Source: a virus. Taken from it: a stretch of 35,554 nt of DNA. This document shows positions 1 through 35,554 of the stretch, in pieces (position 1 is the first letter of the stretch; each line of letters starts with the position of its first letter). The DNA lies in the IMG/VR virus record IMGVR_UViG_3300043786_000604, positions 1 through 35,554 of that record; one strand, given 5' to 3'. Made by a program: the position numbers and the translations under genes. The notes under the pieces are model-generated. The model did not search any database. It was not told the origin of the DNA and saw nothing but the letters and a program-made list of their open reading frames with translations.

Positions 1-211
1 CACGTTCTACGATGCAACAATTAGCTCTGGCACTGCTAATATAGATGCTAATTTACTAACTAACACCAGCACATTCTATAATGCTACTGTTACTGCTGGC
101 GCTGTTACCATATCGGCTGACCTGCTCAGCAACGCTAATACATTCTACAATGCTGTTGTGTCCATTGGCGACACTATTGTTGCAGACTTATACACAAATA
201 ACAGTACAATT
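1..211. repeat. Left copy of terminal overlap (circular closure)
   Basis: These 211 bases match 35344-35554 with a constant offset of 35,343 and two differences: C at 127 versus T at 35470, and T at 188 versus C at 35531. Both differences fall in leucine codons (CTC/CTT and TTA/CTA) of the tail gene and are synonymous. The offset is divisible by three, so the gene stays in frame across the junction. A circularly permuted or circular genome map is the simplest reading. A direct terminal repeat inside a gene, or collapse of a tandemly repetitive tail gene, remains possible. Confidence 0.93.
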
Positions 212-751
212 TACAACGCAGTAGTTAGCGCTGGGACTGTTAATATAACAGCAAACTTATTAACCAATACCGCTACTATTTACCTGCCTACCGTAACCCA
301 GCTAGTCGATACGATTGTTGCTGATAGGCTAAATAACATTAGCGTTATTTACTTGCCTACCTTAACAGGTGGTTCTACCGCTCCTACAGACACATCCGAT
401 ATTCTCGATAAAGGGTTACGAAAACGCAAAAAACGCAAATCTCAAGAAGAGATTGATGAAGAAAATATAGCGGCTCAAATACTAAAGGCTAGACAAGGCA
501 AGCAGCAAAAATACGAAGAACCAAAAAAGCAATTTAATCTTAACTTAAAAGCTAAGTTAGAATCAGACACGCCAGTCGAAAACATCGTTACAGAAGTTGC
601 TGAAGAGATATTGCCCAGCATACCGTTTACTTCAGAAATGCAGCAAGAAATTAGCGGTATTTTACAAGCCTATCAACAAAAGCTAAAACAGCAGCGTCGG
701 GGCCGTCAATTACAAGCGTTAATGTTAATGGCAACAATGGATGACGAATGA
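2..751 (+). CDS. C-terminal part of LamG-type tail/adhesin protein (5' end lies at 34523-35554)
   Basis: The reading frame is open from the window edge and continues the gene starting at 34523. Joined at the 35,343-base offset it gives about 523 residues. This part begins with repeats of 22-23 residues around the pattern NLLTNTSTFYNATVTAG, ending near base 365. A hinge and a basic K/R-rich stretch (KGLRKRKKRK) follow, then a charged, probably helical coiled-coil tail rich in K, E and Q. An ATG at 158 lies inside the repeats and has no reason to be the true start. The stop overlaps the next ATG by four bases (ATGA). The role as an exposed virion or tail protein is inferred from the LamG-like N-terminus and the neighbours. 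Confidence 0.85.
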   Translation, partial: TFYDATISSGTANIDANLLTNTSTFYNATVTAGAVTISADLLSNANTFYNAVVSIGDTIVADLYTNNSTIYNAVVSAGTVNITANLLTNTATIYLPTVTQLVDTIVADRLNNISVIYLPTLTGGSTAPTDTSDILDKGLRKRKKRKSQEEIDEENIAAQILKARQGKQQKYEEPKKQFNLNLKAKLESDTPVENIVTEVAEEILPSIPFTSEMQQEISGILQAYQQKLKQQRRGRQLQALMLMATMDDE

Positions 752-1071
752 GCAAATACAAACTATTTCAATACTGTCCTGTTAAACAAAAAGTAGTTCC
801 TATTGAAGAAGTACAAAAACGAGTACAGTCAAATGCCAGAGACTTGTTTATACAAGACGAAATGAAACCAACGCGAAATCCGTTGAATCCAAGAGAAATT
901 TATACTAGCAAATCAAAGCTCAGAGCGGCTTACAGAGCTGTCGGAGCTGTCGAAGTTGGCGATGCTTACGATAGGGGATATGTACCTGAAAAGGAAACAA
1001 ACCGACCTACGAAAGAATTGATCAACAAAATGAAAAACGCCGTAATAGAAAGGTTAAACAATGGAAGATAA
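748..1071 (+). CDS. Conserved small phage protein between tail gene and scaffold
   Basis: This encodes 107 residues, is basic overall, and is not assigned to a named family. It starts at an ATG overlapping the previous stop (ATGA), and its end overlaps the scaffold-like gene by 11 bases, so it sits in a translationally coupled head-gene operon. There is no signal peptide or membrane segment. The repeated Y-D/R/K pattern near residues 60-80 and the basic C-terminus could suit a minor virion or assembly role, but this is only context. The function is unknown. Confidence 0.8.
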   Translation: MSKYKLFQYCPVKQKVVPIEEVQKRVQSNARDLFIQDEMKPTRNPLNPREIYTSKSKLRAAYRAVGAVEVGDAYDRGYVPEKETNRPTKELINKMKNAVIERLNNGR

Positions 1072-2116
1072 CATTCAAGATGTAGAAACTAATGATGTTG
1101 CTGAAAATAAAACAGAAAAAGAGTTTTCGTTACGCGCCAGTTTAAAACAACAGTTGCGTGAGCGCAGCGATGATGAAGAACCAACAAGTTCCGCAGATGA
1201 CTCCGCACAAGAAGTAAGTGCAGAATTTCATCAAACTCCAACCGCCGACACTGCTACTCAAGCCGTCGTGGAAAGACCGGCCTTGGTCCCGCCCAGTGAT
1301 ATGAACGCTGCCGAAAGGGATGCGTATCTTAATCCAACTTCTGCCAATGCGCATATATTACAGCAATATCTTAATAGACGTGCGTATGAGACTAGAACAC
1401 AATACGACCGAAAGATGCAGGAGGTCAATCAATTAAAACAGCAGACTAGCGCTGTTTATGACGCTATTAGCAAGTATGAAAATGAATATGCTAGGGAGGG
1501 TATTAGTTTAAGCGATATAGCAACACGTTCAATAGCCTGGGACAAGGCTATGAAACAAGACCCAGTAGGCACTGCGTTGGAATGGCTAGAATCATATGGA
1601 GTGAGCGTAGAAGATTTAACTGGGTATGCGCACCAATACCAACAACCGTATCAGCCACAGGCCGAATACCTAACCAGAGAGGATGCGGAGCGGATAGCAG
1701 CGGAAAAGTTAGAGTCTATACAGCAGGAGCAGGATAAAAAGGCTCTTGAGATGTATAACCAGCGTGTCGTAGAATTGTTTATGAATACCAAGCCACTGTT
1801 TAAGGACCCAGAAACAGCCGCACAATTAGAGGCTGAAATGGCTCCAGTGGTTCAGGCGCTCAACTCCACCGGACGATATAGTTCGGCAGAACAAGTGCTA
1901 GAAACCGCTTATAACTATGTGGTTAATGGTAATCCGGCCTTCTCCGGTATCGTCCAAAAGATGACCACAGGGCCAGCGGTACAAAAGCAGCAAGCCATTA
2001 CACAAAAGGCTAAACAAGCTGCAAAAAGCATATCTGGCTCTGCGGGAAGCGGAACTCCCAGGATAAAATCGAACTCATTACGGGATAACCTGGAGCGGCG
2101 CTTTAAAGGCGAATAG
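1061..2116 (+). CDS. Putative capsid scaffolding protein
   Basis: The 351-residue product is strongly acidic at the N-terminus (about residues 1-70, rich in E and D). Glutamine-rich helical and coiled-coil stretches follow (about 100-140 and 200-235), and the C-terminus is basic (last ~20 residues with several R and K). Acidic helical proteins with a basic C-terminal helix directly upstream of the major capsid gene are typical phage scaffolds, whose C-terminus binds the shell. The position, 40 bases before the capsid gene, supports this. No protease signature is visible. The assignment rests on composition and synteny, not a recognised catalytic motif. Confidence 0.72.
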   Translation: MEDNIQDVETNDVAENKTEKEFSLRASLKQQLRERSDDEEPTSSADDSAQEVSAEFHQTPTADTATQAVVERPALVPPSDMNAAERDAYLNPTSANAHILQQYLNRRAYETRTQYDRKMQEVNQLKQQTSAVYDAISKYENEYAREGISLSDIATRSIAWDKAMKQDPVGTALEWLESYGVSVEDLTGYAHQYQQPYQPQAEYLTREDAERIAAEKLESIQQEQDKKALEMYNQRVVELFMNTKPLFKDPETAAQLEAEMAPVVQALNSTGRYSSAEQVLETAYNYVVNGNPAFSGIVQKMTTGPAVQKQQAITQKAKQAAKSISGSAGSGTPRIKSNSLRDNLERRFKGE

Positions 2117-2124
2117 CAATTTAG

Positions 2125-2152
2125 GTTATCCCCAAACTGTATAAGGGATAAC
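2125..2152 (+). promoter_or_regulatory. Hairpin overlapping the capsid gene ribosome binding site
   Basis: GTTATCCC (2125-2132) pairs perfectly with GGGATAAC (2145-2152) around a 12-base loop. The likely Shine-Dalgarno AAGGGA (2143-2148) of the capsid gene at 2157 lies partly in the 3' arm, so folding would mask the ribosome site. It may instead be an RNA-processing or stability hairpin. No U-tract follows, so it is not a classic terminator. Confidence 0.6.
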
Positions 2153-2156
2153 TAAA

Positions 2157-3113
2157 ATGGCTAACATTGAAGAAGCATTGGTAGCTACCCTCTGGGATCA
2201 GTCGGATGAAGTTGCCGATCTTGTGTTGCATCACAATCCGGTTACATCTGTACTTGACGAGAAGGGTCGCGTAAAAAAAGTAGAAGGTGGATACGAACTC
2301 CGTAAGCCTGTCATGTATAATGACGCTACGGTAGGCGGATTTTACCAAGGATACCAGTCATTTGACTTGGCATCTATTGATGACCTAACAGCGTTTCGAT
2401 TTCAGATCAAGCAGTGCTATGAGCCTGTTGCTATGAACGGACGTGAGCGACGTGCTAACCGAGGAGAGGCCAAAATGTTGGATCTCGCCGAGGAGAAGAT
2501 GGACGCAGCAATTAAGCGTTTGAAGAATACCGTTTCTACCTCTCTTCGTGGAGACGGAACAGGCTTCGGCGGTCTTGAGTTTGACGGTATCAAGAAGACA
2601 GTTTCGACTTCGCCTTCATCTGGTACATACGGTGGAATTGACCGTGTTAACAACTCATGGGCGCGTAACTACGCTACGAACGTAACGCTTACAGCGTCAA
2701 ACGTACAGGAGACTATCACCGATGTAATCAGCCGCCTAACCCGTGGTAGTGAGGCACCGGATCTTGGTCTTATGGATCGTACAGCATGGAAGTTCCTTCA
2801 TAGCTCGCTAACGGCAATTCAGCGTATTCAGCTTCCTACAAAGAAGGCTGTAGCTGGTTTCCGTACACTTGCTTATGACGGCGTAGACTTCGTGTTTGAC
2901 GGTGGTTATGGGTCAAGCGTTCTTGAGACTAATTCGTGTCGTCTGCTTAACACAGACTACTTTACGTTTGATCTCATCCGTGGCGCTGACTTCAAGCCTC
3001 TAGCACCAACAATGGATCGTCCGATTGATCAGGATGCTTTCTTCACGGTTATTATCGTTGAAGGGAACCTCTGCTGTTCAGCTCCGGCTCTCCAGGGTGT
3101 TATTTACGCTTAA
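2157..3113 (+). CDS. Major capsid protein
   Basis: The 318-residue protein builds the icosahedral shell. It resembles the phage capsid family with an N-terminal pattern like EALVATLWDQSDEVADLVLHHNP, a central GDGTGFGGLEFDGIKK segment (about residues 135-150) and a GGIDRVNNSWARN segment (about 158-170). An HK97-like fold is usual for such tailed-phage proteins but is inferred here. It lies after the scaffold-like gene and before a small decoration-type gene, the standard order. Codons here (many CGT, CTT, ACG choices) look more biased than in the neighbours, as expected for the most expressed gene. The ATG at 2157 is preceded by AAGGGA. Confidence 0.9.
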   Translation: MANIEEALVATLWDQSDEVADLVLHHNPVTSVLDEKGRVKKVEGGYELRKPVMYNDATVGGFYQGYQSFDLASIDDLTAFRFQIKQCYEPVAMNGRERRANRGEAKMLDLAEEKMDAAIKRLKNTVSTSLRGDGTGFGGLEFDGIKKTVSTSPSSGTYGGIDRVNNSWARNYATNVTLTASNVQETITDVISRLTRGSEAPDLGLMDRTAWKFLHSSLTAIQRIQLPTKKAVAGFRTLAYDGVDFVFDGGYGSSVLETNSCRLLNTDYFTFDLIRGADFKPLAPTMDRPIDQDAFFTVIIVEGNLCCSAPALQGVIYA

Positions 3114-3129
3114 TAAGGAGGGATAGAGT

Positions 3130-3615
3130 ATGTCACAGGTAGGATCATTTGGAGTTAATTTTAAGAAAACCTTTACAGGCACAGAGTCGCCGGTTCCGGC
3201 TACTTTGATGACTGTTGGTTCGCTGCCAGAAGGTGAGTTTGTATTCGTACAGGCTGACGGAGCTATTGACCAGTACGGTTTCGTTAAAATCGAAGCTGAT
3301 GGCCAGGCTGCTATGCTTACGACTACAAACGCTGGTTCTCAGGGGCTTCTTGTCGGCGTAGCTCAGGTAGCTGCTGCTGATAACGAGTACCTTTGGGTAT
3401 GGGTTGGCGGTCTAAACGGCGGTGGAGCTGGTAAGGGAATTCGAGGCAAACTAGCAGCTTCATACGTTGCTAAGGCTAACCTGTTTACCACTGCAACTGC
3501 TGGCGTGGCTGATGACGCTTCAACAACTAAGATTTCTTATGTTGTTGGACTTACAACTAACACGGGAGCAGCAGCAGTTGAGTTGTTCTCTGTTGGACAT
3601 CTGAAGGTAAACTAA
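3130..3615 (+). CDS. Putative capsid decoration/cement protein
   Basis: The 161-residue product is rich in G, A, V and T with almost no Cys or charge clusters, consistent with an all-beta virion protein. It starts 16 bases after the capsid stop with a strong AAGGAGGG site at 3116-3123, so both are made from one transcript. The repeated turn pattern (DGA-DQYG, EADGQAAM) resembles small capsid-stabilising proteins found just downstream of capsid genes. A stable hairpin follows the stop. A head-tail or portal-proximal role cannot be excluded. Confidence 0.68.
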   Translation: MSQVGSFGVNFKKTFTGTESPVPATLMTVGSLPEGEFVFVQADGAIDQYGFVKIEADGQAAMLTTTNAGSQGLLVGVAQVAAADNEYLWVWVGGLNGGGAGKGIRGKLAASYVAKANLFTTATAGVADDASTTKISYVVGLTTNTGAAAVELFSVGHLKVN

Positions 3616-3621
3616 CCTAAT

Positions 3622-3643
3622 AGGGGGGTAGCAATACCCCCCT
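3622..3643 (+). terminator. GNRA-loop hairpin after decoration gene (weak terminator or processing site)
   Basis: The perfect 9-bp stem AGGGGGGTA (3622-3630) / TACCCCCCT (3635-3643) closes a GCAA tetraloop and is followed by AATTTA. The U-tract is weak, so partial termination, RNA 3'-end protection or processing is more likely than full stop. A close sibling occurs at 4069-4094. Confidence 0.7.
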
Positions 3644-3658
3644 AATTTATGAGGATTT

Positions 3659-4063
3659 ATGCCATTACTAACTGATTTAATTGGTTTGGGTATGCCTCCT
3701 GAACATGCAAGCGTTTTATCTGGCTTTACCGTTTCTTCTGCTCCGAGTCTAACTTCGAGCGGAACACTAACGGCAGCAGGTACTAACCTTGCTACGGCAT
3801 TGGCGCTAACATCATTTTTGAATTTCGTAGGAACTACAGGTGCAGGTACAGGAGTTAAACTTCCTGATGCGCCAATAGGAACTATTGTAGTAGTTCAAAA
3901 CAATGGTGCTAACGCTCTTAACGTATTTCCGCACGATGCCACAGGTACACTTAACGGTGGAACTGCTGGCGCTGCGGTAACTTGCGCTGCTGCCGCTGGT
4001 AACATTTGCATTCGCCGGTCTGCTACAGATTGGATGGTGTATGTTGTTGCTAAGGAAGCATAA
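3659..4063 (+). CDS. Small G/A/T-rich virion protein, unknown
   Basis: The 134-residue product has a short leader (residues 1-25) followed by alternating small and beta-branched residues (TSSGTLTAAGTNLATAL, then IVVVQNNGANALNVFPH), which suggests a beta-sandwich. Comparable proteins sit in structural clusters of many tailed phages, with no assigned role. It lies between two near-identical GNRA-loop hairpins, so its mRNA may be an isolated, protected cistron. A GAGG site (3650-3653) precedes the ATG. Confidence 0.72.
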   Translation: MPLLTDLIGLGMPPEHASVLSGFTVSSAPSLTSSGTLTAAGTNLATALALTSFLNFVGTTGAGTGVKLPDAPIGTIVVVQNNGANALNVFPHDATGTLNGGTAGAAVTCAAAAGNICIRRSATDWMVYVVAKEA

Positions 4064-4068
4064 CTAGC

Positions 4069-4094
4069 GGGGGGAGCAATCCCCCCTATTTTTT
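4069..4094 (+). terminator. Rho-independent terminator with GCAA loop
   Basis: The 7-bp G/C stem GGGGGGA (4069-4075) / TCCCCCC (4080-4086) has a GCAA loop and is followed by TATTTTTT (4087-4094). It looks like a true intrinsic terminator, probably leaky because structural genes continue downstream on the same strand. Confidence 0.82.
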
Positions 4095-4103
4095 AGGTGA
4101 TTT

Positions 4104-4361
4104 ATGCCAGATTTTACCCCAACCAACCCAGGCGCATTATTCCCAGCTTCAAAACTAACCGCAGTTACGCCAAGCAATTCTACCGTATTAACTGGCGTTA
4201 GGGCCGTATGGGTAGGCGGTGCGGGAGACATAGCAATTATGGCAGTAGATGATTCGGCTGCTGTAACTTTTACTGTTCCATCGGGAACTATGCTTCCCGT
4301 GTTTGCTAAGCGAATTATGGCAACAGGAACCAGTGCCACTAACATTGTAGCTTTGTATTAG
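4104..4361 (+). CDS. Small structural protein resembling phage spike-base family
   Basis: The 85-residue product is hydrophobic and Val/Ala/Thr-rich with the pattern GVRAVWVGGAGDIAIMAVDD and VPSGTMLPVFAKRI. The general design resembles short proteins described as spike base proteins in gene-transfer-agent and phage clusters. The resemblance comes from memory of the family and was not checked by search. It is probably virion-associated. AGGTG at 4095-4099 serves as ribosome site. Confidence 0.68.
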   Translation: MPDFTPTNPGALFPASKLTAVTPSNSTVLTGVRAVWVGGAGDIAIMAVDDSAAVTFTVPSGTMLPVFAKRIMATGTSATNIVALY

Positions 4362-4368
4362 GGACTAT

Positions 4369-4449
4369 ATGGGAATTAGTATAAGCGTTACGCCAGTACT
4401 ACCGCCGCCGGTACAGCATCCAGAACCGATACCAGTACCGCCGGAATAA
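4369..4449 (+). CDS. Possible 26-residue proline-rich microprotein
   Basis: The frame runs ATG to TAA with AGGGA five bases upstream. Nine of the 26 residues are proline, with P-V/I-P repeats near the end. It begins seven bases after the previous stop. The size is too small for confident calling. Support comes from the ribosome site, tight spacing and unusual composition. Confidence 0.4.
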   Translation: MGISISVTPVLPPPVQHPEPIPVPPE

Positions 4450-4459
4450 AGGTGCTAAA

Positions 4460-4504
4460 TATAGGATTGTAGTGTTATAAGTTGCTTATAACCTTAATCC
4501 TATA
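4460..4504 (+). promoter_or_regulatory. Long two-part stem-loop before the gene at 4517
   Basis: The outer stem TATAGGATT (4460-4468) pairs with AATCCTATA (4496-4504), and the inner stem GTTATAAG (4474-4481) pairs with CTTATAAC (4485-4492) over a TTG loop. AAGGAG (4504-4509) of the next gene begins at the foot of the hairpin. It is likely an mRNA processing or translation-control element. There is no U-tract. Confidence 0.65.
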
Positions 4505-4516
4505 AGGAGATAATTT

Positions 4517-5188
4517 ATGCCGCAAATCGATTGGAATAGTATAATAAATGGGGCATCTCAGCCCAAAAAGCGCTACGCAGGAGCTAATGTTCGCTTTTTT
4601 TATGCTTACAATGAAAACGAAGAAAAATCCCTAAGAGAAGGGCGTCCGATATTTGATGAAATACCTTCAATTAGTATTCAGTGGCCTGGTGGGGATGAGA
4701 CTGTTAGGCGTATAGAGCAGCAAGATATTAACGAATACCCTGAGCTTTACGCTAGATTTAAAGCTGGTTCTGAGCCAGTAACAGAGGGTACTCCATTGGC
4801 AGAATGGCCAATGATGACCGGCTCCGCTATGCGAGAGCTTCAATACCTTGGATTTAAGACGGTAGAGCAGCTTGCTAATGCTTCTGATGAGGCTAAACGC
4901 AAGCTAGGTACTTTGTCTAGGTTCGCTAAGTTGGCTAAGGAATGGCTGGATGCTGCCAATTCTAGCCAAAACGAGGTAGCTAAATTAAAGCACCTTCTTG
5001 AGCGCGAACAGGAGAGGACAGCAAAACTAGAACATAAAGTAGAGCTACTTCTTCAGCGTGTCGAAGCCAATGAAGGCACAGACTTGCGCTCAGAACGAAA
5101 GGAGGTGATCCCGTTCACCGAGGCCGAAGGGGAGGATAGTTTTACCGACGATGAGCCTAAAAGAAGGGGGCGACCTAGAAAGGTATGA
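4517..5188 (+). CDS. Head-associated hypothetical protein with coiled coil and basic tail
   Basis: The 223-residue product has a mixed N-terminal domain, a central helical part containing QYLGFKTVEQLANAS (about 112-126) that resembles a helix-hairpin-helix-like module, a coiled coil (about 150-190, leucine and charged heptads) and a C-terminus ending in RRGRPRK, an AT-hook-like motif. It starts after a strong AAGGAG site and overlaps the adaptor gene by four bases (ATGA). Proteins of this layout occur in structural modules of short-tailed phages with no fixed function. Tail assembly or DNA contact is speculation. Confidence 0.75.
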   Translation: MPQIDWNSIINGASQPKKRYAGANVRFFYAYNENEEKSLREGRPIFDEIPSISIQWPGGDETVRRIEQQDINEYPELYARFKAGSEPVTEGTPLAEWPMMTGSAMRELQYLGFKTVEQLANASDEAKRKLGTLSRFAKLAKEWLDAANSSQNEVAKLKHLLEREQERTAKLEHKVELLLQRVEANEGTDLRSERKEVIPFTEAEGEDSFTDDEPKRRGRPRKV

Positions 5189-6048
5189 GCATAGCCACGG
5201 TTATACAGAACGTAGCTGATGAAGCAGGGTACACTGTAGAATCTAACATTTTTACTTCTACAGAAACGACAACTAAGCAACTGCTTGCTATAGCTCAACG
5301 TATTAACCGTGACATATTTGAAGCGTATCCGTGGCCTAAATGTTACGCTTCAGGCTCAATAACGCTGGTAGCAGGTCAGGCCACTTATGCCCTACCAGCA
5401 GCTTTTAGCCATTATCAATACGACACTTTTTGGAATCAGAGCACTAGATGGCGAGTTATTGGGCCTATCTCCGAGCAGGATTGGGCACAGATTCAAGGCT
5501 ACGGTCTAATGCCAACAATATACCAGCGGTTTCAGATCCGAGGTATGTCCAATAACGAGTTGCTAATTAACCCTACTCCTACAGCAGCTAATGCCGGTCA
5601 AATTCTTATATTTGAGTATATAGCTGATAGAAGCGTAAAGCCGGTTAATTGGACCGCCTCTACGTCTTTTGCAGCTAATGCCTATTGTTTTAATAACGGC
5701 AACTACTACCAGACGACCGCTGGAGGCACTACAGGGGCCACAGCACCAACGCATACAAGCGGAAGTGTGTCAGATGGTGGCGTAACATGGGCGTATTACA
5801 ACGGGCCCTATAGCTCGTTTTTAGCCAATACAGATACCAGCATTTTTAACGACAAGTTGGTAGAGCAAGGGATTTTAGAAAGGTTTGCGCAGATACATGG
5901 TTTAGAAGGGGTTAGGCCATTATTTGACCAGCAGTTGCATGAAGAATTCAGCCGCACTAAGGCAGGGCAAGTTATTTATGCTGCTGGTGAATACAGGCCG
6001 TTACAATTTGCAAGAAGTGGAGTAGCAGCGTTTGGGACGTGGATATAA
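5185..6048 (+). CDS. Head-tail adaptor (gp4/tail tubular A-like) with inserted beta module
   Basis: The 287-residue product would join portal and tail nozzle. The N-terminal helical start (VADEAGYT, RINRDIFEAYPWP) and the GQATYALPAAF beta segment resemble podovirus adaptor proteins. Residues ~155-205 carry an inserted module, SFAANAYCFNNGNYYQTTAGGTTG through GGVTWAYY, which resembles small carbohydrate-binding-like repeats seen in other phage tail proteins. The C-terminal helix returns to the adaptor pattern. The stop shares one base with the next ATG (TAATG). Confidence 0.75.
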   Translation: MSIATVIQNVADEAGYTVESNIFTSTETTTKQLLAIAQRINRDIFEAYPWPKCYASGSITLVAGQATYALPAAFSHYQYDTFWNQSTRWRVIGPISEQDWAQIQGYGLMPTIYQRFQIRGMSNNELLINPTPTAANAGQILIFEYIADRSVKPVNWTASTSFAANAYCFNNGNYYQTTAGGTTGATAPTHTSGSVSDGGVTWAYYNGPYSSFLANTDTSIFNDKLVEQGILERFAQIHGLEGVRPLFDQQLHEEFSRTKAGQVIYAAGEYRPLQFARSGVAAFGTWI

Positions 6049-7595
6049 TGCAAGAGCCAGATATTGTTAAAAGAGATGCGCAAGCATATTACCAGTGGTT
6101 ACGCTCTCAGCGTATTCCAGGCGCACAAGCCTATCAAATGGTAATTCAGCGATTTGGTGAGCCAAAAAGCCAAGGTGATTTAGCAGCAGAACGACAAAAA
6201 GCAGCAGAAAATGCTGGTTTAGCTCAAGCAGGTGGCGCGGTAGCTGGAACTCTAGGTACTGCGTATTTGTATAATCAACTTACTACACCTTCAACGCCGC
6301 AAACTCCACCGACGACGCAACCACAGCTACCGGATGGTGGAAGTTTAACTATAAATCGGCCAGTACCACCGCCAACTGCAACTGTAGATGGTTCCGGCGC
6401 GACTGTTGATTTAGGCGGAGCAACACCTAAAGTAATTAGCTCCAAAGGTGGCATGTCTACCGTTCAAACGCCTACTGGAGTGCAAAACGTACCCACAGAA
6501 TCATTAAACGATCCAAGTTTTTGGAACGCTGTAGATTGGACTCAAGTAGCTCAAGGCGGTTTAGCCTTGGCTCAAATGTATGGCGCTTATAAATCATATC
6601 AAAGCGGCGATAAGATGGGTGCAGGAATTACCGGCGCTGCTGCCGCTGGTAACTTAGCTGCTTCAGGCGCTTTGGGCTCTAGTGTAGCAGGAGGGGCGAG
6701 TAGTGCTTTAGGTGGCTATCTAATTCCTGGTTTAAATCTTGCAGCAGGTGTGTACGGCGGTTATCAAACTGCTGAAGCACTTAGCGATATGGCCGCCGGT
6801 TCAAAGCGAACTAGAAGCGGTGTTATTGGAGGGGCAAGTTCTGGAGCTGCCATAGGTGGTGCTATAGGAAGTATAGTCCCTGGCGCTGGAACTGCTATTG
6901 GAGCTGGAGTAGGAGCAGTGGTTGGCGCTATTGCTGGTGCTGCTGGATCATACTTTGGTAGCTCTAAAGGCGCAGGACAAATGCAGCGCGATGCCGTTAG
7001 AAACGTCCTAAAAGACAACGGACTTATTGACGAAAATTATCAAGGCACACTTGCTGACGGTACTAAAACAGATTTTGGTCAGGATGGCAGCAAGTTAAAT
7101 ACAAAGGCCATGATGAAATTATCAGAAGAACAACCTGCCGCTTATGAAACAGCAAAACAGTTAGGAGATGCCCTAGCTGCTTCTTATGGATTTGTTGGCA
7201 CTAAAGCATCATCATTAGCGCGAATGTATGTGCGAGGTGCTTTAGCTAATGCCAATAACGATCCGAAAATTGCTATGGCTAATATGCAACATTTTGCCAA
7301 ACAACAAGGCATTGGTTTTGATCAACTTAAAACAAGTTTAGACCAAGCAAAAGCTGATAATCGAATTAGCGATAGTCAATATAATTCTCTGCTTACTTAT
7401 TCGCAGCAATTAACCGGCGCTAGTGCCTCTCCATTAAATGTAGCTGCTCCAATAGCTAGACCAGAAAAAGGTGAGGTTGGGCGACAATCGGCAGGATTAT
7501 ATCGTGATGATCAAGGAAAGTTAATTCGTGCGTCATCTCGACGACAGGCATTAGAAACTGCGTACAGTAAAACTAAAGAAAAGGAAAAGAAATAA
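6048..7595 (+). CDS. Internal virion/ejection protein with glycine-zipper segments
   Basis: The product has 515 residues from the ATG at 6048, which overlaps the previous TAA by one base. A GTG at 6039 is possible but less likely. After an N-terminal helix (QAYQMVIQRFGEP) and a P/T-rich linker come long Gly/Ala runs (about residues 170-310) with G-xxx-G zippers such as AIGAGVGAVVGAIAGAAG, which could insert into membranes. The C-terminal half is helical, ending in a lysine-rich tail. This composition and its place after the adaptor gene match ejection proteins that form a DNA channel through the host envelope. No enzyme motif is seen. Confidence 0.72.
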   Translation: MQEPDIVKRDAQAYYQWLRSQRIPGAQAYQMVIQRFGEPKSQGDLAAERQKAAENAGLAQAGGAVAGTLGTAYLYNQLTTPSTPQTPPTTQPQLPDGGSLTINRPVPPPTATVDGSGATVDLGGATPKVISSKGGMSTVQTPTGVQNVPTESLNDPSFWNAVDWTQVAQGGLALAQMYGAYKSYQSGDKMGAGITGAAAAGNLAASGALGSSVAGGASSALGGYLIPGLNLAAGVYGGYQTAEALSDMAAGSKRTRSGVIGGASSGAAIGGAIGSIVPGAGTAIGAGVGAVVGAIAGAAGSYFGSSKGAGQMQRDAVRNVLKDNGLIDENYQGTLADGTKTDFGQDGSKLNTKAMMKLSEEQPAAYETAKQLGDALAASYGFVGTKASSLARMYVRGALANANNDPKIAMANMQHFAKQQGIGFDQLKTSLDQAKADNRISDSQYNSLLTYSQQLTGASASPLNVAAPIARPEKGEVGRQSAGLYRDDQGKLIRASSRRQALETAYSKTKEKEKK

Positions 7596-8290
7596 TGGCA
7601 GAGAAAGGCAAATCACTTAGAGGGGCATTAGCTTCAAATCCATCTCGTCGTGGTGATATGGATGAAGGCAAGATAACCGAGCGAACTCGTCGCGCTGCTA
7701 GTCGTGCAGCTAGTAACGCTCCTAGAGAAAGACTTTCTCCTGGAGTTTATCGTAGCGCTAGTGGAGGCTTAGTAACGCAGAATGGTCGACCAATTCAGCG
7801 TCAGCAATCGCCTGGGATGGCTGCTCAAGCTGCTGGCGAAGCTGCTGCACGAGGAATGGGTGGAGTAGCTGGCCAAGTTGGTCAAATGGCTGGAGACGCT
7901 TTTCAGAATCTTCCTGGCCAACTCAATTCTGTTGCTAATCAAACTCAGCAACTTGCGCAGCAGTCAACAGGCCAGGCCGGTTTTGTTGGCAATCAGTTTG
8001 GAAACAATATGCCTATCAATGATTTAATGTATCGCACACTACCTGGCCAGCCAGGAAATGTAGGCGCTATGTTTGGTCAGCTGCCACAAATGCCACAGGC
8101 TTCAGCAAATCAGGGCGGTCAATATCGTTTGAGTCCTGGTGTATACGGCACTCGTGAACAGGCTATGCAGCAGTACAACCGACAGATGCTAGATGCTGGT
8201 GTGCAACCTGCATATACAAACTACGAACAAATGCCCGCATTATTAAATTATTTCGGACCTGGTGGTGGACAAGGACAGCGTAGAGGGTAG
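7595..8290 (+). CDS. Gln/Gly/Ala-rich virion protein, probable internal protein
   Basis: The 231-residue product starts on the last base of the previous stop. It has a basic, Arg-rich N-terminus (residues 15-50), then low-complexity A/G/Q sequence. The short motif (L)SPGVYR/G occurs twice (around residues 48 and 178), each followed by a similar turn, so it may be an internal duplication. There is no membrane or enzyme motif. Context between ejection-type and nozzle-type genes suggests a minor virion component. Confidence 0.7.
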   Translation: MAEKGKSLRGALASNPSRRGDMDEGKITERTRRAASRAASNAPRERLSPGVYRSASGGLVTQNGRPIQRQQSPGMAAQAAGEAAARGMGGVAGQVGQMAGDAFQNLPGQLNSVANQTQQLAQQSTGQAGFVGNQFGNNMPINDLMYRTLPGQPGNVGAMFGQLPQMPQASANQGGQYRLSPGVYGTREQAMQQYNRQMLDAGVQPAYTNYEQMPALLNYFGPGGGQGQRRG

Positions 8291-8293
8291 GCA

Positions 8294-9826
8294 ATGCCGT
8301 TTCAGGGATTTACTATGCCACCTCCCTATGGTGGATTGGACTTAGTTAGTCCGATTGACAATATGGAGCCAACCTATGCGTTGGAATTGGTAAATGTGTT
8401 TCCTGGAGCGGGTGCTCCAACTGTTAGGCAGGGGTATCAACAGTTTGCAAATGTAGGTTCTACAGGGCCGTTAAAATTTTTAGATTCGCTAAATTTAACT
8501 AATGGTTCAAATGTTTTAATTGCTTCAAATGATTCAGCCATTTACGGCATTACTTCTAGCGGGACAGTTAGCACTATTACTGGCTCTGCTATTACATCTG
8601 GAGAGTGGCAATCCACAACCTATAATAACAGAATCTATCTTTGTAACGGCACTGATAACGCTAGGTATTGGGATGGCATTTCTGCTACTACAAGCAATCT
8701 TACATTTACCGGCCTAGCACTGACTAGCATGATAGGGGTAACTGCTCACAAGGAGCGGTTATATTTTATTGAGAATAACAGTCTTAAAGTTTGGTACGGT
8801 GGTTTACAAGTTACAGGCACAGGCGGTACTCCAGCGCTAACAAGTTTTGATTTGTCATACGTTATGCAGCGTGGTGGCTACCTGGTAGGTATTGGTAGCT
8901 TTAGCAACAGTAACGCTAACAACGTGCAGGAGTATTTCTGGGCTTGTAGCTCAGAAGGTGAGCTAGTTTTCTACTCTGGTAGTTACGCTGGAGATTTTGC
9001 TACATGGGGCCTAGTCGCTCGATTTTATATTGGCAAGCCGTTAGGTAGACGCGCTTTTGTTAGGGTTAATAACGACGTCTGGATAATCACCGAGCAGGGC
9101 ATTGTACCAATGTCGGGCGTATTCCAAGCTGATCCAGAAGCAGCCCTAAACATAGTTAGCCAAAAGGTTAATCCGCTTATTTCTACAGCAGCTAGTAGCG
9201 TACCGTTCGATCATCAATGGCATGGATTCTTTTGGCCACAGGGTAGGCGAGTGTATATTACTATTCCTGATGCTGGAAATGCTTGCCACTTTCTAGTTTA
9301 TAGCATTGATACTAAAGGTTGGACTGAATTTAGGTTATTTAATGGCGAACATTGTTTATCATCGTGTTTGTTTAATCGTAAGCCTTTTTACGGCTCGGCT
9401 ACCGGCATTGTCTGGACTGGAGAGACTGGCCAGGCTGACGCCGTTGTTAGTGGTTCTGGGCAAGCAATAACCTATTCGGGACGTACTGCATTTAGCTTTT
9501 ACGGCTCCCGTGGCAACTATAAAGCCTTTAAAGATATTAGACCTATAATGAAGGTAAAGCGTGGGGTAACGCTTAATCTGGGGCTTGATACCGATTTTAG
9601 ACGGCAACCTACAGTTACAGCAGTTACTACACCAACTGGGGTTTATACGCCTTGGGGCAGTCCTTGGGGATCGCCGTGGTCATCAGATGTTGAATATGTA
9701 TTTGATAGGTTCGCAGTTAAAGGACAAGGCCATTGCGCGGCGGTGCGGTTTGGTGGTTCCATAAAGAATACATCCCTACAACTGCTTGGGTTTGAAATAC
9801 GTTATGATATGGGTGGGCAGGTATAA
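8294..9826 (+). CDS. Tail nozzle/DNA-stabilisation-like protein
   Basis: The 510-residue product is nearly all beta strand. The opening GGLDLVSPIDNMEPTYALELVNVFP and phrases such as NRIYLCNGTDNARYWDG and HKERLYFIENNSLKVWYGG resemble the family of podovirus proteins related to P22 gp10 or T7 nozzle, which close the tail below the adaptor. WGSPWGSPWSSDVEYVFDRFAVKGQG near the C-terminus is also typical of such structural proteins. Membership is from pattern recognition only. It lies among adaptor and ejection genes, three bases after the previous stop. Confidence 0.7.
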   Translation: MPFQGFTMPPPYGGLDLVSPIDNMEPTYALELVNVFPGAGAPTVRQGYQQFANVGSTGPLKFLDSLNLTNGSNVLIASNDSAIYGITSSGTVSTITGSAITSGEWQSTTYNNRIYLCNGTDNARYWDGISATTSNLTFTGLALTSMIGVTAHKERLYFIENNSLKVWYGGLQVTGTGGTPALTSFDLSYVMQRGGYLVGIGSFSNSNANNVQEYFWACSSEGELVFYSGSYAGDFATWGLVARFYIGKPLGRRAFVRVNNDVWIITEQGIVPMSGVFQADPEAALNIVSQKVNPLISTAASSVPFDHQWHGFFWPQGRRVYITIPDAGNACHFLVYSIDTKGWTEFRLFNGEHCLSSCLFNRKPFYGSATGIVWTGETGQADAVVSGSGQAITYSGRTAFSFYGSRGNYKAFKDIRPIMKVKRGVTLNLGLDTDFRRQPTVTAVTTPTGVYTPWGSPWGSPWSSDVEYVFDRFAVKGQGHCAAVRFGGSIKNTSLQLLGFEIRYDMGGQV

Positions 9827-9828
9827 TT

Positions 9829-10749
9829 ATGGCAACGCAACAAAAAGGTGCATTAAATAAAACACCAACAAATAAACAGCAGAACCTTACTCCTACTAGG
9901 CCAGAAAACTTGGCTATGTTTAATACGCTTACACCTGAGCAGCAAAAAAAGTATCAGGAGATACGCAAAACTAAGGGCGTTAAAATAGCCAACTCATTTT
10001 TGCAAAGAAGGGCTCAAAAACCTGCTACTGGTCCATTGCCTTATGACCAGATGACTAGAGAGCAGCAAATTGAACAAGGCTTTGAACAGGGAGGCCAGGC
10101 TTATGGCGATATAGTCAATCGGTTTAGAGGCTTTGATCCAAGTCAAATGCAAGGGCAGTATGAGCCTCAATTTCAGCAGGAAATGGACAGGTATCGTCAA
10201 AACATTATGGGGCAGTTTGAAAGACGCAATGCTGAAGAATTTGAGCGACAGAATATAGCGACTCAGCAACAGATTGCAGAGCGTGGATTAGATCCCAATA
10301 GCCCTGCTGCTCAGGCGTTAATGAAACAGAATACGCAACGACAAGATTTAGCTCGTCAAGAAGCTATGTCAGCAGCAGAAACAGGCGCTTATGGCATACA
10401 AGAGCAAGCGTTTGGACAGGCTTACAAGCAGCAGATGCTACCTTACCAGATGTATGAGGCTATTCAACAACCCTATGCTTATGGCACTCAAGCATACTAT
10501 CAACAACAACAACTACAGCAGCAGCAAGAATTTGAGGCTAAGCAAAATCAGTTAAATCGTCAGACACAAATGCGAATAGCTGGTATGAATCGCGGTGGAG
10601 GCGGTGGCGGTGGCGATCCAACAGATTCGTTTTATGACCGTCAAATGCCAGGATTAGGATTTGGTAATCAGCCACAACCTAATCCGATTGCATCGGGAAC
10701 AATAGGGTTTGTGCAGGGCGTAGGGTCTGGTATTCAACGACAAAGGTAA
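9829..10749 (+). CDS. Glutamine-rich virion protein, probable internal protein
   Basis: The 306-residue product is about one fifth Gln, mostly helical and unstructured. TPEQQKKYQEIRKTKG (about 35-50) forms a charged helix, then Q/A/Y-rich sequence follows, and a glycine run (seven Gly near residue 260) separates a short C-terminus ending in a basic patch. No family is recognised. Gene order (nozzle, this gene, large internal proteins) suggests a minor internal or ejection protein. Confidence 0.7.
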   Translation: MATQQKGALNKTPTNKQQNLTPTRPENLAMFNTLTPEQQKKYQEIRKTKGVKIANSFLQRRAQKPATGPLPYDQMTREQQIEQGFEQGGQAYGDIVNRFRGFDPSQMQGQYEPQFQQEMDRYRQNIMGQFERRNAEEFERQNIATQQQIAERGLDPNSPAAQALMKQNTQRQDLARQEAMSAAETGAYGIQEQAFGQAYKQQMLPYQMYEAIQQPYAYGTQAYYQQQQLQQQQEFEAKQNQLNRQTQMRIAGMNRGGGGGGGDPTDSFYDRQMPGLGFGNQPQPNPIASGTIGFVQGVGSGIQRQR

Positions 10750-10752
10750 ATT

Positions 10753-12081
10753 ATGGCAGATGGATTAGCTGGCGCACTAGCAGGGTTAAACTATACACCA
10801 CAGGAAACTGCTTATGGTATTGCTGGTGGTGCACTTAACCAACTTACCCCACAGATTATAACGCCTTATACCTCTACAGGAAGGGCGGTAGGTATAGGCT
10901 TAGGTTCGATACTCCTTCAGTCATTACTGGGCTACCAGGCGCGTCAAGAGGCCGTACAGCAGAGCCTAGAGACTAATCGGTTGGCTAACCAGCTTATGAC
11001 ATTTGAAACGCCAGAACAAAGAACTGGCTTTATTGAGCAACTTCCATCCGGCGGTTTTCTTGACCCACGAGAGCGATTACTTACGTTAGCTACGGCGCTT
11101 AATCAGCAGGAAACTGCAAGAAAAGCTAAAGCAGCAGAAAAGTTACTAGAGCTACAAACTGCGGCTGACTTTGAGCTTGGGCCGAAAGGCACCGAGCTGT
11201 TTGAGCGCAAAAAGCAGCAAGAAATTGATATTGCTCGTGCTAGAATTAAAGGGCTAACAGGAGCATTAAGCGAAGAGGTTCCTGAGACGCCAATGCCTTT
11301 GCCTCCAATGACAGGGGCTACGCCGCTGCAAGAAAAGCGAGATGCTTTAATTGGGCGAGGTATTTCAATGGGAATGACGCCAGGCCAAGCGGCCGATTAT
11401 GCCGAAAAGAATCTTTCGCTTGAAACCGGAGCTACCAAAGATGCTCAAAAGCGAATAGATAAATCAAGAGAGCGTGCAAATGCATTAGAGCAAGTAACTT
11501 CTACTGCTCGTGCAGGACTTGAAGGCGCAGGTATTACTGGCGGAATAGAAGGTGGCATTAGAGAACTTGCTTCTAAAGCATACGCTTTTGTTAGTCCCAA
11601 AGAACAGGAAAAGCGAGATTACCAAAAATTACTTGATTCGGTTAGACCGCAAGTTGTTCAAATGCTTCGTTCGCCTGGCGCAGTTTCAGACTTTGAAACT
11701 AAATTGTTAATGGGCGCAGGACCAAGTTCAACAAATACACCAAGTGAAAACGCTAGAATTATTCAAGGCATGGATGTTGTAGCTAATCTTGAAGCAGACT
11801 ACGCCGACTTTGTTGAGTCGTTGGTTAGAAAGCAAGGATCTTCCGCTGGCGCAGATGCTTTATGGCGACAATACAAGAATGAACAGGTATTTCCTGAAGG
11901 TAAGTACAATCCTTTGCGTACTGATTGGGCTAGTTGGCTTGCAGAGCGTGGTATGTCTACTGAATCAGCTATTGTAGGCCCAAATGTTGCAGGCAGCAAC
12001 GCAATAGCAGCATTACAGGCTCGCCTAGACGCATTAGATCGTAAAGAAGCGGAATTAAAAGCTCGCAAAGGGATTAAATGA
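10753..12081 (+). CDS. Internal virion protein, helical, unknown family
   Basis: The 442-residue product has a hydrophobic Gly-rich N-terminal part (about residues 1-65, with AVGIGLGSILLQSLLG) followed by long alpha-helical, charged sequence. A P-rich loop (about 175-195) divides it. It overlaps the next gene by four bases (ATGA), so it is co-translated with the transglycosylase-bearing protein. Size and coupling fit the middle member of a three-protein ejection set, by analogy with podoviruses. No catalytic motif is visible. Confidence 0.7.
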   Translation: MADGLAGALAGLNYTPQETAYGIAGGALNQLTPQIITPYTSTGRAVGIGLGSILLQSLLGYQARQEAVQQSLETNRLANQLMTFETPEQRTGFIEQLPSGGFLDPRERLLTLATALNQQETARKAKAAEKLLELQTAADFELGPKGTELFERKKQQEIDIARARIKGLTGALSEEVPETPMPLPPMTGATPLQEKRDALIGRGISMGMTPGQAADYAEKNLSLETGATKDAQKRIDKSRERANALEQVTSTARAGLEGAGITGGIEGGIRELASKAYAFVSPKEQEKRDYQKLLDSVRPQVVQMLRSPGAVSDFETKLLMGAGPSSTNTPSENARIIQGMDVVANLEADYADFVESLVRKQGSSAGADALWRQYKNEQVFPEGKYNPLRTDWASWLAERGMSTESAIVGPNVAGSNAIAALQARLDALDRKEAELKARKGIK

Positions 12082-14054
12082 ACGAAGCAGAGCAATTAGC
12101 AGCACTTGAACAACGCTTATTAGCTAAAGAACAAGCAATCGCTCAACTTGAAGCTATGCCCGATGTTGGCTACAGCTCTTTAACTGGAGGTGCTAAACAA
12201 TTAGCGTTCGATATTCCTGTGGGCGTAGCTCGTGCTGGAGCAGGACTGGCTGATGTTTTGTCGTACCCGATTGTAAAAGGTTTGGAATACGCAGGTGCGC
12301 CTGTAGAAACCTTTGGACTTAGCAAGTTACTTAGTGCAGGAACAGAACAAGTAGCTCCTACACTCGGTGTGCAGCCTGAAACCGGAACGCAAGAGTTGGT
12401 TAGCTTTCTTACGCCTTCGCCATTGTCTAAAGCTAAATTGCTTAGTCAGGCTGGCACCGGATTGGCGTCTTACCTTGGAATGCAAGGTGCCGAAGCCGTA
12501 GCGCCAGAATCGCAATATGCTGGATTGGTAGGCGCATTGGCTGGCCCTAGTATTGCAACTCTAAGCGGCAAAGCAGTTGGAGCTGCTGCGCCTAAATTAG
12601 AAGATATAGGACTTGGATTGCAGCGAAAAGCACGAGGTATTACAAAGGCTGATTACAAAAACGCTAAAAATGCAGTAATTGAAACTGTAGACGGTGAGTT
12701 TAGTACGCAGTTAAAAGAAAGTGCTGACAACCTTATTAAAAACAAGACGCTAGGAACAAGCCGCAATCCTGGTGATATGTATGCTAATTTACAAGCAGCC
12801 AAAGAAAGCACAGAAAATGCTATTCAATCTGTATTGAAATCAACAGAAGCTCAAATTGGGCCAGTACCACCACCTACTTTTGATAATACTCTCAATTATA
12901 TTAAAAATAACATCGATTCGGCAGAAGTCGATTCTTATCTAGCTTATTTGGCAAACAAGCAAAGTTCATTAGCTCGTGAAGGGCAAGGCAGTTTAACGTA
13001 TCTAAACCAGCAAAAAAAAGTAGTTGGTGAAAGTTGGAAAAACTCTCCACTATCTGATGCTGGATTTTGGCGTACTCTATATAGAGACATGAAACAGCAT
13101 ATTGAAAAGTATGCTCCAGAAGTTAAAGATTTAAATAAAAAGAAACAAGATTTAGTAGTAGTTGAGCCCATTGTAACTCGTAATTTTAAAGCTTCTGGTG
13201 GCGATTTTGACATTGGCGCAGCTCAACGGTTGCTTAATACAACTGGTGGAGCTGGCTTGGCGGGGGGAGCGATTTTAGGCGCAGCTACAGGCAATGTAAA
13301 ACGAGGACTTCTAGGTGCCTTAACTTTGCGTGGTTTAGCTACGCCTACAGGTCAGGACATTGTGGGGCGTGGTTTACGAGCTGGGTCTTCGTTAGCCGAA
13401 GTGATTGGTAAATTAGGTTTTAAAATTGATGCAAAAGATTTAGGAGTTTTACAGCGTGGTGGCATAGCCGAAGGATTTGCGTCAATCGCCGATCAAACAG
13501 CGGCAGAGATATTATCTGCGCCTGAGCCAGATACATTAGAGGATATTCAGGCACAACGAGAAAAGTTAAAAGCAGCTTTGCAAAACTTAACTGTTACTAC
13601 AGAGCCTACCCTACAACCTAAAACCGTCAAAGTAGGCAAGCAAAACGTAAGCATACCTACAGGCGAAGAGTATGCGCCTCCGTCATTGGTTAAGGCTGTA
13701 ATGAAAGTAGAGTCAGCAGGTAAGCAAGAATCTATTAGCCCTAAAGGAGCTACTGGCTTGATGCAGCTTATGCCAGCAACAGCAAAAGATTTAGGAGTAG
13801 ATCCTACCAACGCGCAAGAGAACGTAGAGGGTGGCAGCCGCTATTTGCAGCAGTTGATTAGTAAATATGGCAAAACTGATATAGGGCTCGCAGCGTATAA
13901 CTGGGGGCAAGGTAATGTTGATAAGGCCATTAGAAAGTTAAAGGCTGAAAGGAAAGCTGTAACATGGGCCAATATCATGCAGGTAGTTAAGGTGCCGATG
14001 GAGACACGGCTATACGTTAACAAGGTATTAAAAAATAGAGAAGTAGAAGCATAA
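12078..14054 (+). CDS. Internal virion protein with C-terminal lytic transglycosylase (SLT) domain
   Basis: The product has 658 residues. Residues ~1-180 are Ala/Gly-rich and partly membrane-like, ~180-390 are helical, and ~530-650 form an SLT-type lysozyme-like domain. Visible there are the catalytic-glutamate motif VMKVESAGK (Glu545), the GATGLMQLMPATAKDLGV block and the AAYNWGQGNVDKA block, the standard three motifs of the family. Phages inject such proteins to open peptidoglycan locally during DNA entry, so this is infection rather than lysis. The ATG overlaps the previous stop. Confidence 0.88.
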   Translation: MNEAEQLAALEQRLLAKEQAIAQLEAMPDVGYSSLTGGAKQLAFDIPVGVARAGAGLADVLSYPIVKGLEYAGAPVETFGLSKLLSAGTEQVAPTLGVQPETGTQELVSFLTPSPLSKAKLLSQAGTGLASYLGMQGAEAVAPESQYAGLVGALAGPSIATLSGKAVGAAAPKLEDIGLGLQRKARGITKADYKNAKNAVIETVDGEFSTQLKESADNLIKNKTLGTSRNPGDMYANLQAAKESTENAIQSVLKSTEAQIGPVPPPTFDNTLNYIKNNIDSAEVDSYLAYLANKQSSLAREGQGSLTYLNQQKKVVGESWKNSPLSDAGFWRTLYRDMKQHIEKYAPEVKDLNKKKQDLVVVEPIVTRNFKASGGDFDIGAAQRLLNTTGGAGLAGGAILGAATGNVKRGLLGALTLRGLATPTGQDIVGRGLRAGSSLAEVIGKLGFKIDAKDLGVLQRGGIAEGFASIADQTAAEILSAPEPDTLEDIQAQREKLKAALQNLTVTTEPTLQPKTVKVGKQNVSIPTGEEYAPPSLVKAVMKVESAGKQESISPKGATGLMQLMPATAKDLGVDPTNAQENVEGGSRYLQQLISKYGKTDIGLAAYNWGQGNVDKAIRKLKAERKAVTWANIMQVVKVPMETRLYVNKVLKNREVEA

Positions 14055-14063
14055 GGAGCATTT

Positions 14064-15125
14064 ATGGTTTGGAACGCAGGAAACTTTACAAGGGCTAACG
14101 GCTCTACTGAGTGGCAGGATGATGCGGCGCTAGGGTTAGGCATTGAGCCAGGTTTGCATGATGCCCAGGATAATGACTTAGCTACAGGTATTGACCAGTG
14201 CCTTAACAAGACCGGCCAGAATGCTATGACTGGCAATTTAAATGTTGGTGGCAATAGAGTTACTAATGTTGCTTCTGGTACTGCTGCGGCACCTGCTATT
14301 TGTGCTGGCAACGATGTTGACACTGGTATTTTCTCTCCTGCTGCTAATGAATTGGCAGTTTCTACTAATGGCGTTGAGCGAGTGCGGATTAACTCAGTTG
14401 GTTCAGTCGGAATTGGAGTTTCAAATCCAGGTGTTTTATTAGATTTAAGACGCGATGCTAACAACACTTTAACACGAGTAAGATTACACAATGCTGACGC
14501 TGGCAGTTCGGCGCAAACTCATATTGATTTAGGTAATAATCAAAATCAAACTGCCGCAGGGCTTATTCTTAATTCTTCTACAAATACTGCAAACGGCGGT
14601 GTTAGTTCTTTAAACTTATACAACGGCGTTGGCCCAATTTCACTTAATATTAACAGTTCTGAAAAGATTCGATTAGCGACAAACAATGACGTTATCTTGC
14701 GTAATGGACAACTGTTTTTTGATTCCATTTTATCTAGCGGCGCGGGAACCCACTTTGTTAAGTGGAACTCTATTAACGGTTTAGTTACTTATGATTCTTC
14801 TTCAGCGCTAATTAAAGAGCAGATAGTTGATTGCCCATATGGTCTTAATACGGTAGCTGCTATGCAACCTCGTAGATATTACCGTAAGGATGATAAGCGG
14901 CATGAGGTTGGATTTATTGCCGATGAACTCATTGCCGTAACTCCTGAGTTGGTAAATGTAGGAGCTAAGAGTTTGGTTACGAATAATGCTGCTGATACTG
15001 AGCAAATTCCTGTTTCAGTGTCGTACGAAAAACTCACAGCGATTCTCTGCAAAGCTATTCAGGAACTATCTGCAAAAGTAGAGGCTTTAGAAGCTAGACT
15101 ACCAGAGGTTACAGAGCCAGCATGA
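14064..15125 (+). CDS. Tail fibre/spike with C-terminal endosialidase-type chaperone (peptidase S74)
   Basis: The 353-residue product has an N-terminal virion-attachment part with TGQNAMTGNLNVGGNRVTNVASG (about 50-72), typical of fibre shafts, then a beta-rich body. Residues ~240-345 are the intramolecular chaperone: YGLNTVAAMQPRRYYRKDD, HEVGFIADEL and a terminal helix with AIQELSAKVEALEARL. In this family the domain trimerises the fibre and usually cuts itself off. The body is short compared with many fibres, so the receptor-binding part is small. AAGGAG precedes the ATG. Confidence 0.88.
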   Translation: MVWNAGNFTRANGSTEWQDDAALGLGIEPGLHDAQDNDLATGIDQCLNKTGQNAMTGNLNVGGNRVTNVASGTAAAPAICAGNDVDTGIFSPAANELAVSTNGVERVRINSVGSVGIGVSNPGVLLDLRRDANNTLTRVRLHNADAGSSAQTHIDLGNNQNQTAAGLILNSSTNTANGGVSSLNLYNGVGPISLNINSSEKIRLATNNDVILRNGQLFFDSILSSGAGTHFVKWNSINGLVTYDSSSALIKEQIVDCPYGLNTVAAMQPRRYYRKDDKRHEVGFIADELIAVTPELVNVGAKSLVTNNAADTEQIPVSVSYEKLTAILCKAIQELSAKVEALEARLPEVTEPA

Positions 15126-15538
15126 GACTTAGGCTAGTCAGGGTATCAGAGCACAATGGCGCTACTATGGGCGTTCTTTGTGTTGATGATATGCCTGAAT
15201 TTGTCACTTTAGAAGATGCTTGGCGTGATAATGAGCGCCGCATTAGTTGTATTCCTGTTGGCAGGTATAAAGTAAAGCCTAGAAATAGTCCTAAGTTTGG
15301 TCGTACTTGGCAGGTAATGGATGTGCCTGAGCGGGATCATATCCTGTTTCACGCAGGTAATACGCATAAGGATACTCACGGCTGTATATTGCTTGGTATG
15401 CAGTTTGGCAGGGTAGGTGACGAAGCCGCTATTTTAGCTAGTCGCTCCGCATTTAACCGTTTTATGGATTTATTAAGCGGGCAAATTGAAGTTGAGTTGG
15501 TAGTTATCGATGCTTATGGCGGTGGAAGGGTGCACTAA
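15122..15538 (+). CDS. DUF5675-like phage protein
   Basis: The 138-residue product contains FHAGNTHKDTHGCILLG (about residues 75-91), with His, Asn, Asp, Thr and Cys in the pattern I associate with DUF5675, and an upstream CIPVGRYKVKPRNSPKFG. The HxGN and DTxGC motifs resemble the active-site surroundings of cell-wall L,D-transpeptidase-like enzymes, but catalysis is not proven for the family. It lies between the fibre and lysis-like genes with ATGA overlap, so a cell-wall-linked role is plausible. Confidence 0.75.
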   Translation: MRLRLVRVSEHNGATMGVLCVDDMPEFVTLEDAWRDNERRISCIPVGRYKVKPRNSPKFGRTWQVMDVPERDHILFHAGNTHKDTHGCILLGMQFGRVGDEAAILASRSAFNRFMDLLSGQIEVELVVIDAYGGGRVH

Positions 15539-15777
15539 TGACTCACGATATTACTGAAGTTAGGTACTGGCTTGACCTGATTGTTAAGACTGCCATAGGG
15601 GTATTGGTTAGCATTATCGGCCTGGACTACCGCAGCGTTAAGAATAGCTTAAAAGAGCTAGAGGAGCACAAATACCAGGTCAAGGCAGAGGTAACCATAG
15701 TGCGCTCTGAACTAGGCGGCATACGCGATAAGATAGAGAAAATCGATGGCAAACTTGATAAGGCTCTTGAGCGTTAG
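15538..15777 (+). CDS. Small membrane protein with coiled coil (lysis-cassette member)
   Basis: The 79-residue product has one hydrophobic segment (about residues 12-29, VKTAIGVLVSIIGL core) followed by a charged heptad-like helix to the end. This N-in, helix-out layout is seen in inner-membrane spanins and in holin-associated proteins. The start overlaps the previous stop by one base. It overlaps the next gene by 32 bases. The function is inferred only from topology and position. Confidence 0.68.
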   Translation: MTHDITEVRYWLDLIVKTAIGVLVSIIGLDYRSVKNSLKELEEHKYQVKAEVTIVRSELGGIRDKIEKIDGKLDKALER

Positions 15778-16570
15778 TTTGCTATTTTGGGCTGGCACTG
15801 CCAGCGCTGCCCCTAGCCTATTGGGCATGTGCCACCGGCAGTTTGATTGTAATGCCGTTAAAAGCCTCTACGATGGCCAGGAAACCATTGTAACTGGCTG
15901 GTTAGAAAATACCTTTAGCCCACAGTGTAAATGCGCTGACAGGCTTTTAGAGGATTCTAGGCCGAAGGTGGTTCGAGTGCATATAGCCAATGGGCCATGC
16001 ATGAGGAACCGGCGGTGTGGCAGGTATGAGGTATTTGCTGGTGAGACTATTGCATCAGCTAACAGGGCATTTGAGCGTGGTAGGGGTGCTACAGTAACTA
16101 GGTTTAAAAGGGCAGTAGAAAGAACTGCTGCAAGGTTGGCTAATAGGAATAACTTAACGTGTTATGTTAGCCCGTGTCTGGAGTGTGACCTAAATGAAAG
16201 AGCACGACGATTTATGGCCACTGTTGTATCTAGTGCTATGCCTTATTGTAACCTTGTGGACAATCCTTACAAACGAAGCTGCTTCAGAGGAGCCGTCTGC
16301 GAAAAACACGGAGTTAATCCTAACCTATCTAAGCCGTGTATAGTTGATTTAGACGGTATAGACGGTAGCACAATCGCTATAAAACCTTGGGTTGAGAAGT
16401 ATAGACATTGTGACGTAACCTATTATTGGGAACCCTGGATGAATTGCATACGGGGGGACTTTGTTGATCCTAGAAATAGGAATTGTAAGTACGATAGTAG
16501 TTTGTTTGATTATTTAAAAGGAGTGTTATGCCGATATTTCTCTCAATCGTTCGCCATTTGCTTACCTTAG
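15746..16570 (+). CDS. Secreted cysteine-rich protein in the lysis region, unknown
   Basis: The 274-residue product has a clear signal peptide (positively charged start, hydrophobic LLSVSLLFWAG, cleavage likely after ASA near residue 22). The mature part has roughly 17 Cys, many in CxxxC-like pairs (CKCAD, CMRNRRC, CYVSPCLEC), so disulfide bonds in the periplasm are expected. Conserved-looking blocks are VDLDGIDGS and YYWEPWMNCIRGDFVDPR. No known lysozyme motif is found. It lies between a coiled-coil membrane protein and a holin, so an unrecognised wall hydrolase or lysis factor is possible. Confidence 0.75.
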   Translation: MANLIRLLSVSLLFWAGTASAAPSLLGMCHRQFDCNAVKSLYDGQETIVTGWLENTFSPQCKCADRLLEDSRPKVVRVHIANGPCMRNRRCGRYEVFAGETIASANRAFERGRGATVTRFKRAVERTAARLANRNNLTCYVSPCLECDLNERARRFMATVVSSAMPYCNLVDNPYKRSCFRGAVCEKHGVNPNLSKPCIVDLDGIDGSTIAIKPWVEKYRHCDVTYYWEPWMNCIRGDFVDPRNRNCKYDSSLFDYLKGVLCRYFSQSFAICLP

Positions 16571-16713
16571 CTGCTGGTAGCCTTATTACTATAGGCGTTA
16601 GCGAGAATGATGCTGCTGAGCTAGTTAGGGTTGCGGAGCCTGTAGTTGCTGGTGCTGTACTTTACGGCGCTACCCAAGTGTGGTCAGTATTGGATAAGAA
16701 AAAGCGCCGTTAA
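16528..16713 (+). CDS. Putative holin
   Basis: The 61-residue product has two hydrophobic segments (about residues 4-23 and 37-55) separated by a short acidic loop (SENDAAELVRVAE) and ends in DKKKRR, the basic tail typical of small phage holins. It would form inner-membrane holes that end infection. It starts 43 bases inside the preceding gene with an AAGGAG site at 16519-16524. Its stop overlaps the end of a converging minus-strand gene. Confidence 0.78.
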   Translation: MPIFLSIVRHLLTLAAGSLITIGVSENDAAELVRVAEPVVAGAVLYGATQVWSVLDKKKRR

Positions 16714-17069
16714 CCTACTCGACGTTTGCAGTTAGAAATAACGTAATAGTTATTAGCACGGCTAGATTTATCTTTATTTTTCCATAGCTCTGCTAATTGC
16801 ATTACCCTTTTGCGAATCATTGGAACGGCATCTGGAAAATCAAAAAGGTTATCGCAAATGTATTTTAGGTTATTTGGCCTAGCTACATCCTCAAAGAAAA
16901 AATCGTGAACACTTTGTTCTGTTGGTTTAGATAGGCAAGCCGTTCTGCCTATATAATCCATCATCGCTCTTTCTATAACTGCCAGCCACAGAACATGTTC
17001 TGGTAAGGCAAAATTAATATCCCCCATAAGAGATTCGTCTAAAGTTACTTTTTCACTAGGTCGAGCCAT
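16710..17069 (-). CDS. Hypothetical early protein
   Basis: The 119-residue product is mostly helical, with a WLAVIERAMMDYIG helix (about 28-41) and a basic C-terminus. It resembles phage-conserved small proteins seen beside nuclease genes, but no family is assigned. It is the last gene of the minus-strand operon and overlaps the previous nuclease gene by 25 bases. It converges on the holin with a four-base overlap. No clear ribosome site is seen, so coupling to the upstream gene is likely. Confidence 0.72.
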   Translation of the reverse strand: MARPSEKVTLDESLMGDINFALPEHVLWLAVIERAMMDYIGRTACLSKPTEQSVHDFFFEDVARPNNLKYICDNLFDFPDAVPMIRKRVMQLAELWKNKDKSSRANNYYVISNCKRRVG

Positions 17070-17356
17070 GTTTCTAAATACATAGTGACTAGCCAGGGTC
17101 GATTATTCTTTCTATGTATCACAACTGGAGTATTGTCGCCACAATCTCTTGTAGCTTGGTCAATAGCTTTGTCTACGTTGAGATTCTGCACCCGTTTACA
17201 TTCGATGTGGTAATCAGCCAGTTCGGTGCAAACTACATCAGAGTCGCCAGCCTTGCCGCAGAATTGCTGGGTACGCCTAGCTGTAAAGCCATGCTCTTTT
17301 AGCTTGTTGGCAAGCTCTCTTTCCCCTGCTGCGCCTTTGGCTCTTGAGTTCGTCAT
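17045..17356 (-). CDS. PD-(D/E)XK nuclease, Holliday-junction-resolvase-like
   Basis: The product has 103 residues from the ATG at 17356. A GTG at 17377 would add seven residues but lacks a ribosome site. Visible motifs are KGAAGERELANKLKEHGF (helix with Glu12), GDSDVV (Asp40) and the catalytic E-x-K in HIECKR (Glu52, Lys54), then a hydrophobic strand. This is the fold used by archaeal-type resolvases and some phage single-domain nucleases. It may resolve branched replication intermediates or trim ends for the RecT-like protein in the same operon. AAGG lies 12 bases upstream. Confidence 0.78.
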   Translation of the reverse strand: MTNSRAKGAAGERELANKLKEHGFTARRTQQFCGKAGDSDVVCTELADYHIECKRVQNLNVDKAIDQATRDCGDNTPVVIHRKNNRPWLVTMYLETWLDLVKK

Positions 17357-17357
17357 G

Positions 17358-17963
17358 TTAGTAATAAACCTTATCACTGTTAGCTACTGACCAGCGGTTA
17401 CAATCCTCTGCTGACCAGATTGTTTCTAGTGTAGCATATTCCTTTGTCGGTGCAGTCGGATTATTTCCAATAAAGAAAGCGTCTTTGAAAACGATTCTAT
17501 TGGTAGGCAAAGCTGCAACCTGTCCGTTATCAAGCAAAACGACGTGAGCGCACTTGTTTTGATCGGGCTGTAACAGGAAAGCAGATTCAGACTCAGAATC
17601 AGGCAGCCAGTCAATCGTAAACCAATAAGTGCCCGATACTTTGGTTTTGTCTTTGAGGATTGCGTCACACTGATAGCCTTTGAGTATATCAAAGGTAGTT
17701 ACTATGGGGCGGTAACTGAAACAATCCCATAGCTGAAGAAGTTCCAAAGAGTACTCAGCAGCGTTGCTAGCATCAGGGTCATGCCAAAGCCAATGCAAAG
17801 GAATATGACGAAAGTGAGCACCTGATTCAAGCAAGACGTGGAACTGTAGCGCTCTTGCTTTGTAGGATTGTATTGCGAATGCGTAACCATGTTCAAAACC
17901 TTCTTTGCCGTTTAAGTTCTTGTTTTCTATCCAGACTTTAAGGGGCGGTATATCTGCGTTCAT
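17358..17963 (-). CDS. Hypothetical phage protein
   Basis: The 201-residue product is Trp- and aromatic-rich (HWLWHDPDA around residues 57-65; DWLPDSESESAFLL around 118-131). There is no membrane segment or known motif, and a mixed alpha/beta globular protein is likely. It begins at an ATG overlapping the stop of the preceding 24-codon microgene (ATGA), with ATGGAG just upstream. The next gene starts right at its stop. The role is unknown. Confidence 0.75.
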   Translation of the reverse strand: MNADIPPLKVWIENKNLNGKEGFEHGYAFAIQSYKARALQFHVLLESGAHFRHIPLHWLWHDPDASNAAEYSLELLQLWDCFSYRPIVTTFDILKGYQCDAILKDKTKVSGTYWFTIDWLPDSESESAFLLQPDQNKCAHVVLLDNGQVAALPTNRIVFKDAFFIGNNPTAPTKEYATLETIWSAEDCNRWSVANSDKVYY

Positions 17964-18034
17964 CTACTCCATTTCCCCATGTAGAAAAACAAAATACAAA
18001 CACACATTAAAAAAACTGAATCCCAGTGAATCAT
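17960..18034 (-). CDS. 24-residue transmembrane microprotein
   Basis: ATG at 18034, TGA at 17960-17962. It is preceded by AAGGAGG with five-base spacing, one of the best ribosome sites in the operon. Both ends overlap neighbours by ATGA, so it fits exactly into a translationally coupled chain. The peptide is a single hydrophobic helix (SVFLMCVCILFFYMG) with a short polar start and a basic WSR end. It might modulate membrane or transport functions. No homologue is known to me. Confidence 0.62.
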   Translation of the reverse strand: MIHWDSVFLMCVCILFFYMGKWSR

Positions 18035-18393
18035 TCTTCCTCCTTAGGCGGCTCAGGTAACGGCATCACCTTGCTGACGCCAGCAACCTGATCCTTTATC
18101 TTCTCCCTCCGGCCTTCTGCTTCTTGTAATGCCTCTAATAACGCCGCCTTTGCATCAGCATCATCTTTAAATAGCCTTAGCCTACCACCAGACTCTTCCA
18201 TTAGCTGGTCACGCAACTCTTGTATCCTAGCCTCAGCCTCCTCTAGTGCTGCGTGCGCGTGCTCCTGTGCCGCTTTGTAGCCAGCGAGGAAGCATCGTTG
18301 CATCTGTGGGAATGCCGTTGCTGTAACACTTGGATTTCGAGCTGTTTCCACATCTTTTATGTACTCCATCGCCATCTCTTCTGGTGTTTTCAT
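18031..18393 (-). CDS. MKTPEEMA-family protein 3 (with coiled coil)
   Basis: The 120-residue product opens with MKTPEEMAMEY, shared with the two genes before it, then FLAGYKAAQEHA. This is the same Y-K-A motif as in the 67-residue relative. A long Glu/Ala-rich coiled coil fills residues ~45-95, including FKDDADAKAALLEALQEAE, which parallels FESDEDAKAAYKKVLEA in the sibling. GGAGG precedes the ATG, which overlaps the sibling stop. The function is unknown. Confidence 0.75.
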   Translation of the reverse strand: MKTPEEMAMEYIKDVETARNPSVTATAFPQMQRCFLAGYKAAQEHAHAALEEAEARIQELRDQLMEESGGRLRLFKDDADAKAALLEALQEAEGRREKIKDQVAGVSKVMPLPEPPKEEE

Positions 18394-18593
18394 TTAGCCT
18401 CCAACACTTTCTTATAGGCGGCCTTCGCATCCTCGTCGCTCTCAAATAGCTTGCCCCTACGCCATTCTTCCCATGTAGCTGCTTGACCGGCCTTGTAGCC
18501 ATCAATGAAGCCTTTAGTAATTACCAATTGCTCAACGTAACTTAGCTGTTTAGTGTTGCAATACTCCTCTGCCATCTCTTCAGGTGTTTTCAT
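18390..18593 (-). CDS. MKTPEEMA-family protein 2
   Basis: The 67-residue product opens with MKTPEEMAEEYC, followed by GFIDGYKAGQAATW and a final FESDEDAKAAYKKVLEAK. It is the minimal form of this family: start motif, GYKAGQ helix and DAKAA helix. Both ends overlap relatives by ATGA. The pattern resembles short phage proteins sometimes annotated hypothetical with a Y-K-A-G helix. It is probably a small helical adaptor or inhibitor, but this is unproven. Confidence 0.74.
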   Translation of the reverse strand: MKTPEEMAEEYCNTKQLSYVEQLVITKGFIDGYKAGQAATWEEWRRGKLFESDEDAKAAYKKVLEAK

Positions 18594-18817
18594 TTCCGCT
18601 CATCCTTTACGTTTAGCCATTTTCGCAACAAAAACTCACCAATATCATCTCCTTCTTTGCATTCATTGTGATATGCCATGAAAGCCGTAACTCCATGCAT
18701 AAAACCTTGATAATAGTTAGAGTTAAGTACGACCTCATCTCGTGGGGCGTTTACAAGTTCTTTGATATAGCCAAAGGCATTATTGTATAATTCTGCCATC
18801 TCTTCAGGTGTTTTCAT
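18590..18817 (-). CDS. MKTPEEMA-family protein 1
   Basis: The 75-residue product opens with MKTPEEMAELYN and then diverges: SNYYQGFMHGVTAFMAYH corresponds in position to the GYKAGQ helix of its relatives, and the C-terminus is acidic then basic. The three genes 18817, 18593 and 18393 form a tandem series with shared starts but different ends. AAGGAGG precedes the ATG with good spacing. Confidence 0.73.
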   Translation of the reverse strand: MKTPEEMAELYNNAFGYIKELVNAPRDEVVLNSNYYQGFMHGVTAFMAYHNECKEGDDIGEFLLRKWLNVKDERK

Positions 18818-18829
18818 TTATCCTCCTTC

Positions 18830-19138
18830 TTACCAGGGTAAATCATCTATCTCTTCTTCTGTTAGCTCGTATGCTACTTTCGGCCCTGGCTTACCCTGGC
18901 CTGATGGGATGCCCTCGTGCTCGTGCTCTTCGCGTGTCCCACCGTAGGCTAGTGCTTGCTTTAACAGGTCAATTAGAGCCTCTGCCTCCTCTTTAAACAG
19001 GCTTTTAGTCTCTCGCCACTCTCCAGTCTGCTTATCCTTGTATCGCTTCTGTATGCTGTAACTGTAGCCTCCATTACGGGTAGGCCACACCGCTACTGAT
19101 AGTCCTTTATGCTTAAAGTCTTGTACTGGCTTGCTCAT
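18830..19138 (-). CDS. Single-stranded-DNA-binding-like protein with SSB-type acidic tail
   Basis: The product has 102 residues from the ATG at 19138, preceded by AAGGAG. An in-frame extension upstream to 19204 has no support. Residues ~10-50 (VAVWPTRNGGYSYSIQKRYKDKQTGEW) match the look of small PC4-like strand proteins that bind single-stranded DNA. After a Gly/His/Pro-rich linker the C-terminus ends in EEEIDDLPW, much like the DDDIPF tails by which SSB recruits partners. Placed just after the RecT-like gene, it probably binds single strands for replication or recombination. Confidence 0.72.
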   Translation of the reverse strand: MSKPVQDFKHKGLSVAVWPTRNGGYSYSIQKRYKDKQTGEWRETKSLFKEEAEALIDLLKQALAYGGTREEHEHEGIPSGQGKPGPKVAYELTEEEIDDLPW

Positions 19139-19228
19139 ATTTCTCCTTATTCTGTTTACTACTTGATCTAAAACGGATCCAAACTTAACAGCGCTCCTAG
19201 ACACTGCTACCCTCCATCTGTTAATCTA

Positions 19229-19261
19229 CTAGGTAAGCACCAGTTCCATGGTGCCTCCTAG
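19229..19261 (-). promoter_or_regulatory. Hairpin with buried ribosome site and 6-codon mini-ORF
   Basis: CTAGG (19229-19233) pairs with CCTAG (19257-19261), and GCACC (19237-19241) with GGTGC (19250-19254). On the minus strand AGGAGG (19254-19259) lies inside the stem, followed by ATG at 19249 and a six-residue frame MELVLT ending TAG at 19229. It may be a translation-control leader for the SSB-like gene, or the remnant of a lost gene, because AACTAGGAGG is the same leader found before other genes in this operon. Confidence 0.45.
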
Positions 19262-19265
19262 TTGG

Positions 19266-19299
19266 CCCCGTTAGCTCTCACCGGCTAGCGGGGTTTTTT
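19266..19299 (+). terminator. Plus-strand intrinsic terminator inside the minus-strand operon
   Basis: The 10-bp stem CCCCGTTAGC (19266-19275) / GCTAGCGGGG (19284-19293) has one mismatch and is followed by TTTTTT (19294-19299). Orientation fits transcripts from the left, so it would stop late plus-strand transcripts that read through the holin and across the minus-strand genes. It also lies over the end of the 19271 gene. Confidence 0.75.
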
Positions 19300-19459
19300 C
19301 TTCTTCCATCTCCAACATCTCGTCGATTATTTGCCTGGCCCAGTATAGGCCATCCATTTGACCGCGCTCCCACTCTGAGAGGTGGTGTTCATTACCTAAA
19401 CTACTTACTGCTATCGCTAATCTTTCCTTTACGTCTATCAGCACGCTTTTTGTACTCAT
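19271..19459 (-). CDS. Small hypothetical protein
   Basis: The 62-residue product is helical and acidic toward its end (LEMEEEKT). The WERGQMDGLYWARQIIDEML stretch (about 30-49) looks like a compact helix. GGGGAGG lies seven bases upstream of the ATG, a strong site, although the first 59 bases overlap the previous gene in another frame. The end overlaps the plus-strand terminator hairpin. The function is unknown. Confidence 0.65.
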   Translation of the reverse strand: MSTKSVLIDVKERLAIAVSSLGNEHHLSEWERGQMDGLYWARQIIDEMLEMEEEKTPLAGES

Positions 19460-19640
19460 TTAATGCCTCCCCTATTACATCAGTAACCCACATATCACGC
19501 CGCCTGGCCTCCTCTTTTACCCAGTTAAGAATCTGGGTTTCAAAATAGCTAGTGTAACGCTGATATCCTTCTCGTACTGCTGTTGAACGGACTGCGTCAG
19601 CCCGTTCCTTGAACCAGTTGCGTTTAGCTTTCGTGTGCAT
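19401..19640 (-). CDS. Putative ribbon-helix-helix DNA-binding protein
   Basis: The 79-residue product has basic ends and the core RYTSYFETQILNWVKEEARR then TDVIGEALNEYKKR, which fits a ribbon (about 26-33) followed by two helices as in Arc/CopG-type repressors. It starts within the end of the RecT-like gene with GAGGA upstream. If real, it could regulate the early operon. The motif match is suggestive only. Confidence 0.65.
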   Translation of the reverse strand: MHTKAKRNWFKERADAVRSTAVREGYQRYTSYFETQILNWVKEEARRRDMWVTDVIGEALNEYKKRADRRKGKISDSSK

Positions 19641-20430
19641 CTACTACATCCTCTGTTACATAATCCGTTAATCTATCCAGCCTAATAGGTGATCGGTACA
19701 CATCCCCATAAACGTGCTTAGCCTCACAATCCCGCAGGTAGGCTGCTGCTTTAGCTTTCTTCGCCTCATCCATCCGGCTAATATCGTAATAAGTAGGTAT
19801 TCGCCTGGTCGTTGCCTTCTCAGGCACCTTTATAGGCTCTAAGCCTTCTATAGTGACGTTTTCGGCCTTAAACCCTAGTACTTCACCAGTCTTACTGCTA
19901 ACGACCGTCTCCATGCCTTCTGGGGCCTGTGGGATAGGCGCTGCAAAAGCTGCTGGCATCTCTTCAGCGGTGTACAAGCCGCCTAGCTCTTGAATAAAAG
20001 CCTCTCTTATGGCGAGACTTTTCGCACACTTCGAGAGCATCACCGTCGGCATCTGCTTCCACACCGGACTTGGTTTGCTATATTCACTCCAGTAGGCAGT
20101 AGCTACGCTTGGAAACTTTCTATCCTTGCGATGTACCTTCACAGTGCACGACACTAGCTGCTTACCGTCCCACTCAAACGACACTTCCATGCCGTCAAAT
20201 TGTGGGTGTGAATTGGCTATCCGCAAAAACCCGTTAATCCCCGTCATTAGCTGTAGGCGTCCACCGGCTTTGATAGCCCAGATTTCCTTTGTTGCTGGGT
20301 TTAGTCCTGTCGCCCGACACATCTCAGCAAACAGCAAAAATTCTGACTCTGTAAGCCCTGGTGCTACTGTATTGCGAAGCGCCTGAAGCATCTCCATGTT
20401 CATGTTTGTTGTTGTTAATTCTTTGCTCAT
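19624..20430 (-). CDS. RecT/Bet-like single-strand annealing protein
   Basis: The product has 268 residues from the ATG at 20430, preceded by AAGGGA. A longer frame to 20550 is only read-through of the upstream gene region. Family features visible: TESEFLLFAEMCRATGLNPATKEIWAI (about 25-51), GGRLQLMTGINGFLRIANSHPQFDG (about 54-78) and MPTVMLSKCAKSLAIREAF (about 126-144). Such proteins anneal complementary single strands and drive phage recombination, usually with an exonuclease. No classical lambda-type exonuclease neighbour is seen, and the nuclease at 17045 is a candidate partner. The last ~80 residues are linker-like and then basic. Confidence 0.9.
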   Translation of the reverse strand: MSKELTTTNMNMEMLQALRNTVAPGLTESEFLLFAEMCRATGLNPATKEIWAIKAGGRLQLMTGINGFLRIANSHPQFDGMEVSFEWDGKQLVSCTVKVHRKDRKFPSVATAYWSEYSKPSPVWKQMPTVMLSKCAKSLAIREAFIQELGGLYTAEEMPAAFAAPIPQAPEGMETVVSSKTGEVLGFKAENVTIEGLEPIKVPEKATTRRIPTYYDISRMDEAKKAKAAAYLRDCEAKHVYGDVYRSPIRLDRLTDYVTEDVVDAHES

Positions 20431-20612
20431 ATTTTCCCTTTTATTCTTTCGCACTCTACCCAAAACTCTTCCCAAGTTTGGTGGTTTTGTTGCCATCTGT
20501 CCTCTGCAAACCGATTTAATTCTCTCTCGATTGCATGGCACATTCTGCAACCGTCATCGTCTTCTTCTGTTAAGATAGTGTCGCAATTAGTGCATTTAAC
20601 TGTGTCGATCAT
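20427..20612 (-). CDS. Small zinc-ribbon protein
   Basis: The 61-residue product carries KCTNCD (about 7-12) and GCRMCH (about 21-26), a likely four-cysteine zinc site, then a Trp/Glu-rich helix (NHQTWEEFWVECERIKG). Its TGA overlaps the RecT-like ATG by four bases, so the two are coupled. It may be a regulator or RecT accessory factor; this is unknown. Confidence 0.72.
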   Translation of the reverse strand: MIDTVKCTNCDTILTEEDDDGCRMCHAIERELNRFAEDRWQQNHQTWEEFWVECERIKGKI

Positions 20613-20823
20613 ATAACTCCGGCATAGCTGAATAAATTAAATTATCAATATCCTCGTATAGACTCTCTAAATCCTGCTGGCAGTCGATACAAGTGTCATT
20701 CCAACCGCTTACGGGCTCAAGGATGTAGTCGCCATCCTTGGTAAATGAGCCCGTCACGGTAAACTTGTGCCCATTTCTGTGCTCTAGCACAAAATCAGGC
20801 AATTCTATTGATAGTATTTTCAT
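20596..20823 (-). CDS. Hypothetical early protein
   Basis: The 75-residue product is acidic, with a beta-rich first half (KILSIELPDFVLEHRNGHKF) and a helical second half containing CIDCQQ, a single CxxC pair. It overlaps the zinc-ribbon gene by 17 bases. The leader AACTAGGAGGAAAACA before ATG is nearly identical to that of the gene at 21244, which suggests copying of a leader-start cassette. The function is unknown. Confidence 0.72.
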   Translation of the reverse strand: MKILSIELPDFVLEHRNGHKFTVTGSFTKDGDYILEPVSGWNDTCIDCQQDLESLYEDIDNLIYSAMPELYDRHS

Positions 20824-20833
20824 TGTTTTCCTC

Positions 20834-21244
20834 CTAGTTGTTTGGCTCTTTGTTGTTAAGAGTCAGAAAATCGCGGATCATTTGATGCCCCAGTTGCTTC
20901 GTCGTCATTTTCTTTTGTTTTGCCAGTTCATAGAAAGCAACTTTTAAGCTGGTTGGAACATCTATTATTCTTAGGTGGCTGCTGGCCCTATTCAGGGTCG
21001 CCCCCTTCATAAAGCCAGATTGCTTCTTCCTTCTCTTTTTTAGCTTGTTGACTATGTTTAGCTTCCGCACCGAGCGGCACTTTTTGCAGTGATCCTGCAA
21101 ACCGTCTTTGGTTGTTTTGTTTTTGTGAAACTCTTCCGATGTTTTAACAGTCGAGCACTTTCTGCACAGCTTTTTAAATGTTGTTGTTGATGCTGGCGCT
21201 ACCTCTTGAGCAAAAGTAAACCAGTTTTTAAATATGTTTTTCAT
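20834..21244 (-). CDS. Zinc-finger protein with basic helical C-terminus
   Basis: The 136-residue product has CRKC (about 27-30) and CKKC (about 53-56) flanking SEEFHKNKTTKDGLQDH, a layout common in phage zinc ribbons of the KCGxxKxxxEF type, sometimes near HNH proteins. Here no HNH core is seen. A strongly basic stretch follows, then a helix pattern resembling ribbon-helix-helix (RIIDVPTSLKVAFYELAKQK). DNA binding is likely. It is first in its operon behind the promoter at 21275-21303. Confidence 0.74.
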   Translation of the reverse strand: MKNIFKNWFTFAQEVAPASTTTFKKLCRKCSTVKTSEEFHKNKTTKDGLQDHCKKCRSVRKLNIVNKLKKRRKKQSGFMKGATLNRASSHLRIIDVPTSLKVAFYELAKQKKMTTKQLGHQMIRDFLTLNNKEPNN

Positions 21245-21273
21245 TGTTTTCCTCCTAGTTAAAGAGTTTTCCC

Positions 21274-21306
21274 CTGTATACAGTAAAAAAATTTAGCTGT
21301 AAACAG
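21274..21306 (-). promoter_or_regulatory. Minus-strand promoter with two CTGT-N2-ACAG operator boxes
   Basis: On the minus strand the -35 TTTACA (21298-21303) and -10-like TATACA (21275-21280) are separated by 17 bases. The box CTGTAAACAG (21297-21306) covers the -35, and the perfect palindrome CTGTATACAG (21274-21283) covers the -10. A transcript would begin near 21268 and serve the gene at 21244. The same box type occurs at two other minus promoters, so one regulator may act on all. Confidence 0.6.
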
Positions 21307-21307
21307 G

Positions 21308-21781
21308 TTAATATAGTTTTGACAAGGTTATTACCTTAGCGGCATACCTTTGTCCCTCAGCACATTTCACCTTGCCGCAGTTGTACACGGTTAGAGCCTT
21401 ATGCAGGTCGCCATGCTGATCTAGCTCCTCCCGTAGTATCTGAGCACCACAGCGAAGGTTGTACGTTGGGTCCCATAGCTTGTTAGCGTCCGGAAGCCCA
21501 CACCTACGTGCGTTGGCTGGCATGATTTGCGCTACACCCCTGGCCCCTACGTGAGAGACTGCTTTAGGGTTATAGGCTGATTCTACCCGTACCAAGGCCC
21601 GTAGGATTGACCGCTTTAGCCCGTAGGCATCGGCAGCCCTATCGACTTCAGACTCTAGCAGAGCCCTGCTAGGCTCAACGGGTCGCCTTGCTACCCTACT
21701 CCCGTGATACACTACGGTTTCGGGTAAGCAGACGCACCAAGCAAGAGCAAAAAATCCTGCTATGGCTACACCCTCCTTCAT
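21308..21781 (-). CDS. Secreted lytic transglycosylase (SLT), likely endolysin
   Basis: The 157-residue product begins with a hydrophobic segment (about residues 4-19, AIAGFFALAWCVCL), a signal peptide or signal anchor. The SLT-like domain has LVRVESAYNPKAVS (catalytic Glu67), GARGVAQIMPANARRCG and LTVYNCGKVKC blocks. It would cleave peptidoglycan in the periplasm and could be exported by the host Sec system. It lies with a lipoprotein and a small membrane protein in the minus operon, with ATGA overlap upstream. Confidence 0.85.
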   Translation of the reverse strand: MKEGVAIAGFFALAWCVCLPETVVYHGSRVARRPVEPSRALLESEVDRAADAYGLKRSILRALVRVESAYNPKAVSHVGARGVAQIMPANARRCGLPDANKLWDPTYNLRCGAQILREELDQHGDLHKALTVYNCGKVKCAEGQRYAAKVITLSKLY

Positions 21782-21936
21782 TTCCGCACCGGCGCGCTAA
21801 TTTTTGCTGGGTCTTCGCCTAAAACGTAGAGTTTAAACCCTACGGTGCAGGTTATGAGACCCACAAGGAAACAAACGTGCAGCACCGTTACCATTAAGCC
21901 CGTTGGTGTAAATAAAAGTTCTTTAACCTGTTTCAT
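21778..21936 (-). CDS. 52-residue single-span membrane protein (holin/spanin candidate)
   Basis: ATG at 21936, TGA at 21778-21780. The site GAGGAGGTG, seven bases upstream, is formed by the last codons (EEVK) of the lipoprotein gene. A hydrophobic span covers about residues 14-34 (LMVTVLHVCFLVGLITCTVG), then a polar tail ends in APVRK. ATGA overlap with the transglycosylase start shows coupling. Position between lipoprotein and muramidase fits a lysis helper. Confidence 0.7.
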   Translation of the reverse strand: MKQVKELLFTPTGLMVTVLHVCFLVGLITCTVGFKLYVLGEDPAKISAPVRK

Positions 21937-21937
21937 G

Positions 21938-22144
21938 TTATTTCACCTCCTCAGTTGCTTGATTACAGTCTGCCCAAAGATAGCATTTTAGAGGCGTATT
22001 GTGCGTCCTCTGTGATTCCTGTCGCTCGTCTACACGCGATACCCAGAGCTTTCCGCCTACTTCCATACCTGTGCATCCCGATAGCATACAAATGACGGCA
22101 CCTGCCAATCCTGCCAAATATGCCAAGTTCTTCATTGCTTCCAT
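21938..22144 (-). CDS. Small lipoprotein (outer-membrane spanin-like candidate)
   Basis: The 68-residue product has hydrophobic LAGLAGAVICM followed by the lipobox LSGC (Cys near residue 24), so it should be lipid-anchored. The mature part is about 45 residues and polar, with two more Cys (CYLWADC). AGGAGG lies upstream of the ATG at 22144, and a second frame starting at 22151 is a shadow. Rz1-like proteins are similarly short lipoproteins, but a proline-rich tail is lacking, so the role is uncertain. Confidence 0.74.
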   Translation of the reverse strand: MEAMKNLAYLAGLAGAVICMLSGCTGMEVGGKLWVSRVDERQESQRTHNTPLKCYLWADCNQATEEVK

Positions 22145-22164
22145 TTCTCATCCTCCTAGTTGTT

Positions 22165-22178
22165 GGGGATTATTCCCC
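22165..22178 (-). promoter_or_regulatory. GGGGA-ATAA-TCCCC hairpin in lipoprotein leader
   Basis: On the minus strand GGGGA (fwd 22174-22178) pairs with TCCCC (fwd 22165-22169) around ATAA, upstream of AGGAGG. A near-twin (TTGGGA-ATAA-TCCCAA) lies at 25284-25299. There is no U-tract, so leader or processing control is more likely than termination. Confidence 0.45.
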
Positions 22179-22185
22179 GTTAAAA

Positions 22186-22524
22186 TTACCAGTTGTTGAG
22201 GTCCAACCCGCGAATTGGTTGCCCTAACGCATCGTTAGGCACTACTCTCTGCACCGTCTCTGAACCTGTTACATCACGATCCCACAGGTTTCTAGTCGGC
22301 CTAGAATTGGTGACAATGCTATACCCAGTGCCCCATGGCCCTCTATCCTGTGGTACAGGTAGGACCGGCTGAACGGCTATCCCTACCGGCGGTGCGGCTA
22401 GTCGTTGTGCCTGTTCAATTTGCCAAGGTAGCTGGCCTGATAGGTATTTGTTTAGATAGTCATTTTCAGAGTCTGCTACTGCTATTGTTGGCAGTAATGC
22501 CGCTAAAATAATTACTTTACGCAT
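22186..22524 (-). CDS. Secreted proline-rich small protein
   Basis: The product has 112 residues from the ATG at 22524, with GAGGA upstream. An upstream TTG extension has no such support. The signal peptide KVIILAALLPTIAVA should be cut near residue 17. The mature part has PW, PPVG and PVLPVPQDRGPWGTG segments and ends in LDLNNW. No Cys and no enzyme motif are seen. It precedes the lipoprotein and muramidase genes and may be periplasmic. Confidence 0.7.
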   Translation of the reverse strand: MRKVIILAALLPTIAVADSENDYLNKYLSGQLPWQIEQAQRLAAPPVGIAVQPVLPVPQDRGPWGTGYSIVTNSRPTRNLWDRDVTGSETVQRVVPNDALGQPIRGLDLNNW

Positions 22525-22708
22525 TTTTAGTGTCCTCAAATAAGTCGTTAATCGTTATCTTATCCCTTCCCTGGCCGAACGCATGATAGAGGGCCTCTAG
22601 CATCCTATCATAACTCCCCTGACCTAAGACGGCCTCATAGGCATCATAGAGGCAGTTACCTGCCTCCATATTTGCCGCGATAGCCTTAACTAATTGTTTA
22701 GTGTTCAT
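22517..22708 (-). CDS. Small hypothetical protein
   Basis: The 63-residue product is mostly helical (LVKAIAANMEAGNCLYDAYEAV), with an acidic end (DLFEDTKNA). It overlaps the secreted-protein gene by eight bases. GGAGG lies eight bases upstream of the ATG, formed by the last codons of the preceding gene (ATG GAG GCG TAA). The function is unknown. Confidence 0.68.
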   Translation of the reverse strand: MNTKQLVKAIAANMEAGNCLYDAYEAVLGQGSYDRMLEALYHAFGQGRDKITINDLFEDTKNA

Positions 22709-22710
22709 GG

Positions 22711-22908
22711 TTACGCCTCCATTAGTTCCAGCTCGCTTGAACTAATTGTGGTTTCGCCTATATTACGGCCATTATAGAGGCGAATTGTAATCAACTCCGT
22801 ACCCTGCCAGTTTATTATCTCCGTTACAGTTGCCGATACCGTTGATCGCAACGGCTCGGATAACTTTTTGATTCTAACTTTATCGCCTCGTTTAAATGCT
22901 TGTTTCAT
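22711..22908 (-). CDS. Small SH3/KOW-like basic protein
   Basis: The 65-residue product begins FKRGDKVRIKKLSEP and continues with alternating beta strands (TVSATVTEIINWQG, ELITIRLYNG). This is a small barrel-like pattern as in KOW or SH3-like proteins that touch nucleic acid. Its ribosome site GGAGGCG comes from the terminal codons of the previous gene, and its own end provides the same for the next. It resembles the 64-residue protein at 24386-24580. Confidence 0.66.
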   Translation of the reverse strand: MKQAFKRGDKVRIKKLSEPLRSTVSATVTEIINWQGTELITIRLYNGRNIGETTISSSELELMEA

Positions 22909-22910
22909 GA

Positions 22911-23228
22911 TTACGCCTCCACTGATTGAATAGCTTTATCTGCTGGGTACCAAACGTGAGCAGGCTGATCAGGTCTATCAAGAGCAATGCAACGGATAGC
23001 AAAATTGATACTCTCGCAGAACTCACGGGCTGGCATCCTACGATTGCATACAGGGTGAGACTCCCCGCCGTTGGCCATGTATTCACTGACAATAAAACCG
23101 CCATAGATTGGGTTATAATCAAGAAACCAAGCGCCAACATCTTTATAAGATGTGGCAATGCGCTTGCCTAATACCCTACACAACTCTTGAAACCTAGCTT
23201 CTGCGTTTTTTCGTGTATATCGTTCCAT
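22911..23228 (-). CDS. First gene of minus operon, conserved-looking hypothetical
   Basis: The 105-residue product has a basic start (MERYTRKNAEARFQELCR), YGGFIVSEYMANGGESHP (about 42-59) and an aromatic C-terminus. It looks like phage-conserved small proteins of unknown role. It is first downstream of the operator-bearing promoter at 23258-23304, so it is probably among the earliest expressed products. An 88-residue frame overlapping it in another phase is a shadow. Confidence 0.74.
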   Translation of the reverse strand: MERYTRKNAEARFQELCRVLGKRIATSYKDVGAWFLDYNPIYGGFIVSEYMANGGESHPVCNRRMPAREFCESINFAIRCIALDRPDQPAHVWYPADKAIQSVEA

Positions 23229-23257
23229 GATTACCCCTTAGTTATTCGCCTTGCGGC

Positions 23258-23304
23258 TACTGTGTACAATTAACTATAGCAATATGATGCTACCGTGTAC
23301 AGTA
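23258..23304 (-). promoter_or_regulatory. Minus-strand promoter with paired palindromic operators
   Basis: On the minus strand -35 TGTACA (23296-23301), a 17-base spacer and -10 TATAGT (23273-23278) drive the gene at 23228. TACCGTGTACAGTA (23291-23304) covers the -35, and a second box, CTGTGTACAA (23260-23269), lies near the start site. Box centres are 33 bases apart, about three helical turns, which would allow paired repressor binding. The context matches the promoter at 25311-25342, including ATATGATG nearby. Confidence 0.68.
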
Positions 23305-23357
23305 CTTTTTCGGATTATTTTAAAATAACTTGAGAAAAAAAGGGGAGGCGGCTATAA

Positions 23358-23432
23358 ATGCCTCAAAAGAATAAAAAAGGACCGGCCACTTGCTACAGTA
23401 AAACCGGTCCTTCGACAGGAACAATATGGTGA
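23358..23432 (+). CDS. 24-residue leader peptide before the initiator gene
   Basis: ATG at 23358, TGA at 23430-23432, with GGGGAGG about ten bases upstream. It overlaps the initiator ATG (23426) by seven bases, so ending translation there could pass ribosomes on. The peptide is basic and polar (MPQKNKKGP start). It spans the hairpin at 23377-23412. Translation of it would melt the hairpin, an attenuation-like arrangement. Confidence 0.48.
   Translation: MPQKNKKGPATCYSKTGPSTGTIW
23377..23412 (+). promoter_or_regulatory. Leader stem-loop upstream of replication initiator
   Basis: AAGGACCGG (23377-23385) and CCGGTCCTT (23404-23412) form a perfect 9-bp stem with an 18-base loop. The end lies 13 bases before the initiator ATG, where CAGGAA (23416-23421) is the likely ribosome site. 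No U-run follows. It could control initiator translation. Confidence 0.6.
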
Positions 23433-24061
23433 AGCATAACAAAAAACGGCCGTTTGTCATAGTCTATTTAGATTTAGTCGAAAACGGTTTGACCTATGAA
23501 GAGGCGGCGTTGATTCGGTACGTTAAGCGTTTCGAGGAATCCAACAAACCATGCTTCGCCTCTATTCCCTACATAGCAAAAGATTTGAGACTTGCAGAGC
23601 GTACGATACGCCGTCATCTGAGGCGTCTTATTGACCTGGAATACCTTAGAGCAACCGGTAAAGGGAGAGGCAGATACCTAAATACGAATGCGGCCAAAAT
23701 GGCCACTAACACCGGCCAAAATGTCACTGAATGCGGCCAAAATGGCCGCTGTGATACCGGCCAAAATGGCCGCCTATCTAATAGTATTATGATCAATAGT
23801 AGTATCAATAATAATTTATCTATAAATAATATATCTAAATTAGATATTACAGGGGGTAGTATGAAGGGGGAAACTGAAGCCGAGAGGAAGCGTAGGTTAC
23901 ATCTCAAGGGCCTATGGGATGATCCTACCGGCTGGACTGATGATGGAAGTGCTCTGACTAAATGGGATGAAACCTATCAGACTCTACTCCGCAAGCCTAA
24001 GCCGGTACATGCTTTAAAGGCTTGGAATGGCAAAGCAGACTACAGCGATATACCTGAATAG
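23426..24061 (+). CDS. Lambda-O-like replication initiator containing the origin
   Basis: The product has 211 residues. Residues ~20-85 form a winged-helix/HTH module: YEEAALIRYVKRFEESNKPCF, SIPYIAKDLRLAERTIRRHLRRLIDLEYL and GRGRYL, as in phage O-type and DnaD-like initiators. Residues ~90-115 are repetitive (TGQN / GQNGR) because the DNA there is a set of four iterons. An Asn/Ser/Ile-rich AT-encoded linker follows, and the C-terminus (GLWDDPTGW to DIPE) may contact host helicase or loader. In lambda and P22 the origin also sits inside the initiator gene. No phage helicase is found, so host DnaB recruitment is inferred. Confidence 0.8.
   Translation: MVKHNKKRPFVIVYLDLVENGLTYEEAALIRYVKRFEESNKPCFASIPYIAKDLRLAERTIRRHLRRLIDLEYLRATGKGRGRYLNTNAAKMATNTGQNVTECGQNGRCDTGQNGRLSNSIMINSSINNNLSINNISKLDITGGSMKGETEAERKRRLHLKGLWDDPTGWTDDGSALTKWDETYQTLLRKPKPVHALKAWNGKADYSDIPE
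23691..23771 (+). repeat. Four origin iterons CGGCCAAAATGGCC
   Basis: Copies are at 23691-23704, 23713-23726 (ends GTCA, divergent), 23734-23747 and 23758-23771, start to start 22, 21 and 24 bases, about two helical turns. Each has GGCC-N5-GGCC symmetry. They lie in the initiator gene directly before an AT-rich stretch, just as initiator-binding iterons do in lambdoid origins. Confidence 0.82.
23772..23851. other. AT-rich DNA-unwinding candidate next to iterons
   Basis: About 80 bases downstream of the iterons are dominated by A/T, with runs like AATAATTTATCTATAAATAATATATC. This marks the likely melting region of the replication origin. It encodes the Asn/Ile/Ser-rich linker of the initiator. 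Confidence 0.72.
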
Positions 24062-24068
24062 CCTGTTA

Positions 24069-24155
24069 AAGCCTCTAGGATGGCCAAGGTTGAGAGATAA
24101 TGGGTGAGGGTAGTGGTACCCCTAGCCTACGATAGATAGCGCAATCTAGAGGCTT
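24069..24155. repeat. 87-base element closed by a perfect 10-bp inverted repeat
   Basis: AAGCCTCTAG (24069-24078) and CTAGAGGCTT (24146-24155) are perfect complements, 67 bases apart, between the converging initiator and minus-strand gene ends. The interior includes GGGTAGTGGTACCC, which can form a smaller stem. It is not a tRNA (no T-loop motif). It may be a small structured RNA, a bidirectional processing site or a protein-binding site. Confidence 0.5.
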
Positions 24156-24162
24156 GTAAGGG

Positions 24163-24378
24163 CTATTCGATCAAATTAGATTTATTGGCTAACGCAACTC
24201 CCAGTTTAACACCGTCGATAAATCGAGATTTCTCTTTACCCTGAAGCCCGTACTTGTCGCACCATTCAAACATCACCTTGGCAATATCGTTATGAATAGG
24301 TGGGTATTTCTCTAAATGGGCTCTCAGATGTAAATGTTTCAAATGAGCAGTTGGATTAATCAATATATTTTTAGTCAT
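24163..24378 (-). CDS. Small hypothetical protein
   Basis: The 71-residue product is His-rich at the start (HLKHLHLRAHLEKYPP), then helical (DIAKVMFEWCDKYG, DGVKLGVALANKS). AAGGAT precedes the ATG with suitable spacing. Last gene of the second minus operon. No family recognised. Confidence 0.68.
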   Translation of the reverse strand: MTKNILINPTAHLKHLHLRAHLEKYPPIHNDIAKVMFEWCDKYGLQGKEKSRFIDGVKLGVALANKSNLIE

Positions 24379-24385
24379 AAAATCC

Positions 24386-24580
24386 TTACTTTGTTGGCGT
24401 TACCCATTGATCATTGACTTTAACGGCCTCTAAATCAGTATTTTTAACTACGTACTCCATACTATGAGTGCCATCCCAATGTTTTAAGGTAACAGTAGCC
24501 CTGTTACCTAGAGCCAAGACATCAACTATTTTACACTCAAGTCCTTTGTATTTTGCTGTCATTCCAGTTGTCACTTTCAT
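24386..24580 (-). CDS. Small SH3-like protein
   Basis: The 64-residue product begins MKVTTGMTAKYKGLECKI, followed by beta strands VDVLALGNRATVTLKHWDG and MEYVVKNTDLEAV, a small-barrel pattern similar in outline to the 65-residue product at 22711-22908. AGGTAGGATAT precedes the ATG and is shared with the end of a 27-residue frame. The function is unknown. Confidence 0.68.
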   Translation of the reverse strand: MKVTTGMTAKYKGLECKIVDVLALGNRATVTLKHWDGTHSMEYVVKNTDLEAVKVNDQWVTPTK

Positions 24581-24585
24581 ATATC

Positions 24586-24669
24586 CTACCTCGTTACTAA
24601 ACAGATTATACCGACAATTGCCGCTACCAGCGGAGATACTATACTCAAGATGCGATCTAGTGGGTCCAT
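24586..24669 (-). CDS. 27-residue membrane microprotein
   Basis: ATG at 24669, TAG at 24586-24588. AAAGGATAT before the ATG matches the leader style of the neighbouring genes. The peptide is a single hydrophobic span (ILSIVSPLVAAIVGIICLV) with a charged start (MDPLDR) and TR end. The gap between genes is otherwise empty, so the frame is probably translated. Confidence 0.58.
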   Translation of the reverse strand: MDPLDRILSIVSPLVAAIVGIICLVTR

Positions 24670-24680
24670 ATATCCTTTAG

Positions 24681-24923
24681 TTATTCTATAGACTTACATG
24701 CAGATACGATAACCGCATTCTGAACCGCAGCGTCTACAACTACCTTTAACTGCTCAGGCGTATAAGTAACTTCATCTAGATAGGTTTCAACTAGTGCTGT
24801 GACGTTGGGAAACAGCATCATAGAATCGCCATTGATGTCACGATTCTCACTAGTACATGTTTCTATATAGTCGATAACAGCGTCTAAATTCTCATAATAT
24901 TCAAGCGGTATTTTGTTGCTCAT
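24681..24923 (-). CDS. Small acidic hypothetical protein
   Basis: The product has 80 residues from the ATG at 24923, with GGAGA five bases upstream. A 13-residue upstream extension lacks support. It is acidic and helical (YYENLDAVIDYIETC, YTPEQLKVVVDAAVQNAVIV). No membrane segment or catalytic motif is visible. The function is unknown, possibly a host-interaction protein. Confidence 0.66.
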   Translation of the reverse strand: MSNKIPLEYYENLDAVIDYIETCTSENRDINGDSMMLFPNVTALVETYLDEVTYTPEQLKVVVDAAVQNAVIVSACKSIE

Positions 24924-24986
24924 ATATTCTCCGTATCTCGCACTATTGCGATTATCAGCCACCCCGTAGGATGGCTTGTAATCACA

Positions 24987-25268
24987 CTAGGCTGCTTGAA
25001 CTATATTTTCTTGTTCGCTGTTGGCTGCTTGTACTCCTCGATTGAATTCGCGTTTTTTAATGCTTGCGCGTTCATCAATAGGCATATTAATCAATGCCAT
25101 AACCTCTAAAATACCTGGCAATAATTTTTCATTACGCTGCAATCCTTGCATGCAATATTGAGTTTTTTCTAAACTAGCAGAAAGCTCAATTCTACGTTGC
25201 CAATAACCTAAAGCCCAACATACATGCTCAAATTGATGGATTAACTTATCTGTTTTAATTGTTCTCAT
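24987..25268 (-). CDS. First gene of second minus operon, hypothetical
   Basis: The 93-residue product is helical and charged (LIHQFEHVCWALGYWQRRIELSAS in the first third, KKREFNRGVQAAN later). GAGGAATAT precedes the ATG. It follows the operator-covered promoter at 25311-25342, with a leader hairpin at 25284-25299 in between. No family recognised. Confidence 0.7.
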   Translation of the reverse strand: MRTIKTDKLIHQFEHVCWALGYWQRRIELSASLEKTQYCMQGLQRNEKLLPGILEVMALINMPIDERASIKKREFNRGVQAANSEQENIVQAA

Positions 25269-25283
25269 ATATTCCTCGCTAAC

Positions 25284-25299
25284 TTGGGATTATTCCCAA
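25284..25299 (-). promoter_or_regulatory. TTGGGA-ATAA-TCCCAA hairpin in leader
   Basis: A perfect 6-bp stem (25284-25289 / 25294-25299) with a four-base loop lies between the promoter and the ribosome site of the gene at 25268. It resembles the hairpin at 22165-22178, with the same ATAA loop on the minus strand. Confidence 0.5.
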
Positions 25300-25310
25300 C
25301 TCACAGCCTG

Positions 25311-25342
25311 ATCATACTCTATATGATGTACTGTGTACAGTA
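25311..25342 (-). promoter_or_regulatory. Minus-strand promoter with palindromic operator on -35
   Basis: On the minus strand -35 TGTACA (25334-25339), a 17-base spacer and -10 TATGAT (25311-25316) drive the gene at 25268. TACTGTGTACAGTA (25329-25342) has perfect 6-base arms around GT and covers the -35. It matches the site at 23291-23304 at 13 of 14 positions. Confidence 0.72.
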
Positions 25343-25501
25343 GTAGTATCGGTATTATGTAAAAAAAGATTAGGGGTATTTTCTGCTACGAGATATCAAT
25401 AGGTTAGCGTTACCCTATTGCACGATCTGCGCACAGTAACTACTCTGATCAGTGTGTGGATCAGCGGTAACCATTATCCAGATAGCTATCAGGACAGGAA
25501 G

Positions 25502-25765
25502 ATGAGGCGACAGCGCTCCGCTAGAATTAAGACTGGGCACTACCATACTTTACCCCAAGCAGCAGGTAATCTTTATCAAGCTGTACGCAAGCAGCTGGGC
25601 CTTACTCGCAACGCTATGGCTACACTGCTAGGGTTACAGGATGAGCAGCTTAGGTATCGTGAGAGGTTCAAGCGCATGTATCACCCCTGTGAAGTAGCAG
25701 CACTACAACAGGCAAGCGGCATGACGTGGGATGAGTTTGGCAAGTTACTCAATGATATTGCGTAG
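25502..25765 (+). CDS. Putative helix-turn-helix regulator
   Basis: The product has 87 residues from the ATG at 25502. A TTG at 25418 would give 115 residues and cannot be excluded. QAVRKQLGLTRNAMATLLGLQDEQLRYRERF (about 24-54) has the spacing of a Cro/CI-type helix-turn-helix, followed by a helical end (EVAALQQASGMTWDEFGKLL). It is encoded opposite the promoter at 25311-25342, so it could bind the shared operator, which is speculation. Confidence 0.62.
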   Translation: MRRQRSARIKTGHYHTLPQAAGNLYQAVRKQLGLTRNAMATLLGLQDEQLRYRERFKRMYHPCEVAALQQASGMTWDEFGKLLNDIA

Positions 25766-26175
25766 TTGCCTAGGGTGTGTGGTTAGCTGAATAGTTTTCT
25801 ATTTCTAGGTAGGTAGGATTCCAGAATGATTCCAAGGGGTTACAGCTGGTGAAGCAAAGTACAATTTCCAAATCCAAAATCAATTTGAAAATGGGAGAGG
25901 TACCGGTTACAGCTATATCCCATCACTCACAAAAATTTTTCTATTTTAGCCTCAAACTTTGTTCTGCTATTGGGGGCAAGTTTAGGGCTTTTGTGAGGGG
26001 CTCCCCCTTTAGAGGGGTTAGGGGAGGTTTACGCTGCTGCGTACTGGATTAAATACACTTATCCATTCGCTAGGGGGGTAGGGGTATTAGGGGGACAAGC
26101 AAAACTTAAAGTCAATATGAAAAAATTGCGTAGCTGAAATCATTAGATTATTTCTTTTAATAGGGCATAAAAAGT
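25766..26175. other. 410-base intergenic region before packaging operon
   Basis: No convincing gene: one 67-codon frame (25849-26052) lacks a ribosome site and has an implausible composition. Contents: direct repeat GGTTACAGCT at 25839-25848 and 25905-25914, several G-runs from about 25970, including GGGGGGTAGGGG at 26073-26084 and GGGGG at 26090-26094, and an AT-rich end (26100-26175). This is the best place for a late promoter and possibly a packaging-related site upstream of the terminase genes, but no clear -35/-10 pair was found. Confidence 0.6.
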
Positions 26176-26883
26176 ATGAGCGAAGACGATTTAAAACACG
26201 AAGCTGAGACTGAAGCCGGCCCGATTTTAAAAATTCCCCAATTACCCAAGCCGTATTACCAAGATGATTATGTTACCCTTTACCATGCCGATTGCAGGGA
26301 AGTGCTACCGCTGCTAGAGCCTGTGGATTTAGTGCTTACTGACCCGCCTTATGGGATGGAATACAAAAGCAATCGGCGAATGAAGCACGAACAATTAGGG
26401 GGAATACAAGGCGACGACAAGTTTCCGCTTTGGTTATTTGATGAATTGAAACCAAAGGTAGGTATGTTTGTTTGGTGTAGGTGGGATAACTTATATCAAC
26501 TTCCCAAGCCTAAAAGTTTTATAGTTTGGGATAAAGGTTGTCATAGTATGGGCGATTTAAAGCATGAGTTTGGACGACAATGGGAAGGCTGTGCGTTTTA
26601 TCCAGGGTCAAATCATAGTTTTACATACCGACCAGTTGATATTATTAGGGTTCCTAGAATTGCCCCAAACGATTTAAAACATCCAACTGAAAAGCCAAGT
26701 AGGGCTATAACTCCGTTGCTGCAATGTCATTCAATAGGAACGCTTTTAGACCCATTTGCGGGTAGTGGCTCTACTTTAAGAGCGGCAAAAGATTTAAAAT
26801 GGAAAGCTATTGGCATAGAAATTGAGGAAAAGTATTGCGAGGTAGCGGCTAACCGATTGCGGCAAGAGGTGCTAAATTTATGA
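26176..26883 (+). CDS. DNA N6-adenine methyltransferase (orphan)
   Basis: The 235-residue product has the catalytic motif DPPY at residues 56-59 (VLTDPPYGM) in the first third and the SAM-binding motif LLDPFAGSGSTLRAA at about 190-203, so motif order is catalytic first, as in beta-class amino-methyltransferases. HPTEKP (about 173-178) is also typical. It would methylate phage DNA, presumably to evade host restriction. No restriction gene is nearby. N4-cytosine activity cannot be excluded. It overlaps the small terminase gene by ATGA. Confidence 0.88.
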   Translation: MSEDDLKHEAETEAGPILKIPQLPKPYYQDDYVTLYHADCREVLPLLEPVDLVLTDPPYGMEYKSNRRMKHEQLGGIQGDDKFPLWLFDELKPKVGMFVWCRWDNLYQLPKPKSFIVWDKGCHSMGDLKHEFGRQWEGCAFYPGSNHSFTYRPVDIIRVPRIAPNDLKHPTEKPSRAITPLLQCHSIGTLLDPFAGSGSTLRAAKDLKWKAIGIEIEEKYCEVAANRLRQEVLNL

Positions 26884-27329
26884 GTGATGACGATAAAGAA
26901 AATACAGTTGTTCAGGAATCTTTAACACCTGAAGTATTGCCGCCTATAATGCGGGAGGTACCGCAGACTAGGGAGCACCAGAGGGACGAGCAGTTAGCTT
27001 TGCAGATACGTGATATGGGGCGATTAGGCTTGTCTAAGAGCAGTACTGCATTAGCTGCTAGGATTACACCTTACCTGCTAGACAAGTATTACTCTGAGGA
27101 GTTTTTAGAGGGCCAGAGTCAGATGCAGAAGGGGTTAGCTACGGTGGCGATAGCTGAGGCTATGAATGGAAATACGCCTATCTTACTTCACCTGCTAAAG
27201 ACTAAACTTGGCTGGAGTGAGCAGCAGACCCTAGAGATTACTGGTGAGATTAGGAGTGTGGTAAGTGCCAAGCCGATGTCGAAAGAGGAGTTTGTCCAAA
27301 GGTATCTCACACAAGAATCAGAAGATTGA
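26880..27329 (+). CDS. Small terminase subunit (putative)
   Basis: The 149-residue product is acidic with a helical centre: REHQRDEQLALQIRDMGRLGLSKSSTALA, then YYSEEFLEGQSQMQKGLATVAIAEAM, HLLKTKLGWSEQQ. The ...L-x-x-KLGW pattern and helix-turn-helix-like first half resemble TerS proteins that recognise packaging sites and ring up against the large subunit. Placement five genes before terL fits. The start overlaps the methyltransferase stop. Confidence 0.74.
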   Translation: MSDDDKENTVVQESLTPEVLPPIMREVPQTREHQRDEQLALQIRDMGRLGLSKSSTALAARITPYLLDKYYSEEFLEGQSQMQKGLATVAIAEAMNGNTPILLHLLKTKLGWSEQQTLEITGEIRSVVSAKPMSKEEFVQRYLTQESED

Positions 27330-27498
27330 GTACTATCGTTGCCCAAATTGTGGCTTACCAGGCTGTATAGTTACTGATAATCTTTTTGTTGTTTGTGGTA
27401 TAAGTCGTTGTGGTAAGTCGTTTCGGTTAATTGACCATAGGGTTACTAGAGAGGATTACGAGAGAACATGGGGGTTGAGTAAGCGTACGGCAACGTAG
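27265..27498 (+). CDS. Zinc-ribbon small protein 1
   Basis: The 77-residue product starts at the GTG (27265) with AGGAG eight bases upstream, inside the end of the terminase small subunit gene. CPNC (about 26-29) and a second pair spaced as VCGISRCGKS form a likely zinc ribbon. The N-terminal 20 residues are very basic. The function is unknown and nucleic-acid binding is plausible. Confidence 0.6.
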   Translation: MPSRCRKRSLSKGISHKNQKIEYYRCPNCGLPGCIVTDNLFVVCGISRCGKSFRLIDHRVTREDYERTWGLSKRTAT

Positions 27499-27520
27499 TT
27501 TATGTGATAAAACGCTAAGG

Positions 27521-27646
27521 ATGGCGCAGACGTCCATCTCGCTGATGACGAGGCTCGTGTTGGCTGTTGCTGCAATATCGATGTACTTAGAGAACTCAGA
27601 CGAAGCTGAAGCGTTGCCACTTTTAAAGGATAATTATGGGGGTTAG
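27521..27646 (+). CDS. Possible 41-residue protein
   Basis: Frame ATG to TAG with AAGG immediately before the ATG (poor spacing). The peptide has a hydrophobic-rich first half (MTRLVLAVAAISMYL) and an acidic tail. It fills a gap between two zinc-ribbon genes. Weak evidence. Confidence 0.35.
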   Translation: MAQTSISLMTRLVLAVAAISMYLENSDEAEALPLLKDNYGG

Positions 27647-27662
27647 GTAGGAGTAAAAAAAT

Positions 27663-27860
27663 ATGATTTGCCCTTTGTGTTGTAGAACAGACCACAAACT
27701 ATATAAGTATAAAAATACTATCCTAATTGCGTGCCCAGACGCTCCAGAAACTCCAGATGGTATGCCTATTAGCTTAGAGCAAATTGAACAATTTTTAGCT
27801 CAAAAAATGAAAGATTTATTAAACAAGTTGCGAGAAGAAAGGTATGCTGACAAGGAATAA
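27663..27860 (+). CDS. Zinc-ribbon small protein 2
   Basis: The 65-residue product starts MICPLCC, a CxxCC pair, and has another Cys at about residue 24 (LIACPDAP), followed by a charged helix (LEQIEQFLAQKMKDLLNKLREE). AGGAG lies nine bases upstream of the ATG. Probably small and metal-binding. The function is unknown. Confidence 0.65.
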   Translation: MICPLCCRTDHKLYKYKNTILIACPDAPETPDGMPISLEQIEQFLAQKMKDLLNKLREERYADKE

Positions 27861-27862
27861 TT

Positions 27863-28072
27863 ATGGGGGTTGAGCACAGTTTTAAAGACGAGGACAAGCC
27901 AGAGGTAATGCGTTGTCCTAAATGTGAGCATTTAAGTACGGAAAAGTATGGGGAAAGTATGCCTTATACTAGCTTCTTTCCTGGGCTATCAGATGAGTAC
28001 TTTGTGTGTAAAAATCCTAAGTGTAACGTAGAGAGGATTTATGCGCATAATGCTATAACCTTACGCAAATGA
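27863..28072 (+). CDS. Zinc-ribbon small protein 3
   Basis: The 69-residue product has CPKC (about 18-21) and CKNPKC (about 49-54) with about 27 residues between, a classic ribbon spacing. It starts two bases after the previous stop and overlaps terL by ATGA. Conserved nearness to terL suggests a packaging or head-assembly accessory, which is inference. Confidence 0.68.
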   Translation: MGVEHSFKDEDKPEVMRCPKCEHLSTEKYGESMPYTSFFPGLSDEYFVCKNPKCNVERIYAHNAITLRK

Positions 28073-30513
28073 GCGAAGCTTTAGACGTAAATGTAGTATG
28101 GGCGCCGCAAAAAGGACCGCAGGAGGCGCTGGTAAACTGCCCCATTACGCTTATTGGCTATGGTGGTGCACGAGGTGGTGGTAAGACTGACGGAGTACTA
28201 GGGAAGTTTGCAATTAAGCAGGAACAGTTAGGGGCTGACTTCAATGCTATCTTTTTTCGTAAAGAACTTCCTCAAGCTGACGACCTTATTGAGCGTGCCA
28301 AACAGATTTACTTACCGCTTAAAGCGCATTGGCAGGACCAGAAAAAGCAGTTTACCTTCCTGTCGGGTGGTCGCCTACGTTTTAGACCTTTAGCTAATGA
28401 CGCTGATGCTGAAAAATACCAGGGCCAGAATCTTTGCGTAGCGGTTGGTACTCCTATTCGCATGGCAGATGGCACTTTTAAGCCGATAGAACAAATTCAG
28501 GTCGGCGATATGGTCGCGACCTTACTTGGGCCTAGACGTATAAAACATGTCACTACGCCTTATCTTGCGCCTTGCGTCGAAAGCCAGGTTTTGGCCCAGG
28601 ACGGCACCGAGGTGGGGCGTCAGAAAAATCCCATTTGGCATCCTGTTTTGACCGCACACGGAGTTTCTTCCACCGCTGGAGACTGCGAGCAACACAAGTT
28701 TCTGAAACGCCATATTGATGAGCAATCTCGGCTATGGGCTTTATCTGCTTGTAACGTAGATCGTATATTTCCTGCATATAAGGGTCTAAAGCACCAGGCT
28801 TGGTTCGCTTGCTTAGAAGATAAGAAAACTTATTGTAAAGAGTCATTGGATGACAACCTAACTTTGCAGCAGCTTCCATCGTTGTCCGTCCCTGTAACGC
28901 TTCACGCACCGACTGTTCGGTTAAAGCAAAAGCACGAGCGCCACGGCCACGACGAATCCAGCGAATGTCATGCTCAACACAAATCCGTCGAACAGTTGTC
29001 GGACTTAGCCCCAATGCAGCAAAAGATACGTCAGGGTTTTCAGCAGCTTGACGCACTTTTTCAACCAGGTCTGGGTTCGCTCTGGCACTTCGATGATGGT
29101 CTTTCATGTGAGCAGACCAACTTGTATACAACTTCAAGTTCTCAAGACGATTATCAGTTTTCTCGTGATTTATGTGATGAACGCACTCGCCAGGTCGTAG
29201 AAACCGGCCAAGGTGAATTTCCATTACAAGGCGATGCTGTTGAATTACACCATACATTGACCGGGGATGCGTCGGGCACCACTCAAACACATAGCCCTGC
29301 GCCGATACAGTGGTGGGTGCATCCTTATAGCGGCAAGGCTTTTCATCTGGCTGAGGACGTTGTTTTTGGAAAGATGGTAATGACATATATTGGTGAGCAC
29401 CTTGTAACTGATTTAACGGTTGAAGAAGCTAATCATTATATATCAGATTGCGGCCTTATCAACAAGAACTCAGATTGCGCTATAGAGGAAGCTGGTAACT
29501 ATGCTGACCCTTCCCCTATCTGGAAGCTATTCGGAGCACTACGAGGCAAGGGAGGCGGTCAAATCATCCTTACCTTTAACCCTGGCGGTATTGGGCATCA
29601 TTGGCTTAAAGAGTTGTTTATTAAACCAGCGCCAAAAGGGATGAAGGTACTTACTAAGGTGCTACCTAACGGCGGTAGTTTTGATTACATTTACATACCA
29701 AGCAGGGTTACAGATAACCAAATTTTGTTAGCTAGAGACCCTGAATATATTAACCGCTTGCACATGGTAGGTAGCCCTGAGCTAGTGCGAGCATGGCTAG
29801 AAGGAGATTTTGAGATCCATGAAGGCAGTTACTTTCCTGAGTTTAGCTCTAAACACATTGTTACTCCTTTCAATGTACCAAAGCATTGGCCCCGCTATTT
29901 GGGGTTTGACTGGGGTTATCGCTCTCCTTTTGCTGCTGTCTGGGGTGCAGTTAGCTCTGGACGTAATGATAGAGGTGATGAAGTTCCGTATCCTAAAGGA
30001 GCAATTATCATATACCGAGAAATGTCTGCAAAGGGAGTCGATAACGTCGAGCAAGCTAACCGAATCGCTTCAGTATCCATGGGAGAAAATCCAATAAGCG
30101 TAGCTGACCCTAGTATCTTTAGCCATGAAGGGGGCCCAAGCATTAACGACCAATTTAATTCTATTTTTGCTAAATATAAGCATCCTACCTTTAGGCCAGC
30201 AGATAACGACCGCATCAGCGGCTGGTCTCAAATTAGACAAAGGCTAGTAGCTAACCCGCCTTTATTGTATATCTTTGCTACTTGCCCGTATTTGCTAGAA
30301 ACCTTACCATCGATGTCAATAGACAAACGTAATCCAGAAGATTTGGATAGCAGCGGTAACGACCACGGCGTCGACGCCTTACGCTACTTGTGTAAAGCTC
30401 GTTTAATTGACGCTAAATGGGAGCAAACTCCAGACGTGGTAGGTAAGGGTATTGTTAAATTGCAAAGTTATATAGCGCGAATAAGGGCTAGAAACAAAAG
30501 ACCGACAATATGA
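28069..30513 (+). CDS. terL: Large terminase subunit precursor interrupted by an intein
   Basis: The 814-residue precursor is expected to splice to 469 residues, a normal TerL size. The ATPase part has Walker A GYGGARGGGKT (residues 30-40) and, after the intein, SDCAIEEAGNY (Ser468 on) as Walker B/catalytic region. The motif YQGQNL (117-122) immediately before the intein joins to SDCAIEEAG, the natural TerL sequence. The nuclease part shows FDWG (Asp614), VADPS (Asp680) and NDHGVDALRY (Asp765, Asp769), the usual metal-binding acids. It cuts and pumps DNA into the procapsid. Its ends overlap both neighbours by ATGA. The terL product is inactive unless spliced because the insertion splits the ATPase core. 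Confidence 0.93.
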   Translation: MSEALDVNVVWAPQKGPQEALVNCPITLIGYGGARGGGKTDGVLGKFAIKQEQLGADFNAIFFRKELPQADDLIERAKQIYLPLKAHWQDQKKQFTFLSGGRLRFRPLANDADAEKYQGQNLCVAVGTPIRMADGTFKPIEQIQVGDMVATLLGPRRIKHVTTPYLAPCVESQVLAQDGTEVGRQKNPIWHPVLTAHGVSSTAGDCEQHKFLKRHIDEQSRLWALSACNVDRIFPAYKGLKHQAWFACLEDKKTYCKESLDDNLTLQQLPSLSVPVTLHAPTVRLKQKHERHGHDESSECHAQHKSVEQLSDLAPMQQKIRQGFQQLDALFQPGLGSLWHFDDGLSCEQTNLYTTSSSQDDYQFSRDLCDERTRQVVETGQGEFPLQGDAVELHHTLTGDASGTTQTHSPAPIQWWVHPYSGKAFHLAEDVVFGKMVMTYIGEHLVTDLTVEEANHYISDCGLINKNSDCAIEEAGNYADPSPIWKLFGALRGKGGGQIILTFNPGGIGHHWLKELFIKPAPKGMKVLTKVLPNGGSFDYIYIPSRVTDNQILLARDPEYINRLHMVGSPELVRAWLEGDFEIHEGSYFPEFSSKHIVTPFNVPKHWPRYLGFDWGYRSPFAAVWGAVSSGRNDRGDEVPYPKGAIIIYREMSAKGVDNVEQANRIASVSMGENPISVADPSIFSHEGGPSINDQFNSIFAKYKHPTFRPADNDRISGWSQIRQRLVANPPLLYIFATCPYLLETLPSMSIDKRNPEDLDSSGNDHGVDALRYLCKARLIDAKWEQTPDVVGKGIVKLQSYIARIRARNKRPTI
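28553..29386 (-). CDS. HNH homing endonuclease encoded antisense inside the intein
   Basis: The 277-residue product reads opposite intein residues 40-318. The HNH core is GVIQQHRLVMEIHLGRFL then PGECVHHINHEKTDNR with LENLKLYTS (about residues 46-89), containing His70/His71 and Asn79/Asn83, the usual ββα-metal nuclease pattern of phage homing enzymes. Three helix-turn-helix segments follow (about 107-140, 157-190, 204-240), suitable for long-site recognition, then a basic tail. The ATG at 29386 has AAGGTG 11 bases upstream. Its likely target is the intein-free terL site. Inteins normally fuse the nuclease in frame, so this placement is unusual. Confidence 0.9.
   Translation of the reverse strand: MSLPSFQKQRPQPDEKPCRYKDAPTTVSAQGYVFEWCPTHPRSMYGVIQQHRLVMEIHLGRFLRPGECVHHINHEKTDNRLENLKLYTSWSAHMKDHHRSARANPDLVEKVRQAAENPDVSFAALGLSPTTVRRICVEHDIRWIRRGRGARAFALTEQSVREALQGRTTMEAAAKLGCHPMTLYNKFSYLLSKRTKPGALDPYMQEIYDLRYKQIKPIAEIAHQYGVSETCVARSLQRWKKLRVRSKQDAKWDFSDAPPRCRPGPKPGFRRKAQDKA
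29435..29462 (-). promoter_or_regulatory. Near-consensus sigma70 promoter for the antisense endonuclease
   Basis: Minus strand: -35 TTGATA (29457-29462), 16-base spacer, -10 TATAAT (29435-29440, perfect). A start near 29428 gives a leader of about 42 bases to the ATG at 29386. The promoter lies within the DNA encoding intein blocks F/G, so the same bases specify splicing residues and promoter elements. Confidence 0.75.
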
Positions 30514-33131
30514 AAATTAAAGCTAGGTCGTTAGTCAAAAAGTATTCAGCCCAATGGTGGAAAGCCCAAATTGATTACGCTGAAAAACGGTTTGAAAAGT
30601 TTGTCAAAGCAGCCGAAGAATCCATTAAAGTATATAACGGCGTAAAAGCCATAGAAAGCATGAAAGATGCTTCTAGGCGTCTTAATGCGTGGTGGTATTG
30701 CACAAACACTTTGCTCCCCGCTTACTACAGTTCCACTCCCAAAGCTGAAGTAGACTTGCGAAAGCGAGCCGGGGGGCTCCCTTATGAGCTAGGTAGCGTA
30801 GTCATGGAGCGCAATACCCAGTATGCCATGGACTGCCATTTTGACTTTGACAAAGTCGGCTATAACGCAGCATTGCAATTTTTACTTACCGGCCAAGCAG
30901 TTTTATGGGCCAGATACGTTCCAAAGTTTGAAACTGTTTATCAAGAAATCGCAGTAATTCGTGATCCAGAAGGTAACTTTCTAACAGGAGATGGTAAGCC
31001 TTATGACGGGGACACTTCAGGATTTACTGAACAAGGTGGTGGGATATTTGTCTCTTCCGTTGAGGTTGAACAGAAAGTTAGCGAAAAGGCTATTCTTGAG
31101 GTGGTTCACTACAACGATTACCTCTGCTCTGATGCAAGAAACGAACAAGAAATCGAGTGGCAAGCAAAGCGCGCTTATTTGGATAGGGAACAAGCAGAGG
31201 CGTTATTTGGCTCAGAAAAGGCAGAGGAACTTAACTACGATTCATTCCCAGAAACTCAAAAAAAAGAACGTGCACGAGAGGACCATCAGCTAGAAGGTAA
31301 AGCCGAGGTATGGGAAATCTGGTGCGAAGCTACTAATCGCATTTATTGGCTACAAACTGGCTCTAGTGGCAGAATTATTGATGAAGCTGAACCATCTATA
31401 AAGTTTGAAAAATTCTACCCTTGCGTTGTTATACGCCAATCACAAGACCCAGACTCAATTATTCCAGTATCAGATTTTACCCATGCAAAAGATCAGATCC
31501 TACAGGTAGAGCGCCTCCATACCCGTATCCACGGGCTAACCCAAGCTGTTAGAGCTAACTTTGCTTATGACTCAGCTATGGGCGACCTAATTGAACAGTT
31601 GTTTCAAGATGACTTAAAGGGTGTCGGTATTCCTAATTGGCCAACTAACAAAGGCAGAGGTGGTTTGCAGGGTGGCATGGAGTTTTTGCCAGTAGAGCAG
31701 TTTGTAAATGCTCTTAACGTGCTTCAGCAAAGCCTCCAGCAAGCCCTACAACAGCTTTATGAAACCCTAAAGGTATCAGACCTGCTTAGAGGAACATCAG
31801 AGCAATACAAGTCAGCTACGGCCAATAGGCTTGAATCGCAGTGGTCATCGCTTGGCTTGGTAGTGCGTCAAAATATGTTCACCAAGTTTGTATCTGATGC
31901 TATTAGCAATCTTGGCACAATTATTGCAGAGCAATTTGATGAGCAGCGCATTCTAGAAACCGCCGATGCTGATGCTCTTATAGAGCCAACTATTTTTATA
32001 CCCCAGCCACCTCCGTTGCCAATGCCACAAGAAGGGCAAGAGGGTATGTCACCAGATGAGTTAGGTATGGGAGCGCCAATGCCGCCAATGGCACCGCCTC
32101 AACCTGACCCGCTGCAACTAATTGACCAAATGAAGCAGCAAATCATTGATATTTTGCGTGATCCAACCAAGCGAAGCTACCGCATACAAATAGCTTCCGA
32201 TTCGATGGTTGCCATAGACCAGGCGCAACAGCAACAAGAAGCACAGGCGCTTATTTCAACAGCAGGGCAGTTTTTTGATCAAATGCGCGGTTTGGTAGAA
32301 CAATACCCGCCGCTAGTAGAGTTTAGCATTAGCTTGTTCCAAAATATGATTAAGCGCTTTAAGGGAGGCAAGGAGCTAGATGGCATATTTACCAAAGCCT
32401 TACAGCAAATTGGTGAGATTTCTAAAGCAAAAGAAGAGGCAGCTAAACAGCCGCCTCCGCCTGATCCTAAGACTCTTGAAATACAAGGTAGGATGCAAAT
32501 AGCTCAAATTGAATCGCAAGCACGAGTGCAAGCGGTTCAAATGGATATGCAAGACAAGGCAGTTAAAAACCAACTTGCAGCACAAGAGCAGCAATTAAAA
32601 ATGCAGCGCGACCAGTTAGAAGCTCAACTAGCAGTACAAAAACAGCAAACAGATGAGTACTTCAAACAACAAGAACTTGCTATTGCACAACAAGAAATTC
32701 AAGTTAAGCAACAAGCAGTTCAAGTAGATATGCTCAAAGTGCAAGCAAGTGCTCAGACCGAAGCAGATAAGGCTTTGATCAAACAAGAAAGCTCACAAAT
32801 GCAGCATATCCTTGAGATACAAAAATTAGAGCTGGAACAAATGCGTATTCGCTTATCTGAATCAGAAAAGCTAATGGAAGAACGCAGGTTAGCTAGTGAA
32901 CAGCAATTAGAACGAATTAGATTGAGTATGGAGAATATCCAAACTCAAGCGCTTAAAACTACAGAGCCTCAAATGGCTCAAGCTAAACCAAAGCGCAAAA
33001 AGAAAGGCACAATTATTACCGATGAGCAAGGTAATCCAGTAGCATTAGAAATCAGTGAAGAACCAGAACGTAAAACGGCTAAACTGATTACTGACGAGTC
33101 AGGTGAGTTTGTAGGAATGGAGATTGACTAA
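30510..33131 (+). CDS. Portal protein with long coiled-coil C-terminus
   Basis: The 873-residue product starts with ATG overlapping the terL stop (ATGA). The first ~520 residues follow a portal plan: SRRLNAWWYCTNTLLPAYYSS, WARYVPKFETVYQEI, a helical crown with LRGTSEQYKSATANRLESQWSS (about 425-450). A P/M-rich linker (about 500-545) leads to a long Q/E/A coiled coil (about 640-815), much longer than most portals. The end has two similar motifs, IITDEQGNPVALEI and LITDESGEFVGMEI. The portal forms the dodecameric DNA gate at one capsid vertex. Confidence 0.88.
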   Translation: MKIKARSLVKKYSAQWWKAQIDYAEKRFEKFVKAAEESIKVYNGVKAIESMKDASRRLNAWWYCTNTLLPAYYSSTPKAEVDLRKRAGGLPYELGSVVMERNTQYAMDCHFDFDKVGYNAALQFLLTGQAVLWARYVPKFETVYQEIAVIRDPEGNFLTGDGKPYDGDTSGFTEQGGGIFVSSVEVEQKVSEKAILEVVHYNDYLCSDARNEQEIEWQAKRAYLDREQAEALFGSEKAEELNYDSFPETQKKERAREDHQLEGKAEVWEIWCEATNRIYWLQTGSSGRIIDEAEPSIKFEKFYPCVVIRQSQDPDSIIPVSDFTHAKDQILQVERLHTRIHGLTQAVRANFAYDSAMGDLIEQLFQDDLKGVGIPNWPTNKGRGGLQGGMEFLPVEQFVNALNVLQQSLQQALQQLYETLKVSDLLRGTSEQYKSATANRLESQWSSLGLVVRQNMFTKFVSDAISNLGTIIAEQFDEQRILETADADALIEPTIFIPQPPPLPMPQEGQEGMSPDELGMGAPMPPMAPPQPDPLQLIDQMKQQIIDILRDPTKRSYRIQIASDSMVAIDQAQQQQEAQALISTAGQFFDQMRGLVEQYPPLVEFSISLFQNMIKRFKGGKELDGIFTKALQQIGEISKAKEEAAKQPPPPDPKTLEIQGRMQIAQIESQARVQAVQMDMQDKAVKNQLAAQEQQLKMQRDQLEAQLAVQKQQTDEYFKQQELAIAQQEIQVKQQAVQVDMLKVQASAQTEADKALIKQESSQMQHILEIQKLELEQMRIRLSESEKLMEERRLASEQQLERIRLSMENIQTQALKTTEPQMAQAKPKRKKKGTIITDEQGNPVALEISEEPERKTAKLITDESGEFVGMEID

Positions 33132-33556
33132 TGGCAAATGCAATATATAACAAGGCAAAGTATAAGTGGATGGCCCCTGGTACGCTAGGAAGTTCACAGG
33201 GCGATAGTATCGATATGCTTGATGATACTATTAAGGTAGCTCTTATCGACACGGGTGCTTACACCTTTTCTCAGACACATGAGTATTGGTCATCCGCCTC
33301 GTCGGCATTAGTGGGCACTGCGGCAACGCTCGCATCTAAAACGCTAACAGATAATGTGTTTGATGCTGCTGATGTAACCTACACTTCTGTTACGGGTAAC
33401 AGCGTAGAGGCTTTAATTATTTACAAGGATACAGGTTCTGCCGCTACATCGCCGTTAATTGCGTATATTGATGTTGTGGCAAGCGGATTACCTGTTACGC
33501 CAAACGGCGGTAACATCACTGTCACTTGGAACGCTTCAGGAATCTTTGCGTTGTAG
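33131..33556 (+). CDS. Virion-associated hypothetical protein
   Basis: The 141-residue product is small-residue and Thr/Ser-rich, beta-type, with DDTIKVALIDTGAYTFSQTHEYWSS (about 31-55), a pattern common in phage proteins near portals and collars. The start shares one base with the portal stop (TAATG). The function is unknown. Confidence 0.74.
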   Translation: MANAIYNKAKYKWMAPGTLGSSQGDSIDMLDDTIKVALIDTGAYTFSQTHEYWSSASSALVGTAATLASKTLTDNVFDAADVTYTSVTGNSVEALIIYKDTGSAATSPLIAYIDVVASGLPVTPNGGNITVTWNASGIFAL

Positions 33557-33565
33557 GATGCAAAA

Positions 33566-34018
33566 ATGGACTTAACGCCGTTAATTGAAGAACTAAAAAA
33601 ACCTGAGTATCAAGATAAAACTGATGCTGAGTGTGTTGATATGGTCAATGCTAAAACTGTTGTAGTTAGGCGGCCTGTATCTGCTGCGTTACTTAAACAG
33701 CGCTGTATTGAACAGGGCTTTTGGGGAGACCTTCAGTTAGCGGCTGCTGATTCTGCAGAAACAGGCGAGCGTCGCAAACTAGCATTGGAAGTGGTTAGCT
33801 GGCTAAACGATACTCGTATGCCACTAGAGCTAATTAACCTAGATGAGCCATCTGTTCAAAACATAATGATAGAATTATACAATGAACAGTTTATTCCAAT
33901 GGAAACTCTTACAGAGTTACAAGCACTGCCAAACACGACAATTAGTTGGTGTGAGAGTGTAGGGCTTGGCAAGGAGATTGGATTAGGTTTTGTTATCAAC
34001 GCAAGGAGGGCAATATAA
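33566..34018 (+). CDS. Hypothetical protein in structural module
   Basis: The 150-residue product is helical, beginning MDLTPLIEELKKPEYQDKTDAE, with LLKQRCIEQGFWGDLQ (about 42-57) and a C-terminal SWCESVGLGKEIGLG. Similar proteins accompany phage structural genes. No motif points to an enzyme. It lies three bases before the next gene. Confidence 0.73.
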   Translation: MDLTPLIEELKKPEYQDKTDAECVDMVNAKTVVVRRPVSAALLKQRCIEQGFWGDLQLAAADSAETGERRKLALEVVSWLNDTRMPLELINLDEPSVQNIMIELYNEQFIPMETLTELQALPNTTISWCESVGLGKEIGLGFVINARRAI

Positions 34019-34021
34019 GCC

Positions 34022-34522
34022 ATGGCGAATGATATTTTAACTAAATACGCTACCTCTACTACGCTAACAGCGGCAGTAGCTTCACTATTATCTGACACAA
34101 GTTTGCTTGCTGGTATTGAATCAAGTGTTATCGATAACAGAACAAACGGATACGATGATTACCTTGTAAGCGGTAAAATTACTACGGGCACTACGCCAAC
34201 AACAAGCAGACAAATAGAAGTATGGGCGGTCGCCTGGGACGGTAACGCTTGGCCTGATGTATTTGACGGAACTTCATCTGCTGAAACTATAACAAGTGCA
34301 GAAATTAAAACCGCAATATGTAAGCCAGTTTCAATAATGCCTGTTAATGCTACTTCTGATAGAACGTACTCTTTTACTGGTGTCAGTTTAAAGCAAGTAT
34401 TTGGCGGGGCCTTACCTTCTCAATGCGTACTTTTTGTAGTGCACAATACTGGAGTAGCTCTTAACGCCACAGCGGGCAATCACGAGTTAAGAATTCAGGG
34501 CGTATATCCACAGGTGCAGTAA
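34022..34522 (+). CDS. Structural beta-type hypothetical protein
   Basis: The 166-residue product has an N-terminal helix (ILTKYATSTTLTAAVASLL), then beta strands (RQIEVWAVAWDGNAWPDVFDG; SQCVLFVVHNTG). It resembles phage neck or tail-associated proteins found next to LamG-type adhesins. Role inferred from neighbours only. Its stop overlaps or abuts the next ATG. Confidence 0.74.
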   Translation: MANDILTKYATSTTLTAAVASLLSDTSLLAGIESSVIDNRTNGYDDYLVSGKITTGTTPTTSRQIEVWAVAWDGNAWPDVFDGTSSAETITSAEIKTAICKPVSIMPVNATSDRTYSFTGVSLKQVFGGALPSQCVLFVVHNTGVALNATAGNHELRIQGVYPQVQ

Positions 34523-35554
34523 ATGGCACTGAAGGACGGATTAGTTAGGGCGTATGTTCCTTGGCTGGGGGCTTCCGGCGGGCGACTTATAGATAGGTCG
34601 AACGCTAGAAATCATGCCACGTTGTCAGGCATGGATCCAGGCACAGACTGGACGGCTGCTACTGTTAGCGGACTATCTGGTACTGTTCTTGATTTCGACG
34701 GTACTAACGACACAGTTACCGCTACTGCTACACAATCACTTACGACTTATCCTTTTACTTTATCGTCTTGGGCTTCAAACAGAGCGCTGCCAGCCTCTGT
34801 TTATCATCAAAGTTTAGCAGTTGGTACAGGCTCTAGTAACTATTTTGCTGTTGGTTTTGTTAATATCAGCGGCAGTTTAAGAGCTAGCATTGTAGGTCGT
34901 AATACTACATTTACTCAAAGTAACTCGACTGTAAATCGCTCTCTGAATACTTGGTATCACCTAGTCGGAGTATTTGAGTCGGCTACAAGTAGAAAGCTGT
35001 ATGTTAATGGAGTTTTAGACCATACAGGTACGACTAGTGTTACCGAATTAGCTAACGGAACTGGTGTAAGAATAGGTTCCCAATTTGCAACGCACTTTTT
35101 TAACGGTCAAATTGCCGAAGGTTTAATTTACAATAGAGTATTACCTGATGCTGAAATAGCGCAATTATATCAGTTAGGACCAGGAACATTATTTAGACCG
35201 CAGCCGAGGCGATTAGGCTTTGTGCCTGTTACTGGCGGGCAAACAATCAATGCTAACCTGTTTACTAATACTAACACGTTTTATAACGCTACAGTTACAG
35301 CCGGTGCCGTTAATATATCGGCCAATCTGCTTACAAATACTAGCACGTTCTACGATGCAACAATTAGCTCTGGCACTGCTAATATAGATGCTAATTTACT
35401 AACTAACACCAGCACATTCTATAATGCTACTGTTACTGCTGGCGCTGTTACCATATCGGCTGACCTGCTTAGCAACGCTAATACATTCTACAATGCTGTT
35501 GTGTCCATTGGCGACACTATTGTTGCAGACCTATACACAAATAACAGTACAATT
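34523..35554 (+). CDS. LamG-type tail/adhesin protein, N-terminal part (continues at 2-751)
   Basis: The ATG at 34523 follows the TAA of the preceding gene directly. Residues ~1-235 fit a LamG/concanavalin-like jelly roll: LDFDGTNDTVTA, YPFTLSSWASN, TWYHLVGVFESATSRKLYVNG and FNGQIAEGLIYNRVLPDAEIAQLYQ are typical strands of this domain, which binds surface glycans or proteins. From residue ~245 a run of 22-23-residue repeats starts. The window ends in the fifth repeat, and joining at the overlap gives about 523 residues ending at 751. Confidence 0.84.
   Translation, partial: MALKDGLVRAYVPWLGASGGRLIDRSNARNHATLSGMDPGTDWTAATVSGLSGTVLDFDGTNDTVTATATQSLTTYPFTLSSWASNRALPASVYHQSLAVGTGSSNYFAVGFVNISGSLRASIVGRNTTFTQSNSTVNRSLNTWYHLVGVFESATSRKLYVNGVLDHTGTTSVTELANGTGVRIGSQFATHFFNGQIAEGLIYNRVLPDAEIAQLYQLGPGTLFRPQPRRLGFVPVTGGQTINANLFTNTNTFYNATVTAGAVNISANLLTNTSTFYDATISSGTANIDANLLTNTSTFYNATVTAGAVTISADLLSNANTFYNAVVSIGDTIVADLYTNNSTI
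35255..35554 (+). repeat. Tandem 66-69-base coding repeats in tail gene
   Basis: Units begin at 35255, 35324, 35393, 35462 (66 bases) and 35528. Each encodes a version of NLLTNTSTFYNATVTAGAVTISA. The pattern continues at the window start. Copies differ at many bases but keep Asn, Phe/Tyr and small residues, suggesting a regular beta-solenoid or fibre-like stack. Confidence 0.82.
35344..35554. repeat. Right copy of terminal overlap
   Basis: This is identical to 1-211 except at 35470 and 35531 (synonymous). See the left copy. Together they imply circular closure with unit length 35,343. Confidence 0.93.

Follow-up and report, generated by a model that had tools for sequence, protein, structure and literature searches.

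A putative replication origin of lambda-type layout within the winged-helix initiator gene of a small phage

Results and Discussion

Genome context

The sequence analysed here, hereafter the window, is the whole of IMG/VR virus record IMGVR_UViG_3300043786_000604 (positions 1-35,554). Its two ends form a direct terminal repeat (1-211 versus 35344-35554, 209 of 211 positions identical) in a record classed as being without end repeats; given these near-identical ends, the genome is probably complete at ~35.34 kb, and it is probably circularly permuted or terminally repeated. The features of interest lie in a single gene, around which the early genes are divergently arranged:

23426-24061, + strand: initiator gene (211 aa) with a winged-helix N-terminus and a short C-terminus, identified by Pfam HTH_36 and PHROG
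23486-23692, + strand: winged helix-turn-helix, codons 21-89 (AlphaFold2 pLDDT ~80-94 across most of it)
23597-23635, + strand: recognition helix, residues 58-70, with R59 encoded at 23600-23602
23691-23705, + strand: iteron 1, CGGCCAAAATGGCCA (palindrome 23691-23704), in a reading frame unlike that of copies 2-4
23713-23727, + strand: iteron 2, CGGCCAAAATGTCAC, right arm degenerate
23734-23748, + strand: iteron 3, CGGCCAAAATGGCCG (palindrome 23734-23747), perfect 5-bp arms
23758-23772, + strand: iteron 4, CGGCCAAAATGGCCG (palindrome 23758-23771), perfect 5-bp arms
23775-23854, no strand: AT-rich tract (82.5% AT), presumed DNA-unwinding element
24038-24058, + strand: DYSDIPE, the acidic C-terminal tail

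Elsewhere the window encodes RecT and a Holliday junction resolvase. The large terminase (28069-30513) has an intein-like Hint insertion (Vint / Hom_end_hint, residues 123-163, sub-threshold) that splits the terminase match; the terminase of one relative (L126) aligns across all 814 residues, and those of other relatives align only in parts of ~300. Two SLT transglycosylase domains occur in this one small phage, in a 157-aa early-strand protein (21308-21781) and at the end of a 658-aa protein (12078-14054). Just upstream of the initiator gene lies an inverted repeat (AAGGACCGG / CCGGTCCTT, 23377-23412, 18-nt loop), followed on the minus strand by TTTTTT in the manner of a terminator; it would halt leftward transcription of the genes at 24163-25268, which runs antisense through the initiator, and its position recalls lambda oop. 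GTGTACA repeats (ACTGTGTACA twice, TACCGTGTACA once) at 23259-23301 and 25330-25339 sit at the starts of leftward early operons, beside a small helix-turn-helix gene at 25418, and are candidate operators of an early repressor.

The initiator protein

Residues 21-74 of the initiator match Pfam HTH_36 (PF13730; E 1e-8, 35.3 bits against a cut-off of 25), and the protein matches PHROG families described as replication initiation, O-like or DnaD-like (E 1e-7 to 4e-7). The AlphaFold2 model has helices at residues 24-38, 47-54 and 58-70 and wing strands at 74-79 and 82-87, which places R59 at the start of the recognition helix in a confidently predicted winged helix. A fold search with the whole protein returned generic winged helices only, the nearest solved structures being repressors (CzrA/SmtB and MarR-type), and another fold search returned phage helix-turn-helix proteins together with some replication-initiator models.

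The C-terminus is short, and a Pfam search finds no DnaD/DnaB_2 C-terminal domain in the window protein. Its acidic tail, D-x-[IL]-P-[ED], is kept in 11 of 16 initiators (alignment A3) despite a divergent linker and is a candidate protein-docking motif; it resembles the acidic tail of SSB without the final phenylalanine. Searches of the window and of 17 related records, several of them 31-37 kb long, detected no gene for DnaB (PF03796), IstB/DnaC (PF01695), lambda P (PF06992) or DciA, so that helicase loading by the host is implied; the probable completeness of the genome adds weight to the missing helicase gene.

Iterons and the AT-rich tract

Four copies of GGCCAAAATG, all on the + strand, begin at 23692, 23714, 23735 and 23759, within 77 bp; ~0.12 copies are expected in the whole window, and elsewhere it holds a single one, at 2468. 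Three of the four iterons are full palindromes, CGGCCAAAATGGCC (GGCCA-AAA-TGGCC), and in copy 2 the left arm is intact and the right arm is degenerate. Their spacings of 22, 21 and 24 bp set neighbours about two helical turns apart. The array lies inside the gene, ~265 nt past the start codon, and no other 80-mer of the record is as AT-rich as the tract that adjoins it, the next distinct peak reaching 75%. A preliminary description had reported this arrangement: four iterons at ~22-base spacing within a winged-helix gene, followed by about 80 AT-rich bases. Gene and tract are both confirmed, and the four copies are present at nearly that spacing, but one of them is degenerate. The peptides encoded by the iterons are AKMA at copy 1 and GQN.. 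at copies 2-4; since the copies thus fall in two reading frames, it is the DNA, rather than the peptide, that is repeated. DnaA boxes are no more frequent than expected by chance, with none at the iterons, and the detrended GC-skew has its minimum at 25.6 kb rather than 23.8 kb, a measure that is confounded here by gene orientation and weighs neither for nor against an origin at the iterons.

Relatives and their arm sets

No relatives were found by tblastn among 50,697 phage records, by a protein-pattern scan that ran the window protein alone against viral contigs, or by an alignment A2 scan of genome contigs. A search for tandem GGCCAAAATGGCC recovers 11 viral contigs, including two (L008 and L014) with initiators ~41% identical to that of the window, and a further scan with alignment A2 recovers 20 loci by N-terminal protein sequence only. 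These 20 loci form one phage group with the window, having in common the Holliday junction resolvase, RecT, terminase, portal and other genes. In the relatives examined, four to five repeats at ~22 bp follow directly after the GRGRYLNT codons, and an AT-rich stretch usually comes next. The arms change between phages as complete sets, each with its own start of the recognition helix:

Arm CGGCC: window, L008, L014; recognition helix begins ER
Arm GTGCC: L112, L115, L117; recognition helix begins ER
Arm GGGTC: L113, L116, L120; recognition helix begins ES or EC
Arm GGATC: L118, L119, L126, L127, L129; recognition helix begins EP

Sixteen close relatives contain 36 palindromes of the 5+5+5 form, where 500 synonymous-codon shuffles give 13.3 on average and never more than 23, and across the relatives the iterons occupy all three reading frames, encoding peptides as different as GQN, KM and TKCP. 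The conserved unit is the DNA, not the peptide.

Breadth of the iteron class

The paired motif CAAAATGnCC-N4..14-GGnCAAAATGnCC occurs in 99 viral contigs, compared with one when the core is scrambled. In 74 of the 99 the pair lies inside an ORF matching a winged-helix profile that was itself built from part of the same set, and in 69 it lies there in the sense orientation, such ORFs making up 2.7% of the stranded DNA. Later scans, outside profile building, place the pair in winged-helix ORFs in 25 of 116 genome contigs and in 16 of 33 viral contigs with an AAATT core. The remaining 25 viral pairs lie outside any detected winged-helix ORF and include chance coding repeats (L006, L011 and L013). 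Neither these pairs nor the 91 of 116 genome contigs in which the pair coincides with no detected winged-helix ORF are counted as support.

Hosts of the motif carriers include Bacillota, Pseudomonadota, Bacteroidota, Melainabacteria and Acidobacteria, and prophages from several phyla also contain the motif, as do two RepC genes of Rhodobacteraceae. The spacing of neighbouring iterons peaks sharply at 21-24 bp, and 34 of 45 dissimilar carriers match PHROG replication-initiation family 270; their C-terminal parts vary (DnaB_2, Phg_2220_C, RepC and others). In viral contigs of 106 and 68 kb (L009:1742-1816, and L010), three GGCCAAAATGGCC iterons, 24 and 37 bp apart, are not within a short winged-helix ORF but just past it on the downstream side, which indicates that intragenic placement is usual rather than obligatory. 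Among the papers searched, none was found to describe this iteron motif.

Covariation of the recognition helix with the iteron arm

We tested each column of the winged helix (67-68 columns) against base n of the half-site GGnC-AAA in 55 carriers of less than 70% identity. The column of R59 ranks first under both groupings (z 12.3 and 7.5), the next columns reaching 4.3 and 3.8. A T in the arm accompanies small residues in 8 of 8 carriers, compared with 8 of 47 for basic residues (Fisher 1e-5), and C-dominant arms occur with arginine only (7 of 24, versus 0 of 23 lysines; p 0.009). The rule was first noticed in the window's own group; with that group removed, the T arm is found in 7 of 7 versus 8 of 45 (p 5e-5). 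Overall similarity outside the helix is almost uncorrelated with the arm (r -0.04), and the association persists in a partial Mantel test (p 0.0015). With redundancy cut more strictly, at 45% identity, it is suggestive only (p 0.06 and 0.10), the 35 remaining carriers being too small a sample.

An example from outside this set fits the rule: within an AT-rich stretch, the repC gene of pTiBo542 contains TGCTCAAATTGAGCA, with T in the arm, and its RepC carries alanine at the presumed R59-equivalent position; we infer that this is the footprinted RepC site. The covariation lends indirect support to binding of the iterons by the initiator, and the version of the repeat that is read seems to be determined by a single residue of the initiator.

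Comparison with known systems

The lambda O gene contains four annotated iterons (spacings 20, 24 and 23; arms CCCTC/GAGGG around AAAAC) with an AT tract next to them, and O binds its iterons (PMC7466680). As in the window, these iterons stand mid-gene, after the DNA-binding domain, at ~20-24 bp spacing and before the AT tract, with 5-bp arms around an A-rich centre; P22 gene 18 and phi80 gene 15 have a matching intragenic layout. The resemblance to lambda and P22 origins proposed in the preliminary description thus holds for layout, intragenic iterons and an adjacent AT tract both being present in the window, as does its report that a P-like loader or helicase gene is missing. Its statement that the C-terminus has no recognisable lambda O homology is correct and can be extended to the N-terminus, which is of the HTH_36 rather than the Phage_rep_O type: the lambda, P22 and phi80 proteins match Phage_rep_O (PF04492) at 6e-25 to 7e-38, whereas the window protein has no PF04492 match, and hhalign of the window profile with the lambda O family is insignificant (probability 1%, E 0.056). 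The two do have some weak PHROG O-like hits in common. The window protein is also shorter than lambda O and has no O-type C-terminus, and it is accompanied by neither a lambda P nor a phage DnaB. Given the missing Phage_rep_O match, the insignificant profile comparison and the missing P partner, the window initiator lies outside the lambda O family, although it would work like lambda ori/O, and we class it among HTH_36-type phage initiators, with a putative iteron origin inside its gene.

Other replicons offer further points of comparison. In other repABC plasmids the origin has been located experimentally inside repC, where an AT-rich region is essential (PMC3155836), and purified RepC binds a dyad beside the AT-rich region in repC (PMC6090056). 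The Rhodobacteraceae RepC genes with the motif (L211:1834-2922 and L242:2804-3877) each have two GGnCAAAATG-type iterons 22 bp apart; RepC, the initiator of repABC plasmids and chromids, differs from the window protein in being larger, in its RP-C domains and in its partners repA/repB, and repABC origins are usually described without iterons. DnaD-like phage initiators of Bacillota (PHROG 6493 / 186, Pfam DnaB_2) have GGnCAAAATGnCC iterons of the identical class, 21-24 bp apart and intragenic after the winged helix, but their C-terminal domain is of the DnaD/DnaB_2 type, which is linked to helicase loading and is absent from the window protein. Plasmid initiators of the RepA_N type (pSK41) bind sites within the rep gene through a winged-helix N-terminus; in pSK41 the C-terminal domain binds DnaG primase, a point of difference. 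The working replicon pPR9, an HTH_36 hybrid, has an initiator whose N-terminus is described as pfam13730 (PMC5703833); it contains no CAAAATG iterons, which indicates that the HTH_36 family does not force the motif and that other repeats can be used.

Alternative explanations

The repeats could instead be an operator, with the winged-helix protein a regulator that binds within its own gene and so represses or times early transcription, while replication starts elsewhere. Its generic fold, nearest to repressors among solved structures, and the divergent early genes around it would suit such a role, but the sites lie inside the gene and not at a promoter, the AT tract adjoins them downstream, in other phyla the related proteins carry fused domains of the DnaB_2/DnaD-like or RepC kind, and PHROG assigns the protein to replication initiation; we therefore consider an operator unlikely as the whole account, and autoregulation could be a second role of the initiator. 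It is very unlikely that the iterons, as real initiator sites, are an auxiliary or incompatibility element in a phage whose main origin is recombination-dependent through its RecT system: in favour of this, RecT and the Holliday junction resolvase are encoded and a helicase gene was not found, but the array adjoins an AT tract in a layout that copies known origins, and recombination-dependent replication is usually preceded by an origin-dependent start.

Selection might also act on the linker peptide GQNGR for its own sake, the DNA repeat being incidental, as the shared frame and GQN peptides of three of the four copies might suggest. This reading has negligible probability and is already contradicted by the copies in different frames in the window and its relatives, by the excess of palindromic arms over synonymous-codon shuffles and by the covariation of the arms with the recognition helix. 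The peptide had been called a by-product of the iterons in the preliminary description, and the several frames and the shuffles bear this out.

Conclusions

The locus is very probably a phage replication origin within the gene of its own initiator, lambda-style and reliant on host helicase loading; in view of the lambda and repABC precedents an origin is the reading to prefer, and we infer that replication starts at the iterons. The four iterons would be bound by the winged-helix domain, each 5+5+5 palindrome probably taking up a dimer, with R59 at the start of the recognition helix reading them by pairing with C in the arm; the nucleoprotein complex would strain and open the adjoining AT tract, and the short C-terminal tail would recruit host DnaB, either directly or with the help of one of the host's loaders (DciA or DnaC, for example). 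Protein and origin would then co-evolve as one cis-linked cassette.

The wider iteron code is more interesting than the single origin. We give even chances to the proposal that phages, prophages and repABC-type replicons have one portable origin module in common, consisting of a winged helix, two to five intragenic iterons (the palindromic class GGnC-AAAATG-nCC and its arm variants) and an AT tract, in which arm specificity depends largely on one recognition-helix residue, so that origin compatibility groups would be predictable from sequence, and in which the helicase-recruiting C-terminus is freely swapped and, in the window's group, all but missing. If these readings are correct, they would locate the origin in an entire group of small phages whose genomes encode an initiator without any recognisable helicase loader, and would make it testable how a helicase is obtained when the initiator's C-terminus is almost empty. 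They would also provide a rule, readable from sequence and holding across phyla, by which one residue of the initiator corresponds to one base of the iteron; with it, origins could be read in phages, prophages and repABC plasmids that have yet to be studied, and compatibility between them predicted.
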